Origin: Alloacidobacterium dinghuense
GTDB lineage: Bacteria > Acidobacteriota > Terriglobia > Terriglobales > Acidobacteriaceae
Reading direction: 5' to 3'
DNA: 64,000 bases
Assembly: GCF_014274465.1 (NCBI RefSeq)
Contig: NZ_CP060394.1
Location: 3,534,001 to 3,598,000, forward strand
The notes under the pieces are model-generated. The model had not been told where the DNA came from, did not search any database, and saw nothing but the letters and a program-made list of their open reading frames with translations. Shown here piece by piece: positions 1 to 64,000 of this stretch. The first letter of the stretch is position 1; every line of letters begins with the position of its first letter. A program made the translations under genes and the position numbers.

Positions 1-38
1 TGCACCGCCTGACTTCTCTCGATACCATGGGTTGAAAG

Positions 39-845
39 GTGAAGAAGCCGATGTCCTCGAACGAAACTACGGTGCCCCGCCAGCACGCATCCAGCGGACC
101 GGCATCGCCGCAATTACCGGAACCAAGTCACGCTGAGCGAATCCGCACCCTCATTTCGCTAACCCCGGTTGGCACACTGTCGACTATTTCCCGCAAGTAT
201 CCGGGATTTCCCTTTGGATCTCTAATGCCCTTCGCACTCGACTCCGCGGGCCTACCTCTTTTTCTGATCAGCAACATGGCCATGCACACGCAGAATTTGA
301 AGGCGGAGCCGCGATGCAGCCTCTTCATTGGACAAGCGAATGCGGATGGCGATCCACTCGGAGCCGCTAGAGCTACCCTTGTCGGCCTTGCCGAACCTGT
401 TCCCACAAGCGAGCTTCCTTCGGTTCGAGAGGCTTACCTTGCTCGTCACGAGAATAGCCGTTACTGGGTCGACTTCGCCGACTTCAGTTTCTTCAGGCTA
501 CAACCCATTGACCTTTACTACGTGGGCGGCTTTGGCGTGATGGGATGGGTCGATGCGAGAGAATATGAAGATGCGGTCCCAGATCCGCTGGCAAGTGCTG
601 CACCCGGCATCCTAGCCCACATGAACGCTGACCACATGGATTCAATGATCCTGCTGGCACGCTCTCATGCCGCAGTTGAAGCAACGGAAGCGACCATGAC
701 TTCGGTCGATCGACTGGGCTTCACTCTCCGATTGAAAACGAATGAGGGAATGAAAGGCGTTCGTATCAACTTCCTCCGCGAGGTATCTACCCCGATGGAA
801 ACCAGGACGGTGCTGGTCGAGATGGTCCGCCAAGCCAGACAATAA
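39..845 (+). CDS. HugZ-like haem utilisation / pyridoxamine-phosphate-oxidase-fold protein
   Basis: A split-barrel flavin-binding fold covers about residues 30-175. A DUF2470 domain follows from about 185 and carries the motif HMNADHMD near residue 194. This two-domain order is that of the HugZ/HutZ family, whose members bind and degrade haem or sit beside haem-uptake genes. No haem transport gene is visible nearby, so the substrate is open. The listed start is GTG at 39; an ATG at 51 is an equally good choice, with a purine-rich stretch before it. No signal peptide is seen, so the protein should be cytoplasmic. Confidence 0.8.
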   Translation: MKKPMSSNETTVPRQHASSGPASPQLPEPSHAERIRTLISLTPVGTLSTISRKYPGFPFGSLMPFALDSAGLPLFLISNMAMHTQNLKAEPRCSLFIGQANADGDPLGAARATLVGLAEPVPTSELPSVREAYLARHENSRYWVDFADFSFFRLQPIDLYYVGGFGVMGWVDAREYEDAVPDPLASAAPGILAHMNADHMDSMILLARSHAAVEATEATMTSVDRLGFTLRLKTNEGMKGVRINFLREVSTPMETRTVLVEMVRQARQ

Positions 846-894
846 GCGTAATCTGGCCAGACAAATTGCCGTTCAAAGTATTGGAGGCCGCCCA

Positions 895-1830
895 TTGCAT
901 CAACTCATAGCCAGGCTCGCCATCTGCCTGACGGCGATAACATCGTCGTTGTTCGCTCAGGCTCCAATTCCACGTTGGTGCCGCGTACTCCCTCACCCTG
1001 AATACAAATCCCTCGATCATGTCGCCACTAGCGATCCCTGGTTCGAAGTCTATAAACCGGCGTCGAATGTCTTCGCCATCTACGAACCGCATCAGGCTGA
1101 AGAGGTCATCAGCTACTTAATCGTCGGTACGAAACGAGCCCTGCTGTTCGACACTGGTATGGGAATCAGCGACATCAAAAAAGTAACCGCCGAACTCACA
1201 AATTTGCCCATCATCGTCCTGAACTCCCACACACATGACGACCACGTCGGCGGCAATTGGGAATTCGCCACAATCTACAACATGGATACAGCTTTCACCC
1301 TGAAGAATGCACTTGGCTCACGCCAAGACGCGCAGGCCGAGATCACCCCTGATCAGATTTGCGGTACCTTGCCCAACGGATTCGACGCGAAAACCTACCT
1401 CACGCGGCCGTGGAAGATTACAGCCTACACTCATGACGGCGATCGCTTCGACCTAGGCGGTCGAACTATAGAAGTGATTGCAACCCCAGGACACACTCCG
1501 GACGCCATTTCTCTGATCGACCGTGCGAACGGACTTCTCTTCACCGGCGACACTTACTATCCCGCCCCCATCTGGCTCTTCCGCCCCGAAACTGATCTCG
1601 ACGCGTATGCCTCGTCTATTCGACGACTTGCGGCTCTTGGACCACGAGTGAAGCTTGTTCTGGGAGCGCACAATATACCCGTCGCGTCACCCACCATACT
1701 CCCGCGACTTGTGTCAGCGTTCGATATGGTGCGCGCTGGGAAAGCCTCCCCCATTCCAGAGCCCCCGGGCAAGGTCCTCTACAAAGTAGATGACATTTCC
1801 TTCCTGATGCGCGCACCCGATACTCGCTGA
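895..1830 (+). CDS. Secreted metallo-beta-lactamase-fold hydrolase
   Basis: The start is TTG at 895, set by a GGAGG at 883-887. The first about 22 residues form a signal peptide (LAICLTAITSSLFAQA), so the product is exported. The metal motif HTHDDHVGG lies at residues 112-120, and later ligands are visible in GHTPDAIS, GDTYY and GAHN, so a two-metal site is likely complete. The family covers beta-lactamases, lactonases and glyoxalase-II-like enzymes; nothing here fixes the substrate. It starts 49 bp after the HugZ-like gene on the same strand and may share its transcript. Confidence 0.8.
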   Translation: MHQLIARLAICLTAITSSLFAQAPIPRWCRVLPHPEYKSLDHVATSDPWFEVYKPASNVFAIYEPHQAEEVISYLIVGTKRALLFDTGMGISDIKKVTAELTNLPIIVLNSHTHDDHVGGNWEFATIYNMDTAFTLKNALGSRQDAQAEITPDQICGTLPNGFDAKTYLTRPWKITAYTHDGDRFDLGGRTIEVIATPGHTPDAISLIDRANGLLFTGDTYYPAPIWLFRPETDLDAYASSIRRLAALGPRVKLVLGAHNIPVASPTILPRLVSAFDMVRAGKASPIPEPPGKVLYKVDDISFLMRAPDTR

Positions 1831-1961
1831 TCCATCACTTCTTCGATTCGGTTTGCCGAATGCCCGGCGAGCCACTGCATATGCCGTCGATAGGCCGGGG
1901 TTGATTTTTGCCAATCGGTCCGATCTGAAGAAAGCCGCAACAAAGAGAGCATTCAACTTCC

Positions 1962-1984
1962 CATAACATTATGATGTCGTTATG
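1962..1984. promoter_or_regulatory. Candidate GntR operator over the regulator's own start codon
   Basis: A perfect 6-bp inverted repeat, CATAAC (1962-1967) and GTTATG (1979-1984), flanks an 11-bp spacer. Its right arm contains the ATG of the GntR gene. The core ATTATGAtGT recurs as ATTATGAcGT in front of the doxX-like gene (3252-3261). Autoregulation through such a site is usual for GntR proteins; the link to this protein is inferred. Confidence 0.5.
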
Positions 1985-2743
1985 TCTTCATCTACGCTCT
2001 ATGCCAAAGTTGAGGAAACGATCGCGACAGAAATCGCCCGGGGTGAGTATCGCCCTGGAGATCAACTGCCTACGGAAGACGAACTGCTTGAGCGATTTCA
2101 GGTTAGCCGGATCACCGTCCGTCGTGCGATCCAGAATCTGGTTCATCGACGCTTGCTTGAGATTCGCCGGGGACTTGGAACCTTTGTTCTGGCGCCTCGT
2201 ATCGAAGCTGAACTAACGAAATTAACCGGATTCGTTGAGGATATGAATGCAGTTGGGCGGAAGGCTACCGCCCGGGTAGTAGGCCAGCGTGTTGTCAGCG
2301 CTTCCGCACGCGTTGCAGAACGCCTTCATCTGACGAAGGGGACAAAGGTGATGCAGATCGAGCGGGTGCGCCTCGCTGATGAGGTGCCAATTTCCTTTGA
2401 CGAGACCTTTCTGCCACTCCCGCTCGGAAAACAGATCGTGCACAACGATCTGCGATTCCATCCAATCTTCGCACTCCTGGAAGAGGAATACGGCGTTCCT
2501 CTAGTCGAAGCAGACTATGAATTGGAGGCTGTAATCGCGACAAAGGCTATCGCGGACGCTCTTCAGGTAAGGGTCGGTTCTCCGATCTTTCAAGTCGAAC
2601 GAACTTCGAAGACCATAGGTGATCGACCCGTTGATTACGAGGTATTGTCTTATCGGGGCGATCTAGTCCGCTTCGTCACGAAACTTTCCCGTCACACGGC
2701 AAAATCAACTGGGAGTCAGACATTGCGCTCCCGCAAGCGATAA
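1982..2743 (+). CDS. GntR-family transcriptional regulator with UTRA domain (HutC type)
   Basis: The N-terminal winged helix (about residues 5-70) shows the GntR signature YRPGDQLPTEDELLERFQVS followed by ITVRRAIQNL. The rest (about 90-240) is a UTRA effector domain, so it belongs to the HutC subfamily, which senses small metabolites such as sugars, amines or histidine intermediates. It is convergent with the doxX-like gene and the two coding regions overlap by 28 bp at their 3' ends. Related dyads lie over its own start and in the doxX promoter, suggesting that it controls itself and doxX. The effector is unknown. Confidence 0.88.
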   Translation: MSSSTLYAKVEETIATEIARGEYRPGDQLPTEDELLERFQVSRITVRRAIQNLVHRRLLEIRRGLGTFVLAPRIEAELTKLTGFVEDMNAVGRKATARVVGQRVVSASARVAERLHLTKGTKVMQIERVRLADEVPISFDETFLPLPLGKQIVHNDLRFHPIFALLEEEYGVPLVEADYELEAVIATKAIADALQVRVGSPIFQVERTSKTIGDRPVDYEVLSYRGDLVRFVTKLSRHTAKSTGSQTLRSRKR

Positions 2744-3201
2744 CGATCAATGGACCACTCGCTTGGGCCTAGGAACACAAGGGCCAGGATGCATCCAATA
2801 TAGAGGAGGTCGCATTCGTACCCCGGAGGTCCGAATTGCGCTCGACCATCCACAACTGCCTGTAGCTTGATCGAACTGAACCCGTAGGGCAAATGCACTG
2901 TAAACATCGCCGTCAGCAGGACCACGATCGCTGGAATACTTACCAATGCAACGAACGCCCCGAGCAGCAGCGCCACCCCACCCAGCAACTCCACTGAGAT
3001 CGTGAGGTACGCCGACAGATGCGGGAACGGAACGTGCAGTGACTGCAAGATCGATGCAAATGCTTCAGGCCCTTTGATGACTTTTGCGTAACCGTGTTGC
3101 AAAAGGCCTCCTCCTGCAATGGCGCGTAGCGGTATCGCTGCGTAACGCGACATGGCTGAAAAAGTGCGGCTTGCTGCGTCCGGCTTGGATTTTGGTGACA
3201 T
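2716..3201 (-). CDS. DoxX-family membrane protein
   Basis: This is a 161-residue protein with four hydrophobic segments and the DoxX pattern near the N-terminus (PLRAIAGGGLLQHGYAKV). The motif HLPYGFSSIKL falls between the later helices. DoxX proteins are small integral membrane proteins, sometimes tied to redox or thiol stress, and many lack a known role. The start is supported by AAAGGGAG just upstream. Its promoter region carries a near-perfect 18-bp dyad that resembles the one at the convergent GntR gene, the best hint to its control. Confidence 0.82.
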   Translation of the reverse strand: MSPKSKPDAASRTFSAMSRYAAIPLRAIAGGGLLQHGYAKVIKGPEAFASILQSLHVPFPHLSAYLTISVELLGGVALLLGAFVALVSIPAIVVLLTAMFTVHLPYGFSSIKLQAVVDGRAQFGPPGYECDLLYIGCILALVFLGPSEWSIDRYRLRERNV

Positions 3202-3250
3202 TTATTCTCCCTTTGGAATCGCGCCCCCTCACTCGGGGAACCCTTTTCGT

Positions 3251-3268
3251 TATTATGACGTTATAATA
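3251..3268. promoter_or_regulatory. Candidate GntR operator upstream of the doxX-like gene
   Basis: TATTAT at 3251-3256 and ATAATA at 3263-3268 form a perfect inverted repeat around GACGTT; 16 of the 18 positions obey dyad symmetry. It lies about 50 bp before the start of the minus-strand DoxX gene, in an AT-rich promoter-like stretch. It shares ATTATGAyGT with the dyad at 1962-1984. Confidence 0.5.
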
Positions 3269-3289
3269 TCTACAAAATTATATTATATT

Positions 3290-3664
3290 TCTGATTACGC
3301 TCGAAGGCTCCAGCTCACTTCACCTCATCGTCTACATCCGTCGATTCCGCTAAAGAAACATCTTGTTTCTATCCCATCGCCTGCCGCCCCATATAAGTAC
3401 TTGAATCCTGACCGGACCGTTATCGTCCTTTGCCGATCGCGAACCACCACACTACACATCTTGGCGATGTGCGGTAGCTACACCGTCCGAATCAAACACC
3501 GGAATTCTTGACAGGATCGCTTAGAGCCGCGTAAATCTACCTTACGTAAGGGCCTATCGCAGCGTGAAACCATCCCCACGCTCTAAGTTGTCCACGAGGC
3601 GGGCGGTGCCACCGACCGGGTACAAGTCACAGCGGTCGAATTCCACGACGGGTTAGAAGACGAC
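3290..3664. other. Intergenic region before the AraC-type gene
   Basis: No convincing gene is seen. TTGACA at 3508-3513 with TAAATC at 3532-3537 (18-bp spacing) is a possible promoter reading toward the GAF-AraC gene. Right behind it lies a perfect 12-bp palindrome, CCTTACGTAAGG (3540-3551), placed where a repressor or autoregulator could bind. Confidence 0.35.
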
Positions 3665-5035
3665 ATGGCTACGGCAGCCAAACTCCGCATAGTCCATAGA
3701 ACCACCGAATCGCGGCATCTCGACCAAATCGAATCGGTTGTTCAGGGTGGAGGTGCGACATCTGATCTCGAAGAAGTGTCAGCCTCCTGGCGAAGATGCA
3801 CGGCTGAACTCCTTATCAATCCAGATGGCGAGACGGCTCCCCATATCGTAACCGACAGCGAACTCAGGGTTTCTCGCGAACCGCTCGGCCAAGCAATTGT
3901 GTATGCCCAGGAAGAAGTCGATCGTCTTTATACGATCGTCCGCCAGGAGAGATATGTCGTTTTGTTGTGCAATACCGATGGAATAGCTATTCACCACCGC
4001 GGTGATGAAGCGCAGGCCGAACAGTTCAAATACTGGGGCATCTGGGTCGGAGGAGTTTGGTCGGAAAGAGTCGAAGGCACAAATGGGATCGGCACGTGCA
4101 TTGCTGAAGAACGGCCGGTTCTCGTCCATCGTGACCAACATTTTCGAACACGCCACATCGGGCTAAGCTGTGCGGGTGCACCTATCTTCGACCCCATCGG
4201 CAGGCTAGAGTTGGTGCTGGACGCTTCGTCAATGACGTCGAACCAGTCGCAGACATTGGCTTTGGCTGCGACAAAAGTTGCCGCGCGTGCAGTGGAAGAA
4301 CGCTTATTTCGCGAGTGGTTTCGCAATGTGTGGACGATTGCGGCGGCGCCATCCGATGACAGCAGTCCAGCTTTGCTCTTGGCTGTCGACGGTGACCTGC
4401 GGATCGTCGGTGCTGACCGGGTCGCGCGCACGACTTTTGCTCTAGATGACGAAAGGCTGAGTGGCGGCGTGCCGCTAGCAATGGCCTTCGACCATGATCG
4501 GTCTATTTTTCGCAGCAACCGCGAAGAGGATGTCGCGGCGCGCTTCACGCGCGTCGGTACGGATGAGGGGTGGCATGTGTTGATTACTCCTCCTTTGTGC
4601 GGCTCGAAGGGTTGGCGTTCTGCGACGGCCGTGGCAATTCACTCGCGGCCGAGGATTAGCATGCTCCGTAATGCGCCCATAGCAGAGTCTCAGCCTCCCA
4701 ATCGGGGCGGTCTATCGCCAGTGCGTACGCACCGGATCTGCGAATACATCAACTCCAATCTCGATCAGAACATAAGCCTCGAAGCGCTAGCGGAAATGGC
4801 CGGGTTGTCCACACACCACTTCGCGCGTGCATTCAAGCAAACAGTTGGTATACCCCCGCATGGCTACGTACTGCAACGCCGCATCGAACACGCCCAGCAA
4901 ATGCTTCGCAATACTGATCTTCCGATGTCGGAGATCGCACTGTCAGCGGGATTCTCCGACCAGAGTCACTTAGCCAGACACTTTCGTCGGATAACCGGCA
5001 TGCCCCCAAGCGTAGTCCGCTGGGAACAACGATAA
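3665..5035 (+). CDS. GAF-domain sensor fused to AraC-type DNA-binding domain
   Basis: Residues about 30-215 match the sensor half of AcoR-type activators: an early SASWRRC motif, then a GAF domain with EGTNGIGTCIAEERPVLVHR. In AcoR this is followed by a sigma-54 AAA+ domain and a Fis helix. Here those are absent and the last about 105 residues are an AraC/XylS double helix-turn-helix (ICEYINSNLDQNISLEALAE to the end, with IALSAGFSDQSHLARHFRR). The likely role is a sigma-70 activator that senses a small organic molecule. It stands alone, with a candidate palindromic operator 115 bp upstream. No target operon can be named from position. Confidence 0.82.
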   Translation: MATAAKLRIVHRTTESRHLDQIESVVQGGGATSDLEEVSASWRRCTAELLINPDGETAPHIVTDSELRVSREPLGQAIVYAQEEVDRLYTIVRQERYVVLLCNTDGIAIHHRGDEAQAEQFKYWGIWVGGVWSERVEGTNGIGTCIAEERPVLVHRDQHFRTRHIGLSCAGAPIFDPIGRLELVLDASSMTSNQSQTLALAATKVAARAVEERLFREWFRNVWTIAAAPSDDSSPALLLAVDGDLRIVGADRVARTTFALDDERLSGGVPLAMAFDHDRSIFRSNREEDVAARFTRVGTDEGWHVLITPPLCGSKGWRSATAVAIHSRPRISMLRNAPIAESQPPNRGGLSPVRTHRICEYINSNLDQNISLEALAEMAGLSTHHFARAFKQTVGIPPHGYVLQRRIEHAQQMLRNTDLPMSEIALSAGFSDQSHLARHFRRITGMPPSVVRWEQR

Positions 5036-5391
5036 GTCGTTTCATTCGTTGCAATTGAAAAGCACAGGCTCCTCTCAGCCGCTTCGGGATTGAGGTGCCT
5101 GAGAAGGCCGGACTTGACCTGCACACGCAACAAAGAATACCGATACATCGAACCCGCTCGTTAAGCTGAGACACGACCCAGGCCATCGCGAAACGCTTTC
5201 CTCACAATTGAGCAAAAACGTCCCGACCGCAGCGAAATCGTTCAAGACCTGTGTGGCCTGTTCCTGACAGTATCTATCCATGCTCACGAGTACAAAGCTC
5301 GAACACGGAGCTGTTGATCGCTAGATGCTGCCCCCGGGTCCCAGGCTGGTGAGCGTAAGACTGCCTTCACTTGCAAAAAGGAGGATATGTC
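5036..5391. other. Intergenic region without recognised gene
   Basis: I see no coding sequence with family features on either strand. The only clear element is a strong ribosome-binding site, AAAGGAGG, about 7 bases before the ATG at 5392. Confidence 0.4.
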
Positions 5392-6207
5392 ATGCGGCTC
5401 GATGGATTGCCTCTTGCGTATAGAAACCCCTATCTCTTTCGTCTGCGGCCAACGTTCGGGGAGATGCGTGTCCGCATCGAGGAACGCGTAGCAGAGCGTA
5501 CGCGAATTGCCCAAGACCTGCACGATACAGTGCTACAAGGCATTGTCAGCGCAGCGATGCAGCTACATGTTGCAGTGGACCAGCTACCCGCGAATTCGCC
5601 CGCTACGCTGCGATTAAGCCGCGTTCTCGAATTGATGAGACACGCCATGGAAGACGGCCGCAACGCGGTTCGAGGACTCCGCTCATCTGATTCAGGCTCC
5701 GACGATCTTGGGCAGGCATTTTCCCGAATCCCGCAAGATTTGGGCATCGAAGCTCCAATTGATTTTCGGGTCATTGTGTTAGGCTCGGCCCGAAAACTAC
5801 ACCCGCTCATTCGCGACGAGGTCTATCACATCGGCCGGGAACTAGTGCGAAACGCATTCCGCCACTCCCGAGCCAGATGCATCGAAGTCGAGATTGATTA
5901 TGCCCCCAGGCGCTTTAGGATGGTTGTCCGCGACGACGGCTGCGGGATCGATCCTCAAGTGCTGCGTGCGGGACGCGAGGGACATTGGGGCTCCCGGGTA
6001 TGCGCGAACGGGCGGAAAGAATCGGCGCCAGACTCAGACTTTGGAGCCGCGCCGATGCCGGAACAGAAGTCGCGCTCTCCGTCCCTAATTCCATCGCCTT
6101 CGAATCCCAAATGTTCTAGAAATAGCAGGGAGTTGGTAGACCTCATCGGAAGTCTTCCCGTCGGAAGCGCAGATTCCGACGGCCCTCTCGAGATTGCGTC
6201 CGAGTGA
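5392..6207 (+). CDS. Short NarL-type sensor histidine kinase, frameshifted near the C-terminus
   Basis: The start at 5392 is chosen for the AAAGGAGG in front of it. A HisKA_3 domain carries the phosphorylation motif AQDLHDTVLQG, and an ATPase domain shows ELVRNAFRHS (N box) and RDDGCGID (G1 box). After GREGHWG the frame becomes nonsense. Reading +1 from about 5985 restores LPGMRERAERIGARL and GTEVALSVP, ending at a TAG at 6117-6119. One G missing from a run of four (five expected) explains it. The segment just before the His box is typical of large propeller-type acidobacterial kinases, so this may be a truncated relative. No receiver gene is adjacent. It is either a recent pseudogene or carries a sequencing error. 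Confidence 0.7.
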   Translation: MRLDGLPLAYRNPYLFRLRPTFGEMRVRIEERVAERTRIAQDLHDTVLQGIVSAAMQLHVAVDQLPANSPATLRLSRVLELMRHAMEDGRNAVRGLRSSDSGSDDLGQAFSRIPQDLGIEAPIDFRVIVLGSARKLHPLIRDEVYHIGRELVRNAFRHSRARCIEVEIDYAPRRFRMVVRDDGCGIDPQVLRAGREGHWGSRVCANGRKESAPDSDFGAAPMPEQKSRSPSLIPSPSNPKCSRNSRELVDLIGSLPVGSADSDGPLEIASE

Positions 6208-6407
6208 CGGGCAAACCGGAAGTGATCCCACTTGTACGTGTACCCGGCTTTCCGGAGAAGTGCGTGACACATTGTTCGCTGACTTCCCGGTGTTCGAGAT
6301 ACAGATGAGTGAACTGCCTTCGATGGTTAATGAGTGAATCGACGATTTTGCTATAAGTTAAATAACCGCTGAAAGACTCAGCAAATATGAGACTCAGCTT
6401 GTCCTCT

Positions 6408-9077
6408 TCATTCAAGCCGAAGTGCTGTCATAGGATCCACGCGAGTAGCCCTTTTCGCAGGGATCCAGATGGAGAGCAGCGCGACCGCCAACAGCAAGAG
6501 AGGCGTGACGATAAACGCAATCGGATCCAGAGTCTTTACACCAAACAGAAAGCTCGCAAGAAAGCGCGTCAGCCAAAATGCCCCGCCTGTGCCGATCACC
6601 ACTCCAATCAGCGTGAGCATCATTCCCTGCCTGATAACCATGTTGCGAAGATTGGAAGCCTGTGCCCCAAGCGCCATGCGAACACCGAGTTCCTGAGTGC
6701 GCTGTTGCACGGAGTAGGACATGACTCCATACACGCCGATAGCAGCCATTAGCAAACCAGCAGATCCGAAAACGGTGAGAAGCAGCATGTTGAATCGCTG
6801 ACGCGCGGTATTGCGCGCTTCGATCTCGTCCATCGTGCGGATGTGCGCAACGGGCAATCCGCCGCTGGCGTCGCGAAGAGCAGCAGTGATGGGTGCCGCA
6901 AGGGTGCGCGGGTTAACCTGGCTACGAATGATCCACCAGAGCGGTGCGACTCGTGAATTAAGCGCAGTCTCGAGGTCCGGCATCTGCGCAAGCGGAATGT
7001 ACATCATGGGAAAGGGATCGCGATTCGGTCCGCCATCATGCGTGTCGCCCACAATGCCGACGACCTGACGTGGACCTTCAGCAAAGGCTGGCCCGGCGCC
7101 CGGTCCGATCTGAATTCGATCTTTAAGGGGATCGCCTTTGGGCCAGTACTGACGGGCGAAAGCTTGATTGATAATGATGACGCCAGGCGCTGCTCCATTG
7201 TCCTGTTCGGTAAAACTGCGACCGCGCAGGAGCGGAATTGTGAGTGCATCGAAATAACGCCAGGAAATGGAATAGAAGCCTGCGCCCCCGGTGAAAGGCG
7301 AGTTCCCCTTGGGGCGGCCTACGACATCAAAGATCATCCCGAAGCCACCCGCCATCGGCAGGCAATTGGACACGCCAACATCGAGAACTCCGGGGACCGC
7401 GAGCACGCGATCTGTGCCATCGCGAATGATCTGAGCAACGGGAGCCGTTTTCTGGAAGCGATCGCCGCTCATCGACATGGCCATGCTGATGACATTGTGC
7501 GTCGCGAAACCGGTATCGACGGCCTGCAACTTCAGGAATGTGCGGATGAGTAGCGCTGCACCGATGACCAGCACAAGTGTGAGAGCCATTTCTCCAATGA
7601 CCAGCGCGGAGCGGAGCTTGCCGCTGCGAAAGCCGATACCAGAGTGGCTGCCGTTTTCATTGAGAGTAGCTGCTAGATTCGGTCGAGAGGCGCTGATGGC
7701 TGGGATCAGGCCGAAGAAGATTCCGGTGAGAAGAGAAATGCCGAGCGTAAAGAGCAGGATGTTGATGTCGAGGGTGACAGCAGAACCATCTTCGCCGATG
7801 CGAGGAATATTGCCCGGGTTAATGCTGAGCAAAAAGCGAACGCCGGCAAATCCAAGAATGAGACCAAGCGCTCCGCCAGCGAGTGATAGCGCAAGGCTTT
7901 CTGTCAGCAATTGACGGATGATCTGACTACGCCCAGCGCCAAGAGCGGCACGCGTAGCAAACTCACGCTTTCTCGACGAGGCTCTTGCCAGCAACAGGTT
8001 CGCGACATTGGCACAGGCGATGAGAAGAACGAAGCCGACGGCCCCCAAGAGAACAAGAAGCGGAAAGCGAGTATCTCCGATCGTCGCCTCCTGCAGAGAG
8101 ACAACACCGAATCCGCCATTGGCAGGAAGAGAGTCTTTTCCGTAGATACGCCGATACTCATCCGCAGCGAGCCGCAGTTGCGCGTTGACCTGCGCCATCG
8201 TGACGCCCAGCTTGAGGCGCGCAGCAACGGTGAAGTAGTGGGCCATGTCCTGCGAGTTCATATCGAACTGAAAAGGCACCCAGAGATCCGCAGGAGTATC
8301 GGTCACAAACCCGCGGCCGATGACCCCAACAATTAGATACGGCTGCCCATCAAGCTGGATTGTGGTGCCCACAACCCGCGGGTCAGCTCCGTAGCGACTC
8401 TTCCAGAGACCATAGCTGAGCACAGTGACATGTCCACCGTGCGGGCTGTCCTCCGCAGAGGTGAAGGTGCGTCCAGCAACAACTGGAGCGCCAAACAGAG
8501 CGAAATAGTCAGCAGAAACGTGAATGCCCTGCACCTGTTCGGGGTGGTCACCGCCGGTGATATTAAGCCCTGCTCCACCGAAGTCGTAAGCCGCGACCCG
8601 CTGAAAAACACTGGCCTGCTGATGCCAGATATTGAATTTCGGAATATTCGCTCCAGCAAACGATCCCTGCGGGCCCGTGTTTCTCATTTCCACCAATGAC
8701 TTCGGATCTGGATACGTAAGCGGCTTGAGCAGTACTGCGTTAATGACTGAAAAGACCGCGGTGTTCACGCCGATGCCGACAGCAATCACGAGAATGGCGA
8801 TGATTGTGAATCCCGGTGTCTTGCTGAGTCCGCGCAATGCAAAGCGCAAGTCGCGCCATATATCTTCCATCCACGGAAGAGACCGATAACGCCACACCCG
8901 CTCACGCGTTGAGCGCGGATTTCCGAAACGCACATATGCCTGACGCCGTGCTTCTTCCTGGGGAAGTCCGCGCGCGGCATTCGCATCCTGTGCATGAGCG
9001 AGATGAGAATCGATTTCTTCAGTGAGGTCTCGATCTTTCCTGGTGCGGTTTGTGAAACGCCGCAAGCTCATCTGCAT
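6408..9077 (-). CDS. ADOP-family duplicated permease (MacB/FtsX type)
   Basis: This 889-residue protein has the acidobacterial duplicated orphan permease layout. It has a soluble N-terminal prefix (residues 1-70), then two copies of a MacB periplasmic-core plus FtsX permease unit. The first starts at DLRFALRGLSKTPGFTIIAI, and the last FtsX segment includes LGVRMALGAQASNLRNMV. Such proteins usually lack a dedicated ATPase in the operon, as here, and are thought to act in efflux or envelope stress. It lies 11 bp downstream of a PadR gene, and the pair should be co-transcribed and controlled by PadR. Confidence 0.9.
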   Translation of the reverse strand: MQMSLRRFTNRTRKDRDLTEEIDSHLAHAQDANAARGLPQEEARRQAYVRFGNPRSTRERVWRYRSLPWMEDIWRDLRFALRGLSKTPGFTIIAILVIAVGIGVNTAVFSVINAVLLKPLTYPDPKSLVEMRNTGPQGSFAGANIPKFNIWHQQASVFQRVAAYDFGGAGLNITGGDHPEQVQGIHVSADYFALFGAPVVAGRTFTSAEDSPHGGHVTVLSYGLWKSRYGADPRVVGTTIQLDGQPYLIVGVIGRGFVTDTPADLWVPFQFDMNSQDMAHYFTVAARLKLGVTMAQVNAQLRLAADEYRRIYGKDSLPANGGFGVVSLQEATIGDTRFPLLVLLGAVGFVLLIACANVANLLLARASSRKREFATRAALGAGRSQIIRQLLTESLALSLAGGALGLILGFAGVRFLLSINPGNIPRIGEDGSAVTLDINILLFTLGISLLTGIFFGLIPAISASRPNLAATLNENGSHSGIGFRSGKLRSALVIGEMALTLVLVIGAALLIRTFLKLQAVDTGFATHNVISMAMSMSGDRFQKTAPVAQIIRDGTDRVLAVPGVLDVGVSNCLPMAGGFGMIFDVVGRPKGNSPFTGGAGFYSISWRYFDALTIPLLRGRSFTEQDNGAAPGVIIINQAFARQYWPKGDPLKDRIQIGPGAGPAFAEGPRQVVGIVGDTHDGGPNRDPFPMMYIPLAQMPDLETALNSRVAPLWWIIRSQVNPRTLAAPITAALRDASGGLPVAHIRTMDEIEARNTARQRFNMLLLTVFGSAGLLMAAIGVYGVMSYSVQQRTQELGVRMALGAQASNLRNMVIRQGMMLTLIGVVIGTGGAFWLTRFLASFLFGVKTLDPIAFIVTPLLLLAVALLSIWIPAKRATRVDPMTALRLE

Positions 9078-9088
9078 ATCCTCCTGCT

Positions 9089-9433
9089 TTATTCGTGCGA
9101 TTCACCCAGAATCAGGCCAATGGCGCGAGTCATCCTCCGCCAGCGCCCTGTAGCTGCGTTGAGTTCTCTCTTGCCCTTACTTGTGAGTTGGTAAAACTTG
9201 GCTCTGCGATTGTTCTCGCTCACACCCCATTGCGAGGAAACCATGCCACGGTCTTCCAGACGATGAAGTGCGGGATAGAGCGATCCCTGTTCGACTTCAA
9301 GAGCGTTTTCGGACGTGTGCTCTATGACTTCTGCAATCGTGTGGCCGTGTGCCGGCCCCATCACCAGCGTGCGCAGGATGAGCATGTCCAGCGTGCCCTG
9401 CAGAATATCTCCAGCTTCGGGAGGCCGTTTCAT
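9089..9433 (-). CDS. PadR-family transcriptional regulator
   Basis: This 114-residue protein is a PadR winged helix with the family pattern LQGTLDMLILRTL near the N-terminus, VEQGSLYPALHRLEDRGM as the recognition region, and an RRAKFYQLTSKGKREL wing. PadR repressors often pair with efflux or ADOP permease genes and release DNA on binding drugs or lipophilic compounds. It heads a two-gene unit with the ADOP gene. A GGAG inside the nearest upstream repeat serves as a plausible ribosome-binding site 10 bases before the ATG. Confidence 0.9.
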   Translation of the reverse strand: MKRPPEAGDILQGTLDMLILRTLVMGPAHGHTIAEVIEHTSENALEVEQGSLYPALHRLEDRGMVSSQWGVSENNRRAKFYQLTSKGKRELNAATGRWRRMTRAIGLILGESHE

Positions 9434-9443
9434 AACCGTATGG

Positions 9444-9494
9444 CTCCACTCGAATGACTATGCAAAGGCATAATACTCCACTCGAATGGCTATG
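9444..9494. promoter_or_regulatory. 19-bp direct repeats upstream of padR (candidate operator)
   Basis: The unit CTCCACTCGAATGrCTATG occurs at 9444-9462 and 9476-9494, with 18 of 19 bases identical and a 32-bp period, close to three helical turns. It covers the expected promoter and leader of the minus-strand padR gene, so both copies would face the same side of the DNA. A PadR dimer pair is the likely binder; this is inference. Confidence 0.55.
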
Positions 9495-9670
9495 GGAAGA
9501 AGATTTTTGCAGCACGCCTGACGGATGATCACTCCATTCCGCTTTCTGACGACGCGGATGACATGATCTATGACGCGAAAACGGGCGTAGGCTTTGTTTT
9601 TCGCCGCGTCCGTGTCGCAGTGGAAATATCAATCTGCCTGCTTAGGCTATCGGGATACCATTTAGGCCTT

Positions 9671-11365
9671 TTAGTGAGCTACATAGCCTTGGCCGCGTAG
9701 CACTTTTCCCGGTAGAGCATTAGTCATCTTTCCTTGGGCAATCACAGGCACTCCGTCCACAAGGACATATTGCATCCCTTGTGAAAGCCGGTTGGGCTGC
9801 TCAAACGTAGCTAGATCACCAATGGTCGAGGGATCGAAGATAACCACGTCGGCCCACATGCCCAGCTTCAGGACCCCGCGATCAGTCAGCCTCATACGCT
9901 GCGCGGGCAGAGCAGTGAATTTGCGGATGGCATCTTCGAGGGTCAGCACATGATCTTCGCGCACGTACTTACGCAGGATACGAGGGAAAGTCCCGTATGC
10001 TCGGGGATGCGGATGTTCCTTGCCAAGCGGCCCATCAGGTGAGGTGCCCTGCGAATCGTTGTCGATTGAGACCCACGGTTGCTTCAGCGCAAGGGTGACA
10101 TCCGGCTCGCTCATGCCGAAAACAGCAACCTCAGTGAACGCTTTGTCGCGGATGAGCAGGTCACACAGCGCGTCGATGGGATCCTCCTTCCACATTTCCG
10201 CGACCTCCGACAGGCGCTTGCCCTGCAACGGAATGAGTTCAGGATTCTGTACCACCGCAATTTGTATCGCCTCTGGACCGGGAATCTCCTGCCATTCGTT
10301 ATCCCAATTTCCGCCCGGGCTAAGCATCTCTTTGCGGATGCGAGCACGGACCGTCTTGTCCTGTAACCGTTCGATGAGTTTGGCGTCGCCGCCGTCATGA
10401 GCCCATGGAGGAATGAAGGCAGAAAAGGTATTAAACCATGCGGTATATGCGTAGGTGTCGGCGCTGATATCTACGCCGGATGCGCGAGCAGCATTGATGT
10501 GGTCGACTAGCTGCGGCATGCGGCCCCAGTTTGCTTTTCCAGCAGCTTTGAGATGCCAGATTTCAACCGGAATATGTGCCTCGCGCCCAATACGCGCTGC
10601 TTCATCAATTGCATCGAGCACGCTGTCGCCTTCGCTGCGCATGTGCGTCGCGTAAATGCCACCGTACTTTGCCGCCTCGCTGGCGAGTGCAACCAACTCG
10701 TCGGTTTTGGCATAGGGTGCTGGGGCATACTGAAGTGCAGTGGAGAGCCCAACGGCCCCGTCCTGCATAGCCTGTCGTACCAACGACTGCATCTCGGACA
10801 ATTGCGCCGCAGTGGGCTGGACGTCGCCATCTCCCAGCACCATACGTCGCACGCTGGTTGCTCCCACATAACTTGCCAGGTTAATACCCATGCCCTGACG
10901 CTCCAGCCGCGCAAAGTATTCGCGAAACGTAGTCCAATCAGGATGAATCTTCAGGTGATCGTACCCAGCGCGATCGGCCGCGATGATCGTCGGGTTGAGG
11001 GGCGCCGCTGACCCGCCCTCTCCAGTTATCTCAGTAGTAATTCCCTGGTAAATCTTCGAAGGAAGCCGGGGATCAACAAGCATTGTCATTTCGGACTGAC
11101 CCAGCATGTCGATAAAACCTGGCGCGACGACATTGCCCTTTGCATCAATCGTCTGCTTGCGCGGCGCTCCCTCCAGATTGCCGATGGCTGCAATCCGGCC
11201 CGCACGAATTCCCACTTCTCCGGAATACCATGGCGACCCTGTGCCATCGATGATGTGTCCGTTCACAATTACGATGTCGAAAGGTTCACTTGAGCTTGGA
11301 GAATCTCCTGCTAAAAGCGTTGTTACCGACGAAAGCATTAACAAACAAACGGACACAGTGCGCAT
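9671..11365 (-). CDS. Exported amidohydrolase of the N-acyl-D-amino-acid deacylase family
   Basis: The start at 11365 is preferred over an upstream codon because AAAGGA precedes it and it opens a clean signal peptide (MRTVSVCLLMLSSVTTLLAG). The composite amidohydrolase fold begins with FDIVIVNGHIIDGTG and ends with the second beta-sandwich (KLGMWADVVIFDP). His ligands in YATHMRSEGDS and VEIWHLKAAG are kept. The usual GFIDxHTH is instead GFIDMLGQSE, and the metal-binding Cys of the GNCG-type motif is replaced in GEGGSAAP. Family members cleave N-acyl-D-amino acids, but the altered metal site makes the reaction uncertain. It sits alone, downstream of the UPF0182 gene. Confidence 0.8.
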   Translation of the reverse strand: MRTVSVCLLMLSSVTTLLAGDSPSSSEPFDIVIVNGHIIDGTGSPWYSGEVGIRAGRIAAIGNLEGAPRKQTIDAKGNVVAPGFIDMLGQSEMTMLVDPRLPSKIYQGITTEITGEGGSAAPLNPTIIAADRAGYDHLKIHPDWTTFREYFARLERQGMGINLASYVGATSVRRMVLGDGDVQPTAAQLSEMQSLVRQAMQDGAVGLSTALQYAPAPYAKTDELVALASEAAKYGGIYATHMRSEGDSVLDAIDEAARIGREAHIPVEIWHLKAAGKANWGRMPQLVDHINAARASGVDISADTYAYTAWFNTFSAFIPPWAHDGGDAKLIERLQDKTVRARIRKEMLSPGGNWDNEWQEIPGPEAIQIAVVQNPELIPLQGKRLSEVAEMWKEDPIDALCDLLIRDKAFTEVAVFGMSEPDVTLALKQPWVSIDNDSQGTSPDGPLGKEHPHPRAYGTFPRILRKYVREDHVLTLEDAIRKFTALPAQRMRLTDRGVLKLGMWADVVIFDPSTIGDLATFEQPNRLSQGMQYVLVDGVPVIAQGKMTNALPGKVLRGQGYVAH

Positions 11366-11451
11366 ACGAGTCCTTTGTGCCAGGAGTTCAAAACCGCTCT
11401 GGGAGGGCCAGCGTTTCCGCATCCTATCACGGCAGACTTTACTTAATATTT

Positions 11452-14250
11452 TTAACGCGTGTTCAGCTTATCGATTGTGTGCTTCAGTTCTTCAAGCTTC
11501 TGTCCAGCCTCACCCAGCTTGCCTTCCGCCGTGAGGCGCTGATAGTCGGCAAGGTCCTTAGCGGCTTCCCCGATGAGTGCATTGAAATCCGTTGCGGCCT
11601 GGGGCACGCCGGAGGTTGCTGGCGCGGCTCGCAGCGGCTCGGATGAAGCAAGGGACGATGCGTTTCCACCAAAAATGGCCGTGAGCGCGGCCTCGAAGGT
11701 CGGCCCATAGGCGAGCCGGTCTTGCAGCGCGAGCACGACGAGACGCAACTCCGGCATCGGGCTCCGCTCTGCTTGCAGGTAAATCGGCTCTGCATACAAC
11801 AGCGCACGTCCTGTCGGAATCACCAGCAGAGCGCCGCGTCGCACATGCGAGCCTTGCTGATTCCACAATGTCAATTGTCCCGAAAGTTGCGCGTTCTGAT
11901 CGATTCGCGCCTCGATCTGCAGCGGCCCGTCAACCAATTTCGTTTTAGGAAAGTTGTATACCACCGATGTGCCGTAGTGTGCACCATCGCTGCGCCCGGC
12001 GATCCAGCCAATCAGATTGTTCCGGTTGGCTGGCGTGAAGGGCAGAATCTCTACAAACTCGACACCGGTTTCGTCCGGCAGTTTCATCAGCACAAAATTC
12101 GGCTGCATCGGCTGTGTTGTCTGCTCACCGCCCTCACCCATGCCGACCTCGGCAGCGACTGTCCACAGATCCTCACGGTTGTAGAACACCTCCGGATCCG
12201 TCATGTGATAAAGGCCGTACACTTCCGCCTGCAATTTCAGTAATAACTCGGGGTAGCGCATGTGTTTGCGGAGCCCCTGAGGCATCAGGGCAGCGTCCTT
12301 GAACAGGCTCGGAAAGATGCGGCGATAAGCTGCGAGGACCGGATCCTCAGTGTCAAACACGTAAAACGTCGTCGTCCCATCGTAGGCGTCGATGACCACC
12401 TTAACGCTGTTCCGCATGTAGTTAATGACGGTGTCGTTGAGACGGTAATGGCTGGCGTATGGATAGCGATCCGATGTTGTGAACGCATCCATGACCCAGG
12501 ACAGCCTGCCATCGTCTCCGACTACGATATATGGATCGGGATCGTAGGTGAGGAACGGCGCAAGAGCCGATACGCGATCGCGCACGTTGCGCCGCATCAG
12601 TAGCCGGCTCTCCGCGTTCACATCATCACTGAACGGTAGCTTTCCCAAATCGCCACGGTCGAATGCGAGGATGCAACGACGTAGGAATCCGCCGAGGACA
12701 ATGCCGCCGTTACCTTCGTACGAGGTGAGGTTGTTGCTCTGGCCTTGCGGGTAGTTGAATTCCTTCTGCCGCGTCTTAACGTACACGTCGGTGTCGGTAA
12801 GCTCGCCAAAATAGATCTCCGGTCGCGTTACGGTGAGCCCGCGCACCGTGCTCTGGACCGGCATGTTGCTCAGTATCAGAGTTGGCAGCCCTTCCGGAGT
12901 GAACCCATTCACGGGATTCATCGTGATGCCGTAGCCATGAGTGTAGATCAGTTTTTCGTTGATCCAGTTCCGGCTGCTCTCCGGCAGCTTGTCGACGTTT
13001 AGTTCGCGCACGGCAAGCATCACCTGGCGCATCGCACCGTCGATTTCATAGCGATCAATGTCGATATCGGGAAAGTCATAGTAGGTGCGGATTTCCTGGA
13101 TCTGACGCAACGTGTCCTGGAGTGCATGCCAATCCCACAGCCGGATATTCTGAAGCGTGGGTTGATTGTTCGCCGGATCTGCCGAATCGACAGTCGTCTC
13201 CGCTGGAAACTCGCGCAGAGAGAAACGGTCCAATCCGTAGGCTTGCCGCGTCAGCTCGATGTTGTGGGCGATATAGGGTTTCTCGCGCACCAGCTCGTTC
13301 GGTTTGACGATAAAGCTGCTGACGTACCACGCGGTTAGCTGAACGGCGATAAAACAAGCGGCTGCCGGAAGGATCGCCACGATAAGCCGGCGGCCGCGTT
13401 GCGCCGACACGGCATTGACCGCAGCGATCACCGCGCCGAGAACAAGCGCCGCGCAGACGAAGAGCAGTCCGGTAAGAGTGACGTGCGCGTCCGTGTAGGT
13501 TACACCGCCAAAGACCGTGTGAGCATCAAACAATCGCTCGAACCTATTGAGATACACGCGTGTCGCGAGTATCAGCAACAGGAAGGCGAGTGTGATGGAG
13601 AATCCACGCCAAGGCAATCGGAAGTAGGTGCGACGGTCCCTGGCTAGTGCGCCAGCTCCGCCTGAAATGAGAATGAAAAAAACGGAAAGTAGGCAGATAA
13701 TCCCAGCGAGAGTAAGCATCCAGCCGACGACAACCTGCCACGCCGGGAGGCTGAACAAAAAGAAGTTCAGCGACTTGCCGAAGATCGGATCGACAGCACC
13801 GGTAGTAGCACGCGGCGCGTACCAGAAGAGCGCGAACGTTGGCCATTCCACCATCATGGATGCGCCGGTCGCAGCGGCAATGGCAAGCGATGCGAGTAGT
13901 GCGACAAGGCGCAGGACAGGCTCGACTGGCAGGGTCATCGATCGTTCGCCGATGAAGATCGTGTGACCGCTCGGAAAATCGGGGAGATGGGCTCTCTTAA
14001 GAGCTAAAAACGATCCGTAGAGAATGAGAAACGTCGCCACGCCAAAGACGGTGAAGATAATCCACTGAAGGCTCACAGTTTTCCAGAACACGTCTCCGTA
14101 GCCGAGTGACCGGAACCACAGCATGTCTACGTAATACGACAGAGCCGTCCGAGCACTTAGGACGACGCCGGCAATAAGAGCGGCAATAAGAAAGATGCGG
14201 CGGCGATTCCGCTTTGGACTTGTATATGGCCAGTCGATAGACTCCGCCAA
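11452..14250 (-). CDS. UPF0182 family integral membrane protein
   Basis: This is a 932-residue protein with about seven hydrophobic segments in the first 320 residues, then a long soluble, probably extracytoplasmic part with conserved blocks such as IRLWDWHALQDTLRQIQEIRTYY and YTHGYGITMNPVNGF. Length and order match UPF0182 proteins, whose role is unknown. The start is TTG with GAGG seven bases before it. The last 60 residues are charged and probably coiled (QRLTAEGKLGEAGQKLEELK). Confidence 0.9.
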   Translation of the reverse strand: MAESIDWPYTSPKRNRRRIFLIAALIAGVVLSARTALSYYVDMLWFRSLGYGDVFWKTVSLQWIIFTVFGVATFLILYGSFLALKRAHLPDFPSGHTIFIGERSMTLPVEPVLRLVALLASLAIAAATGASMMVEWPTFALFWYAPRATTGAVDPIFGKSLNFFLFSLPAWQVVVGWMLTLAGIICLLSVFFILISGGAGALARDRRTYFRLPWRGFSITLAFLLLILATRVYLNRFERLFDAHTVFGGVTYTDAHVTLTGLLFVCAALVLGAVIAAVNAVSAQRGRRLIVAILPAAACFIAVQLTAWYVSSFIVKPNELVREKPYIAHNIELTRQAYGLDRFSLREFPAETTVDSADPANNQPTLQNIRLWDWHALQDTLRQIQEIRTYYDFPDIDIDRYEIDGAMRQVMLAVRELNVDKLPESSRNWINEKLIYTHGYGITMNPVNGFTPEGLPTLILSNMPVQSTVRGLTVTRPEIYFGELTDTDVYVKTRQKEFNYPQGQSNNLTSYEGNGGIVLGGFLRRCILAFDRGDLGKLPFSDDVNAESRLLMRRNVRDRVSALAPFLTYDPDPYIVVGDDGRLSWVMDAFTTSDRYPYASHYRLNDTVINYMRNSVKVVIDAYDGTTTFYVFDTEDPVLAAYRRIFPSLFKDAALMPQGLRKHMRYPELLLKLQAEVYGLYHMTDPEVFYNREDLWTVAAEVGMGEGGEQTTQPMQPNFVLMKLPDETGVEFVEILPFTPANRNNLIGWIAGRSDGAHYGTSVVYNFPKTKLVDGPLQIEARIDQNAQLSGQLTLWNQQGSHVRRGALLVIPTGRALLYAEPIYLQAERSPMPELRLVVLALQDRLAYGPTFEAALTAIFGGNASSLASSEPLRAAPATSGVPQAATDFNALIGEAAKDLADYQRLTAEGKLGEAGQKLEELKHTIDKLNTR

Positions 14251-14289
14251 TGCTACACCTCGTTTACCAGCATCACCATTGACAGATTG

Positions 14290-14493
14290 TCAGGCAAGAG
14301 TATTCTTCAGTGCCTGAAGAAGGGTCGTCATACGCGCTGCGTATCCACCAAGTTTAGCCGACCCCATCGACTTCTTCACGTAGTGCATGAAAAGTGTTGA
14401 TTTCGGTAACTTGCTTCCTTGAGTCCGCCATCCCTTCTTGGCAAGAACCACTTGAGTGTATAACCAGCTAATCAGAGATTTCCTTTCCAACAT
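14290..14493 (-). CDS. Possible small basic protein
   Basis: This is a 67-residue frame with an AGAGG ten bases before its ATG. The product is basic, with no family I recognise and no clear membrane span. It lies in the 297-bp space between the DUF6629 and UPF0182 genes on the same strand. It could equally be chance; only the ribosome-binding site argues for it. Confidence 0.3.
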   Translation of the reverse strand: MLERKSLISWLYTQVVLAKKGWRTQGSKLPKSTLFMHYVKKSMGSAKLGGYAARMTTLLQALKNTLA

Positions 14494-14546
14494 TTCTAGC
14501 TGCCTCTCAAGTGTCCGAGATGTTGATCAATCACGAGCGGAGACCG

Positions 14547-15209
14547 TCACACCGACCCGGCATATTGAAACGGTCTGATTCCGCTGCTCCTCCAGAAGTA
14601 GGCGAGAATGATCACGCTCACAACCGCAGCGTAGGCGCACCACAGCGAAGTGAATGCATATCGCTTCACCGCCATCACGACCAGCAGGATCGCCAGATTG
14701 GCAATTCCGAAGATCACCATGTCTTTCACTTTCGAGAACAAAAGCGACCCACATGTCGCGATGACGTAGAGGATCGCGACGAACGTATTGTTTGTGGCCT
14801 GATTGATATACACGATGCTGTTGCTTTGGACGAAAATCTGCGTTGGATACGCGATCAGAGCCCACAATGTAAAGAGAGTCGTTAAGCTTCCAATGACCAG
14901 GAATGGTTGCATGCGCTGCCGGCTCTTTGCGTCCGGTTCAAACAACAGCACGCTGAGTGGTAGAAGAAATGGAAGGAGTCCCTGCGCATACAGCATGAAT
15001 GCCGCACCCATGTCGTGAGTGACCTTAGGTGACAGGTTTCCATCGAGTCCGAGCCATACAAACCCTTCAATGAACTGGTGAACGGCAAAGAGAGCTGGGA
15101 GCGATGCGAAAAGAAGTTCTCGCCGATGCTTCACCCGGGTCAAGGTCACGACACCCAATGTGCCCAGAATCCCGCTGCCCACAAAATTCATTGCCGCCGA
15201 AAAACACAC
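14547..15209 (-). CDS. DUF6629 membrane protein
   Basis: The protein starts MCFSAAMNFVGSG, the hallmark of DUF6629, and has about seven hydrophobic helices over 220 residues. The start is GTG with GGAGG six bases upstream. The family is common in soil bacteria and has no known activity. It is separated from the PQQ-dehydrogenase gene by about 190 bp, so it is probably not part of that cluster. Confidence 0.78.
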   Translation of the reverse strand: MCFSAAMNFVGSGILGTLGVVTLTRVKHRRELLFASLPALFAVHQFIEGFVWLGLDGNLSPKVTHDMGAAFMLYAQGLLPFLLPLSVLLFEPDAKSRQRMQPFLVIGSLTTLFTLWALIAYPTQIFVQSNSIVYINQATNNTFVAILYVIATCGSLLFSKVKDMVIFGIANLAILLVVMAVKRYAFTSLWCAYAAVVSVIILAYFWRSSGIRPFQYAGSV

Positions 15210-15402
15210 GCCTAACCTCCTACATAGTGATCTCTCGATCTGCTTACCCCGTAGTTAGTCTAGCCTTTGAGCAGAACATCACGGTTGGCTGCAAGATATC
15301 ACGTACTATGTAACGCTACATTGGATGCAAGCAGTGTGTGAGAGTCGCTGTGAACGGCAGGCTTGGCATCGAACCCGGCGAGATGTATAGTCCGCTCCCG
15401 AT

Positions 15403-17037
15403 TCACTCCGCCAACGCGAAACTGAATAGATCGGTGCCTGATGCGATGGCGACGTACTGTTTGCCCCGTACCGCATAACTCATCGGGGATGCGTGAAGAG
15501 TTTGCCCGGTGTTAAAGTGCCACAGCGACTTGCCGGTCTTGGCATCCGCCGCTTCAAGAAAATCTGCATCATCGGCAAAAAAGACAAGACCGGTCGCGGT
15601 TGTCATGACGCCACCCCAGGAATGAGAATCCCCTGCTTGCGGGTAGCGCCATACAAAAGACTTCGTTTGGGGATCGAAGGCAAGAAGGATCCGTTCCGTT
15701 TTATCGTTTGGATCGTGCCTGGTTCCTGTTGAGTAATACTCTCGGCCCTCTTCAAATGGGGCTGGTTTCACAAAATACACCGAGCAACCCTCAAGAGCCA
15801 AAAAGTAGAACAAGTGTGTCGCTTCGCTATAAGAAGGCGAGAACCAGTTGGTAGCACCTACGACACCGGGACAAATCAGGGTTCCATCCGGGGTCGGCTT
15901 TAAGTCCGTAACCATCGGACGACCATTGGCGTCCACTCCGGTCGCCCAATTGATCTTCTTTGCAAATGGTGTAGCCGATAGGAATTCTCCATTGGTTCGA
16001 TCAAGGAGATAGATAAACCCATTTCGGTTTGCCTCGATCAGAAGCTTTCTCGGTTTTCCCTGATATTGCATGTCTACCAGGACGGGTGTCTCCGCACCAT
16101 CGTAGTCATATAGATCATGCGGTGTGAATTGGAAGTACCATTTCAATTTTCCGGTATCCGGATCGATCGCCAGTAGACTCGCGGTGTAAAGGTCATCGCC
16201 TGGCCGGACGCTGCCATCGTAATCCGGCGCTGCGTTGCTGGTGCCCCAGTATAGGGTATTCAGCTCTGGATCATATGTTCCCGGCATCCAGGTGGTCCCA
16301 CCACCGTGCAAATAACTATCTCCAGGCCAGCTTGAAGAGCCGAATTCTCCCGGGCCGGGAATCGTCCACAGACGCCATGCCAACTTGCCGGAAATAGAGT
16401 CGTAGGCCGCAAGAAAGCCGCGAACTCCATCGTCGCCGCCTGAGGTTCCTACCAGTACTTTGTCTTTTACGATCAGTGGGGCACTTGTAGCTCCGTAGTT
16501 CTTGTTCCAGCTGGCGTATGCCACGTCCCAGATCAGGTTTCCTGATCGTGCATCCAGACACAAGAGGTGAGCATTGTCGGTTTCCATGTAAAGTCGCGTC
16601 CCCAGGAGAGCAACACCGCGGTTGATATGCCCGGAGGCGTCATCGATCAAGCCCTGGGAAACGGGCCGAGAATAGTGCCACTGGATCTGTCCGGTTTGCG
16701 CATTGAGGGCATATGCATCATTGGAAGCCGTGACGTACATGATCCCATTGACAACCACGGGGGTAACTTCAAGAATGCCGGCATTTCTGCTGTGGAAGAC
16801 CCATTGAGCCTGAAGATGTCCGACATTTTGCGGCGTGATTTGCGTAAGGCTGCTAAAGCGCCTGCCTGTGTAATCACCGTTGTAAGAAGGCCAGTCGTCT
16901 TTAATCGTTCGAGAGAGCAGTTGTGAGGGTTGTACGCCTGGAGCATGTGCGAGGGATGGATCGCTATCCTGCCCGCTCAATGGAATAGACAACATATACG
17001 CACATACGGCGATTAGCCATCTCCTGTGTAGCCTCAT
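15403..17037 (-). CDS. PQQ-dependent dehydrogenase (quinoprotein alcohol/sugar type), exported
   Basis: The start at 17037 has AAGGG ten bases before it; an ATG at 17055 overlaps the previous stop but has poor spacing. A signal peptide (LIAVCAYMLSIPLSG) precedes an eight-bladed propeller with the quinoprotein opening WPSYNGDYTGRRFSSLTQI and central GATSAPLIVKDKVLVGTSGGD. Unlike quinohaemoproteins it has no cytochrome domain of its own. A separate dihaem cytochrome is encoded four genes upstream and is the likely electron acceptor. It is the last gene of the eight-gene cluster. The substrate is unknown; aldoses or alcohols are typical. Confidence 0.85.
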   Translation of the reverse strand: MRLHRRWLIAVCAYMLSIPLSGQDSDPSLAHAPGVQPSQLLSRTIKDDWPSYNGDYTGRRFSSLTQITPQNVGHLQAQWVFHSRNAGILEVTPVVVNGIMYVTASNDAYALNAQTGQIQWHYSRPVSQGLIDDASGHINRGVALLGTRLYMETDNAHLLCLDARSGNLIWDVAYASWNKNYGATSAPLIVKDKVLVGTSGGDDGVRGFLAAYDSISGKLAWRLWTIPGPGEFGSSSWPGDSYLHGGGTTWMPGTYDPELNTLYWGTSNAAPDYDGSVRPGDDLYTASLLAIDPDTGKLKWYFQFTPHDLYDYDGAETPVLVDMQYQGKPRKLLIEANRNGFIYLLDRTNGEFLSATPFAKKINWATGVDANGRPMVTDLKPTPDGTLICPGVVGATNWFSPSYSEATHLFYFLALEGCSVYFVKPAPFEEGREYYSTGTRHDPNDKTERILLAFDPQTKSFVWRYPQAGDSHSWGGVMTTATGLVFFADDADFLEAADAKTGKSLWHFNTGQTLHASPMSYAVRGKQYVAIASGTDLFSFALAE

Positions 17038-17041
17038 GCGG

Positions 17042-18418
17042 TCAGCGCCCTTCATCCCTTCCGGTTACAACTACCTCCCCGAGAGCTCCGCGATCGAGTC
17101 CGCTGCTATCGATCAAGTGAACCGAGACTCGCGCCACACTCTTAGTCGTGGTTATCGTTTGTGAGAGCTGAACCGGGTCTTGCGGTTGAACCGATTGGAG
17201 GGAGACTTCCCCCGTTTCTGCGCCACCTTCATCATAAAGATATGCCTTCAGCGCGCCGGGGAAGAAGACGCCAAAACTGCCCGAAAGCTCGAGCTTCCCG
17301 GCACTGTTCTTTGCGGCGAGAGGCCGACCCACCAAGCCTGCGTCAGTAACAGTTTTCAAGTCGGGGCTCATACGTGATGGAAACCAGTAGCTATCCATTG
17401 CGTATGTTTCGCCGGGCGCCAAGACCGCCATAGGGCTGTTCAGTTCCGCCTCCATATAGTAAGGAGTCTCTTCAAGATTTTTTGAGGTCAGATAGGGCAT
17501 ACCCTGCGCATTCAGTTGCACAGTGGGTCCGTTCTTGTAGAAGATAACCGAAGCCTTGTCGGGATAATCTGCCCCCTCGATATACCTGGTCTTTTCGACC
17601 ATCGCATAGTGAGTTGCGCCATCGACCAACGCAATCCAACCGGCAGTTGAGTCGAGCCAGACCTCGTTTTCGAGGTATCTCCAATTTAGTCGAAATAGTC
17701 CATCCCTTACGCTAAAAGAGGGATCATTCGCCAGCCCATCGCGGACATGGTAGCCATTCAAATATGAGGAGCGGGGATTGAGCGGCGCATAGGCCCAAAA
17801 GTCATGATTGTAGTGGTTAGGATTGCTGGCGTCGGACAGGTCATACTGAGAGACGGACTGCACAGACCAGGCGATCGAGTGGCCCGTGATGTTCCTGGTA
17901 ATCGCATGAAAGAAGATTTCAGGGGAGTCGCTGCCGATACTTATCTCGCGCGTGTATTGGAGACCCGTAGGCGGGTCCGGTGGACCCTCCAACCGCACGG
18001 TGCAGCGATTGTTTTGCGACAAAATCGAGAAGGCATATGCACCGTCGTCTAGAGGGGTGGAAGCTCCTGTCCAGTGCTGCTCATCATCATTGCCTTCGGG
18101 TAAAGGCCAAATCTTGTCGCCGCCATAGTTAATCCAACGGCCCGCAGCCTCGGCCGGAGAAATGTACTTACCTTTATAAACCTGGTTGACGAATAAATAG
18201 GGGTGCCCATTAAAACTGACCTGCATCAGCCTGCCGCCCAACTGAGGAACAAAGGTCAACTTCACCCATTCGTTCGCCAGCTCCTGGGCTTGCCAACCGT
18301 CGAAGACTACTGCATGAATTTGACATGAAGACGATGGAGTGGGTGCGGACTGCTGAGCACTCGTCGAGGAAACCACGAGAGCAAAGGCAAGGTAGCAGCT
18401 GACGGCAGTCAATTTCAT
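17042..18418 (-). CDS. Exported DUF4380 protein (galactose-mutarotase-like fold)
   Basis: A signal peptide (residues 1-21, ending SSTSAQQ) leads into a DUF4380 domain with FVPQLGGRLMQVSFNGHPYLFVN and WINYGGDKIWPLPEG. The family resembles aldose epimerases and carbohydrate-binding beta-sandwich proteins. In this cluster it could bind or epimerise a sugar substrate in the periplasm before oxidation; this is inference. Its stop lies 4 bp before the preferred start of the PQQ-dehydrogenase gene, showing coupling. It begins 16 bp after the triple-RidA gene. Confidence 0.8.
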   Translation of the reverse strand: MKLTAVSCYLAFALVVSSTSAQQSAPTPSSSCQIHAVVFDGWQAQELANEWVKLTFVPQLGGRLMQVSFNGHPYLFVNQVYKGKYISPAEAAGRWINYGGDKIWPLPEGNDDEQHWTGASTPLDDGAYAFSILSQNNRCTVRLEGPPDPPTGLQYTREISIGSDSPEIFFHAITRNITGHSIAWSVQSVSQYDLSDASNPNHYNHDFWAYAPLNPRSSYLNGYHVRDGLANDPSFSVRDGLFRLNWRYLENEVWLDSTAGWIALVDGATHYAMVEKTRYIEGADYPDKASVIFYKNGPTVQLNAQGMPYLTSKNLEETPYYMEAELNSPMAVLAPGETYAMDSYWFPSRMSPDLKTVTDAGLVGRPLAAKNSAGKLELSGSFGVFFPGALKAYLYDEGGAETGEVSLQSVQPQDPVQLSQTITTTKSVARVSVHLIDSSGLDRGALGEVVVTGRDEGR

Positions 18419-18434
18419 CTACGTGCGCCCTCGG

Positions 18435-19685
18435 TCAATTGGCCGCATGGCCGGTGGGTGAGTGTTTTACCGCGATGAAGGAAATTTGCTCGGCAGCCTC
18501 ATCGTTCACTTCGAGGTTCTGCTGCAGCACCGATCTGGCAGGATAACGGCCCTCAAAAAACTTACCGTATATCGCGTTCACTCGATCGGCGTCCTGTATC
18601 TGGCGCAAATAGACTGTACTGAAAACAACATCGGAGAAATCCATGTCGGCTTCTTCCAATCCATCCAAAAGATTGCGCATGGACTGTCGCAGTTGCAGTT
18701 CAAGGTCAGGCGTGACTATGCCTTGACCCGGAATGAAGCCGTCTTTAGCGGAGAGATACAACGTGTCGCCATAGAGAATGCCAGGGCTGGCAGTGGGGCT
18801 GGGAGGCATATTTCTTGGCCGGATCGCTTTGCGTTTGCTGAGGTCTGCTCCAGCGATGCAACTAAATACGATGTGATCCCCTTTAGGCAGACCGACGACT
18901 TGGATAGTCCCGCGGCCCGGTGTATTGCCAAATTCAAAATAACTCGCGTAAATCTTGCCCATAACGTCGTATTGTCCGCCGACGCTCATGTAGGGATTCA
19001 CCCATAGAACATTCTTCATGCTTAGCCGGGCAGCCTTGAGCACGGTACTTACATTATCGAGAGCTTGCCTGACTTCTACGGAAAAGTCAGGCGCCTGTTT
19101 CCCGGTGAGCGGATCCCGACCTCCCTGCGCCGACAGATACACGATTTCACCTGCCCGGATTGCAGGCGGGTCCACGTGCGGGTCTCGCGCCCAACCTGCT
19201 GGCCAAATCGCTTCTCTGTGAATCGTGTCTGCCACGGCAATGCAGTTGATTTCCACCTTTTCCCCATCCGGAAGAGCGGCAACCGTCAGAACAGTCCGCG
19301 CTGGAGGGCTTTGGCCGATTGTCTGCCAATAAACCTCGTTCATCCCTGCCACGTCCTGCTCATCCGCGAGATAGATGTTCATCCAAACAACATTCCCCAA
19401 ATTCATGCTTGCGCCCTTCAGCACAGCCTGGACGTTGCTTAGGGCTTGCGCGACTTGTTCGGCGAACGACGCTGGACGTGTGCCGTCGGGCTTACGGCTT
19501 CCTTGACCGGATATGTAGAGCGTGTCCCCGGTCAGAATGCCAGGACTATAGAACGAACCGGCAGCTGCATAGTCCTGCGGTTGAATGACTTTGAATCCGG
19601 AGTCTTGGGCAACGAGGTTGAGCCCGAACGCGCAGAAAAAAAAGCAGGTAAAGAATGGAAGGCTGCGCTTGAACCGATCGATCAT
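18435..19685 (-). CDS. Exported protein with three tandem RidA (YjgF/UK114) domains
   Basis: A signal peptide (residues 1-26) precedes three RidA-type repeats, at about 40-155, 160-280 and 285-410. RidA proteins hydrolyse reactive enamines and imines made by PLP enzymes. The active-site arginine is kept in each repeat: PPARTVL, TPGRGTI and YPARSVL. A normal RidA is a trimer of about 130-residue subunits, so one chain may form a whole pseudo-trimer. Export is unusual because the classical PLP lyase partners are cytoplasmic. A Tat-exported PLP enzyme four genes upstream makes a matching partner. Confidence 0.88.
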   Translation of the reverse strand: MIDRFKRSLPFFTCFFFCAFGLNLVAQDSGFKVIQPQDYAAAGSFYSPGILTGDTLYISGQGSRKPDGTRPASFAEQVAQALSNVQAVLKGASMNLGNVVWMNIYLADEQDVAGMNEVYWQTIGQSPPARTVLTVAALPDGEKVEINCIAVADTIHREAIWPAGWARDPHVDPPAIRAGEIVYLSAQGGRDPLTGKQAPDFSVEVRQALDNVSTVLKAARLSMKNVLWVNPYMSVGGQYDVMGKIYASYFEFGNTPGRGTIQVVGLPKGDHIVFSCIAGADLSKRKAIRPRNMPPSPTASPGILYGDTLYLSAKDGFIPGQGIVTPDLELQLRQSMRNLLDGLEEADMDFSDVVFSTVYLRQIQDADRVNAIYGKFFEGRYPARSVLQQNLEVNDEAAEQISFIAVKHSPTGHAAN

Positions 19686-19719
19686 TTCTCCTCCGGAGAT
19701 GAGGGCCTGTTAACAGGCT

Positions 19720-20754
19720 CTAGTGCGCTTGTAGATAGGGGACGAATCCGTGTGCTAGGGTCCCTATTTTGTACACGGATGTCGTTGCTGTTATGTACAG
19801 GGTTGAGTAGTCAGGGTCTCCCCATGCGAGATTTGCCGGCTGCTCGGGAACTACGATGGTCCCCAAGTGAACGCCACGCGGAGACCATACCCATATACCC
19901 CTTGGACCTACCACATACAGATTGCCGTTTCGATCAACCTTCATGCCGTCCGGTACGCCGTCCTTTGGACCACCTGGCTCTGTCCCGAAGATCCGTCCGT
20001 TGCTCAATCTACCGTCCGCGTGGAAGTCATATACGTGGATATTTCGCTGGGTGGAATCATCAACATACAACTTGGTGCCGTCTGGAGAAAACGCGAGCCC
20101 ATTGGGATCTTCTACGTCCTTTGTCAGCAGTTGAATTTGACCGTCCAGCGCGATGCGATAGACGCCTTTAAAGGGAAGTTCCTGCTTCTGCCCGCGAGGC
20201 AAGTCGGAAGTTGGATCAGTAAAGTAAATAGCGCCATCCGGACCGAGCACCACGTCGTTGGGACTGTTTAAACGCTTACCCTGGTAGTGGTCCGCGACTA
20301 TTTTGTAGCTTTTGCCATCGGGCGACAGACGGATGATCGCCCGCAGCACGCTGGCGCAGTCTAAGAGACGATGTTGTGGATCATAGGTATTGCCATCGGG
20401 GTCGCCCAGAGAGATGATTTCCTGTTTTTGACCAGTGGAAGTGTTTACCTTGAAAATCTTGTTGAGAGTTTCATCGCTTACCCAGAGATAACCGGAGCTA
20501 TCCCAAACAGGCCCCTCGGTAAAACCGAAGCCCGAAGCCAGCTTGGTCAGCTGTGCTTTTCGATCAAAGAGAGTCCAAAACTCGGGCGTAAGGGCATGAA
20601 GTTCGAACGCCGCTTTGTTCGCTTCTCCATAACCTGGGCGGTGGGCTGATCCCGCAAACAGCAACAAGGTCAAAGCGGCTATCGCAACCTTGAGGGTGAC
20701 GATGTTGAACCACGAGTCCTTGGCGCGAAAAAATAAGTGATTATTCGTCATCAT
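19720..20754 (-). CDS. Exported SMP-30/gluconolactonase-family lactonase
   Basis: The start is one of two adjacent ATGs at 20754/20751, overlapping the end of the cytochrome gene, so translation is coupled. A signal anchor or peptide (IAALTLLLFAGSA) is followed by a six-bladed propeller with the metal-ligand segments GFTEGPVW, NSPNDVV, DPNGLAFSPDG and DGMKVDRNGN. Family members open sugar lactones. Downstream of a PQQ sugar dehydrogenase, which makes lactones, this is a natural next enzyme. Confidence 0.87.
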   Translation of the reverse strand: MMTNNHLFFRAKDSWFNIVTLKVAIAALTLLLFAGSAHRPGYGEANKAAFELHALTPEFWTLFDRKAQLTKLASGFGFTEGPVWDSSGYLWVSDETLNKIFKVNTSTGQKQEIISLGDPDGNTYDPQHRLLDCASVLRAIIRLSPDGKSYKIVADHYQGKRLNSPNDVVLGPDGAIYFTDPTSDLPRGQKQELPFKGVYRIALDGQIQLLTKDVEDPNGLAFSPDGTKLYVDDSTQRNIHVYDFHADGRLSNGRIFGTEPGGPKDGVPDGMKVDRNGNLYVVGPRGIWVWSPRGVHLGTIVVPEQPANLAWGDPDYSTLYITATTSVYKIGTLAHGFVPYLQAH

Positions 20755-21577
20755 CGTCAGATTTTGAAGATTGTGTTGGGGAGCGTTTGGAGTTTTCACT
20801 TCCCACATGAAGGAGATAACTGACCAGGTCATTTATCTGTTCGTCATTCAACATCGATCCGTAGTTGACCGGCATCAGCGAGTGAGACCCAAGATCTATG
20901 TGGGTGAGTTGTGACTTCTGAAAAAAATGAAAGTCGCCGTCCATTGTCTGGATCGAAACGGAAAAATTATCGTCCACTTTGAGCATTCCAGTGAACTTCT
21001 GCCCTGTGCGCGTCACGACGGTTGTGGCCTTCTTCTGGGGAGGCAAATTCCTTTCAGGATCCAAAATCATGCTTCGGATCTGGCTGGCGCTTTCGTCACC
21101 TCCGTAAAGCGAAAGATCACTGCCAATAAAGCCACCTTTCCCACTGACCATGTGGCATTCTGAGCATCGTGCTCCACCAAAGAAAAGAGCTTCTCCGCTC
21201 TTCGCGCTTCCGGGAAGCTTGATCTCGATTTGCCGCCCTTGCAGAGTTCGTAAGTATTGAACAATGGCAGTCAATTTCTCTTGCCCGAGCCAGTCAAATG
21301 CAGGCATACCAGTCCCGGAGACTCCATTTTTCGCGATCGCAATCAGGTCTGAATCGGCGAGTCGCTGCACGTCTGGAGCAGTCGCAATGTCCGGCGCGTG
21401 TTCGCCCCCGCGACCATCGGACCCGTGACAACCTCCGCAGTTGGAGGCGAAGAGCATCGATCCTTGAACATCCGCTGGAGTGGCAGTGCTTGCTGGTTGT
21501 TGTGCGCTCAGATTCGTGATCGATACCAATCCAAGCAGCAAACATTGGACGGAGATCGTGTGCCACCAACTCCTCAT
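20741..21577 (-). CDS. Exported dihaem cytochrome c
   Basis: The start at 21577 is preferred because AGAGG lies ten bases upstream and a signal peptide (VQCLLLGLVSITNLSA) follows. The first class-I domain has CGGCH and a likely axial Met in GTGMPAF. The second domain has CSECH and resembles the haem-binding module of large planctomycete-type cytochromes (SQIRSMILDPERNLPPQ). The acidic tail ends in DDDDE. It should carry electrons from the PQQ dehydrogenase to the respiratory chain. A decayed copy of its signal-peptide region lies at 23997-24060. Confidence 0.88.
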   Translation of the reverse strand: MRSWWHTISVQCLLLGLVSITNLSAQQPASTATPADVQGSMLFASNCGGCHGSDGRGGEHAPDIATAPDVQRLADSDLIAIAKNGVSGTGMPAFDWLGQEKLTAIVQYLRTLQGRQIEIKLPGSAKSGEALFFGGARCSECHMVSGKGGFIGSDLSLYGGDESASQIRSMILDPERNLPPQKKATTVVTRTGQKFTGMLKVDDNFSVSIQTMDGDFHFFQKSQLTHIDLGSHSLMPVNYGSMLNDEQINDLVSYLLHVGSENSKRSPTQSSKSDDDDE

Positions 21578-21641
21578 TCGCCAAAGACCTCTTTCAACGT
21601 TCGATACCCACTGTGCCAGCACCAGGCTTGCACCCAGGGCG

Positions 21642-22547
21642 TTAGTGTTCTGCGCCTATTTGCACCATACCCGGATACCACGAGCGCACGGCGAGAATAC
21701 GGGACTTGACGTTGGCGGCACTGTAATATCCGACAGTGCAATTAAGCCGGAAGAAATAGGCATCCCCCGCTTTAGCGGGATGCCGCCCTGCGATTCCTTC
21801 CATTCCGCTTCCTGCGACCATCTCGCCGTGGCCGCTCAAAACCAGGTATATCTCTTCTTCGCGCTCGTGGTGATGAGGAAAGTTAGTGCCGCCTGGTGCG
21901 ATTTCCATCAGGAATAGGCTGGTCAAAACGCGGCCGGCTGCAATGCGGTCGCGCTTACTGTCGACATCTCCCATCAGCAGACGGTAACGAGTCGAATCAG
22001 GGTGGCCGCTCACCATAGTTGTCGGGACATCCTCGATGTTGGCCTTAAGAGGCTGCGGCGGTGGTTGAGTTTCCTCAAAGCCTTTAGTACGAAAACCCAT
22101 AATGATCACGGTGAGTGGCATGTCAGACGTATTGCTCAGAGCATGCGCAATCGTTGATGGAATATATAAGTAGTCTTCTTTCTTAAGCGAGACGATTGCA
22201 TCTCCATACTTCACGGAGCCCGTGCCTTCGAGCACCACGTACACTTGGTCTTCGTCTGGATATTGAACCGAACCGCAGACGCCATTCGGATCAATCACCG
22301 CTTCTCCATAACGCGCTACTCCGACGACTACAGATGTATCCGAGTCTCCCTGGCCGAACAACGCCCGGTAGTGGCACGTCTTCGTCGTAATATCTGACTT
22401 CTTCTCCGCGACCGCAGAAGTATCACGATAAAGAAAGGTGGGATCGATCTTGCGATCGTTCGCGTGGAGCAGAGGTGCGCAGAAAATTCCCATGAGCAGG
22501 GCCACGAGCCTGATGGCATGGCGTCGGCTGTCTGCCCCGTGGCACAT
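21642..22547 (-). CDS. Exported bicupin protein
   Basis: A signal peptide (RLVALLMGIFCAPLLHA) follows the chosen ATG; a GTG at 22658, directly behind the upstream stop, is an alternative start. Two cupin barrels lie at about residues 70-160 and 190-290. The first lacks the usual His pair (YPDEDQVYVVLEG), whereas the second has FPHHHEREEEIYLVLSG and should bind a metal. Bicupins include isomerases and dioxygenases acting on keto-sugar acids. Such a role would fit between a deaminating lyase and sugar oxidation, but the sequence does not prove it. Confidence 0.78.
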   Translation of the reverse strand: MCHGADSRRHAIRLVALLMGIFCAPLLHANDRKIDPTFLYRDTSAVAEKKSDITTKTCHYRALFGQGDSDTSVVVGVARYGEAVIDPNGVCGSVQYPDEDQVYVVLEGTGSVKYGDAIVSLKKEDYLYIPSTIAHALSNTSDMPLTVIIMGFRTKGFEETQPPPQPLKANIEDVPTTMVSGHPDSTRYRLLMGDVDSKRDRIAAGRVLTSLFLMEIAPGGTNFPHHHEREEEIYLVLSGHGEMVAGSGMEGIAGRHPAKAGDAYFFRLNCTVGYYSAANVKSRILAVRSWYPGMVQIGAEH

Positions 22548-22658
22548 TGCGATTAAAGAAAGTCTCTCGGTGTCTATGTATCCGTTCACTGCATTCGACT
22601 CTGCCTGAATCCGGTAAAGCACTGTTTTGCGATTGCGATTCAAAGGCTGAAGAAGCAC

Positions 22659-23960
22659 TTACCCCGACTGTTTGCGGGCCTTATCAAGAATCTGACGTAG
22701 GCGATTCCCGACCGTCAGATCTTCCCCCTGTTGTAAGGTCATCGAGATAATTTGCAACTCATTCGGAGCCGCCTCCTCTTTGGCCTTGGGATCATCGCCT
22801 TCGCGGACTGCTGGTACTCCACTTGGATTATTGTTCGTGAGCACCTCAATGCGAGGTTCGCCGTCCCGTAGCTGTTGAGCGCATTGCTCCACCGTCAAAC
22901 CGAACCTCTGCACGTCCCACTTTACAGTCAGGGTCGGATAGCTGTTCTCTTCCTTGGGGGTCATGATGGACGTGGTGACTCCTGGTACGGTTTGAACCAA
23001 CTTCTCGATGCGTTCAACCCGGCTCTGCCACTCTTTAGTTAGGGCCGCAAGATCAGCCTGGGACCAATAGTCGATTGCTGCAAGAATCCCGATAATCTCC
23101 TCTTTGCCGACCTTCATGGGCCGACATACAGCGCCCTCCCATGGATTGTTATTTGCCATTGCCGCATCAATCAGATCCTTCCGGCCTAGCAGCACACCAG
23201 AACATTGCGGACCACCCAGACCCTTTCCGCCGCTAAAGCAATAAAGGTCGACGCCAATCTTTGCGTAGCGTCTGAAATTCTCAAACGGGGGAATGCCTGC
23301 CGCATCGTCCAGCAGCAGGGGGACGCCGGCGGCGCGTGTGATCTTCAGCGTATTCGGTAAGCGGTCGTCCCGCCAGGTTGTATAGACCATGGCGGTTTGC
23401 GGAGTAATGGCCGATTGCAAATTGTCCACTCCATGAGCAAGCACCAATTGGCCTCCGGCAAGCCGTATCGCACTGTCGAATGCGCTCCGCCCTCCCAGCA
23501 TCACGACTTCATGTTTCAAACCAGTAGTGTCGGGCAGTTGCCACACATTTTTTGGGTCGGTCCCGGCGATGCAGCCCGCAGTCGCCAGAGCCATCGCGCC
23601 AGCCGAGCCAGACGTGACCATTCCGGATTCGGCGCCGGAAAGCTCCGCAAGCCTTTTGCCTGCTGCGCGCTGCAGTTCAAACAAGTCAACAAATTGCCGT
23701 GATGCAGCCTCGACCGCTTCCCGCACCCCCGGTAGTTCCAGTGACCCGCTCAGATAAGTCCACGTCCCCCGCCCATTGATCAATGGCCGGACCCCAAGGC
23801 GGGTATAAACATCGGCGGAGGAAGATCTTCCTGTAGTAGCCGCCACGGTGCTCGCAAGACTTCGCGAGGCAATCGTGGCGAAGAGAGGAGCAGCGGCCAG
23901 CAATCTAAGGAAAGATCGCCGATCATTCAGGCTATTTTTGAGCTCACGCTCGGGCAGCAT
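22659..23960 (-). CDS. Tat-exported SelA/DgaE-like PLP-dependent enzyme
   Basis: The N-terminus has a twin-arginine motif, DRRSFLRLLAAAPLF, pointing to export of a folded, cofactor-loaded enzyme. The fold-type-I body resembles selenocysteine synthase and D-glucosaminate-6-phosphate ammonia-lyase. GVRPLINGRGTWTYLSGSLE is near the N-terminus, LLLDDAAGIPP holds the pyridine-binding Asp, and CFSGGKGLGGPQCSG holds the probable PLP lysine. The family performs beta-elimination on amino acids or amino sugar acids and releases an enamine. The start has AAAGGA five bases upstream. It directly follows the TonB receptor gene. Confidence 0.82.
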   Translation of the reverse strand: MLPERELKNSLNDRRSFLRLLAAAPLFATIASRSLASTVAATTGRSSSADVYTRLGVRPLINGRGTWTYLSGSLELPGVREAVEAASRQFVDLFELQRAAGKRLAELSGAESGMVTSGSAGAMALATAGCIAGTDPKNVWQLPDTTGLKHEVVMLGGRSAFDSAIRLAGGQLVLAHGVDNLQSAITPQTAMVYTTWRDDRLPNTLKITRAAGVPLLLDDAAGIPPFENFRRYAKIGVDLYCFSGGKGLGGPQCSGVLLGRKDLIDAAMANNNPWEGAVCRPMKVGKEEIIGILAAIDYWSQADLAALTKEWQSRVERIEKLVQTVPGVTTSIMTPKEENSYPTLTVKWDVQRFGLTVEQCAQQLRDGEPRIEVLTNNNPSGVPAVREGDDPKAKEEAAPNELQIISMTLQQGEDLTVGNRLRQILDKARKQSG

Positions 23961-23996
23961 AATGTTCCTTTCCTACTGCAGCTGCCCCTCGGGCCC

Positions 23997-24060
23997 GCTG
24001 GTTGTTGTGCGCGCAGAGTCGTGATCGATACCAGTCCAAGAACCGAGAATTGGCGGAGAT
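23997..24060 (-). pseudogene. Relic of a second cytochrome c gene 5' end
   Basis: These 64 bases align with 21492-21556, the signal-peptide part of the cytochrome gene, at about 86 percent identity with one gap. The minus-strand translation still reads LGLVSITTLRAQQPAG against LGLVSITNLSAQQPAS. No start or haem motif survives. It sits between the TonB receptor and PLP genes and marks a past duplication or rearrangement. Confidence 0.65.
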
Positions 24061-24078
24061 ACTGAACACAAGTTTTTC

Positions 24079-27000
24079 TTAGAACAGGAACTTCAATGCA
24101 ATTTGCATGATACGGGGATCGTTGGCGCCAGTTACATAACCGAAACCACCCTGGCCGGTGTTGTTGACTAGCCCATTCGGATTCGTGAACTGCGCATGGT
24201 TGAAGACATTGAATGCTTCTGCCCGAAACTGCAGCTTAGTGTTCTCGGTAATGTTCGTGCTCTTCAGCAGCGCCAAATCATAGTTATCGATGCCAGGACC
24301 GGAAAAGTATCGCCGCATTGCGTTGCCTACTTGCCCGATTGTTTCCGGGACGAAGTGGTCCGGGTTGAAATATGGCAGCCCCTTTCGCGGGTTCCGATTT
24401 ATATAAAGAGGGCTGCCGTTGTTCGCGTAATTTGGCACGTCTACGTTCGCATTAAAGGCGCCCAGCAGTGAATTATCGTCATTCTCATTGAGAGTGACCG
24501 GCTCTCCCTTGGCAAACGTAGCTACGCCAGAAAGCTCCCAGCCCGCGGTGAACCGCTTCGCAATATCCCCTCCGCCGATAAAGTGATCGAAGGGCAACTG
24601 TACGGTGAAGCTGGCGACCAGGTTATGCGGAACGTCAAAGCTCGATAATGCGCGGGTTTGAGCCGGATTCAACGGATTGGTCGCATCAAAGGAGTCCGAA
24701 CCGTTATCCAGCGACTTCTCAAAGGTATATCCGATGAGGAAGTTCACGTATTTTTCGTTGTGCTCCAGACTCACCTGCAGCGAGTGGAAGCTGGAGCTGA
24801 CCGCCGTCTTCATGTAGGGATTGCTGTTGAAGTTAATCCCGAAGGTAGGCCTCGTTCCCTCCACTGTCTGACCGCTCGCCGTGGTATAAACCGTATCTTC
24901 GCCGAATGGGCCGCAAGTTGTCGTACCGGGCGCTACATTGGCTGGGTTACTCAATTGGAGGCAGAGCGCCTGGTCCCCGGGATTCGATTCCTCAAACGTC
25001 AGCAGTTGCCTTCCCACTGTGCCGACATAGTTGACGCTGAGCACAGTTGCGGTTCCCAATTGACGCTGGAGAGAGAGTTCCCATTCCTGAACATAGGGCA
25101 CCTTGTTTTTATAGTAGTAATAGTCGGATCCCCCGATGGGCGTGGCAGATGCCCAGTTGAACGTTGTGTCGGGATTCTTAGGCGATACATTGGTTGGGGG
25201 AAAGACGAAGGGGAACTTCTGTCCCGCCGAAATTCCCGACGGCCGATCGACAAACGGGGTGGCCAGTTCAGTCGATGACACAGAGTAGTAGTTGCCGTAA
25301 GGAGCGTCCCCTACCTCGACAAAGCCAGTGGCGTCCTCAATAGAGCTATAGAAAATGCCGTAACCCGCACGTATGCTCATTTTTCCAGGACCGCCCAATA
25401 CCTTGCCAAGAAAACCGTTGCTCAAGTCTGGCGCCCAGGCAAAACCAATTCTAGGAGCAAAGTTGGTGTACTTAGTGGGGCCGAGTGTGCGAGGAATACC
25501 TGGGTCCAAGGGGACAACCAAACCGAGGGGAGCGCCGGGAAATGATAGCGACTGCTCCCCGGGAACGACCGTTTCCAACTTGTTCTGGGTGTCGTACCAG
25601 GGAGTAGCGGCTTCCCAGCGCAGGCCATAGTTGAGGGTGAGATTGCGGGTAGTACGCCAGCTATCCTGAGCATAAAATCCGTAGTATTTGCTCCGCGAAT
25701 CGAGAAGCTGCTGGCTAGCCTGCACAAAGCTGTTTGGCGCCCCGATCAGAAAATCGGCGAAGTCCAGGCCCGTCTCTGAACCATTAAAACCAAAACACCC
25801 GTTGTAGCAGTCGTAGTTACGCTCGTTGATCTGGTTGTAGTGGAGGTTGGTGCCAAACTGCAGCGTGTGCGTTCCAAGAATTTTGGTGACGTTATCGATG
25901 ATCTGAAAAGTGTTGTTGTATTGCCTCAATGCATCCTGCGGGATGCCAAAGGTGAAGTTATTGAATATGAAATTCGCCACACCCTCGTACGCGGGGTTGA
26001 TAGCGGAGATACCGCCCGCGGGGCTCCACGGAGTAACAAAACCCTGCGAGGCAAGGGTGACACCCAAACCCTGGCCCGCGGTGGGTTGGCCGTTCAGGTT
26101 TACATCGCGCAGATATGCGAGACGAACATCGTTGACGGTCGACGAGTTAAACGTGGTGGTCAAACCCAAATTGACCATTTGGGTTTGTCCATGATTGGTT
26201 GCGGCAAAGCCCGGGACCCCGACCCCTTGGGTATACGGATTCACAGTATTGAATCGGTCAAAGAAGTAATAACCGAACACAGCGCCGATTCGTGTAGGAA
26301 TGTCGATCCGTCCGCTGCCCTTATCGTCGCTCAGCGTCCCGTTGTAGGCAGAGGTGGAGAAGTTAGGGGTATTGTTGACAACTCCATTTGCCGTAGGGAG
26401 GTACTTCAGCGTGTTCGCCGCAACCGGCGACCATGCGCTCTGGGGAATGACAGCATTGGGAAAGACGCAGGTTGCGGTGTCCGCGCAGCCCGGAGTGTAA
26501 TAATTTTCACCCTGCGCTACGGGATATCCCAATGTCTGGGAGAGAGTGTTAGCCCAGCCGGCGCCTACGACTGTGCCAGTGAGCGCGGTCGCCTGGTCCG
26601 TCAGGTCACCCGTGCGGTCGGCATCTGATGGCACGGGATAGCTCTGGGTCTGCCCCAAAATCTGCCGTGTACCCTGGTAATCGGCAAACCAGAAAATCTT
26701 GTTCTTGCGGATTGGCCCCCCGACCGTTCCGCCGAATTGATTCTGGATGAACACGCCGCGCGTCGGAGCGTAATAGTTTCTGGCATCCAGAACCGTGTTG
26801 CGCAGGAAGTCGAAGGCCGTGCCGTGATACTGATTGGTTCCCGACTTGGTGACTACATTGATCTGGCCACCGCTGTAGTTTCCATACTCTGCATCGAAGT
26901 TGTTGGTGATGATACGGAACTGCGCGATGGAGTCGAGATTGGGAATCATGGCGGCGCCGTTGTGGACGCCTTCTTCCGCATTTGCCCCATTCACCATGAA

Positions 27001-27600
27001 CGCGTTGGACCCGGTGCGGCCCCCGTTGACGGATTGTTGGCCGTTGTCCAGGTCACCCGAGACCTGCGTCGCTCCAACTCCCGACGTGCTGCTGTCCGAG
27101 CTATGGGAATAAGGCGACACGCCTGGTTGCAACTTCAACAGGTCGATGTAGGAACGGCCGTTCAACGGCACAGAAGTAATCTTCTGGCCGTCGATGACTA
27201 CGCCATTCTGGGTGCTCTGTGTTTCCACCTGTAACGCATCACTCTTGACGCTTACAGTATTGGTCACTGCTCCGATCTCCATCGGGATGTCGATGCGAAG
27301 GGCGGAATTCGCATCGATCTTTACACCAGTCTGCAAATAGTCACGAAATCCGGCCTGCTTAACGCTGACGTCGTAAACGCCAACATTGAGGGTTGGAAAA
27401 CTGTAAAACCCCTTGGAGTCGGTGACGGCTGTCGTGGCGACATTGGTCGACTCTTGCGTGGCGATTATGGTGAGTCCCGGCATAACTGCGCCGGTTGGAT
27501 CAGTGACCACCCCGGAAATCGAGCCGGTAATGGCTGCCCACGTGGTAGCTGCTCCCAGAAGTGCGCCGAAGAGGAAGCCTAGTCTGATAAATCGAGCCAT
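24079..27600 (-). CDS. Oar-like TonB-dependent receptor
   Basis: The start at 27600 is supported by GAAAGG ten bases upstream; an earlier TTG is less likely. After a signal peptide come a carboxypeptidase-regulatory beta-sandwich (GSISGVVTDPTGAVMPG onward, about residues 20-105), a plug domain (VPLNGRSYIDLLKLQPGV), and a long beta-barrel ending in IMQIALKFLF, with the usual terminal aromatic. At 1173 residues it matches the large Oar-like receptors abundant in acidobacteria, which import glycans, peptides or glycoconjugates. It is the first gene of the eight-gene cluster and probably supplies its substrate. Confidence 0.92.
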   Translation of the reverse strand: MARFIRLGFLFGALLGAATTWAAITGSISGVVTDPTGAVMPGLTIIATQESTNVATTAVTDSKGFYSFPTLNVGVYDVSVKQAGFRDYLQTGVKIDANSALRIDIPMEIGAVTNTVSVKSDALQVETQSTQNGVVIDGQKITSVPLNGRSYIDLLKLQPGVSPYSHSSDSSTSGVGATQVSGDLDNGQQSVNGGRTGSNAFMVNGANAEEGVHNGAAMIPNLDSIAQFRIITNNFDAEYGNYSGGQINVVTKSGTNQYHGTAFDFLRNTVLDARNYYAPTRGVFIQNQFGGTVGGPIRKNKIFWFADYQGTRQILGQTQSYPVPSDADRTGDLTDQATALTGTVVGAGWANTLSQTLGYPVAQGENYYTPGCADTATCVFPNAVIPQSAWSPVAANTLKYLPTANGVVNNTPNFSTSAYNGTLSDDKGSGRIDIPTRIGAVFGYYFFDRFNTVNPYTQGVGVPGFAATNHGQTQMVNLGLTTTFNSSTVNDVRLAYLRDVNLNGQPTAGQGLGVTLASQGFVTPWSPAGGISAINPAYEGVANFIFNNFTFGIPQDALRQYNNTFQIIDNVTKILGTHTLQFGTNLHYNQINERNYDCYNGCFGFNGSETGLDFADFLIGAPNSFVQASQQLLDSRSKYYGFYAQDSWRTTRNLTLNYGLRWEAATPWYDTQNKLETVVPGEQSLSFPGAPLGLVVPLDPGIPRTLGPTKYTNFAPRIGFAWAPDLSNGFLGKVLGGPGKMSIRAGYGIFYSSIEDATGFVEVGDAPYGNYYSVSSTELATPFVDRPSGISAGQKFPFVFPPTNVSPKNPDTTFNWASATPIGGSDYYYYKNKVPYVQEWELSLQRQLGTATVLSVNYVGTVGRQLLTFEESNPGDQALCLQLSNPANVAPGTTTCGPFGEDTVYTTASGQTVEGTRPTFGINFNSNPYMKTAVSSSFHSLQVSLEHNEKYVNFLIGYTFEKSLDNGSDSFDATNPLNPAQTRALSSFDVPHNLVASFTVQLPFDHFIGGGDIAKRFTAGWELSGVATFAKGEPVTLNENDDNSLLGAFNANVDVPNYANNGSPLYINRNPRKGLPYFNPDHFVPETIGQVGNAMRRYFSGPGIDNYDLALLKSTNITENTKLQFRAEAFNVFNHAQFTNPNGLVNNTGQGGFGYVTGANDPRIMQIALKFLF

Positions 27601-27666
27601 GGCGGTCCGACCTTTCAAATGACGACTATTACAACGATTGAATACTAAAGGAATCGATGGGAAACG

Positions 27667-27695
27667 ATGGTAATAGTAGGACCTAAAGGTGTCAA
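27667..27695 (-). promoter_or_regulatory. Candidate sigma-70 promoter of the TonB/PQQ cluster
   Basis: On the minus strand TTGACA (27695-27690) is followed after 17 bp by TACCAT (27672-27667). It lies about 65 bp before the receptor start. A GGGGC-GGTT-GCCCC hairpin (27696-27709) directly abuts the -35 box and may end the upstream transcript. Between promoter and start, ATCGTTTCC and ATCGATTCC repeat back to back, a possible regulator site. Confidence 0.45.
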
Positions 27696-27815
27696 GGGGC
27701 GGTTGCCCCAGAAATGGCAGTCACCCTCCACTATTGCGGGCAGGAACTTCCCGGTAGTCAACAATTCCGAAAGGAATCCAACTCCGATGACTGCTCCGGG
27801 GTTGTGACACTTCAC

Positions 27816-28538
27816 TCAGGGTCTCTCATCGCGCTGAATGTCGTAGGCATCGTAGTCAATCTTTATGACCGTCTGTCCAAACAAAAATGTGTGTGCCTCT
27901 ATTTCCTCGTGAGCGACCATCGCGAAGCCACTTATGGGTGCGAAGTCGCGAGTAATAAGAGGCACCCCTGCAAAAAGAGAGGAACTTCTGGACTGAGTAC
28001 CACGAATGCGGACCAATAAATAAGTCTTTGCATCGACCCACGCTTTACCGTTCAGCAGATAGGGGCTCCTTCTTCGTGGCTTCAAGTCCAGGACGAAACA
28101 GTCCCGACCGTTCACTGAATCCTTGACAGGGTCGACTTCGAACTCATAGTTGTCTGCAGTGAGCATGACTTGGTGGCGCGTTGTGACATCATTTACCTCC
28201 CTCTCTGATTCCAGGGCGGGTTCAATTGCTCGACTTAGCCACATCGATGAACCAACCTTTGAGACGGTGGTATAGGTGATGCCCGTGCTCTTTTGATATG
28301 TGACCTGGACCGTCTGTTCGGCGGCTGTTTCGGCCGCGCCATTTCTATAAACCGCATAGTGCTCTCTGACCACATACTTTCCGATGTGTTCAAATCGCGC
28401 GCGTATTACCGCCTCCACATGCGTAATCACAGTATCTGGAGATTCCGCGAGCCCTACAGTGCCACAATTGATCGCGCACGAGACCAGGAGAACAATCGGG
28501 ATAGACATCACCAGGAGCCGTCTCTCAAGGGTGTTCAT
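27816..28538 (-). CDS. Exported protein of unknown function, LolA-like region
   Basis: A hydrophobic N-terminus with Cys residues (LLVSCAINCG) suggests a signal peptide and perhaps a lipoprotein. The C-terminal half has the pattern GRDCFVLDLKPRRRSPYLLNGKAWVDAKTYLLVRI, which recalls the outer-membrane lipoprotein-sorting (LolA-like) fold seen in many acidobacterial proteins. It lies just upstream of the TonB receptor gene on the same strand, but a promoter and hairpin separate them. Confidence 0.6.
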   Translation of the reverse strand: MNTLERRLLVMSIPIVLLVSCAINCGTVGLAESPDTVITHVEAVIRARFEHIGKYVVREHYAVYRNGAAETAAEQTVQVTYQKSTGITYTTVSKVGSSMWLSRAIEPALESEREVNDVTTRHQVMLTADNYEFEVDPVKDSVNGRDCFVLDLKPRRRSPYLLNGKAWVDAKTYLLVRIRGTQSRSSSLFAGVPLITRDFAPISGFAMVAHEEIEAHTFLFGQTVIKIDYDAYDIQRDERP

Positions 28539-28836
28539 GATCCTTCCTTCCTACCCAAAACCAAGGGCCTAGCCAGGATGAAGGCCAGATGTGGGACCAC
28601 TCAGCCAGACGCACGGGTTATCTTAGTGTCAAAAGCAACGCAGATCCTTCGGCTCCGCGCTTCGCAGGAGGGCGCTCACTCGAGTCATCTGCCCAGTTTG
28701 GTTGGTATACTATTTATGCTGTGTGGTTAACGCGCATCGAATCCCTTGCACGGCCCGCGGAGAGTTAACTTATTAACATGATGCTAAGAGTCGTAGATCG
28801 ATATCTCTAGATTGTTATAAGTTACTGTCTATAAAT
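28539..28836. other. Region between the LolA-like gene and tRNA-Leu
   Basis: No gene is seen. A TATACT at 28706-28711 and an AT-rich stretch at 28770-28835 are the likely promoter areas, the latter for the tRNA. Confidence 0.3.
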
Positions 28837-28922
28837 GCGAAAGTGGCGGAATTGGCAGACGCACCAGACTTAGGATCTGGCGGGTAATCCCCGTGGGGGT
28901 TCAAGTCCCCCCTTTCGCACCA
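28837..28922 (+). tRNA. tRNA-Leu (anticodon TAG)
   Basis: The acceptor stem GCGAAAG pairs with CTTTCGC (28912-28918), followed by discriminator A and an encoded CCA. The anticodon arm is CCAGA-CTTAGGA-TCTGG, giving TAG. A long variable arm (GCGGGTAATCCCCGT) marks it as a class-II tRNA, and the T loop GGTTCAAGTCC is normal. Confidence 0.97.
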
Positions 28923-28963
28923 TCCCTCCTCCTTCCTTGAAAAGCGATACCCTGAAAAACATC

Positions 28964-29275
28964 ATGAATTCCGCGCAGCAAGCTCAGCCCAAAATCACTC
29001 TCGCAAAGTCCTCCGACTATCGGGAGAATTATTCAAACAGCGTGCAGGTACGTGTGAGCGTCTGGGATTTCTTCCTCGCCTTCGGCCTCGTACATCAGGA
29101 CTCGCCAGAGTCGGTCATCATCGAGAACAGCCAGGGCATCTACCTCAGCCCGCAGCAGGCAAAGGCTCTCTGGAACATTCTCGGACAGAACATCTCCCAA
29201 TATGAGCAGGCGTTCGGCGCTATCGCGCTTGAGCCCCATCACCCACTGCCGATTCCGCAAGGACCGGTGCACTAG
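28964..29275 (+). CDS. DUF3467 protein
   Basis: The motif RENYSNSVQVRVSVWDFFLAFG and the C-terminal LSPQQAKALWNILGQNISQYEQAFG are the DUF3467 signature. The family is small, cytoplasmic and of unknown role. The listed ATG at 28964 is preferred; a TTG at 28937 would add nine residues. It lies right behind tRNA-Leu and 3 bp before the glycosyltransferase gene. Confidence 0.8.
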   Translation: MNSAQQAQPKITLAKSSDYRENYSNSVQVRVSVWDFFLAFGLVHQDSPESVIIENSQGIYLSPQQAKALWNILGQNISQYEQAFGAIALEPHHPLPIPQGPVH

Positions 29276-29278
29276 AGC

Positions 29279-30895
29279 TTGCCGAGCAGCCGCCAATATC
29301 AGGGAGGCAAGCAGCCGTCTCTGTGGCTCGTCTTCCCTGCCATCTTCGCGGCTGTTCTCGTGGCACATCTGCTGCTGCTGCGTCTGCCGTATTACTGGGA
29401 TGAGGCAGGATATTACATCCCTGCCGCTTATGACTTCTTTCGCACCGGTTCCCTGATCCCCTACTCCACGCTCTCAAACGCACATCCACCGCTGCCGTCG
29501 TTGTATCTGGCCTTGTGGTGGAAGGTTTTTACTTTCACGCCATGGGTCACCCGTGTTGCCATGTGCGCGATTTCCGCAGTTGCGCTGCTGGCTGTTTATC
29601 GGCTGGCGATCATCACCACAAACAAGCCCAACGTGGCCGCTGCAACGGTTGGCCTCACCGCGCTCTATCCCGTGTGGTTCGCGCAGAGTTCGCTCGCGCA
29701 CGCGGATATGGTCGCCGCAGCGGCGACGCTGTGGGCACTGGCATTCTTCCTCGAAGAACGACTATGGACCGCAATCCTGTGCTTCTCTCTGGCTGCGCTC
29801 GCAAAGGAAACAGCCATCATCACACCGCTGGCACTAGCGGCCTGGCAGATGTGGTTGTGTTTTGCACCAAATAAGTCGAGACCTGCCAGCAATGAACCCT
29901 CACCGCATTCTGATGCAATAAAAGCCGGCATCCTGCTTTTGCCCTTAATCCCGCTAGCTTGCTGGTACATCTATCACTGGCATCGAACAGGATTCGTCTT
30001 CGGTAACCCCGAATACCTGCGCTACAACGCCACTGCCACGCTCACGCCACTGCGAATTCTATTGGCCTTCGCCCATCGGGTTCTGCACATCACCGCGCAC
30101 ATGAATCTGTTCGTGCCTGTGCTCTCCATGTTGGCCTGCATGATGTTGCCCCCAGTCGAAGGCAGGGCGCGCATCTCATTCAGTCATCAGTTGCAGTTCT
30201 ACGTCATCATTCTCGCCAACCTCATTCTTTTCTCAGTGCTGGGCGGAGCGCTCCTCACGCGCTATCTGCTTCCTCTATACCCACTGATCCTGCTCCTATG
30301 TGCCAATACCTTCTACCGTCGGCAGAAGCAATGGCGTTATCTGGTGGCCCTCAGCGCCGTCGCTTTCCTTGTCGGACTCTTCATCAATCCTCCCTATCGC
30401 TTTGCGCCGGAAGATAATCTCGCCTACCGCGATGTGATCCTGCTGCATCAGGCGGCCATCCGGCAGATCGAAGCCCACTATCCCACCGCAACCGTGCTGA
30501 GCGCGTGGCCTGCAACCGATGAGCTAAACAAGCCGGAACTCGGCTATGTAGAGGAGCCCATGCAGGCTGCCTCCATCGACAATTTCTCACTGCCGCAAAT
30601 CGAACGAGCGGCACAATTGAGCGAAACCTATACTGTAGGGCTGATCTTCTCAACCAAATACGACCCGCCAAACCTGCCCTTCAGCCTCGGTCGCCGCAAC
30701 GAGGCCCTGGACACTCGCTTTTTCGACTTCCACCGCGATCTTCCACCCGAAATGATCGCGCGCCTGCTCGGCGGAAAAGTCGTCTGGCGCGCCGAACGCC
30801 AGGGTCAATGGGCTGCGGTGCTCCACTTCGATCGCCCACAGGTGGCCACGCAAACAGAGCACGACCACCTTCCGCTTCACTATAATCAGCCTTGA
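29279..30895 (+). CDS. GT-C membrane glycosyltransferase (GT39/ArnT-like)
   Basis: A TTG at 29279 opens the frame. There are about ten hydrophobic helices. The first loop has YYWDEAGYYIPAAYDFF, where the acidic D-E pair is the catalytic signature of PMT/ArnT-type lipid-linked sugar transferases, and NAHPPLPSLYLALWW follows. The soluble C-terminal part (from about residue 385) is periplasmic. The target is unknown. It is followed after one base by the TolB-TPR gene. Confidence 0.82.
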   Translation: MPSSRQYQGGKQPSLWLVFPAIFAAVLVAHLLLLRLPYYWDEAGYYIPAAYDFFRTGSLIPYSTLSNAHPPLPSLYLALWWKVFTFTPWVTRVAMCAISAVALLAVYRLAIITTNKPNVAAATVGLTALYPVWFAQSSLAHADMVAAAATLWALAFFLEERLWTAILCFSLAALAKETAIITPLALAAWQMWLCFAPNKSRPASNEPSPHSDAIKAGILLLPLIPLACWYIYHWHRTGFVFGNPEYLRYNATATLTPLRILLAFAHRVLHITAHMNLFVPVLSMLACMMLPPVEGRARISFSHQLQFYVIILANLILFSVLGGALLTRYLLPLYPLILLLCANTFYRRQKQWRYLVALSAVAFLVGLFINPPYRFAPEDNLAYRDVILLHQAAIRQIEAHYPTATVLSAWPATDELNKPELGYVEEPMQAASIDNFSLPQIERAAQLSETYTVGLIFSTKYDPPNLPFSLGRRNEALDTRFFDFHRDLPPEMIARLLGGKVVWRAERQGQWAAVLHFDRPQVATQTEHDHLPLHYNQP

Positions 30896-30896
30896 A

Positions 30897-32573
30897 GTGC
30901 GGTTCCTGATTCCATTTCGCCCCATCGTCTGCAGCCTGCTGCTTGCGGCTTCGCAGTTTGTATTCGCCCAGCAACCCGCCACCACGGCGTCGCGTCCCCA
31001 GCCCGAGACGCCACCGCCACCGTCAACACAGTCCCTCGCGCATGGACGCTTACTCCTGGTGCTCCCATTTGAAAACCACACCGGCCAGGCAAGCCTCGAC
31101 TGGATTGGTCAGGCGTTCCCCGAAATCTTCAACCGGCGGCTCGCCTCAGCTGGATTTCTGCCCATCAGCCGCGCAGACCGACTCTACGCGCTCGATCATC
31201 TTGGACTGCCGCAGCACTTTCAGCCATCCCGGGCCAGCGCCATCCGGCTGGCGCAAACCCTTGATGCCGATTACGTTGTCTTCGGCTTTTACACCACGAC
31301 CGGAACCACGCTGAACCCCACCGCTCAGGTTCTCGACGTCACTGGCCTCAAACTCGGCGCTCCGCTGACCAATCAAGCCGACTTAACACATCTGCTTGAA
31401 ACGCTGAACAGCCTTGCCTGGCAGGTCACCCGGCAACTTGACCCCGCATATGCCGTCGCCGAACAGACCTTCATTGCCGCCGACTCCGACCTGCGTCTCG
31501 ACGCCTTCGAAAACTACGTGCGCGGCTTGAGCGAGGGTTCGATCGACGAAAGGGTCCGTCACCTTCGCGAGGCCGTCCGGCTGAGTCCGCGCTTCAATCC
31601 AGCGTGGCTGGCATTGGGCAAGGCCTATTTCGCGAACCAAAATTTTGAGCAGGCTGCGGCAGCGCTCGGTCATTTGAGCAAGGACGACCCAAATGCACTC
31701 GAAGCGGACTTCTACCGCGGTCTGTCATTCTTCTATACCGGTAAATATCTGGAGGCCGAAGACGCCTTCGCCTTCGATACAACGCGTCTTCCGCTTCCCG
31801 AGGTTGTCAACAACCAGGGAGTTGCCGCTGCCCGTCGAGGCAAAGATGGAGCACCGCTCTTCGTGCAGGCCATCACAGCCGACCCCAATGATGTCGATTA
31901 CCACTTCAATCTGGCTGTAGCGCTGCGCCGTCGTGGCGATATCGCTGGAGCCGTCCGCGAAATTGATCGGGCCGTGAAGCTGCGACCGCAGGACAGCGAA
32001 GCGGCAAGTCTTGCCGCAATGCTGCACAAAGAACAACAAGACCCAACCGCGGCCACCAAGGTGAATGCCTCCCTGACCACCCCGAACAGTTCCGGCAGCG
32101 GTCCGCTCGAACGCATCAAGCGCACCTACAACGAAGCCAGCTTCCGCCAGGCAGCTTTTGAAATGGAGCAGGTGCAGACCATGCGGCTAAGCGCGCTTCC
32201 TCCTGCTGAACGAGCCGCAACACTCACGCAGGAAGGCAGCCAGTTCTTCAATCGCGGCCTTATTCTAGAAGCCGAGCGCGAGTTTCAAGCCGCGCTTGCG
32301 GCTGATCCCTCTTCCTCTGCAGCCCATGCAGGACTCGCGCAGGTGCGTGAGCGTAGCAGCGATCCGGACGCAGCCCGTCAGGAAGCGCTCAAATCTCTGC
32401 AATTAACGCAGAACGTAACCGCGCATCTGGTGCTGGCTCGAATCGATCTGCAGGCAAACCAGCTCGGCGCGGCGGCTGGCGAAGTAAGCCAGGCACTCCA
32501 GATCGAGCCCACCAACGCCAATGCACACGGCATGAAGCAGGCTCTCGAACAAAGAGGACAGCAGGTTCGATGA
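30897..32573 (+). CDS. Exported TolB-like and TPR-repeat protein
   Basis: The start is GTG, one base after the previous stop. A signal peptide (IVCSLLLAASQFVFAQQ) and a Pro-rich linker precede a TolB/FlgO-like N-terminal domain (LLLVLPFENHTGQASLDWIGQAFPEIF). At least seven TPR-type helices follow, from about residue 205 to the end (PAWLALGKAYFANQNFEQAAAALG and similar). It is a probable periplasmic or outer-membrane scaffold. It overlaps the NfeD gene by 4 bp (ATGA). Confidence 0.8.
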   Translation: MRFLIPFRPIVCSLLLAASQFVFAQQPATTASRPQPETPPPPSTQSLAHGRLLLVLPFENHTGQASLDWIGQAFPEIFNRRLASAGFLPISRADRLYALDHLGLPQHFQPSRASAIRLAQTLDADYVVFGFYTTTGTTLNPTAQVLDVTGLKLGAPLTNQADLTHLLETLNSLAWQVTRQLDPAYAVAEQTFIAADSDLRLDAFENYVRGLSEGSIDERVRHLREAVRLSPRFNPAWLALGKAYFANQNFEQAAAALGHLSKDDPNALEADFYRGLSFFYTGKYLEAEDAFAFDTTRLPLPEVVNNQGVAAARRGKDGAPLFVQAITADPNDVDYHFNLAVALRRRGDIAGAVREIDRAVKLRPQDSEAASLAAMLHKEQQDPTAATKVNASLTTPNSSGSGPLERIKRTYNEASFRQAAFEMEQVQTMRLSALPPAERAATLTQEGSQFFNRGLILEAEREFQAALAADPSSSAAHAGLAQVRERSSDPDAARQEALKSLQLTQNVTAHLVLARIDLQANQLGAAAGEVSQALQIEPTNANAHGMKQALEQRGQQVR

Positions 32574-33892
32574 AAGCATTGCGGCACAGTTCGACATTTC
32601 TTCTCGTCTGTGCCGCAGTGTTGCTTTCAAGCCGCGCGATAGGTGCTGTGCCGCAGCAGTCGCAGGTTGTATTGCTGCATGTGCAAGACACCATCCAGCC
32701 CATCAGCGAGCAGTACATCAGCCGCGGCATCGCCCGCGCAGCGGATATCCATGCCGAGGCCGTGCTGATCGAGTTGGATACCCCGGGCGGTCTGCTCGAT
32801 TCGACACGCAATGTCGTGCATGACATTCTCGCTTCGCCATCCCCGGTCATCGTCTATGTCGCGCCTTCGGGCAGCCGCGCCGGTTCGGCAGGCTTCTTCA
32901 TTCTTGAATCGGCGGACATCGCAGCAATGGCGCCCGGAACAAATGCCGGCGCAGCCCATCCCGTTGTAATGGGCACCAGCGTCGACCCCGTGATGAAGCA
33001 GAAGCTTGAGAACGATGCGACGGCGTTTCTCCGTTCCTACGTATCGCGTCGCAATCGCAATACTGACGCCGCGCAGGATGCCGTTCTGAATTCAAAGTCC
33101 TACACCGAGCGTGAAGCCGAGCAGCTGAAGCTCATCGACGTCATCGCACCCAGCAACACCGCCCTTCTTGATGCCATCGATGGCCGCGTCGTTACCCGCT
33201 TCGATGGCTCGACTACAACTCTGCATACGCGCAACGCGCATATCGTTCCTGTAGACACAACTCTGCGCGAAAACATCCTCGACAAGCTCATGGACCCGAA
33301 TCTTGCCGTGCTCATCCTTGTCGTGGGCGGCCTGCTCATCTATCTGGAATTCAATACTCCCGGCACCATCATTCCCGGCGCGCTGGGAACTCTGCTGGTT
33401 GTCCTCGCGCTCTTCGCGCTCAATCTGCTCCCTGTCCGCTACACTTCGCTCATGCTGCTGCTCGCAGCCTTCGCACTGATGATCCTCGAAGCGAAATTCG
33501 CAAGTCATGGCGTGCTCGCTGTCGCTGGCATCATCTGTCTCGTCTTTGGAACCCTCACGCTGGTCGCCGGCCCCATTCCGGAATTGCGCGTCAGCATAGC
33601 AACTGCCGTCGGAACCGGCATTGCCTTCGGCGCGATCACTACCTTCCTCGTTCGCATCGCGATCCGTGCGCGTCGAAATAAGGTCCTTACCGGCCCGGAA
33701 GCCCTCATCGGATCCATTGCCATCGCACAGCAGCCACTCGATCCGCGTGGACAGGTCATGGTGCATGGTGAACTCTGGTTCGCCGAATCCCCAGCGCCTG
33801 TTTCACCTGGCGAACACGTCCGCGTGCGCGCTGTCCGCAATCTGACGCTATTGGTGGAGCGTGTTCCCAATGGCCAATCGACGGCGATTTGA
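32570..33892 (+). CDS. NfeD-family membrane serine protease (ClpP class)
   Basis: A signal peptide leads into a ClpP-like protease domain. IELDTPGGLLDST is near residue 70 and SGSRAGSAGFFILESADIAAMAPGTNAGAAHPV holds the probable Ser nucleophile. Four membrane helices (about 245-365) and a C-terminal OB-fold (GQVMVHGELWFAES) complete the long form of NfeD. Long NfeD proteases cleave stomatin-like proteins and are nearly always encoded next to one. Here a slipin gene starts 54 bp downstream. Confidence 0.9.
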   Translation: MKALRHSSTFLLVCAAVLLSSRAIGAVPQQSQVVLLHVQDTIQPISEQYISRGIARAADIHAEAVLIELDTPGGLLDSTRNVVHDILASPSPVIVYVAPSGSRAGSAGFFILESADIAAMAPGTNAGAAHPVVMGTSVDPVMKQKLENDATAFLRSYVSRRNRNTDAAQDAVLNSKSYTEREAEQLKLIDVIAPSNTALLDAIDGRVVTRFDGSTTTLHTRNAHIVPVDTTLRENILDKLMDPNLAVLILVVGGLLIYLEFNTPGTIIPGALGTLLVVLALFALNLLPVRYTSLMLLLAAFALMILEAKFASHGVLAVAGIICLVFGTLTLVAGPIPELRVSIATAVGTGIAFGAITTFLVRIAIRARRNKVLTGPEALIGSIAIAQQPLDPRGQVMVHGELWFAESPAPVSPGEHVRVRAVRNLTLLVERVPNGQSTAI

Positions 33893-33946
33893 GCATCCCT
33901 CCCCAATGCCGTTGCTGTACAATCGCACCTCAGTGAGGCGTTTTTT

Positions 33947-34729
33947 ATGGGAATTCCGGGCCTGGTCGTAATTGCTGTTATTGTCCTTTATCTGCTGAAC
34001 TCCATTAAAATTCTGCGCGAGTACGAACGCGGCGTGATTTTCCGCCTTGGCAAGGCACTCCCGAAGCCAAAAGGACCCGGCATCATCCTGGTCTTCAGAC
34101 CGCTTGACCAGATTGTTCGTATCTCTTTGCGGCAGGAAGTCCTCGAAGTGCCGCCGCAGGACGTCATCACCCGCGACAACGTCACCATCAAAGTCAATGC
34201 CGTCATCACACTTCGCGTGCTCGACCCACTCAGGGCCGTCATCGAAGTCGCGAACTATGTCTACCAGACCTCGCAATTTGCACAGACGACGCTACGCTCG
34301 GTGCTTGGAGAAGTCGAACTCGACGGCCTGCTCTCACACCGCGATGCCCTCAACCAGCGAATTCAGACCATCATCGACCAGCGCACGGAGCCCTGGGGCG
34401 TAAAGGTTGTCAGCGTTGAAGTAAAGCAGGTTGACCTGCCCGAGCAAATGCTGCGCGCCATGGCCAAACAGGCCGAGGCTGAACGCGAAAAGCGCTCGAA
34501 AATCATCAATGCCGAAGGCGAATTCAGCGCCGCGCAACGACTGGTAGATGCCGCCAATCTGCTGGCGCAGCAGCCCATCACCCTTCAGTTAAAATATCTG
34601 CAGACACTCACAGACATCGGCACAGAGAAGAACACGACCGTCATTTTCCCTCTGCCCATGGAACTACTTTCTCTCCTGCAGAAGCTCGGAGCCCCCGCAG
34701 CGTCTGCGCCAAAGCCTGAGGAACGGTGA
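33947..34729 (+). CDS. Slipin (SPFH/band-7 stomatin-like protein)
   Basis: A single N-terminal membrane hairpin (GLVVIAVIVLYLLNSIKIL) is followed by the band-7 domain with EYERGVIFRLGKALPKPKGPG and the later VDLPEQMLRAMAKQAEAEREKRSKIINAEGE. Such proteins build membrane microdomain oligomers and pair with NfeD. GAGG at 33935-33938 is the ribosome-binding site and can pair with a CCTC seven bases upstream, followed by six Ts, so the leader could fold over it. TACAAT at 33918-33923 is a possible -10 box. Confidence 0.92.
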   Translation: MGIPGLVVIAVIVLYLLNSIKILREYERGVIFRLGKALPKPKGPGIILVFRPLDQIVRISLRQEVLEVPPQDVITRDNVTIKVNAVITLRVLDPLRAVIEVANYVYQTSQFAQTTLRSVLGEVELDGLLSHRDALNQRIQTIIDQRTEPWGVKVVSVEVKQVDLPEQMLRAMAKQAEAEREKRSKIINAEGEFSAAQRLVDAANLLAQQPITLQLKYLQTLTDIGTEKNTTVIFPLPMELLSLLQKLGAPAASAPKPEER

Positions 34730-35400
34730 TGAGACGCCCCATCGAACGCGAGCACGAAGAAGTCGATTCAGAGATTACCCTCAGCGCGACAACGCTGCTG
34801 GGCATCTTTTTCGGCCTGGTGCTGATCTGCGGCGTCTTCTTTGGTTTCGGATACTCCACCGGCCGTCGCGGCAACGAGACTCCAGCCTCGACAGCGCCAG
34901 TCGCACCCGATCAGAACTCCGCCCCGGCAGCGTCGCACACGCCCAAGCCATCTGCAATGCAGAGCCTGCAGGCAGCGAACAGCAACAGCGGCGCGCAGGA
35001 TCCCAATGCCATCACTGAATCCCTCGATGAGGACTCAACGCCAGACAACACCCCGAGCCAGTCATCTGCTTCCGAGGCAAAGCAGACTGCGGTTCAGGCT
35101 GCTGGATCGAGACCAGCAGCCCCACCACCGACCGTCAAGCCAGCCTCGTTGAGCACTCCTGTCTCCATGCCGGTCACCGGCGGATCGGTAATGGTGCAAA
35201 TTGCGGCGGTAACACGTCCGGAAGACGCAAATGCATTGGCTTCAGCCTTGCGCCAGCACGGATACAACGTAGTCGTGCGGAATGAATCACAGGACAGTCT
35301 CCTGCATGTTCAGGTAGGTCCCTTCGCCTCCCGCGACCAGGCCAGGGAGATGCGTTCCAAACTCCTCGCCGACGGGTACAACGCCATCCTCAAACCTTAA
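34729..35400 (+). CDS. SPOR-domain membrane protein
   Basis: The ATG at 34729 overlaps the slipin stop. One membrane helix (LLGIFFGLVLICGVFFGFGYS) separates a short cytoplasmic start from a long Pro/Ser/Ala-rich linker. The last about 75 residues are a SPOR repeat (VMVQIAAVTRPEDANALASALRQ to the end), which binds denuded septal peptidoglycan. It is likely a cell-division or envelope protein at the end of the NfeD/slipin operon. Confidence 0.85.
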   Translation: MRRPIEREHEEVDSEITLSATTLLGIFFGLVLICGVFFGFGYSTGRRGNETPASTAPVAPDQNSAPAASHTPKPSAMQSLQAANSNSGAQDPNAITESLDEDSTPDNTPSQSSASEAKQTAVQAAGSRPAAPPPTVKPASLSTPVSMPVTGGSVMVQIAAVTRPEDANALASALRQHGYNVVVRNESQDSLLHVQVGPFASRDQAREMRSKLLADGYNAILKP

Positions 35401-35418
35401 GAATTGCGGTCAGTTCTT
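35399..35418. terminator. Possible bidirectional terminator between convergent genes
   Basis: AAGAATTG and CAGTTCTT form an 8-bp stem (one G-U pair) around CGGT. It covers the stop codons of the SPOR gene and of the convergent plsC-like gene. Only short T-runs flank it, so strength is uncertain. Confidence 0.4.
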
Positions 35419-36141
35419 TAGAACAGCGCTTTCCCCGCGCATCCACTCCGGCAAGCTCGAAGCAATCGACTGCCGCACCGCAGCAAGCAGTTCTTCACGC
35501 GTCGGATAATCGCGAGGCCACAGCGGTGTATGAAAAACAACATGTGCGGTCCCGGGCGTGATTCGCATGCTGCCCTTCTTCATCATGTTTTCCGTGCCCC
35601 AGATTGAGATGGGCACCACCGGGCTACCCGATTCCATCGCCAGATAAAACGGGCCTTTCTTGAATGGCAGCAGCCGTCCATCGCGTGACCGCGTGCCCTC
35701 CACAAACGAGGTGATATGCAGGCCGGAAGTCATCACCTGCCTCGCGCGTTCGACGCTCTGCTTAGCGCTCTCCACGCGCCCATCGCGGTCCACTGGAACA
35801 AAATCCCCCAGCCGCATCGCATACCCCAGCAAAGGAATTTTCATCAGCGACCGCTTCAAAAAAACAGACGTACGGCCCGGAAGCAGCGGCAGCAGCACCG
35901 GAGGATCAAGGTTCGAAACGTGATTCGACATGAAAATATAGCTCAGCGCTGAATCAAGCTCTTCACGCCCGCTGACGTCGATGCGAATCCCGCCGACCTT
36001 CAAACCCGCATTCGCAATCCACATAGCCCAGCGATACAGAAAGGAAATATCGCGGCTCAGCAGCGTCCACGGCAAACCAATCACGGCCGCCGGAAAACCC
36101 ATAATCAGATAGAACAAAACAATCGCAATCGTCGACAGCAT
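35410..36141 (-). CDS. plsC: 1-acyl-sn-glycerol-3-phosphate acyltransferase
   Basis: The acyltransferase motifs are complete: SNHVSNLDPPVL (the NHx4D block), then FVEGTRSRDGRLLPFKKG and SPVVPISIWG. An N-terminal hydrophobic helix anchors it in the membrane. It should add the second acyl chain to lysophosphatidic acid. It starts 3 bp after mpl and closes the minus-strand envelope operon. Confidence 0.88.
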   Translation of the reverse strand: MLSTIAIVLFYLIMGFPAAVIGLPWTLLSRDISFLYRWAMWIANAGLKVGGIRIDVSGREELDSALSYIFMSNHVSNLDPPVLLPLLPGRTSVFLKRSLMKIPLLGYAMRLGDFVPVDRDGRVESAKQSVERARQVMTSGLHITSFVEGTRSRDGRLLPFKKGPFYLAMESGSPVVPISIWGTENMMKKGSMRITPGTAHVVFHTPLWPRDYPTREELLAAVRQSIASSLPEWMRGESAVLKN

Positions 36142-36144
36142 GAC

Positions 36145-37578
36145 TTACGAGCGCACCAGCGCCCTCTGCTCCAGCCGTTGCGGCAACTTCTCATAGATAT
36201 CATCAAAACCGCCGTTGGAAAGAATCGCAACCACATCTCCCGCGCGCAGTTCCGGCGCAATGGCGGCGACAATCGCGTCTGCATTCGCAAAAAGCGCTGC
36301 AGATTTGCCTTGCAAGTTCAAGCCCTTTACAACGCTCTCCGGGTGCAGCCGCTCACCTTCCGGAATGCTCTCCTGCTTAAAGACACCCGCCAGCACAACG
36401 CGATCCGCAAGTGAGAGACTCTCAATCAACTCCCGCTCAAAGACATTCCGGCGCAGCGTATTCGAGCGCGGCTCCAATACCGCCCACAGACGTGCCTCAG
36501 GATACGCTCCACGCAATGCCTTCAAGGTCTCCCGAATCGCAGTGGGGTGATGCGCAAAGTCGTCAATGATGGTCACCCCATCGACCACGGCTCTGACTTC
36601 AAGCCTGCGCTTCACGCTTTCAAACGAAGCCAGCGCCTCCTGAATCGCCGCCGTCTCAATCCCCTGTCCGGACGCCAACGCCGCCGCTGCCGTCGCGTTC
36701 AAGGCATTGTGCTCGCCCGCCATCGGGAGTTCCAGTTCAGCCCAAATCGAACCCTCGCGAAAAACCTTCCACGAACTACGTCCATCTCTAAATCGCAGGT
36801 CAGAAACGCGCCACTCGGAGTCAGAGCCAAATCCGTAACGCTCAACGTTACAAAATGCCTTACTCACGCATTCAGAAACAATTGGCGCGCCATCGTAAGC
36901 AACCACACGCCCACGCCGCGGAACCAGATTCACCAGCCTCTTGAACGCAGTCTTCACCTGATCGAGATCGCGATAAATATCTGCGTGATCGAACTCCACA
37001 TGCGTCAGGATGAGCGCGTCCGGAAAGTAGTGCATGAATTTCGGACCCTTATCAAAGAAGGCCGTGTCATACTCATCCCCTTCCAGAATGAATGGCCTCG
37101 TCTCGCGCAGATGAAAGCTGGTCCCAAAATTCTCCGCCACTCCGCCAATCAGAAACGACGGCGCAAGTTCTGGCTTCGTGCGCGACGCAACTTCATAAAT
37201 CCACGCCAGCATGCTGGTCGTGGTCGTCTTCCCATGCGTCCCGGCAACGACCAGCGATTCGCGGCCCGCGAGAAACTCCGAATGAATCAGCTCGGCAAGC
37301 GAAGTAAACGGGATGCGCTGATCCAACACATATTCGAGTTCCAAGTTCCCGCGCGACATGGCATTGCCTACAATCACCAGATCGGGATGCGGCTTGAGAT
37401 TCTCCTCCGAAAAAGGCTCGGCAACATGAATATTCAAGGCACGCAACAGATTGGACATCGGCGGATACGCCGCCTGATCCGAGCCCGTCACACGATGCCC
37501 CTTCAACTGCAACAATCCAGCCAGAGACGCCATCGCCGTCCCGCAGATCCCAATCAAGTGAATATGTTTCTTCTGCAT
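36145..37578 (-). CDS. mpl: UDP-MurNAc:L-Ala-gamma-D-Glu-meso-Dap ligase
   Basis: A Mur ligase with the N-terminal Rossmann motif IHLIGICGTAMASLAGLLQLKGH, the ATP loop AGTHGKTTTTSM and the central FILEGDEYDTAFFDKGPKFMHY that is typical of Mpl rather than MurC. It reattaches recycled murein tripeptide to UDP-MurNAc in the cytoplasm. The LD-carboxypeptidase gene ends only 3 bp upstream, and that enzyme makes the tripeptide, so the two form a recycling pair. Confidence 0.93.
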   Translation of the reverse strand: MQKKHIHLIGICGTAMASLAGLLQLKGHRVTGSDQAAYPPMSNLLRALNIHVAEPFSEENLKPHPDLVIVGNAMSRGNLELEYVLDQRIPFTSLAELIHSEFLAGRESLVVAGTHGKTTTTSMLAWIYEVASRTKPELAPSFLIGGVAENFGTSFHLRETRPFILEGDEYDTAFFDKGPKFMHYFPDALILTHVEFDHADIYRDLDQVKTAFKRLVNLVPRRGRVVAYDGAPIVSECVSKAFCNVERYGFGSDSEWRVSDLRFRDGRSSWKVFREGSIWAELELPMAGEHNALNATAAAALASGQGIETAAIQEALASFESVKRRLEVRAVVDGVTIIDDFAHHPTAIRETLKALRGAYPEARLWAVLEPRSNTLRRNVFERELIESLSLADRVVLAGVFKQESIPEGERLHPESVVKGLNLQGKSAALFANADAIVAAIAPELRAGDVVAILSNGGFDDIYEKLPQRLEQRALVRS

Positions 37579-37581
37579 CCT

Positions 37582-38508
37582 TCAATCAACCTGCACCGCC
37601 GGCTCCAGATACTGCAACACCGGCTCATCTTCCAAAATCAATTCCGCCTCAATCCCAAACGGCAGCGTCACATTGCTGCGCGACACATGCCCTGACCGCA
37701 GCCCGATCGCAATCGGCCCATCAAACCAGTCCAGCACACGCAGAATCACCTGCTCCAACAATTCTGGACCCGTCCCGGGCGATGTGCATTCCAGCATTTC
37801 GCCAAAGACAAATCCAGTCACACCATCAAATTTCCCGCCCAGCACCATCTGCCGCAGCATTCTGTCGATCTGGTACGGCTTCGTACCCACATCTTCCAAA
37901 AACAGCAGCTTGCCTTCCGTCTGCGGTGCAAACCTCGTCCCGAGAGTTGCAGTCAGAATACTCAGGCAGCCGCCATACATCACTCCCTGCGCGCGCCCCG
38001 GCCTCAGAACCTTCAACCCCTCCGCAGCGCCAGCTACAACAGCATCGCCATCGAGCGCAGCATCGAAGCTCACATCATGCACGCCATCATCGACAGCAAA
38101 ATCAGCAGCAACCATCGGCCCGTGAAACGAAACCAGCCCAATCTCATCCAGCAGCCAGGTCTGCACGGCAGTCATATCGCTATATCCGAAAAGTGGTTTC
38201 GGATTCTCCTGAATCAGATTAAGATCGATATCCTCAAGCAAGTAATTCGATCCGTAACCACCACGGGTACAAAATATCGCCTGCATTTCCGGGTCCGCAA
38301 ACCCGGCATGCAAATCCGCAAGCCGCTGCTCCGCGGTTCCTGAAAAATATGGCGCCTGCCGACCCTGTGCATGCTTACCAAACTCTGCGTCATACCCACG
38401 CGCGCGCAAAGCCTCAATGCCACGAGCAAGTCTCTCCGGCTTTGAGGAACTAGCTGGAGCAATTACCGCAACCCGCGCATCCGGCGCAACCGCAGGCGGT
38501 TTCAGCAT
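37582..38508 (-). CDS. ldcA: Murein LD-carboxypeptidase (S66 family)
   Basis: S66 features are clear: VAVIAPASSSKPERLARG, CTRGGYGSNYLLEDID, and FGYSDMTAVQTWL with the nucleophile Ser region; GLVSFHGPMVAADF and the later Glu/His segments are present. It removes the terminal D-Ala from recycled tetrapeptide in the cytoplasm. The start overlaps the end of the DapF-like gene by 7 bp, and mpl follows after 3 bp. Confidence 0.9.
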   Translation of the reverse strand: MLKPPAVAPDARVAVIAPASSSKPERLARGIEALRARGYDAEFGKHAQGRQAPYFSGTAEQRLADLHAGFADPEMQAIFCTRGGYGSNYLLEDIDLNLIQENPKPLFGYSDMTAVQTWLLDEIGLVSFHGPMVAADFAVDDGVHDVSFDAALDGDAVVAGAAEGLKVLRPGRAQGVMYGGCLSILTATLGTRFAPQTEGKLLFLEDVGTKPYQIDRMLRQMVLGGKFDGVTGFVFGEMLECTSPGTGPELLEQVILRVLDWFDGPIAIGLRSGHVSRSNVTLPFGIEAELILEDEPVLQYLEPAVQVD

Positions 38509-39314
38509 CCGAAAGCCTCACCCGAGGAAATAATCTCCGCAGGCCCCGTCAATAGAATTTCGCTCTCGCCTCCGAGCCATTCAACCTGCTGGGTTCCCCC
38601 AGGAGCGCGCACCTGCAGACGCGAAGCACCACCGCGATGAACCATCGCTGCAACAGCCGTTGCGCATGTTCCCGTTCCAGAAGAGGTTGTCGGCCCAACA
38701 CCTCGCTCAAATATTCGAATCTCAATCTCATCTGTGCTGATTACCCGCACAAATTCGACATTTGTCTGTTCAGGAAAATCTGGATGGAAACAAATCTCGC
38801 GGCCAACCTCCTGCCAGCTTCGGCCTCGAACCTTGAAATTTACATCCTCGGCAAAAAGAACGAAGTGCGGATTACCGACTGAAACAGAAATGCCGTCAAT
38901 CTCTTCATCGCTCAGCTTCACCGTGCGTGGCACAATCCCCGGCACGCCCATCAGCGAGGCGATCTGAAAACGGTCGCCCCCCGCCTTCACAACGGTGCAC
39001 TCACGCGGACCCGCATCCGTCTCGAGCGAGACGCTATCACCCGCGCCGAGCTTTCGTTCGTGAGCCATCCACGCAGCCACGCAGCGCGTACCATTGCCGG
39101 AAATCTCGGCAACCGAACCATCCGCGTTAAAGAGCCGAATCCGGCCCGAACGCTCTCCAGTCCACTGCAGATACTCAACACCATCTGCGCCGATTCCAGT
39201 ATTGCGGGCACACAACTTCACCGCGCAGTCGCGTTGCCGCTCTGCACTTACTTCCACCGCATCCACGATCAGAAAATCATTCCCACACGCGTGGCCTTTC
39301 ACAAACCGAATCAA
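38502..39314 (-). CDS. DapF-family epimerase homologue lacking both catalytic cysteines
   Basis: The whole length matches diaminopimelate epimerase: NDFLIVDAV, FNADGSVAEISGNGTRC, VGNPHFVLF and a final GVGPTTSSGTGTCATAV. In the enzyme the two active-site cysteines lie in CGNG and ACGSG; here both are Ser (SGNG and SSGTG). The GLGNDF loop is ACGNDF. The start is TTG and overlaps the MgtC-like stop by 4 bp. It may be a serine-using variant, an enzyme for another substrate, or inactive. Its place before ldcA and mpl fits meso-Dap wall metabolism. Confidence 0.82.
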   Translation of the reverse strand: MIRFVKGHACGNDFLIVDAVEVSAERQRDCAVKLCARNTGIGADGVEYLQWTGERSGRIRLFNADGSVAEISGNGTRCVAAWMAHERKLGAGDSVSLETDAGPRECTVVKAGGDRFQIASLMGVPGIVPRTVKLSDEEIDGISVSVGNPHFVLFAEDVNFKVRGRSWQEVGREICFHPDFPEQTNVEFVRVISTDEIEIRIFERGVGPTTSSGTGTCATAVAAMVHRGGASRLQVRAPGGTQQVEWLGGESEILLTGPAEIISSGEAFGC

Positions 39315-40039
39315 TCGTCCTCCGGATCGTGGAATGTCAACACTTCATCAATGGCGGGTGCCGCGTTTAAAGTTGCCAGCAGTTTGTCATGACCCCTGCG
39401 TGAAGCAGCTACGGAAAATGACAGCCGATTCAATTCTCCAATGCTCTGCTGGTCCAACACAACAAGCCTGCGTTTTTCGCGATCCATCGCATTCAGAATT
39501 GAGAGAGAGATCTTGTCGGCGTCGGCGCCGCGCACCTCGTAGATCACAGAATACAGTTTGAGGTTTGCATGCTTCTCAAGAAAACCCACGCCCTCAAGCG
39601 CGATCAGTATGAGCGCGGCAGAAAACACCGCGGGAAAGTACAGGCCCGCGCCGCAAGCCATCCCAACCGACGCCACCGCCCAGACAGTCGCCGCGCTCGT
39701 CAGGCCGCTCACACGGTCACGATTGCGAATGATGAGTCCGGCCCCCAGAAATCCGATGCCCTGCACAATGTTGGAAGCGATCTGTCCCTTATTGGCGCTC
39801 CCCGCGCCCGCCACCACGGACGAGAGAAATGTAAATAGTGACGCACCAAAACAAATCAGCAGGTTCGTTCGCACACCTGATGGCTTATGGTGATACTCGC
39901 GGTCGATGCCAATCACACCCCCGAGAAAGGCCGCTAACAGCAAACGACCAATCGCGCCACCGGTAAGAACCGCTTCTTCCAGACCATTGAAGGTCAACAT
40001 GTGGCCGGGTTCTTCGAGCGCCAAAAGGAGGTGTGCCAT
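39311..40039 (-). CDS. MgtC/SapB-family membrane protein
   Basis: The MgtC core has LLLAAFLGGVIGIDREYHHKPSGVRTNLLICFGASLFT and NIVQGIGFLGAGLIIRNRDRVSGLTSAATVW, spread over four to five helices. A soluble regulatory domain of about 75 residues follows. The start at 40039 avoids overlap with the upstream gene; an ORF start at 40105 would overlap it by 46 bp. Family members affect Mg2+ limitation responses and ATP synthase control. Confidence 0.85.
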   Translation of the reverse strand: MAHLLLALEEPGHMLTFNGLEEAVLTGGAIGRLLLAAFLGGVIGIDREYHHKPSGVRTNLLICFGASLFTFLSSVVAGAGSANKGQIASNIVQGIGFLGAGLIIRNRDRVSGLTSAATVWAVASVGMACGAGLYFPAVFSAALILIALEGVGFLEKHANLKLYSVIYEVRGADADKISLSILNAMDREKRRLVVLDQQSIGELNRLSFSVAASRRGHDKLLATLNAAPAIDEVLTFHDPEDD

Positions 40040-40059
40040 GCTGTTTGAGCGTGATGCTA

Positions 40060-41694
40060 TCACTTCGCAAGATAGATGCGCGCGCACGGTTGACCCGTGG
40101 AACACACTACGTTAACCAGCGTCAGTCCCTCCGGATGCGCTTCTACCGCGCGCGCCACTGCGTCGCCCTCGGTAGCCACAACAATCGCCGCGGACTGCGC
40201 CGGATGCTCCAGCGCCGGCGGCCATTGATAGTAATCTCCTTCGTTGATCGTCCGCTTCAGCGGAATCCCCGCGCGCTGCAGCGCTCCCGGATGCTCCGAC
40301 GTGTACATCAGGATCATCCCTTGCTCCGGCATCGTCGCCAACGCGTTTGCCAGTGCTTTCTCATACGGTATCCGCGTCCGCGAATTGGCCACCGCTTCCT
40401 GCAACACCAGCGGACGCCCACGCAGCAACACAACGCTGTTCGCCATCACGAGAACCGCAACCGCAATGACAACCCAGGCATAGGATCGCGGCCGGCGCCT
40501 GGCCGTGAACGCGGCGACTTCATGCACAAAAATTGCCAGAAACAGCGCGAATACCGGAAGCATTTCCATTCCGTAGCGCACGTTGTACCAGGAGTGCGGC
40601 CACCACAACGGAATGAAAATCGGCACCGAGCCATAAGCAATCGAATACGCATAAAACGGCAGCGGTATCCCCAGGAGCAGCGCAGCAGCAATTCCCCGTA
40701 ACCGCCATCTCCATGCCGCGATTGCGGTGCCCGCGAGCGACAGCCACAGCAAGAGATTGCCCCAGCGCAACGGGACGGCACCCATTTCGGCAGCCTTCAG
40801 AAAATACAACGAGGCTACGCGCATGCTGTGCCAGCCGGGATAGTGCGGCGCTCCCGGCATTGAAGTACGCGCATCAATCGCCTTTGCTGAATAGGGTCCG
40901 CGCAGAAAATCCAGCGGATCGCCAAACTGTTTCGCGTTATACAAAAGCCATAACGCCGGAGCGGCCAGCAGCAGCCCGGTAAACAAAATAAAGGCCCCGC
41001 CCACGCGCTCACGTAGATGCCGCCGCACTCCCCACGCCACCACCAGCCACGCAAACGCCGCATAGATCCACCCGTCGTAACGCGTGAACATCGCTGCCAC
41101 CAGCACGAGCCCTGCTGCAACCAGCTGTCGCGACGCCCGCTTCTGGTCGCCGGCTTTCATCGCACGACCATGCTCAGCGATCAGCAGCGCGCTCCAGATC
41201 ATTTCAGCGAGAAAGAGCGGCTCCGTCATCGCCGTAGTCTGCATGTAGAGCAGCCCCGGGTTCAGCGCATAGAACAAGCCCGCAATCCCTGCAGTCGAAC
41301 TAGGTAGCCACAGTCTCGCCAGCCTATAGATACCGGCACAGCCGAGAACGTAGCACGCCATCGAGGGCCACGCCCCCGCCAGCCCTGTCTGCCACCATTC
41401 CATCTTCTGCACAAAGGGCAACAGCAACAGGTGCGGCAGCGGCAGCCAGACCGAGCCTAGCTGCCGGAAACCGGGATTCAGTGAATCGAAGATACGACGC
41501 GCAATATGCAGATGAGCGACAGCGTCGCCATACAGCAGCAGCATGCCGCCCTGCATGCAGTACCTTAGAGCCATGAGCGATAGCCCCATGGCGATCGAGC
41601 CTACCAACCACGCCTCCTGCCGAAGCGAGAGATGATCGGCTTCCTGTACAGCTTTGGACTCAGTCAAGATGAGACAACTCGCGAAAGAGCGCAA
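40060..41694 (-). CDS. GT-C type polytopic membrane protein (glycosyltransferase-like)
   Basis: About eleven hydrophobic helices and an early loop, LLYGDAVAHLHIARRIFDSLNPGFRQLGSVWLPLPHLL, resemble GT39/GT83-type transferases, with Asp-Ala replacing the usual D-E pair. The C-terminal part is soluble and probably periplasmic. The frame opens with TTG at 41694 and overlaps the kinase gene by 35 bp; a later TTG at 41667 is possible. The donor and acceptor are unknown. Confidence 0.7.
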   Translation of the reverse strand: MRSFASCLILTESKAVQEADHLSLRQEAWLVGSIAMGLSLMALRYCMQGGMLLLYGDAVAHLHIARRIFDSLNPGFRQLGSVWLPLPHLLLLPFVQKMEWWQTGLAGAWPSMACYVLGCAGIYRLARLWLPSSTAGIAGLFYALNPGLLYMQTTAMTEPLFLAEMIWSALLIAEHGRAMKAGDQKRASRQLVAAGLVLVAAMFTRYDGWIYAAFAWLVVAWGVRRHLRERVGGAFILFTGLLLAAPALWLLYNAKQFGDPLDFLRGPYSAKAIDARTSMPGAPHYPGWHSMRVASLYFLKAAEMGAVPLRWGNLLLWLSLAGTAIAAWRWRLRGIAAALLLGIPLPFYAYSIAYGSVPIFIPLWWPHSWYNVRYGMEMLPVFALFLAIFVHEVAAFTARRRPRSYAWVVIAVAVLVMANSVVLLRGRPLVLQEAVANSRTRIPYEKALANALATMPEQGMILMYTSEHPGALQRAGIPLKRTINEGDYYQWPPALEHPAQSAAIVVATEGDAVARAVEAHPEGLTLVNVVCSTGQPCARIYLAK

Positions 41695-42595
41695 AGCGCC
41701 GGTCGATTTCTTCGCGCGTTAATGCCTGCAACCGCTCCGTCCCGAAGCGCTCTACGGCAAAGGAGCCCATCACGCCGCCGTAGAACATAGCGCGCTTGAA
41801 CGTAGCCGGAGTAATTTCCTGGTGTGATGCGAGATACCCGAAGAATCCGCCCGCGAACGAATCACCGGCTCCCGTCGGATCGACAACTTCGCTCAGCGGC
41901 AATGCAGGCGCGCGGAACGGAAGAGCCACGTGGTTAGTCTCGCCCGGAAACAATTTATCGCCGAAAAATGCGGTTGCGCCGTATTCGCCGTGCTTGACGA
42001 TAAGGCTCTTCGGCCCCGACGCCAGAATCTTTTCCGCCGCACGTACCAGGTTCGCATCCTTTGCCAGCAGCTTCGCTTCACCGTCATTGATGAGCAAGCC
42101 GTCGAGACCCGTCAACACTTTCTCCAGGTTTTCCCGATGATCGTTGATCCAATAATTCATCGTGTCGCCGCACACCATGCGCACACGCGGCATTTGCTTG
42201 CGAACATTCGCCTGCAGCATAGGATCGATGTTCGCCAGGAAAAGAAACTCGGAGTCGGCATACTCTGCCGGAACACTTGGAGAAAATGTCTCAAATACAT
42301 TCAGATGCGTTTCGTGCGTCTGTGCCTCGTTCAGGTTCTTCAAGTACGACCCGCGCCAGAAGAAGCTTTTGCCCGCGACGTGCTCAATCCCGCGCGTATC
42401 CACGCCGCGCCGCTTCAACACATCTTCTTCGGCGGCAGTAAAGTCCTCGCCAACCACCGCAATCACACGCACATCGGTAAAGTAGCTCGCGGCCAATGAA
42501 AAATACGTGGCCGCACCGCCCAGACAGCGCTCAGCATGGCCTGAAGGAGTTTCAATGCTGTCAAATGCAACACTTCCCACTACAAGAATCGCCAT
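41660..42595 (-). CDS. PfkB-family carbohydrate/nucleoside kinase
   Basis: The start is the ATG at 42595 with AGGAAG upstream. The ribokinase fold ends in the PfkB signature EVVDPTGAGDSFAGGFFGYL, with the catalytic Asp. RCLGGAATYFSLAAS near the N-terminus is the sugar-binding region. It lies 15 bp after mtnP, so a role on a product of methylthioadenosine breakdown or on adenosine is likely but unproved. Confidence 0.85.
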   Translation of the reverse strand: MAILVVGSVAFDSIETPSGHAERCLGGAATYFSLAASYFTDVRVIAVVGEDFTAAEEDVLKRRGVDTRGIEHVAGKSFFWRGSYLKNLNEAQTHETHLNVFETFSPSVPAEYADSEFLFLANIDPMLQANVRKQMPRVRMVCGDTMNYWINDHRENLEKVLTGLDGLLINDGEAKLLAKDANLVRAAEKILASGPKSLIVKHGEYGATAFFGDKLFPGETNHVALPFRAPALPLSEVVDPTGAGDSFAGGFFGYLASHQEITPATFKRAMFYGGVMGSFAVERFGTERLQALTREEIDRRFALFRELSHLD

Positions 42596-42610
42596 CAATT
42601 CTTCCTGTCG

Positions 42611-43477
42611 TTATTTATTGAGATATTTGCCCACCAGCAGATCGAGCCGCTCGCGCGTCTCGGCCGGAATAGCAGCCGGATTGGTAAGAATCGCATACTG
42701 CAGCGCCGTCGCACAGGCGCAGGTGCGCTCCTTGGGCATCGCAGCCACTGCCGCTCGTACTACGTTGGCGGCGTTCGCCGCATTCTGGTTCAGCACCGCC
42801 ACAATTTGTTCAACCGACACATCGTCATGGCCTTCGCGCCAGCAATCGTAGTCAGTCACCATGGCCATCGTTGCGTAGCAAATCTCGGCCTCACGAGCCA
42901 GCTTCGCTTCCTGCAGATTGGTCATGCCAATCACATCCGCGCCCCAGCTGCGATACAGGTTCGACTCCGCTCTCGTCGAGAACTGCGGGCCTTCCATGCA
43001 GACATACGTTCCGCCGCCTTTGCCCACCACATCCGCCGCCGCGCACGCATCCACGATTGTCTTTGCCACCGTGGCGCAGACCGGATCGCCAAAGGCTACA
43101 TGCCCAACAATGCCGTTCCCGAAAAAAGTCGATTCCCGATGAAACGTGCGATCGATGAATTGATTAGGCACAACGAAGTCCGTCGGCTTATGCTCTTCCT
43201 TGAGCGAGCCAACAGCAGAAACTGAAAGAATCCGCTCCACGCCCAGCTTCTTCATCGCGTAGATGTTTGCGCGAAAATTCAGCTCCGAGGGCAGCAGCTT
43301 GTGACCGCGCCCGTGCCGTGCCAGAAAAACAACCTTGCGCCCTTCCAGATCGCCAAGAATAAAAGCATCGCTTGGCTCGCCGAACGGCGTCTCAACGCGC
43401 TCCTCGCGCGTGTTGGTCAGACCGGGCATGGAGTAAAGCCCGCTGCCCCCGATGATTCCAATTTCTGCTTGTTGCAA
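42611..43477 (-). CDS. mtnP: S-methyl-5'-thioadenosine phosphorylase
   Basis: Nucleoside phosphorylase fold with [15 protein letters not shown], the phosphate site [20 protein letters not shown] and the purine site [15 protein letters not shown], followed by [17 protein letters not shown]; these fit MTA phosphorylase better than purine nucleoside phosphorylase. The start is TTG with GGAG six bases before. It cleaves MTA to adenine and methylthioribose-1-phosphate and heads the kinase-to-plsC run. Confidence 0.9.
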
Positions 43478-43555
43478 ACCGAACTCCGTCGCACTCTTCC
43501 CTGCGGAAGAAGCTGAAATGAGATAGTGCGAAGAATTCAGTATAAATGCTGCGAC

Positions 43556-45085
43556 TCAATGCGGCAGCGCAGCCCGCATCACGCCACAAGTAGAAAAGAA
43601 GTGCACCATGCCGGCATTCAGCTCAGCACTGTGATCGCCCTTCAATGGACGAACTCGAAACCTGGCCGCCTGATTCGCCTCGTCATTCTGTTGTGCGCCC
43701 GTAACCAGAAAGGCCAGCTTGCGCGCCGTTGTAAGGTCAAAACTTTCGCTCACAAAAACCATGCGGTCCTGGGTGGTCAGCACCACAGGCCCTTCGCTCG
43801 TGTTATAGATTTGTTCCGTTTTGTCCGCCTCATCGTTGGTATCCCGCGTCACGTTGGAATATTTCTTTCCCAACTCATCGGCGTACATCTTCGTAAAGGC
43901 CTGCGCAGCCTGCGGCGTCTTCCACTGCGAAAGATAAAAGAGAGCTACCGATGTGGTGGAATCCTTCTCAGCGTCTGTCTTCGCCTTCTTGCTTTGCACC
44001 GCGTAATAGATGCCGCCATCCCACGCCGGCGTCAGCGCGGAAGACATCTCCTGGCCGCCAAACAACTCCGTCAGCATGCGCACATCCAGCTGACCCATTA
44101 CACCAACATCGTAAGGTTCATAGTCCGCGTCCAGCAGCGGATGCACATCCGGCATCTGCAGCACCGGAACCTGGCGCTTCCGCATGTAGGCCCGTGGATT
44201 CATGATCTCGTAGCTCGAGTCCGGTGGACGATCCAGCACCCCGGCAAACGCACCCGCCTGCCCCTCATCCTTCAGCACGATTTGCTCAAACTTCAAGCCA
44301 TCCTGATACGGAAACAGCAGCGACTCCTTGAGCACCAGCGGCGCGCGCGCCAGCACCGGCGAATCCGATGTATCGCTGCTGTCCGCCAGATTATCCACTA
44401 CATCCGGCGCAGTCAGCAGGCTCTTTCCAGAGGGGGCCAGCGCATAGTCCAGATAGACAGCCATAGCCTGCCCCTCAAGCACCGCCTCGCGCGCCGTATC
44501 CCTTTCATCCGTCTGGATATGCTCGTTGTCCTGCTTCACGTTGCGTGACAGGTCGTCGCTCGTTCCTTCTTCCCATTTGTCCAGATCAACATGCTGGTCC
44601 TGCAATGCATGCGTCAGCTCGTGCGCCAGCACCGGCTTTTGCGTATCCGGAGTCGCCCAGTCCAGCAGGTTCACCGTCTTCGTTTTGCTGTCGTAATAGG
44701 CTTCAATCTGCTCCTTCAGAAGTTGCAGCAGAAATGGACGCAGCTGAAAATCGCGGTCCAGCAGCCCAAACTTTTTGAGGACAATCTCGGACCGCTCCAT
44801 CCGCTTGGCATCCTTGTCGTCGTTCATTTTTTCGACAAGGTATTTTTCCACCGCCTCGCGCGTCGTCAGCTTGCGCTTCACGTCATGCTTGATCGCCAGT
44901 TTGCTGTCATCGGATGCAAATTTCAGGATCACGCCGACGGAGTTAAACAGCTCTTTCGCCTGCGCTGGAGAAATGTGCGCATCCTGCGGTGTGGCTTTTG
45001 GAACCGTCGCGCTGGTTGGCGTCTGACCGGGACACACCCCTACGGCGGCCGCTAGTACCAGAACTAAGTGCTTTGCCATCTTCAT
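43556..45085 (-). CDS. Exported HExxH putative metallopeptidase
   Basis: The start at 45085 follows GGAAGG by nine bases. A signal peptide (VLVLAAAVGVCPG) is followed by a helical region and the zinc motif PVLAHELTHALQDQHVDLDKW, preceded by AYYDSKTKTVNLLDW. This resembles acidobacterial putative zinc peptidases of unknown target. The C-terminal half (from about residue 330) has a region like secreted proteins with repeated lysine-rich turns. It is divergent from ygfZ, with only 56 bp between starts. Confidence 0.75.
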   Translation of the reverse strand: MKMAKHLVLVLAAAVGVCPGQTPTSATVPKATPQDAHISPAQAKELFNSVGVILKFASDDSKLAIKHDVKRKLTTREAVEKYLVEKMNDDKDAKRMERSEIVLKKFGLLDRDFQLRPFLLQLLKEQIEAYYDSKTKTVNLLDWATPDTQKPVLAHELTHALQDQHVDLDKWEEGTSDDLSRNVKQDNEHIQTDERDTAREAVLEGQAMAVYLDYALAPSGKSLLTAPDVVDNLADSSDTSDSPVLARAPLVLKESLLFPYQDGLKFEQIVLKDEGQAGAFAGVLDRPPDSSYEIMNPRAYMRKRQVPVLQMPDVHPLLDADYEPYDVGVMGQLDVRMLTELFGGQEMSSALTPAWDGGIYYAVQSKKAKTDAEKDSTTSVALFYLSQWKTPQAAQAFTKMYADELGKKYSNVTRDTNDEADKTEQIYNTSEGPVVLTTQDRMVFVSESFDLTTARKLAFLVTGAQQNDEANQAARFRVRPLKGDHSAELNAGMVHFFSTCGVMRAALPH

Positions 45086-45129
45086 TTCGCGCATCCTTCC
45101 CGGACTCAACTTGGCCTCGCCTCGAAGGC

Positions 45130-45141
45130 TATAATTTGATT
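45130..45141 (+). promoter_or_regulatory. TATAAT box directly before the ygfZ start
   Basis: A perfect TATAAT at 45130-45135 lies six bases before the ATG at 45142, and no Shine-Dalgarno sequence fits between them. Transcription would begin at or next to the A of ATG, giving a leaderless mRNA. No clear -35 box is seen. Confidence 0.45.
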
Positions 45142-46221
45142 ATGAGCGAACCGCTGCAAATCGCCGAGACGGGACTCACTCCGCTGGCCGCCCTGTTCCC
45201 GGCCGTTGAGCTTCAGATGCACCTCGGCCGGATTACGCCTCGCGTCTTTGCCGGCATTGAGTCTGGGCTGGCCTCGCTCATCCATTCTGCGGCAATCTAC
45301 GATCTTGGTTACCTCACCCGCGTTCGCATCACTGGAGACGACAGCGTCCGCTGGCTAAACGGCATGGTCACCAATACGGTGCAATCGCTGCCCCAGGGCT
45401 ACGGAAACTATACCCTCATTTTGAATGCACAGGGCCGCATCCAGGGTGATGGGTATGTCTTCCGCGCTACCGACCATCTTCTGCTTGAAACGGATCGAGT
45501 TCAATCGTCTCGCCTTCTGCCCCACCTCGACCATTTCATCATCATGGACGACGTGGAGCTACACGAGTTAGACGCAGCAAGCACGACTCTTGGTTTAACC
45601 GGCCCGCAGGCGCCGTCCATCCTGAAGGCCCTCGGCCTGCCCGTCCCTCATACACTTGCCTTCGTCCCGGCAACACTGCAAGGCATCGCAATTACCATCG
45701 TCAGCGCCTACAGTGTGCGCATCCCTCGATTCGAGCTCTGGCTGTCAGCCGAGCATCTCGCAGAAGTATGGCGCATCTTCACTGAAGCCGGAGCTGCCCC
45801 AGCCGGCTTTGCCGCGCTCGAATCGCTCCGAATCCTTGAAGGCGTACCCCGCTATGGCGTTGACATGACGGATCGCTACCTCCCGCAGGAAACCAACCAG
45901 AGCCGCGCCCTCAACTTCAACAAAGGCTGCTATCTCGGCCAGGAAATCGTTGAGCGTATCCGTTCGCGCGCCACCGTCCACCGCACCCTGCGCCAGTTTG
46001 AACTTCACGGCGCGCCGCCCCCGCTCGGAACGGAGATTTTTGCCGAAGGGGATGACAAACCTATCGGGGAAATCACGAGTGCCGCACGTTATGCGCTACC
46101 CGGCTTGCCACGGACCTTCGCACTGGGCATGATTCGCGTCGAAGCACTGGAACGTAAAGCTGTCATCACATATTCCGGAGGCCGTGCTACACCGCTCGAT
46201 GAGCCTCCCGTATTACCCTGA
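45142..46221 (+). CDS. ygfZ: YgfZ/GcvT-like folate-binding Fe-S maintenance protein
   Basis: The start is the ATG at 45142, not the longer open frame, because conserved sequence begins there. The GcvT-like fold has VRWLNGMVTNTVQSLPQGYGNY and the YgfZ signature NKGCYLGQEIVERIRSRATVHR, whose Cys lies in KGCYLGQE. YgfZ proteins bind tetrahydrofolate and help mature or repair certain Fe-S enzymes. It probably forms a unit with the DUF1844 gene 15 bp downstream. Confidence 0.88.
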   Translation: MSEPLQIAETGLTPLAALFPAVELQMHLGRITPRVFAGIESGLASLIHSAAIYDLGYLTRVRITGDDSVRWLNGMVTNTVQSLPQGYGNYTLILNAQGRIQGDGYVFRATDHLLLETDRVQSSRLLPHLDHFIIMDDVELHELDAASTTLGLTGPQAPSILKALGLPVPHTLAFVPATLQGIAITIVSAYSVRIPRFELWLSAEHLAEVWRIFTEAGAAPAGFAALESLRILEGVPRYGVDMTDRYLPQETNQSRALNFNKGCYLGQEIVERIRSRATVHRTLRQFELHGAPPPLGTEIFAEGDDKPIGEITSAARYALPGLPRTFALGMIRVEALERKAVITYSGGRATPLDEPPVLP

Positions 46222-46236
46222 ACGGGAAAAGGATCT

Positions 46237-46821
46237 ATGGAAGAGAAACCACCATCATTCACTGTCACCGACCGCCGCAAGTTCACACTCGAAGGCGATC
46301 CACGTGACGAAGCCGCAACCCCCACTGAACAGGAATCGGCGGAACGCGCCGACACAACTGCTCGCGTCATCAATTTCCCCAAGCCGGAAGAACCGAAACC
46401 CGCCCAAGAAGCGGCACAGGAAGAAGAGCCCACTGGCCCATCCGCGCAGGAATCCGCCGAGCAGCACGCGGCCTATGAGCAGTCCTCGCGCGAAGTCGAC
46501 AATCTGCTCCGCCAGTCCAATGCCGGTGCGGAAGCCGCACAGGATACGACTTTCGAGCACGTCATCCAATCCATCTATCTCTCTGCCATTATGGCGATGG
46601 GTGCGGGTACAGAACAAGGGCAGCAGCCGCGCATCGATATCGTCGGCGCGCGTCAAAGCATTGACATGCTCGCCATCCTGCAGGACAAGACCAAAGGCAA
46701 CCTGAACGAAAAGGAACAGCGGCTGTTACAAAATGCGCTCTTCGACCTGCGTATGATGTTCGTTGAAATCACCAACGCTATCGCAAAATCGGCGCAGCAG
46801 CCACCACCAAAGAAAAAGTGA
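46237..46821 (+). CDS. DUF1844 protein
   Basis: The N-terminal about 85 residues are low in order and rich in Glu, Ala and Pro. The C-terminal half is the DUF1844 domain: TFEHVIQSIYLSAIMAMG, then RIDIVGARQSIDMLAILQDKTKGNLNEKEQRLLQNALFDLRMMFVEI. Function is unknown. It follows ygfZ closely and ends before a repeat element. Confidence 0.85.
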   Translation: MEEKPPSFTVTDRRKFTLEGDPRDEAATPTEQESAERADTTARVINFPKPEEPKPAQEAAQEEEPTGPSAQESAEQHAAYEQSSREVDNLLRQSNAGAEAAQDTTFEHVIQSIYLSAIMAMGAGTEQGQQPRIDIVGARQSIDMLAILQDKTKGNLNEKEQRLLQNALFDLRMMFVEITNAIAKSAQQPPPKKK

Positions 46822-46847
46822 CTACAAGCGAATTGCCTTCCAAGTTT

Positions 46848-46945
46848 GTCATCCTGACCCTGAACGTAGTGAAGGGAAAGGATCTGCTTTTCTGAGCATC
46901 AGCACGAAAACGGGTGCCCCATCCCGACGAAGTCAGGGTGGGAAC
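46848..46945. repeat. Interspersed intergenic repeat, copy 1
   Basis: It starts GTCATCCTGA and ends with GCACGAAAACGGGTGCCCCATCC, a short insert, and GGTGGGAA. The same two end blocks occur at 49681-49810 around a different middle. Within the end block CGGGTGCCCCATCC and GGGTGGG can pair. It lies between the DUF1844 gene and the PhnP-like gene. Confidence 0.6.
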
Positions 46946-46982
46946 CACAAATACTGAACCAGCATTCATCCTGAATATAGCG

Positions 46983-47762
46983 ATGCAAGCCACTCTCACC
47001 ATCCTCGGCAGCGGCACCTCCATGGGCATCCCCACGCTCGGATGCGGATGCCGCGTCTGCACCTCGCCCGACCCGCGCGACCGCCGCACGCGTGCAGCCA
47101 TCGCCGTCCAATGGGCAGATCACTGCATCCTCATCGACACCGGGCCTGACTTCCGTGAACAGGCACTGCGCGAAAAAATCCGTCACATCGATGCCGTCCT
47201 GTACACACACGCGCATGCCGATCACATTCTCGGCCTCGACGATCTGCGCCCGCTCACCTTTCATCATCCCAACGGCCATATGCCGCTCTATGCCGATGAG
47301 CCCAGCGCGCGCATCATCGAAAAAGTCTTCGACTACACTTTCTCTGCCGAATCCAAATACCCAACGCGTGCACGCGTAAAGATGCATCGCATCCAGGGCC
47401 ACCAGTCCATCGTCATTCATGGAGCCACCTTCCAGCGCATTCCGCTGATCCACGGCGAACAGGAAGTCGCCGGCTTCCGCTTCGGCAATGCCGCCTATCT
47501 CACTGACATGAATGCCATTCCCGACGCCAGCCTTCCCTTTCTCGAAAATCTCGACGTCGTTATCATCGATGCCCTGCGCAAAACCCCGCATCCTAGCCAC
47601 GCGACGATCCAACAGGCCATGATGTGGATCGACCGTCTCAGACCGCGCCGCGCCTGGTTCACGCACATGTCGCACGATCTCCATCACGCCGACACCGACA
47701 ACGAACTGCCGCCGCACATCCGCCTAGCCTACGACGGCCTGCGCATCCCGGTGGAGTTATAG
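46983..47762 (+). CDS. PhnP-like metallo-beta-lactamase-fold phosphodiesterase
   Basis: The start is the ATG at 46983, where conserved sequence begins (ATLTILGSGTSMGIPTLGCGCRVC). The metal motif THAHADHILGLDDLRPL, a CxC-type Cys pair (GCGCRVCTS), and later HGEQ and THMSHDL fit the PhnP/Lpl-like group that cleaves cyclic nucleotides or phosphodiesters. It lies 2 bp before ribF, and the two are surely co-transcribed. Confidence 0.83.
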   Translation: MQATLTILGSGTSMGIPTLGCGCRVCTSPDPRDRRTRAAIAVQWADHCILIDTGPDFREQALREKIRHIDAVLYTHAHADHILGLDDLRPLTFHHPNGHMPLYADEPSARIIEKVFDYTFSAESKYPTRARVKMHRIQGHQSIVIHGATFQRIPLIHGEQEVAGFRFGNAAYLTDMNAIPDASLPFLENLDVVIIDALRKTPHPSHATIQQAMMWIDRLRPRRAWFTHMSHDLHHADTDNELPPHIRLAYDGLRIPVEL

Positions 47763-47764
47763 CC

Positions 47765-48742
47765 ATGCGCGTCTTCCGTTCGCTCGATCAGCTACCCGCC
47801 GGCTACGGTCCCACCGTCATCGCCATCGGCAATTTTGATGGAGTCCACTGCGGCCATCGCTGGATCATCGAACACGCGCGCAGCCGCGCCCGCGATCTCA
47901 ACGCAAAGTGCATCGCTGTCACCTTTGATCCGCACCCCGTCCGCGTTCTGCGTCCGGACGTCGCGCCGCGGCTCATTACCACCATGCCCGAGCGCCTGCG
48001 CCTGCTCGCCGAAACAGGTCTCGACGCAACCGTCGTCCTGCCCTTCACCGAAGAATTTTCGCACCTGCCCGCCGAAGTCTTCGCGCGCGACGTGCTCCGC
48101 CAGGGCCTTCACGCCGTCGAAGTCCACGAAGGAGACTCCTTCCGTTTCGGCTATCAGGCCCAGGCCGGAATCCATGAACTCATCGCTCTGGGCCATGAGT
48201 ACGGGTTCACCGTCGCCGCGCATCACCTGCGCACCGTGCGCGGATTCCCCGTTTCCAGCAGCCAGATTCGACAGCGCGTTGCCGCAGGAGACATGACCGC
48301 CGCACGTGCGCTGCTCGGCCGCCCATTCTCCATCCTCTCCAAGCCGGCGCGTGGACGAGGCATCGGCGCCGAACAGACCGTACCCACCATCAACCTCGCG
48401 CCCTACAGGGAACTACTTCCCGCCATCGGCGTCTACATCACGCGCATGAAAATCGGTGAAGGTCCCGCCGCGCTCACATTCAACTCAGTCACCAATGCCG
48501 GCAACCGTCCCACCTTCGGCGCAGATTCCTTCGCTGTCGAATCCCATCTGCTCGATTTCCACCCCGTGCCCCTCACTGAAGAAACGCCCCTCGAACTCAC
48601 TTTCCTCAAGCGCATACGCGAGGAAAAGCGCTTCCCTTCACCCGGAGCGCTCAAGGCCCAGATTCTCCGCGACGTGGCCTACGCGATGCGTTACTTCCAC
48701 CTTATGCAAGTCCTTTCCACTGCGAAGAACGCAAAAAGCTGA
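47765..48742 (+). CDS. ribF: Bifunctional riboflavin kinase / FAD synthetase
   Basis: The start is the ATG at 47765. The N-terminal FAD synthetase part has IGNFDGVHCGHRWII (nucleotidyltransferase motif), FDPHP and VSSSQIRQRVAAGD. The C-terminal flavokinase part has GAEQTVPTINLAP and TNAGNRPTFG. At 325 residues the length is normal. It converts riboflavin to FMN and FAD. Confidence 0.95.
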   Translation: MRVFRSLDQLPAGYGPTVIAIGNFDGVHCGHRWIIEHARSRARDLNAKCIAVTFDPHPVRVLRPDVAPRLITTMPERLRLLAETGLDATVVLPFTEEFSHLPAEVFARDVLRQGLHAVEVHEGDSFRFGYQAQAGIHELIALGHEYGFTVAAHHLRTVRGFPVSSSQIRQRVAAGDMTAARALLGRPFSILSKPARGRGIGAEQTVPTINLAPYRELLPAIGVYITRMKIGEGPAALTFNSVTNAGNRPTFGADSFAVESHLLDFHPVPLTEETPLELTFLKRIREEKRFPSPGALKAQILRDVAYAMRYFHLMQVLSTAKNAKS

Positions 48743-48890
48743 TACCCTTCCCCCCGTAAGTGCGAGAGACATAGAGCGTTTTCACAAACGGAACCCCGGC
48801 AAGCACTTGCCAACTCTTCCTATTCGTTATTAAGCTTCGATATTTTGGTAAGACTTTTCCGCCTGCTGGTTGCCGGTTCAAGGAGTTTGC

Positions 48891-49625
48891 ATGCTCAAAA
48901 GAACGCTCTCTCGTTGTCTCGTCCCTCTTACGCTTGCCTTCACGGCTTTCATTCTTTCCACCCACGCCTCAGCGCAGCAAACAGATGTCGAGCGCTTCGA
49001 CCTGTACGGCGGCTTCACGTATTTCATGACGCCCAATCTCAACTTGGACGAACACGGTTTCCACTTTCAGGCCGGGTACAACGTGAGCCGCATGATGGCC
49101 GTCGGCTTCGATTACTCCAACGCGACTGGACACAACTCCCTTACCCCCAACCTGCTCACCATGTCGGACCAGTTGGTCGTCCAGACCGCTCTGCATGATC
49201 TCGCGCTTCAGGGTCTCCTGCCCCCCGGCTATCAGCTGGCCGTTCCTACCGGCGCCTCCACGCAGACCTTTGCCGCCGGCCCGGAACTCACCTTCCGCGA
49301 CTTCCGCCGAGTAACCATCTTCATCCGTCCCGATATCGGAGCCATCCGCGAAGTAGCCCGCCCGCACCCCGCCGATCCCATCTCTGCGCTCATCGTTCAG
49401 GGGCTCGCACCTTCCGGCACAAAAACCAGCTGGGCCAGCTTCTACGGCTTCGGCGAAGGCGTCGACTGGAACGCCTCAAAGCATTTGGCCCTGCGCTTCC
49501 AGTTCGACGAGGTCTACAATCACCTCTTCAACGATCTGCTGAAGGACAGCCGCTGGACCACCCGCCTCTCCATCGGCCCAACTTTCCGCTTCGGCGGCAA
49601 TATCCTCGAAGCCAAAAAGAAGTAG
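48891..49625 (+). CDS. Small outer-membrane beta-barrel protein
   Basis: AAGGAG lies seven bases before the ATG. A signal peptide (residues 1-28, STHASAQQ) is followed by alternating amphipathic strands (FDLYGGFTYFMTPNLNLD, GFHFQAGYNVSRMMAVGFDYS) and a final strand TRLSIGPTFRFGGNIL, fitting an OmpA/OprF-like eight-stranded barrel. No ligand can be named. A strong hairpin terminator follows 6 bp after the stop. Confidence 0.75.
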   Translation: MLKRTLSRCLVPLTLAFTAFILSTHASAQQTDVERFDLYGGFTYFMTPNLNLDEHGFHFQAGYNVSRMMAVGFDYSNATGHNSLTPNLLTMSDQLVVQTALHDLALQGLLPPGYQLAVPTGASTQTFAAGPELTFRDFRRVTIFIRPDIGAIREVARPHPADPISALIVQGLAPSGTKTSWASFYGFGEGVDWNASKHLALRFQFDEVYNHLFNDLLKDSRWTTRLSIGPTFRFGGNILEAKKK

Positions 49626-49631
49626 AAACAA

Positions 49632-49661
49632 AAAATCCCGTCCTCACGAGGACGGGATTTT
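49632..49661. terminator. Bidirectional intrinsic terminator
   Basis: AAAATCCCGTCCT and AGGACGGGATTTT form a perfect 13-bp stem around CACG. A-run and T-run arms serve both strands. It ends the barrel gene and could also end the minus-strand Ku transcript. Confidence 0.85.
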
Positions 49662-49680
49662 CACTCTCATCATTAACGTT

Positions 49681-49810
49681 GTCATCCTGAGCGAAGCGCC
49701 GAAGGTCCGCAGTCAAAGAGCCTGCCCTGAGCTTGCCGAAGGGACCTGGTTTCACCAGCACCGGCACGAAAACGGGTGCCCCATCCTTTGCGCAGCAAAG
49801 GGTGGGAAAG
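49681..49810. repeat. Interspersed intergenic repeat, copy 2
   Basis: It shares GTCATCCTGA at its start and GCACGAAAACGGGTGCCCCATCC plus GGGTGGGAA at its end with 46848-46945. The middle contains AGCGAAGCGCCGAAGG and GAGCTTGCCGAAGGGACC. Such elements are typical of spaces between convergent or tandem genes; no coding potential is seen. Confidence 0.6.
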
Positions 49811-49836
49811 CACGATCCTAAACAGACCTGACGAAC

Positions 49837-50682
49837 CTAAACCGCCTTCTTCTTCCGCCCCGTAGACTTGGCAGCAACAGTCTCACGCTGCGGCTCCTTC
49901 TTCCCAGCCGCCTCTTCCTGCTGCTCCATGCTCTTCCGCAAGGCATCCATCAAGTTGATCACCGGAGCCAGATGCTTCTTCGGCTTCTCAGACTTCTGCA
50001 CCATACCGGCTTCCTTCTGCTCAATCAACTCTTCCACGCGTGTCTGGTATTCATCCTTGAACTGGTCAGGATCAAACTTCGCCGTCAGCTGTTTCATGAA
50101 CTGCTCCGCCAGATCGATCTCCGCCTTCTGCAGTTTCAGATCATGATCCTGTCCGTATTCGGCAAGCTCCCGAACCTCAGCCGGATAGAAAAGTGTGTGC
50201 AGCACCAACCCATTGTGATACGGACGAATCATCACAATCTGCTCCCGCTGATGCAGCGTGATCTTCGCAATCGCACCCAGCTTCAGCTGCTCCATGCCCT
50301 GCAAAATCAGCGCGTAAGCTTTGCGGCCCGGATCTTCCGGAACGGTGTAATACGAAGTCTGGTAGTAGACAGGATCGACATCGTCCAGCTGCACAAACTG
50401 CTGAATCTCCATCGATTCCGATGACTCTGCTTCGAGCGTCTTCAGCTCTTCCTCTGTCACCAGCACATAGGTATCCTTGTCCACCTGATAGCCCTTGGCC
50501 AGTTCGCTCCGCTCCACCACGCGCTGGTCGGTCGGACAATAAAGCTGTTGCTTCACCCGCGTCCCGCATTCCTTGTGAATCTGGTTGAAGCTCACATGCT
50601 CCTCACGCGCCGCCACAAATAAACGAATCGGCACCGAAATCAGCCCAAACGAAACATAGCCTTTCCAAACCGTAGACGCCAT
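49837..50682 (-). CDS. ku: Ku protein of bacterial non-homologous end joining
   Basis: The start at 50682 follows GAGG by nine bases. The Ku core is clear: TVWKGYVSFGLISVPIRLFVAAREEHVSFNQIHKECGTRVKQQLYCP, RKAYALILQGMEQLKLGAIAKITLHQRE, and FDPDQFKDEYQTRVEELIEQK. The Lys-rich tail (KKHLAP, GRKKKAV) is the usual DNA-contact extension. Ku binds double-strand ends and recruits LigD; no ligD gene is in the window. Confidence 0.95.
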   Translation of the reverse strand: MASTVWKGYVSFGLISVPIRLFVAAREEHVSFNQIHKECGTRVKQQLYCPTDQRVVERSELAKGYQVDKDTYVLVTEEELKTLEAESSESMEIQQFVQLDDVDPVYYQTSYYTVPEDPGRKAYALILQGMEQLKLGAIAKITLHQREQIVMIRPYHNGLVLHTLFYPAEVRELAEYGQDHDLKLQKAEIDLAEQFMKQLTAKFDPDQFKDEYQTRVEELIEQKEAGMVQKSEKPKKHLAPVINLMDALRKSMEQQEEAAGKKEPQRETVAAKSTGRKKKAV

Positions 50683-50817
50683 AGAGACAAACCTCACCGC
50701 TATAAAGACATGGGAAGAAATTCTCGCAGAAAGAAGCTCACTCTGCCTAGTAAAAATTGCACGAAATAAGGTGCATGTGCCATGGGCAGCATCCTTTCTC
50801 GGCCCAATTCCTGATTT

Positions 50818-51462
50818 TCAGGGCTCCTTATGCTCCTTTTCCTGCCGGTAGCTATCCAGATCAGCTTGAAATTCTCGGAGCAATGCGCGAGCCTCTTCCT
50901 CGTGTTTTCCATGTGGGAAACGTGCCAGGAACTCCGTGTAATCAGCCACAAATCCCGCCGTTTCCTCTTCCGTCCCTGCCGCATCAAAGCAAGCGGTTGC
51001 AAGATGGCCCAGCTTTCCGCGCCACCATGCTTCCTCAGCGTCAGGGCCGTCCGGCCATTCCGCCAAATAAGCCAGATATCCATCGGGTGAGACAGTCCAC
51101 TCCCCATTCACCTCACACCAGACGACTCCAGCCCCATACTGATTGGCCTCGTTGACGACTGGCCCCATCTCCGTCTGCATATCGAGCGGCGCCGTTGCAG
51201 CTCTGTCCTTCCGCTGAATCTCATCATCGAGCGCACTTGCATAGGTCTCCGCTGCGCTGTTAAGCAGGTAGGCATGGAGCGCCTTGTCATGCGCATCCTG
51301 TGCCTCTTGAAGAGCCTGGTGCTCGCGTTGCAGCACCCCGAGAGAAGCATCTCCGGACCCGGTGGTCTGCGCCGGTGACAAGCCACCGCCGGAGCAGAGA
51401 ATCGACGCGGCTAGCCAGCAGATTGCCCACTTGCCACTCCGGCTTAGGCGCATTCTATTCAT
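50818..51462 (-). CDS. Exported protein of unknown function
   Basis: A signal peptide (WAICWLAASILCSGGGLSPAQ) leads into a helical, Glu/Ala-rich region (REHQALQEAQDAHDKALHAYLLNSAAETYASAL) and a C-terminal part with ADYTEFLARFPHGKHEEEARALLREF, which resembles a TPR-like helix pair. I do not recognise a family. Its ATG overlaps the stop of the pseudo-esterase gene by 4 bp, so the two are translationally coupled. Confidence 0.65.
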   Translation of the reverse strand: MNRMRLSRSGKWAICWLAASILCSGGGLSPAQTTGSGDASLGVLQREHQALQEAQDAHDKALHAYLLNSAAETYASALDDEIQRKDRAATAPLDMQTEMGPVVNEANQYGAGVVWCEVNGEWTVSPDGYLAYLAEWPDGPDAEEAWWRGKLGHLATACFDAAGTEEETAGFVADYTEFLARFPHGKHEEEARALLREFQADLDSYRQEKEHKEP

Positions 51463-52550
51463 GGTTTCAAGATACTAACTGCCGTATCTGCAAAGATCAG
51501 ATGCGTCTGAAAGAACGGAAGAACGTCGGTGTAAACGCGCCCGTCCTCTCCCCAGTTCCGCTCGCCAAATGAGCCGTTATATTCCTCCGCTTCATTGGGA
51601 ATGCCAAACTCGTTCAGCTTGTGAGCAAATGCCTGATTCGAATACACGTGGTCCTGATTCCCGTCGCTGCGCCCCCAGTCAAATTTGAAGCCGCGCAGCG
51701 ATTTCAGATTCTCCGCATATTGCGGAATCATCGTCTCCAGAAGAAAGCTGTCGCGCAATCGATCCGTCAACTTGGTATCGATCACCAGCTGGTCTCCAGC
51801 CTTGTGCGCGGGCAGATCGGTAAACAGTGGCGGCTTGTCCGGATCGGGCAAATGCGCCTGAAAGATAGTCAGGAACAGTGTTGAAAAGCCGTCTTTTCTC
51901 ACGTCATCGATCGACTTCGCGCTCCACAGAATGTCCCAATTCGGTCGTGCATGCATGATCTGGATGCCCGATCCGGTTCCAACCGGATGCAACGCATACA
52001 CCGATCCGAAAACCTCCGGATGGCGCATCCCGACACGAATCGCTCCATACCCTCCGATCCGGTCACCCACCAGCCCACGAGAATCACGGTTCGCAATCGT
52101 CCGGAAATTCGCGTCCATATATGGCACCAGTTCCCGGACCATGAAGTCTTCCCAAGTTCCTGTCACCGAGGAGTTCGTGTACCACGAAGGCCCAAGCGGC
52201 GTGTTCATGCCGACCGACACCAGAATGAACTTCCCGATCACGCCTCGCGCTATGGCCCGATCAAAGAGCGGCTGAGCGCTCTGTTTGTCGAAGAGCAAAC
52301 GATAGTCGTCAGAAGCCATCGGAAAGTAATAGATCACCGGATAACGCTCGGCCGAGCCCGGACTGTCGTATCCGGCAGGAAGATACACCGCCATCTTCCG
52401 AACCGGATCGGTGCCAATCTTGTTCTGCGCCAGACAAGCGGATCGCCATTCCCGGTTCACCACCTGACTGTCTGCCGCAGACGCCAAAAGCGGCGGGGTA
52501 AAAGCTGTAAGAAAAAGAAGAACGACTGCCCGAATAGGTATAGAGATCAT
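51459..52550 (-). CDS. Exported esterase-D-like alpha/beta hydrolase with altered catalytic residues
   Basis: A signal peptide (IRAVVLLFLTAFTPPLLASA) precedes a putative-esterase fold: MAVYLPAGYD, RYPVIYYFPM, MVRELVPYMDANFRTIA. The nucleophile elbow, normally GxSxGGYGA, reads VGDRIGGYGAI, so Ser is replaced by Arg. The C-terminal His region (usually GGHxWxxW) reads NGSFGERNWGE. It is probably a non-catalytic carbohydrate- or protein-binding relative. It is coupled to the exported protein gene downstream. Confidence 0.78.
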   Translation of the reverse strand: MISIPIRAVVLLFLTAFTPPLLASAADSQVVNREWRSACLAQNKIGTDPVRKMAVYLPAGYDSPGSAERYPVIYYFPMASDDYRLLFDKQSAQPLFDRAIARGVIGKFILVSVGMNTPLGPSWYTNSSVTGTWEDFMVRELVPYMDANFRTIANRDSRGLVGDRIGGYGAIRVGMRHPEVFGSVYALHPVGTGSGIQIMHARPNWDILWSAKSIDDVRKDGFSTLFLTIFQAHLPDPDKPPLFTDLPAHKAGDQLVIDTKLTDRLRDSFLLETMIPQYAENLKSLRGFKFDWGRSDGNQDHVYSNQAFAHKLNEFGIPNEAEEYNGSFGERNWGEDGRVYTDVLPFFQTHLIFADTAVSILKP

Positions 52551-53155
52551 CTCCGCTGCACTCTCCTCATTGAGATACACTGCCCCGTGATCGGCCCTGC
52601 AACGTTGTCAAGCCCCTTACCTTAAAAATTTTTCTTAAACGATTGATTTTGAATGAAATAAAGACGCCTTCACTTGGCGTCCTATTATGCCCTGATTCGC
52701 TAAACTAGATATAGGGGCGTTATTTAGACGCCCGGAAAGCGAATTGGAAAACAGACCTACCCATAATCCCTGTAAAATCAATAATTTAGATGGATAAATG
52801 AGCTAAGTTCCATTCTTTTCAAGAATTTAGCTTTTTTTGTGGGCCCTATCCCGCTCCAAAAGGACTTCGCAAAAAAATGCCGATGTGATGAAGCAATAAC
52901 TGGCGTGGTCGATTTCTGCGGCGGCAGGGCTGAAAGACAGGCCCCGCCAATAATCATCGTAGAGTCAATAATTTAGCGGAAATAATAGTGGTGATCCCTT
53001 TGACGGAGGAATAGAGGTGGATCGTTTGTCCTGCGGACGCAGGACGGCGGTAAAAGAGCGGGGCTTCAGCCCCGCGTTAGGACCCTCAACAAAGGGGGCT
53101 TTAGCCCTGGGCTTTTCGATGCTTCCTCTGTCGGGGATGATGAGCAAGAAAATAA
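52551..53155. repeat. Repeat-rich intergenic region with dyads
   Basis: No gene is seen. Hairpins include GACGCC/GGCGTC (52663-52681), GGGCGT/ACGCCC (52715-52733), GTCCTGCG/CGCAGGAC (53028-53045) and GCGGGGCT/AGCCCCGC (53058-53075). The words at 52761-52789 and 52947-52976 are related (both end TCAATAATTTAG). Together with the tail copy at 52802-52896 this looks like a stack of decayed duplications. Confidence 0.6.
52802..52896 (-). pseudogene. Decayed copy of the FecR-like gene's 3' end
   Basis: These 95 bases align with 53156-53250 at roughly 80 percent identity with two compensating indels. The minus-strand reading LHHIGIFLRSPFGAG-stop mirrors FHHIGHFFAKLFGAG-stop of the intact gene. The hairpin GCTAA/TTAGC with inner ATTCT/AGAAT and seven Ts is also shared in part. 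Confidence 0.65.
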
Positions 53156-53199
53156 GATAAGCCCCATTCTTTTCTAGAATTTAGCCTTTTTGGGGGGTC

Positions 53200-54174
53200 C
53201 TATCCCGCACCAAAGAGCTTCGCAAAGAAGTGCCCGATATGATGGAACAATCCTCCTGACTTCGCCGGTTTCTGGGCCGGGGTAGCCGTAGGCGGCGCAG
53301 GAGGCGTCGGTGCCTGAGAGGCAGCAACCTCAGGCTCTGGCGGCGTAACCGGAGGCGCTTCCGATGGCTGGGTCGGTGCCGCTCCGTTATAAGTTAAGGG
53401 AACCTCGACCTGGGCATGTGGCGTTCCCGCAGGAACCACCGGCTGCGACGGAGGTGGCGGAGGCGGTTTCAATCCCTCACTAACCGCCAACGGAAACGCA
53501 GTGTCCGCGGGAGTAGAAGAAGGCCCGCCGACCGGCTTGTTGTCATTGCTGGCTACATTGATCGGAATCGAAGGTGGACAACCACAGGGCTCCGTCTCAT
53601 TATCGACAACCTGTTCCAGGCTTCCGTGCTCAAACAGCACCCGCTGGTTCGGCTTTATGCGGTAAACGCCACCCTCAAACTGACTGGTAACCGTAACGTA
53701 AGGAGCGCTGTCGCCGTGATTGTCAAAACAGGTATCACCCTTCTGATTCACGCGCATTTTCAGATCGGCATCGCCGGGACCTGAGACAAGGATGCGCAGA
53801 TCAGGAGTCAGCAGAACATCGGAATACGGTCCGGTCTTATAGCTGGCTTCAAGCGCCCCTCTGTCGAGCGCGAGCATCAGTGCCGTCGAATCCTCACCGG
53901 TAGCTGGAGTCACGGAGCGGTCGCGTGTGATATGAACTGTCGTTGAGGCGCAGAGCCGCAGATCTCCGCCTCGTACAAGCACCACATTCGCGGTCTTATC
54001 GCCCGCCGTGATGCTGCCGTCGTTGCCGATCGTTGCCCTGCCGTTCACTACCTGAAGCGAGCCGGAAATGGTAACGCCATCCGTCTTGACGTAGGCAATC
54101 GGCTGATCCTGGCAGAACGCCACCATTGTGGAGAAACAAGCGGCACCAGCAACCAGGCAGTACTTCACAACCAT
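53200..54174 (-). CDS. Exported FecR-like protein with proline-rich C-terminus
   Basis: A signal peptide (residues 1-22) is followed by a FecR-like beta region (ITAGDKTANVVLVRGGDLRLCASTTVHIT and VFEHGSLEQVV-type strands) to about residue 195. A Pro/Ala/Thr linker of about 100 residues with a hexaproline run follows, and the end is an amphipathic FHHIGHFFAKLFGAG. GGAG lies eleven bases before the ATG. Without a sigma factor or receptor next to it, the role is open; a cell-surface or periplasmic structural role is likely. Confidence 0.65.
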   Translation of the reverse strand: MVVKYCLVAGAACFSTMVAFCQDQPIAYVKTDGVTISGSLQVVNGRATIGNDGSITAGDKTANVVLVRGGDLRLCASTTVHITRDRSVTPATGEDSTALMLALDRGALEASYKTGPYSDVLLTPDLRILVSGPGDADLKMRVNQKGDTCFDNHGDSAPYVTVTSQFEGGVYRIKPNQRVLFEHGSLEQVVDNETEPCGCPPSIPINVASNDNKPVGGPSSTPADTAFPLAVSEGLKPPPPPPSQPVVPAGTPHAQVEVPLTYNGAAPTQPSEAPPVTPPEPEVAASQAPTPPAPPTATPAQKPAKSGGLFHHIGHFFAKLFGAG

Positions 54175-54179
54175 GCAGG

Positions 54180-54743
54180 CTAAAGCTCCAGAAAATTCTT
54201 GATCAGACGCTTGCCGTCCTGCGTCAGCACACTCTCAGGATGAAACTGTACACCCTCAACCGCATATTCCCGATGCCGCAATCCCATGATGGTGCCATCG
54301 GCAGTACGCGCCGTCACCTCAAGTTCATCCGGCAATCCCTTCTCGGAGACGATCAGCGAATGGTAGCGGGTGCAGGTCATCGGATTCTGCAGGCCGCTGA
54401 AAATCGTCTTGCCGTCATGGGTCACCGCGCTCGTCTTGCCGTGCATCAACTGTGGCGCGCGCACCACCTTTCCGCCGAAAGCCGCGCCAATGGCCTGATG
54501 CCCGAGACAAACACCCAGGATCGGCACCTTGCCGGTAAACCTGCGCACCAGATCGATCGAAATACCTGCCTCCTGCGGCGTGCAAGGCCCAGGCGAGAGG
54601 AGAATTCGCTCCGGGGCAAGCGCTTCCACTTCGTCGACGGACAACTCGTCGTTACGGCGAACCGTCATCTCCGCACCCAGCTCACCCATATATTGCACCA
54701 GGTTGTAGGTAAACGAGTCGTAATTATCAAGAACAAAGACCAT
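54180..54743 (-). CDS. trpG/pabA: Anthranilate / aminodeoxychorismate synthase glutamine amidotransferase
   Basis: The start is the ATG at 54743 ([23 protein letters not shown]), giving the normal length of 187. The class-I triad is present: the Cys in [12 protein letters not shown], and His-Glu in [10 protein letters not shown]. The oxyanion region is [13 protein letters not shown]. It supplies ammonia to TrpE or PabB; neither is in the window, so the pathway cannot be decided. It follows the GNAT gene by 10 bp. Confidence 0.92.
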
Positions 54744-54753
54744 GGGATTGACT

Positions 54754-55203
54754 TCAGTGTAACTCTTTACGCATAAAGATCGTCGCCTGCGGATTGTCGT
54801 TATACCGCTCGCAAGGCTGGTAGCCATGGCGCCGATAAAACCGGATCGCGGGCATCAGATCCTTCTTCGAATCAAGATAGAGCGCGGTATACCCCTGCTC
54901 GACTGCATACCCTTCAAGAGCATCGAGCAAAGACTCCGCAACCCCTAGCCCCCTATGCTCAATGCGTACATACAGCCGCTTGATTTCAGCGCCGTTCGGC
55001 AACTGCTTCAGCCGATGCAGCCCGATGCAGCCGACAATTTCATGCTGGACAGTCGCCAGCCAGAGACCCGCTCCATCAACGAAATATTCCTGCTCGAACG
55101 CAGTCCGATCGTCGCGCACAAGCACGCCGACAGCCTCGTAGTACTCAGAAACGATGCGATATGCATCGTCAATTTCCGCCGCCGTCGCGCGATGAACCCT
55201 CAT
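54754..55203 (-). CDS. GNAT-family N-acetyltransferase
   Basis: The acetyl-CoA motif [27 protein letters not shown] and the later [23 protein letters not shown] are typical GNAT features over 149 residues. The substrate is unknown. It lies 10 bp upstream of the amidotransferase gene on the same strand. Confidence 0.85.
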
Positions 55204-55298
55204 GTCAGCAGGTTAAGGCATTCGCGGCGACGATAGCATTCCATTTATGCTAGGCTAGCGTCCAACAGTGAGAGATCGTCGCCGAATGGAGGCGTTCA

Positions 55299-55802
55299 AT
55301 GAAGTTCGTAACTCTTGCTCTCATCGGTCTATCTGCAATCGCCGCAGCAGCCCAAAACAACACAACTCAGAAGGCGGACCTGAACCAGCGGAATCCAGAG
55401 ATTTCGAATCTCCAGATTGGGTGCCCTGTAGCTTTCACCGAGGTAGCGCTCAAAACACAAGCACGATACATGCCCGTGCAATATGAAGCAGGCCCGGACA
55501 ATAGTCTGGCGTTCGAATACAAAAACAAGAGCGGCAAGAAAGTTGAGTCCATCTTGGTTCGGGTCGAACTGACAGTGAAACGGAACATCTACGACCTCGA
55601 CGCAACCACGATCACGCGTTACATGACTCTCACTGAGGACTCTAGCCAGGTTCTGCCGTTGAACCTCATCACCTACGCAGTGGGACCCGTCACACTGGAG
55701 CAGGTGACCTATACGGACGGCGACACTTGGACACCGGGTACAAACAAGAATTGCCGTTATCTCAGTCAAAGATCCACCGAACAGATTGGAAGCGCGAAAT
55801 AG
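55299..55802 (+). CDS. Small exported protein of unknown function
   Basis: A signal peptide (MKFVTLALIGLSAIAAAAQ) precedes about 148 residues with beta-rich patterning (ILVRVELTVKRNIYDLDATTITRYMTL and a final Cys-containing stretch). The body resembles the Ig-like, LEA-type secreted proteins common in acidobacteria, but I cannot name a family. An acidic exported protein is encoded just downstream on the same strand. Confidence 0.6.
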   Translation: MKFVTLALIGLSAIAAAAQNNTTQKADLNQRNPEISNLQIGCPVAFTEVALKTQARYMPVQYEAGPDNSLAFEYKNKSGKKVESILVRVELTVKRNIYDLDATTITRYMTLTEDSSQVLPLNLITYAVGPVTLEQVTYTDGDTWTPGTNKNCRYLSQRSTEQIGSAK

Positions 55803-55834
55803 AAAGGCGTGACGAGATACTTCCTGACGGATCG

Positions 55835-56632
55835 GTGAGACCAAGGCTGACAAGTTTCCGGACTATTGCATTCGCCGTGTTGATCGCCTCTGCTGTTCCC
55901 GTCTTCTCCGAAGAACCGGCGCAGGCAAAAACCGCATTCGAAAGCTATATCACTGCCCTGGAGGCGCGCTTTGACGCGCAGAATCAGTCCGTTGAAGGAT
56001 ACCTCTGGATCGACCAGAACCCTCAGCGTCGCGAAGCGGTCCGCAAAGGAGAGATTCAGGTCCAGGAAGTTCACGCCCCCCAAATAGACAGAGGAACAAT
56101 CGAGGATTGGATCGGCGGCGAGTTCCTGCCGAACGCAACGCTTGATCAGGTTCTTAAAATCGACCAGGACTATACAAACTACACCAGGTACTACGGGCCG
56201 GAATTAGTGCAGGTGCAGCTGATTTCACACCATGGCAATCACTTCGAGGTCTTTTACCGGATGAAGAAGCACAAGATCGTGACAGTTGTGCTCGACACGG
56301 TCCACGATATCGACTTCATCCCGCTCGGCAATGGTCGATATAGCTTGCGGTCTCGCTCTGCGAGTGTCCGCGAAGTGCGCAATGCCGGTCAGTCGGACGA
56401 AGAGGTGCTGCCGCAAGGCGAGGGGTTCGGATTCCTGTGGGCGATGAACTCGTACTGGCGAGTCGAACAACGCGACGGTGGCGTCTATATCGAATGCGAA
56501 GTGGTTACGCTCGCAAGATCCATTCCCTTCGGCATGGGAGCTTTGCTGCGACCAACGATCGAGCCCTTCGCCTCGGAATCACTCGAAAATACACTCAAAG
56601 AAAAACGCCAGGCAGTATTAGGCACCAAATAA
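55835..56632 (+). CDS. Exported protein of unknown function
   Basis: The open frame extends back to 55727, but that overlaps the previous gene by 76 bp. A GTG at 55835 opens directly onto a signal peptide (FRTIAFAVLIASAVPVFSEE) and is preferred. The body has ALEARFDAQNQSVEGYLWIDQNPQRREAV, then beta-rich segments (QVQLISHHGNHFEVFYRMKKHKIVTVVLDTVHDIDFIPLG). No family is recognised. It converges with a 59-residue membrane protein gene. Confidence 0.6.
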   Translation: MRPRLTSFRTIAFAVLIASAVPVFSEEPAQAKTAFESYITALEARFDAQNQSVEGYLWIDQNPQRREAVRKGEIQVQEVHAPQIDRGTIEDWIGGEFLPNATLDQVLKIDQDYTNYTRYYGPELVQVQLISHHGNHFEVFYRMKKHKIVTVVLDTVHDIDFIPLGNGRYSLRSRSASVREVRNAGQSDEEVLPQGEGFGFLWAMNSYWRVEQRDGGVYIECEVVTLARSIPFGMGALLRPTIEPFASESLENTLKEKRQAVLGTK

Positions 56633-56635
56633 AGG

Positions 56636-56815
56636 CTACTTCTGCTTCGCCGTTTCCTGCTGCAGCCGATCGAGTTCATTCATCTGGTGTGTCATATGCA
56701 CGGTTGGCTTACCAATTTCCGCTGAACTGCGCCCAACAATAAATGAAAGGCCGCATAGATATAGAACTCCGCCAAGGAGCAGAAATGTTCTCAATCGAGA
56801 CGAGCGATTCTTCAT
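56636..56815 (-). CDS. 59-residue single-pass membrane protein
   Basis: It is too short for usual length cut-offs but has GGGGGA about six bases before its ATG. The sequence starts MKNRSSRLRTFLLLGGVLYLCG, so it has a basic N-terminus and one hydrophobic helix (about residues 10-29). A short polar, Gln/Glu-rich tail (NELDRLQQETAKQK) follows. The layout is that of a small anchor protein facing the periplasm with its C-terminus. No family is recognised. Confidence 0.5.
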   Translation of the reverse strand: MKNRSSRLRTFLLLGGVLYLCGLSFIVGRSSAEIGKPTVHMTHQMNELDRLQQETAKQK

Positions 56816-56993
56816 GGTTTTCCCCCGAAATTTAGTGAATGAAAGTCAGAGAACTTTGAGACAAGCAGAAAAGGACTTCAACAGGAGTTCTGAATCAATG
56901 TGTTGTAGTTTCGTGTGTCCTCATACCGTACATGAGGCGGACCGATCGGCAAAACATTTTTACGAGTCGCCACCGCACTTTGGTAACCAGTAG

Positions 56994-57374
56994 TTAGGGA
57001 ACGGTCACATCTACTTGGTTCGACGGAGCACTTTCGACTCCGGAACTATCGACACTGTTTACCATGTAATCGTATGAAAAGCCGCTCTGGACGGTGCTGT
57101 CCAGGTAAACCGTCTCAGTAACCACAGATGCATTCAGCAGCTGGTAGGTAGAGGTGCCCGCAGGCGCGCGGTAGACGTGATAGTCGACTACCTCGATTGG
57201 AGAACTGGCGGGTGCCTCCCAGGCGAGATCAACTTTATGACGAACTGCATGGCTCGCACTTACTGTTATCGAGGATGGACGCGTGCCACACCCCGAGACA
57301 AGCAAGATCAAGCAACCGACACAAGGAATGCGGACGCACCAGCTTCCGCAGGTCTTACCGAAATTGATTGGCAT
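56994..57374 (-). CDS. Lipoprotein with one fibronectin type III domain
   Basis: A lipobox LLVSGCG near residue 29 follows a hydrophobic stretch. The mature part is a single Fn3 module: VDLAWEAPASSPIEVVDYHVYRAP, TETVYLDSTVQSGFSYDYMVNSVDSSGVESAPSNQVDVTVP. Such small lipoproteins are common in acidobacteria and likely mediate adhesion or carbohydrate contact. Confidence 0.75.
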   Translation of the reverse strand: MPINFGKTCGSWCVRIPCVGCLILLVSGCGTRPSSITVSASHAVRHKVDLAWEAPASSPIEVVDYHVYRAPAGTSTYQLLNASVVTETVYLDSTVQSGFSYDYMVNSVDSSGVESAPSNQVDVTVP

Positions 57375-57550
57375 GATTTGAGGATCATACCGTTGTCAGG
57401 TGAGAATTTGCCAGAGTGTAAAGCAAGATAGGTCCTTCCAATGCACGGACCGAATCTTTCGCTTGCTGCGCCTCAAACTGAGAACGGGAGTGGCGCGCGC
57501 CGGTCCCGGTAGTCTCATGCATCCCCGCGGTGCCGAGACGATTTAGTTAA

Positions 57551-58132
57551 CTAGTCACCGGTACCGCAACTGCAAATGCCTTGTCCGCTGCCCAGGATGT
57601 TTACGAATGCGCACTGGGCCTGCAGGTTGGCAAGTTCGGTCGCGCCCAGCGTGGAGTCAGACGACTCCGTTTCAGTAATTGGATAGGCCGTGCCCACGGG
57701 GTTCTGGATGTGAGTTACCCAGGCGCGCAGGTTTGCCTTGGGGGTTACGTTCGAGGTCGGATCGCATGGCGAGTTGTTGTCTGCCGCAGCTACGACCTTA
57801 ATGACACCATTTGGCGGAACCACGCCGGTCAGCGGATTGCTCGTGAGGTTGGTCTTGACGGAAAGCGTGCGCAGACCGTTGTGCGTTTCCACGCAACCGC
57901 AGCACTCTGTGAGCTGCTGGTCAGCGGCAAACACATAGATCATGGCGCAGAGGTTTCCGTACGTCACACCGGGGTTATCGATCCGGACAGTGGAATCCGG
58001 AGCACCTGCCACGTTGTTAGCAAAGTAGTTGACTTTGTAGACGTCCTGAGCCGAGGCAACGCCAGCACCCACTATAACGAGGCCAACGAGTACTAGAGCC
58101 AAGGATAGGAATTTCCAACGAGAGATTTGCAT
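57551..58132 (-). CDS. Exported Cys-rich protein of unknown function
   Basis: A clean signal peptide (ALVLVGLVIVGAGVASAQ) precedes about 165 residues with clustered cysteines (LTECCGCVETHNG, SPCDPTSN, and a final GICSCGTGD). Pairs of Cys near the ends suggest disulfides in the periplasm or outside the cell. The central part resembles a beta-sandwich surface protein. I do not recognise a family. Confidence 0.65.
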   Translation of the reverse strand: MQISRWKFLSLALVLVGLVIVGAGVASAQDVYKVNYFANNVAGAPDSTVRIDNPGVTYGNLCAMIYVFAADQQLTECCGCVETHNGLRTLSVKTNLTSNPLTGVVPPNGVIKVVAAADNNSPCDPTSNVTPKANLRAWVTHIQNPVGTAYPITETESSDSTLGATELANLQAQCAFVNILGSGQGICSCGTGD

Positions 58133-58436
58133 ACTTGGGTTCTCCTAAGCGCTGCCTGAAGCAAGGAGTGGCGCTTTCGTCCAAGATGAATCTCTGTACA
58201 ACAGCTCACAACTACCCACTCGGATTAATCAGCGGGTAGATTCGCTATAAATCGCCTATCTTTCGGCCAATTTCCGAGGCGTGAACGCGGCGGGAACATG
58301 TATGCGGAGAGAAATGGGACCGAATGAATGAAACCTCAGCAAACTTCCCCTGGGAATCGGGTTCGTTCTTTGAAGTAGTCGCAGGTGACGAGTGTGGATT
58401 ATGTGCACAACAGGATTGCATCGACCCTGATTAAAT
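58133..58436. other. Intergenic region with one possible 36-residue frame
   Basis: The region holds the promoter of the Cys-rich protein gene. On the plus strand 58324-58434 encodes MNETSANFPWESGSFFEV and an acidic Cys-containing tail (DECGLCAQQDC) after a GGGA four to five bases upstream. Evidence for expression is weak. Confidence 0.25.
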
Positions 58437-58625
58437 TCATCGGCTAAACGTCCATAGCAGCCAACCAATAAAACTCAGGGCACCGTTGAGAACTAGAGGA
58501 ACGAAGAGGGCCTTCGCTGCGGCCCGCCAAGATTCAAACATTGACGTGCAATCTTCACTTGGTAGTTCTTCCCAGAGATCGTGGTTGCGATGTACTGAAC
58601 CGACGGGATAGATGTTGGTGCTCAT
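58437..58625 (-). CDS. 62-residue single-pass membrane protein
   Basis: AGAGG lies about eight bases before the ATG. The first about 35 residues are polar (YPVGSVHRNHDLWEELPSED) and the last about 22 form one helix (FVPLVLNGALSFIGWLLWTF) ending in Ser-Arg. It is likely a C-tail-anchored small membrane protein. No family is recognised. Confidence 0.5.
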   Translation of the reverse strand: MSTNIYPVGSVHRNHDLWEELPSEDCTSMFESWRAAAKALFVPLVLNGALSFIGWLLWTFSR

Positions 58626-58951
58626 CCATTACCTCTTTCGGGCCGCAGCGGCCGTATCCTTCTGACATCTTTTCAGTCCGAAACCGATGAACCTGACGCT
58701 CTCACCTGAGAGGCGCTTTCACTGTCGACATCGGAAAAAAATCGAGTAACAGTAGGCGAGCGCACCCGGAAGATTCGCTGGAGGTTTGCTTGGCGGGAGG
58801 TACGCGGTCGCCTTGCTGTTACTGATGAACACTATGGAGGATCCACAAAAGATATGCATCCCGAATTAGAGTGCTTTTGAGCCTACCGATCAGGACGTCT
58901 GGTCCGTACCACGATTGAGGTATGATTTCAGGCGAAATCAACGAGTCGTTT
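58626..58951. other. Intergenic region before tRNA-Arg
   Basis: No gene is seen. A small hairpin, CTCTC-ACCT-GAGAG, lies near 58700, and the words AGTAACAG and CTGTTACT form a wide inverted repeat around 58746-58823. Neither has an assigned role. Confidence 0.3.
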
Positions 58952-59028
58952 TGGTAGGCGAGACAGGGATTGAACCTGTAACCCCCGGCTTAGAAGGCCG
59001 GTGCTCTATCCAATTGAGCTACTCGCCC
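58952..59028 (-). tRNA. tRNA-Arg (anticodon TCT)
   Basis: Read on the minus strand, GGGCGAG pairs with CTCGCCT (one G-U pair), followed by A and an encoded CCA. The anticodon arm is CCGGC-CTTCTAA-GCCGG, giving TCT. D and T loops are normal. The stop codon of the upstream CDS lies inside its first ten bases. Confidence 0.97.
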
Positions 59029-59579
59029 GTTGCGGCTGCTTGCTTCATTGTAATCGCTACGGAAGTATCGAGCGCGGTTTGAAAAATGCTCGTCGCAGCA
59101 ACGGCATCTGCGCCGCATGCAGCCACATAGAGTGTGATCCCAAAACCCGAATTCGCGTCCACATTGGCAGGCCGAACCACCAATTCGACGCGCGCCTGCG
59201 GCAGTTCGGTACGGCGCAACTCAGTGCTTGCTGAGCGCACCCACTGTTCGTGTGCTTTGAACGACGCACCGATCACCTGATCACGCAGAATCATGTCGAT
59301 GTAACAAGCAATGCCTTGCTCCGCATTCTTTTTCTCCGCATCGAACTCCAGCGGATCAATCTCGTCGGCCGTAAGCGCCCACACGTCGCACTTGGAAGTA
59401 AAGACTCCTGAGGATTCGCGATTCAACCTGATCAACGCCTGGGCCAGTTCAGGAGTAGCAAATGCCTCATGAATCTCGCTGATCGACGAGAAACCTCGGC
59501 GCAAATCAACAAAACCTTCCCATGGCACCGCGATCATGGGAAGATCAGCGCCGACCTCGACCGACCAGTCAGCTTCCAT
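59019..59579 (-). CDS. Conserved protein of unknown function, ending inside tRNA-Arg
   Basis: The start at 59579 (MEADWSVEVGADLPMIAVPW) overlaps the YheT-like stop by 11 bp and is better than the longer frame. The 186-residue product is soluble, with DLRRGFSSISEIHEAFATPELAQALIRLN and a C-terminal beta region ending AITMKQAAATGE. I do not recognise the family. The TAG at 59021-59019 falls within the tRNA gene, so mRNA and tRNA share sequence. Confidence 0.65.
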   Translation of the reverse strand: MEADWSVEVGADLPMIAVPWEGFVDLRRGFSSISEIHEAFATPELAQALIRLNRESSGVFTSKCDVWALTADEIDPLEFDAEKKNAEQGIACYIDMILRDQVIGASFKAHEQWVRSASTELRRTELPQARVELVVRPANVDANSGFGITLYVAACGADAVAATSIFQTALDTSVAITMKQAAATGE

Positions 59580-60654
59580 GCACCTGATTGGGCACCGTCG
59601 CGAGGAGGAAGCCGAGCAATATCTTCTCTGCCCAGTAGCCATCGTACCCTGCTGATGGGGCGAGAAAGGCGCAATGACCACCGTGATGGGTTTCAATAAA
59701 GTTGACGTGGGGATTCTCGATCAGCACCTGTCGCGTTTCCGGCAACATACGAATAAAAGGATCATCGAGCGAGTGCACGATGAGCGTCGGCACGCTAAAC
59801 TGCGACGCACAGCGTGAACTTGCAACGGAATAGTAGTAATCGTCGGCGTTTGCGAATCCGCCAAAGCGGGCGACCACCTGTTCATCGAAATCACGCATGC
59901 TGTGCAGCCGCCGCAACTTGCCACTGGCATAGTAGGGCAGATACATCTCAGGAAAGAGTTCTGCCTTGCGCCGCACGCGATCAATCATCGAGCGCAGAAA
60001 ATGCTTTTCATAGAAGCGGTTTTGCCGCTCATGCAGCGCTGCAGACGAAACAGCCAGATCCATCAGCGGAGAGATTCCAACAACCGCCTTGAGGGCGGAA
60101 GGTGCGTCGACGCCATACTCACCCGCATACTTCAGCACCAGATTGCCGCCCATGGAATACCCGATCATTGCAACTGCCTGGAGACCTTGCCGCGAAAGAA
60201 TCTCTTCAACAACCCGCGCGACATCGTTTGAACGACCGGAGTGATAAATGGTAGGCGAAAACCTATCGGTGCCGCCACAGCTTCGCATGTTCATGCGGAC
60301 AACATTGCAGCCCGCAGCCCAGGCGCGTGTGGAATTACCGAGCACATATTGCGAATCCGATGAGCCTTCAAGGCCATGCACGAGCACAACGGTCAGCCGT
60401 TCCCTGCGAACATCGAGAGGTTGCCAGTGACAGTGGCAAAGAATGGATGTTGGCCCGTATGCCTCGTAACCTTTGACCGGCTCTTCCACTTCGACCAGCA
60501 GTTCTTCCGGTTCCGGCAATGACCAATGCCGCGGCAGAAAATTTCCAGCAAGGGTCATCACGTGGCCATTGTTGAGGAAACGACGCGGAGTGAAATCGCT
60601 GTGCCAACCGTTGGAGATCGCAGCTGCAAGCTTGGTGTATGTCTTCGCCGTCAT
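59569..60654 (-). CDS. YheT-family alpha/beta hydrolase
   Basis: The YheT pattern is full: FLNNGHVMTLAGNFLPR near the N-terminus, VVLVHGLEGSSDSQYVLG as oxyanion loop, RMNMRSCGGTDR, and the nucleophile elbow IGYSMGGNLVLKYAGEYG. A late His (THHGGHCAF) completes the triad. Family members hydrolyse small esters or lipids. It overlaps the DUF72 gene by 4 bp upstream and the unknown gene downstream. Confidence 0.88.
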   Translation of the reverse strand: MTAKTYTKLAAAISNGWHSDFTPRRFLNNGHVMTLAGNFLPRHWSLPEPEELLVEVEEPVKGYEAYGPTSILCHCHWQPLDVRRERLTVVLVHGLEGSSDSQYVLGNSTRAWAAGCNVVRMNMRSCGGTDRFSPTIYHSGRSNDVARVVEEILSRQGLQAVAMIGYSMGGNLVLKYAGEYGVDAPSALKAVVGISPLMDLAVSSAALHERQNRFYEKHFLRSMIDRVRRKAELFPEMYLPYYASGKLRRLHSMRDFDEQVVARFGGFANADDYYYSVASSRCASQFSVPTLIVHSLDDPFIRMLPETRQVLIENPHVNFIETHHGGHCAFLAPSAGYDGYWAEKILLGFLLATVPNQVHGS

Positions 60655-61403
60655 ATACCGCGCAGTTCCTTCATAACGGCGGCAGCACGGAGAGCACCGG
60701 TAGGCTCATCTTCATGCTTGAAATAAGCGAGGACATCGCCCGAGCGAGCCGCCTTGCGGAGACGGTCGCATTCGGAATGGAGTTCCGTCGTTGAATAGTC
60801 ACTCTTGCGAAGACGATAACAGGCAAAATCAGCCGTTCGCACATCCGGAGTCGTTAGCTCATCACTCTCTGCGACGCACAATGCCATGCCGTGTTTCTCG
60901 AGAATGGAATAAATCTCGCCGACAAACCATGACTCGTGACGAAACTCAAAAGCCATCCTCAATGAGATCGATGCGGCTTCCTCCAGAAAGGCGGCCAACG
61001 GGGCGGCGTCCGCCTTGAAGTTCGGCGGTAACTGAAACAACACGACGCCAAAACGATTCGCGTCGACTATCGGCCGAATCGATTCCGCAAAGGCCGTCAG
61101 CGCCGCCCCACAATTCTTAAGTCGTGAAATATGCGTGATGCGTTGAGGTGCCTTAAAGGAGAATCGGAAATCAGGTCCCGTAGCTGCAAGCCATGAAGCG
61201 GTCGTGTTAGCGCTGGGAAGACTGCGAAAGGTGTAGTTCACCTCGACAGAATTCAGTTGTGTTGCGTAATACTCGAGAAATTTCTTAGCGGGAATCTTTG
61301 GTGGGTAGAAATCCGGTTTCCAGGTAGGATAGGCCCAGCCGGAGCAGCCTACAAAGATCCCTACGGGCTGAGACTTCTGGTTGATTTGCGGGTCTAGAAT
61401 CAA
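60651..61403 (-). CDS. DUF72 protein (YecE-like)
   Basis: A TIM-barrel-like DUF72 protein with VGCSGWAYPTWKPDFYPPKIPAKKFLEYYATQLNSVEVNYTFRSLPS and FRFSFKAPQRITHISRL, ending in DVLAYFKHEDEPTG. Function is unknown; the fold resembles sugar isomerases and nucleases. It starts just downstream of tRNA-His on the same strand and heads the DUF72/YheT/unknown run. Confidence 0.9.
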   Translation of the reverse strand: MILDPQINQKSQPVGIFVGCSGWAYPTWKPDFYPPKIPAKKFLEYYATQLNSVEVNYTFRSLPSANTTASWLAATGPDFRFSFKAPQRITHISRLKNCGAALTAFAESIRPIVDANRFGVVLFQLPPNFKADAAPLAAFLEEAASISLRMAFEFRHESWFVGEIYSILEKHGMALCVAESDELTTPDVRTADFACYRLRKSDYSTTELHSECDRLRKAARSGDVLAYFKHEDEPTGALRAAAVMKELRGI

Positions 61404-61410
61404 GCTTATT

Positions 61411-61486
61411 TGGGGCGGCTAGTGGGGATCGAACCCACGACATCCTGAGCCACAGTCAGGCGTTCTGCCGCTGAACTATAGCCGCC
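61411..61486 (-). tRNA. tRNA-His (anticodon GTG)
   Basis: On the minus strand the gene begins with an encoded extra G (-1) that faces C73, the tRNA-His hallmark, followed by GCGGCTA pairing with TAGCCGC. The anticodon arm CCTGA-CTGTGGC-TCAGG gives GTG. CCA is encoded. Confidence 0.97.
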
Positions 61487-61575
61487 ATGCAGTAACTCAT
61501 TGTAGCATTTTGCGGCGCGCTGTCGTGTCTCCACTTAGGTATCAAAGGCGTGCGCATCTAACAAATAGTCGAAGC

Positions 61576-62091
61576 ATGAAACCACATATTCTTCCGCCGC
61601 TCAGCAAGAGCCTGCCTCCGCGCTCGCGGGTTGGCGGCCATCTCTTTGCGGATGAAAATCTCGACTTGCTGGCCCATTTACTCGATGACTGGTTCCGTAT
61701 TCCCGGCACTTCGATTCGCTTTGGACTGGATGGCATCATTGGTCTTGTCCCCTGGCTGGGCGATGTGATCGCCGGACTCGCGTCCTGCATCCTGATCATT
61801 GCCGCGTGGTTTCGGGGCGTACCTTATGTCACGCTGACGCGCATGGTCATCAACCTTGGGATCGACGTCGTAGTCGGCTCGATTCCGTTGTTTGGAGATA
61901 TGTTCGACATCGCGTGGAAGGCGAATCGGCGTAACTACGCATTAATGACGCGCCATCTGCAGCAACCTCACCGGCATACGTGGAAAGACTGGGTCTTTCT
62001 CCTGGCGATGGGGTTATGCGTTGCCGTTATTTTCCTGGTGCCAGCCATTCTGCTGATCTGGTTCGCAGAATGGCTGGCGCACCGCATCTAG
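61576..62091 (+). CDS. DUF4112 membrane protein
   Basis: The start is the ATG at 61576; a longer frame lacks conservation. DUF4112 is recognised by LDDWFRIPGTSIRFGLDGIIGLVPWLGDVIAGLAS and GSIPLFGDMFDIAWKANRRNYALM. Three hydrophobic helices are present. The role is unknown. It ends 74 bp before tRNA-Pro. Confidence 0.88.
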   Translation: MKPHILPPLSKSLPPRSRVGGHLFADENLDLLAHLLDDWFRIPGTSIRFGLDGIIGLVPWLGDVIAGLASCILIIAAWFRGVPYVTLTRMVINLGIDVVVGSIPLFGDMFDIAWKANRRNYALMTRHLQQPHRHTWKDWVFLLAMGLCVAVIFLVPAILLIWFAEWLAHRI

Positions 62092-62165
62092 TGCATCGGG
62101 AAGAAAGCTAAACATACACGGTCACAGACTGATATGAACTGCGCATACGATACAATGATCAGAGT

Positions 62166-62242
62166 CGGGGCGTAGCGCAGTCTGGTAGCGCATCTGCTTT
62201 GGGAGCAGAGGGTCGGGGGTTCGAATCCCTCCGCCCCGACCA
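62166..62242 (+). tRNA. tRNA-Pro (anticodon TGG)
   Basis: CGGGGCG pairs with CGCCCCG, followed by A and encoded CCA. The anticodon arm TCTGC-TTTGGGA-GCAGA gives TGG. The region downstream has only gene relics, so its 3' end may have served as an integration site. Confidence 0.97.
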
Positions 62243-62860
62243 ATAAGACGTTTAGTTTCAGTAATTTTTGAGATGTGGATACCATAGCGGATACCGGTTT
62301 GCATTAGTCGAAGCGAAGTTAAAGCGAACTCGATGAGTATTCTTGAGACCATTGGAGGGAAGCAATATCACCCCTGTTCGTTTTAGTGTCAACGGTGGGT
62401 AAGACTAGGCGCGCTCCATAAGGTACAGATATAAGCAAGTTGATCTGATTGAGGTCAGTCTGGCGGGGCCCTCTAAATGCTATGCAGGATGCGGTCTTCA
62501 GGCTGAACGCATTTGCCCTCCACCCCACCTCGAGCTAGAACGACTGCAAGGCCGAGTGATTATTCCCGAATGAATATCTTGTCTCGACCTTGCTAGGCAG
62601 AAGCAGAACGAGAGGATTCACTTCTGAGATGTCGGTCGCTCGGCGCGTAGTTCCGTATGCCACCTATCGCTGCGGACCTTATGAATGACGACGACCACAG
62701 ATGAGCTTTCATCTCTGGATCGTTGCACTATCAAGAGCGATTTGTCGTGTCATTGGCAGTTGTCGCACCGGCGGCGCGACTTTTTTCAGCAGACCAGTGC
62801 GCGGCTGCTGATAGTTCTCCAATCGTAATTGTCATCGCGAAGAGCGCTCCGTCTGCTGCT
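62243..62860. other. Gene-poor region after tRNA-Pro
   Basis: Open frames here lack family features or ribosome-binding sites. The words TGGATACCATAGCGGATACCG follow the tRNA by about 30 bp and look like a duplicated GGATACC unit. No integrase or intact mobile gene is seen. Confidence 0.35.
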
Positions 62861-63270
62861 GGCGCCTTACTCCCCAGCAGTGTGCCCGCAAGTTGGCAGC
62901 ATCGGTGGAAATCACCTCATTTACGTTCATCGTTCATGTTGAATTGCGTGCCGCTTCCAGTCATCTAGACGTGTGGGGGGAACACGTCCTGAAGATTGCC
63001 CGCAAGGATTTCATCGCAGACTTGGACGATTAACTTGTGGGGCTGGTCGTCAAGACGTTTTCCGGCGTGATTAGCATTAGCTGCGGCCTTTTTTAGAGTG
63101 GCGTATGCGGCGATCATCTCGCGCGGGATCAGATCTTGTCCGATGCAGAAGTGGTCAAGCGAGCGTTGCATCTGGGCGCCCCACAATGCAGTGCTCGGCA
63201 CTTCAACTGCGCCAATGCTATCGGTTTCCTTCCGACTGTATTGCTCCTTCGACGTACTGATTGCATCCAT
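62861..63270 (-). pseudogene. fumC: Class II fumarase (fumC) pseudogene, N-terminal part
   Basis: The ATG at 63270 has GGGAG upstream. The 101-residue frame matches Fum[64 protein letters not shown]. The Trp codon of the next motif is a TAG. Beyond it MTGSGTQFNMN, then after a frame change NVNEVIS, then after a second shift CCQLAGTLLGSKAP are still readable. From about 62860 the similarity ends, so the catalytic C-terminal two thirds are lost. Confidence 0.85.
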
Positions 63271-63465
63271 CGTTTTCTCCCTTTGGAAACTTCTCTTTCA
63301 GCACAACAATTCAGTTTTTTAACAGAGGTTTAAAACCTCCACATGCTCCGTGATCGCCTGTAATGACGCCAATCGGCCCTGCAGCGATTGCAATTCACAT
63401 CCTCAACCCACCTAGTCCTGCTCATCGGGGTTGCGCTCCCTGAAAATCCAGTCGCGTATGTAAGG
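63271..63465. other. Short region between two gene relics
   Basis: Apart from the GGGAG before the fumC relic, no gene or strong signal is seen. Confidence 0.3.
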
Positions 63466-63771
63466 TCAAGCGCATTGGATCGTCACAATGTGCATTCCCA
63501 CACGCAAATATTCGCAGCGTTTAGCGAAGCTGAAGCGGAGTGCTCGCGCAGCCCTGAGCAGGGCTCCGGTAGGGCGTACTTCTTCAACACCTTTAGAGGC
63601 CAGTCCCGCTTGGCGCAGCCAGCTGAAGACGTCTTGATCTGTCTCGAAGAAATCTTCTTTGCCGGAAGGAGTCGGCCATTCCGTGTTCAAAAAGTCCAGA
63701 GCCGAATTGCTTGCGAGGAATACTCCCCTCTTCTCCACTGACCTCGAATTCTTAGACATCAATTCAAGCAT
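63466..63771 (-). pseudogene. ABATE-domain (CGNR zinc-finger type) regulator fragment
   Basis: About 80 residues match the N-terminal ABATE domain of stress-related CGNR regulators: SNSALDFLNTEWPTPSG, DQDVFSWLRQAGL and GALLRAARALR. After that the frame turns to unrelated sequence and stops. The zinc-finger C-terminus (CGNR) is missing. It is probably a truncated pseudogene. Confidence 0.65.
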
Positions 63772-64000
63772 AGCTTTTCTTGACAGGGTAAACCTCTATG
63801 AGTGATAGAAGCCGGTGTCGGACATAATTCAACACCAGAAATTGATGACAACTAATGGTGTTGCGATTTACTTTTTGCACTCGGAAGCAACTGGGTTTGG
63901 TCCCACAATCTGGGAACTCTTTGGCAGTTTTCTGACAGAAAACTACCCAAAGGCCGAAAGACGTTATCGGGCCTTTGAAGGTCAATCGCTAACAAAAACT
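63772..64000. other. Window end without recognised gene
   Basis: A 73-residue minus-strand frame at 63764-63985 has no family features and overlaps the ABATE relic start. I see nothing firm here. Confidence 0.3.

Follow-up and report, generated by a model that had tools for sequence, protein, structure and literature searches.

Related systems

RidA has been understood as a protein that protects cytoplasmic PLP enzymes from enamines; in its canonical form, three single-domain chains make up a trimer. In D-glucosaminate-6-P ammonia-lyase (DGL), His163 protonates the enamine; the H163A mutant is still active and the enamine is released, and the His162-His163 pair has been reported as strictly conserved (excerpt of PMC9529869). 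Cap15 is a PLP-dependent monooxygenase-decarboxylase that was first noted for its similarity to SelA (excerpts of PMC7497351, PMC6411801, and PMC6384614). It shares the SelA-like family with the PLP enzyme described here but is a natural-product enzyme that uses O2, and these excerpts mention neither a Tat motif nor RidA.

Three proteins are required by the cytoplasmic ong pathway for GlcNAc1A in Pseudoalteromonas: a deacetylase resembling D-aminoacylases, a PLP deaminase, and a RidA whose role is unexplained (excerpt of PMC9537276). The likeness of the ong cluster lies in the PLP deaminase with an essential RidA, the deacetylase, outer-membrane transport, and the keto-deoxy sugar acid product, while it differs in its fold-type III PLP enzyme, its cytoplasmic steps, and its single-domain RidA (same excerpt). 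The ong-type set of fold-type III PLP deaminase, OngB deacetylase, and KDG kinase was not found among the eight genes of the present cluster, and the comparison is one of analogy only. PvdN and PtaA are likewise PLP enzymes that Tat exports in the folded state with their cofactor bound, but they tailor pyoverdine in pseudomonads, and a RidA partner is not mentioned in the excerpt of PMC6206403. Among the open-access PMC matches listed (titles and abstract openings), no exported PLP-RidA set is described.

Organization of the locus

The window analyzed is a stretch of 64,000 nucleotides from the genome of Alloacidobacterium dinghuense. Eight ORFs with named domain families, identified from the ORF list and profile searches, lie on the minus strand at 15403-27618:

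24079..27618, minus strand: outer-membrane beta-barrel receptor, TonB-dependent-like (PF25183 and CarboxypepD_reg)
22659..23960, minus strand: SelA/DgaE-like PLP enzyme, predicted Tat export (profile and structure matches, Tat motif)
21642..22658, minus strand: bicupin, predicted exported (two Cupin_2 stretches; start probably internal)
20741..21622, minus strand: dihaem cytochrome c, predicted exported (PF13442, TIGR02603; two CXXCH by eye)
19720..20832, minus strand: SMP-30/gluconolactonase-like protein, predicted exported (SGL/SMP-30; top PDB match 3e5z)
18435..19685, minus strand: triple RidA (RidA3), predicted exported (three Ribonuc_L-PSP domains)
17042..18418, minus strand: DUF4380 protein, predicted exported (PF14315, marginal)
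15403..17055, minus strand: quinoprotein alcohol-dehydrogenase-like propeller, predicted exported (PQQ repeats, TIGR03075)
27667..27695, minus strand: candidate sigma70-like promoter ahead of the receptor ORF (10/12 match, weak)

The original prediction of eight minus-strand, mostly exported genes of these families agrees with the ORFs, the profile matches, and the N-termini inspected by eye. The PLP and cupin ORFs abut and the DUF4380 and PQQ ORFs overlap by 14 bases; the SMP-30 and cytochrome ORFs overlap only when the longest frames are taken. Sec-like hydrophobic N-terminal stretches are present in the seven non-PLP proteins, as judged by eye with no signal-peptide program, and in the cupin, cytochrome, and SMP-30 proteins the leader fits only from an internal start. 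The SMP-30 protein passes PF08450 (161.3 bits, gathering cut-off 26.3), and its top PDB match, 3e5z, is a putative gluconolactonase. The DUF4380 protein passes PF14315 marginally (30.1 bits, gathering cut-off 29.4) and gives a weak match of 20.6 bits to a mutarotase model with a cut-off of 550. Since the 14 sigma70-like sites found are a small excess over shuffled sequences (9.4, sd 3.1), the promoter candidate at 27695-27667 is weak.

Conservation of the cluster

Among acidobacterial loci with a triple RidA, the PLP enzyme is present in 11/11 and DUF4380 in 11/11, one of the latter being a remnant. The PQQ gene is found in 7/11 window-type acidobacterial loci, SMP-30 in 6/11, and the cupin in 4/11. 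The core is thus RidA3-PLP-DUF4380, with the PQQ gene, SMP-30, and the cupin as accessory genes. Receptor homologues adjoin the cluster in 8/11 acidobacterial loci, six at ≥66% identity and two at 26%. An alphaproteobacterial MAG (L140) carries RidA with a 66% identical PLP gene, followed by a 63% identical cupin. The gene order is reshuffled among related Acidobacteriaceae and other species, and recurrence in altered order in other species argues that the set is not a chance assembly. A single conserved eight-gene operon was rejected on account of the shuffled order and the variable presence of the cupin, SMP-30, and PQQ genes. The conservation of neighbors on which the original prediction hinged is supported.

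The PLP enzyme and its relatives

The PLP enzyme is one of four paralogues in the A. dinghuense genome. Its N-terminus carries the Tat motif NDRRSFLRLLAA, recognized by eye, in which Arg14-Arg15 are invariant in 15/15 aligned sequences. Cap15 (8t7j) is its top PDB match by sequence (4.3e-35, 124.6 bits) and by fold (rank 1), and DGL (7lc0), with 108.8 bits by sequence, is also among the closest solved structures. It scores below the DgaE-type cut-offs (NF047797, 139.3 vs 600 bits; TIGR01437, selA_rel, 147.7 vs 385.3 bits), and it is a distant relative of both DGL and Cap15. The structure predicted for it has a mean pLDDT of 70, a moderate quality.

The enzyme resembles DGL in its fold, the Schiff-base Lys (213 in chain numbering), the alpha-carboxylate Arg226, and the MKxGKE motif; Lys246 and the GRK Arg are kept. 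Across 99 PLP rows, the Schiff-base Lys is present in 99/99 and Arg226 in 49/99. Where DGL has His162-His163, on the other hand, it has Asp-Asp, the loop there being shorter, and Thr stands at the phosphate-site Arg301; the enzyme is ~25% identical to DGL and predicted to be exported.

The comparison set consists of 99 distinct PLP proteins after two short fragments and five identical cores were dropped. Strong PLP matches G188:C317, G080:C334, and G050:C32 and weaker split matches in G044, G069, and G090 were left without fetched flanks. Of the Pseudomonadota matches outside G273, 20/22 were taken, the second G445 match and G330:C32 being left out. L044 and L059 lack the regex motif and were counted as Tat by eye, while L169, a His163 row with regex matches, was counted as non-exported because the matches lie upstream of the likely start. 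The RidA profile behind the table was built without the out-of-frame row L005.

His163 is present in 20/99 proteins, all from Pseudomonadota and none exported, and, unlike the window cluster, these DGL-type genes have no RidA in the fetched flank (at least 4.6 kb). It is absent from the other 79, 75 of which were judged exported. RidA lies within 1 kb of 46/79 His163-less genes and within 3.5 kb of 51/79. The 33 with no RidA within 1 kb include three that lie ≤1 kb from the end of their stretch, as well as the window enzyme itself, whose own RidA belongs to the same cluster but lies at a distance of 3.1 kb. Four non-exported His163-less relatives have no RidA nearby, which fits export, and not loss of the His, as the driver.

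In this table, the absence of His163 is associated with RidA (Fisher p = 4.9e-7), but His163 accounts for a single change on the PLP tree, which leaves the p value without independent replication. Export accounts for two changes; neither trait is thus an independent predictor of RidA, and their effects are inseparable. The absence of His163 was accordingly dropped as a statistical predictor and kept as a mechanistic feature. RidA adjacency within 3.5 kb changes at least 15 times on the same tree, and the PLP-RidA pairing is therefore recurrent. The earlier proposal that the PLP enzyme is related to DgaE and linked to RidA is supported. Three points go beyond what had been proposed: the His that protonates the enamine is missing, PLP enzymes are paired with RidA more widely, and Cap15, an O2-dependent relative, offers a rival model.

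The triple RidA

The triple RidA passes TIGR00004 with 204.5 bits over three stretches (cut-off 106.25). In an alignment of 13 RidA3 sequences, every one of the three domains keeps the equivalent of Arg105, the active-site Arg of the Rid family. The equivalent of Glu120 is missing from all three window domains (Asn, Ser, Ser) and is Glu in 4/79 RidA stretches near PLP genes, several of these stretches being out-of-frame. The third domain of the window protein and its closest relatives was judged from a separate alignment, as it lies beyond the 3.5 kb limit.

The predicted RidA3 model matches RidA chains and also chorismatase (4bps), to which the three-domain chain aligns over 352 columns (TM 0.52/0.63). 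The domain fold is shared with both RidA/YjgF and chorismatase, but the window protein differs from them in its predicted export and in that its three domains are all of the RidA type and all carry the Arg. Of 49 RidA ORFs close to PLP genes, 41 were flagged because they show a Tat-like motif or a hydrophobic leader; two of the 41 (L097:8779 and L047:6326) look out-of-frame by eye. The eight unflagged ORFs are mostly fragments, contig-edge, or out-of-frame; one (L091) has a leader by eye, and another (L050) is ambiguous. One exported-looking RidA of the A. dinghuense genome (L006) is near none of the four PLP genes.

The quinoprotein-like propeller

The propeller passes TIGR03075 for PQQ methanol/ethanol dehydrogenases (501.1 vs 480.05 bits), and its top-scoring model is TIGR04528 (acido-empty-quinoprotein group A), at 542.4 bits under a cut-off of 650; no paper was found under the name of TIGR04528 in open-access PMC. 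The vicinal Cys pair is lost, the CC of 1kv9 aligning with A-S. Profile searches of the 99.99% complete A. dinghuense genome gave no PqqB, PqqC, or PqqE over cut-off; across the 31 genomes searched, PqqC was over cut-off in six, and the PqqE and PqqB searches had no positive above cut-off. In A. dinghuense, a weak PqqC-like match scores 43.2 bits. Comparable matches of 32-46 bits occur in five of the six genomes that have a true PqqC as well, and a partial match in the sixth has 34 bits, so the A. dinghuense match is read as another protein. The alcohol-dehydrogenase type, the lost Cys pair, and the lack of PqqB, PqqC, and PqqE over cut-off make PQQ-driven aldose oxidation doubtful, and it was set aside as the entry step that had been proposed.

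Substrate context

NagB-like genes occur in 6/11 window-type loci. Around the paralogues, lactonases, a deacetylase-type amidohydrolase, an RraA aldolase, a ROK kinase, PfkB, and a sugar transporter are found, and the L052 amidohydrolase is over the deacetylase-model cut-off (407.6 vs 371). The same amidohydrolase type adjoins the gene in 11/20 His163-type Pseudomonadota stretches (L152-L162), with two more at 1.6 and 3.4 kb. The eight genes of the window cluster include no deacetylase, aldolase, kinase, or NagB gene. The neighbors of the paralogues and the NagB-like genes favor an amino-sugar acid as the probable substrate, in line with the amino-sugar-type context suggested before.

Proposed mechanism and alternatives

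The sequence itself shows which families are present, their export motifs, the lack of the His, the proximity of RidA, and the conserved clustering. On this basis, we propose, with about even confidence, that the cluster is an extracytoplasmic deamination module in which a PLP lyase passes a free enamine from an amino-sugar-type substrate to an exported triple RidA. The reaction, the release of the enamine, the substrate class, and the order of the steps are what we infer. An amino-sugar-type compound would be taken up by the outer-membrane receptor and prepared or oxidized by the helper proteins (SMP-30 lactonase, DUF4380, quinoprotein-like propeller with cytochrome c, and cupin). The PLP enzyme, presumably exported by Tat already folded with its cofactor, would take the beta-hydroxyl off a 2-amino-3-hydroxy acid, for example the acid of a 2-amino sugar. 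Since it has no equivalent of the enamine-protonating His of DGL, it is proposed to release the enamine, which would be hydrolyzed to a 2-keto-3-deoxy acid and ammonia by the exported triple RidA acting as a pseudo-trimer in one chain. The enamine release by H163A DGL, the ong pathway, and the Tat-exported PvdN and PtaA speak for this reading. Against it weigh the 33 His163-less genes with no RidA within 1 kb, the RidA L006 that stands apart from all four PLP genes, the missing Glu120 equivalents of RidA3, the retention of Arg226 in 49/99 proteins (the window enzyme among them), the lack of a deacetylase, aldolase, or NagB gene in the window cluster, the higher PDB score of the O2-dependent Cap15, and the moderate quality of the PLP model.

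The PLP enzyme could instead be a Cap15-like O2-dependent oxidase or oxygenase, in which reaction of the quinonoid with O2 sets free an imine that RidA hydrolyzes, with no beta-elimination. Cap15 ranks first among the PDB matches in both sequence and fold, O2 is available outside the cytoplasm, and imines are also RidA substrates. Its lead over DGL is modest, however (124.6 vs 108.8 bits), the RraA-type aldolase, lactonases, NagB-like genes, and deacetylase near relatives fit a 2-keto-3-deoxy acid product, and the excerpts of PMC7497351, PMC6411801, and PMC6384614 mention no RidA partner of Cap15; we regard O2-dependent chemistry as unlikely. Slightly more doubtful is the same elimination and RidA relay acting on a 3-hydroxy-D-amino acid of the D-serine/D-threonine type, perhaps from peptides or the cell wall. 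OngC accepts not just GlcN1A but also D-serine and D-threonine (excerpt of PMC9537276), and the paralogues are flanked by amidohydrolases of the kind that contains D-aminoacylases, but the NagB-like, ROK, PfkB, lactonase, and sugar-transporter neighbors speak against it, and a place for SMP-30 and the quinoprotein in D-serine breakdown is not easy to see.

It is also improbable, to the same degree as the O2-dependent chemistry, that RidA serves as a guard instead of catalyzing a pathway step, placed there because the periplasm has no housekeeping RidA, with the absence of His163 being unrelated. Export and RidA adjacency go together, the four non-exported His163-less relatives have no RidA nearby, and His163 changes only once on the tree. 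Against this, few other PLP enzymes outside the cytoplasm, which such a guard would serve, are known, and the three-domain fusion and tight linkage suggest high flux. Tailoring of an exported natural product or glycan with no feeding on the substrate would have precedents in PvdN and PtaA, which are Tat-exported PLP tailoring enzymes of pyoverdine (excerpt of PMC6206403), and in Cap15, which serves antibiotic synthesis according to its excerpts, but no assembly-line genes were noticed in the scanned neighboring ORFs and an uptake receptor stands at the cluster head; tailoring is very improbable.

Implications

The deamination module makes an in vitro prediction, namely that an enamine with absorbance near 290 nm builds up when the lyase acts by itself and disappears when RidA3 is added. 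More broadly, and tentatively, Acidobacteria and, by apparent gene transfer, some Alphaproteobacteria may degrade amino-sugar acids extracytoplasmically and with no phosphorylation, through an obligate free enamine that a lyase with no proton donor of its own hands to an exported RidA pseudo-trimer. RidA would then be a periplasmic pathway enzyme and not a cytoplasmic damage-control protein. If this is true, the pairing of an exported PLP enzyme with an exported RidA moves enamine chemistry outside the cytoplasm and gives RidA a catabolic role. This reading also offers a concrete role for the essential, unexplained RidA of the ong chitin-oxidation pathway, and it would add a route of nitrogen and carbon acquisition to the Acidobacteria, a common and poorly characterized soil phylum.

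Composition and conservation of the cluster

The eight genes were delimited from open reading frames and domain models in the window, which spans 3534001–3598000 of contig C1 of the 6.27-Mb Alloacidobacterium dinghuense genome.

27618 down to 15403, minus strand: receptor, PLP enzyme, cupin, cytochrome c, SMP-30, triple RidA, DUF4380 and PQQ propeller (quinoprotein) genes

Domain-model matches bear out the domains named in the original prediction for all eight genes, and export-like N-termini were recognized by eye in all eight products, in three of them only with an internal start. The PLP enzyme carries a Tat motif, also identified by eye at the N-terminus. It scores under the DgaE-model cut-offs and can be aligned over most of its length with D-glucosaminate-6-phosphate ammonia-lyase (DGL, 7lc0), and slightly better with 8t7j, which is Cap15, a PLP monooxygenase-decarboxylase, in the Foldseek listing.

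Among PDB entries, the quinoprotein best matches a type II quinohaemoprotein alcohol dehydrogenase. The Trp, Asn and Asp positions are kept, Glu is replaced by Asp, and the Cys pair is absent; we take the kept Asp to be catalytic and the Glu to be a calcium ligand. Genome searches with models found no PqqC, PqqE or PqqB above cut-off in this genome, and PqqC above cut-off in 6 of the 31 genomes searched. The quinoprotein may use scavenged PQQ or may be empty, as implied by the name given to the model on which it scores highest. A weak PqqB-like match in the window (46995–47435, plus strand; 37 bits against a cut-off of 245) is probably another kind of metallo-hydrolase.

Scanning the genome collection for the triple RidA gave 17 loci: 11 acidobacterial, three in alphaproteobacterial MAGs (50–57% identity), and three weak matches in other bacteria (29–32%). 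The predicted co-occurrence with the triple RidA holds for the PLP enzyme, found in 11/11 acidobacterial loci, and in part for the PQQ propeller, found in 7/11 (locus L090 stops short of where the PQQ gene could show). DUF4380 is present in all 11, as a 56-residue remnant in L098, which is interrupted by a contig end. Cytochrome c and the receptor each occur in eight (two of the receptors at only 26% identity), SMP-30 in six, and the cupin in four, or in five counting L146, a longer stretch from the L089 genome. The order receptor-PLP-cupin-cytochrome-SMP-30-RidA-DUF4380-PQQ is seen in L087 and L094, and in L086 without the receptor; other acidobacterial loci have RidA-PLP-DUF4380 with receptor, cytochrome and SMP-30 ahead, or with the cytochrome behind. 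That membership is kept though order is shuffled argues for a shared function of these genes. The cluster is real, conserved and interesting.

A NagB-like gene accompanies six of the 11 loci, the window being without one; three such genes scored with NCBIfam reach 120–130 bits to nagB (cut-off 236.9). The top model of an MFS gene in L098 is a D-galactonate transporter, with a score below cut-off. In L097 (8838–11239), a tandem pair of triple-RidA copies, the first broken across two frames, adjoins a 78% identical PLP gene.

A neighbour scan found none of the other seven cluster genes beside the three alphaproteobacterial triple RidAs (L095, L096, L099). These have no adjoining PLP gene, while several Tat PLP enzymes are encoded elsewhere in their MAGs. 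Another alphaproteobacterial MAG (L140, 8956–12304) carries, in succession, a PLP gene of 66% identity, a RidA and a cupin of 63% identity. Part of the window cluster seems to have been transferred here, with MAG contamination a possible alternative.

Loss of His163 and pairing with RidA

In DGL, His163 protonates the enamine ahead of release, and the H163A mutant is still active with the enamine escaping to solution, which the authors tie to RidA (PMC9529869). The Schiff-base lysine is numbered Lys217 there and falls at 213 by count from our DGL alignment, while His162, His163 and Arg226 match the published numbering. The window enzyme has Asp-Asp at His162-His163, a shortened loop, and Thr at the phosphate-site Arg301.

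Among 99 distinct PLP proteins, His163 is kept in 20, all from Pseudomonadota and none with a leader, and no RidA was found near these genes in at least 4.6 kb of flank. The remaining 79 have a RidA within 1 kb in 46 cases and within 3.5 kb in 51; the 33 without one within 1 kb include the window enzyme, whose triple RidA lies 3.1 kb away with cupin, cytochrome and SMP-30 in between. The contrast in adjacency gives p = 4.9e-7 if rows are counted as independent. The Tat regex matches 73/79, with RREW seen by eye in two more, and the four judged non-exported have no nearby RidA in the fetched flanks. Arg301 is kept in 20/20 His163 proteins versus 11/79 others, in agreement with a phosphate-free substrate. 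On the PLP tree, RidA adjacency changes at least 15 times, so the pairing is recurrent; His163 changes once and export twice, making His loss and export inseparable as its cause.

Most partner RidAs look exported from their N-termini: a leader or Tat-like motif was flagged in 41/49 open reading frames (two of the 41 doubtful), many of them reading SRRGLLKNAA. The A. dinghuense RidA with the top family score has no leader; two others do, one adjoining the second cluster described below and one (L006) not near any of the four PLP genes of this genome. Each of the three domains keeps the Arg105 equivalent without exception across 13 triple-RidA sequences. Near PLP genes, where some RidA stretches are out of frame, Arg105 is found in 76/79, Glu120 in 4/79, and Asp at the Glu120 site in 17/79. 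The AlphaFold model of the triple RidA (mean pLDDT 82) matches RidA chains domain by domain and chorismatase 4bps over 352 columns, as expected for a predicted pseudo-trimer.

Paralogous clusters and substrate context

PLP matches of at least 140 bits occur in 19 of 247 genomes of the phylum. Two of the four A. dinghuense PLP genes lie in a second cluster (L057).

G000:C1:3808300–3828299: RraA aldolase, PLP, RidA, PLP, FAD oxidase, lactonase and SMP-30 genes

Both PLP enzymes and the RidA between them are Tat-type, the FAD oxidase is berberine-type, the lactonase is PF10282, and the SMP-30 is 62% identical to that of the window. A SIS protein, a sugar MFS transporter, a ROK kinase and another RidA adjoin this cluster, which looks like an oxidative amino-sugar pathway. 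No RidA was found in the fetched stretch around the fourth PLP gene (L058).

Four loci of the same family (L052, L054, L055, L056) read receptor-RraA-PLP-RidA-PLP-amidohydrolase, the L052 amidohydrolase scoring above a deacetylase-model cut-off. The same amidohydrolase type adjoins 11 of the 20 Pseudomonadota DgaE-type genes (L152–L162), with a stretch resembling PF10282 lactonase in 6/11. L136 and L138 show RidA-PLP-amidohydrolase, followed in L136 by an L-rhamnonate dehydratase gene (above cut-off) and a GMC oxidoreductase; the corresponding reading frames of L138 look similar. These neighbours (aldolase, lactonases, amidohydrolase, dehydratase, ROK) point to amino-bearing sugar acids as the substrate class of the PLP-RidA modules.

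Proposed mechanism and alternatives

In the best explanation, the exported PLP lyase would catalyze beta-elimination and release an enamine that RidA would hydrolyze; the resulting 2-keto-3-deoxy acid would be imported or, in the paralogous clusters, passed to the RraA-type aldolase. Export of PLP enzymes folded with cofactor is described for PvdN and PtaA (PMC6206403). We give this predicted relay about an even chance, our confidence being lowered by the window enzyme falling outside the 1 kb class, by Arg226 being kept in only half of the PLP proteins, and by the occurrence of an exported RidA (L006) that lacks a PLP partner.

Three alternatives carry most weight. The PLP enzyme could instead perform Cap15-like O2 chemistry, or the RidA could be a mere guard. 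The same enamine relay could also act on D-amino acids rather than on amino-bearing sugar acids.

The closest described pathway that we found is the cytoplasmic ong pathway, whose RidA is essential, its role being left unexplained (PMC9537276). The relay, with its substrate and activity predicted from sequence, would be a variation on known chemistry, new in its placement outside the cytoplasm.
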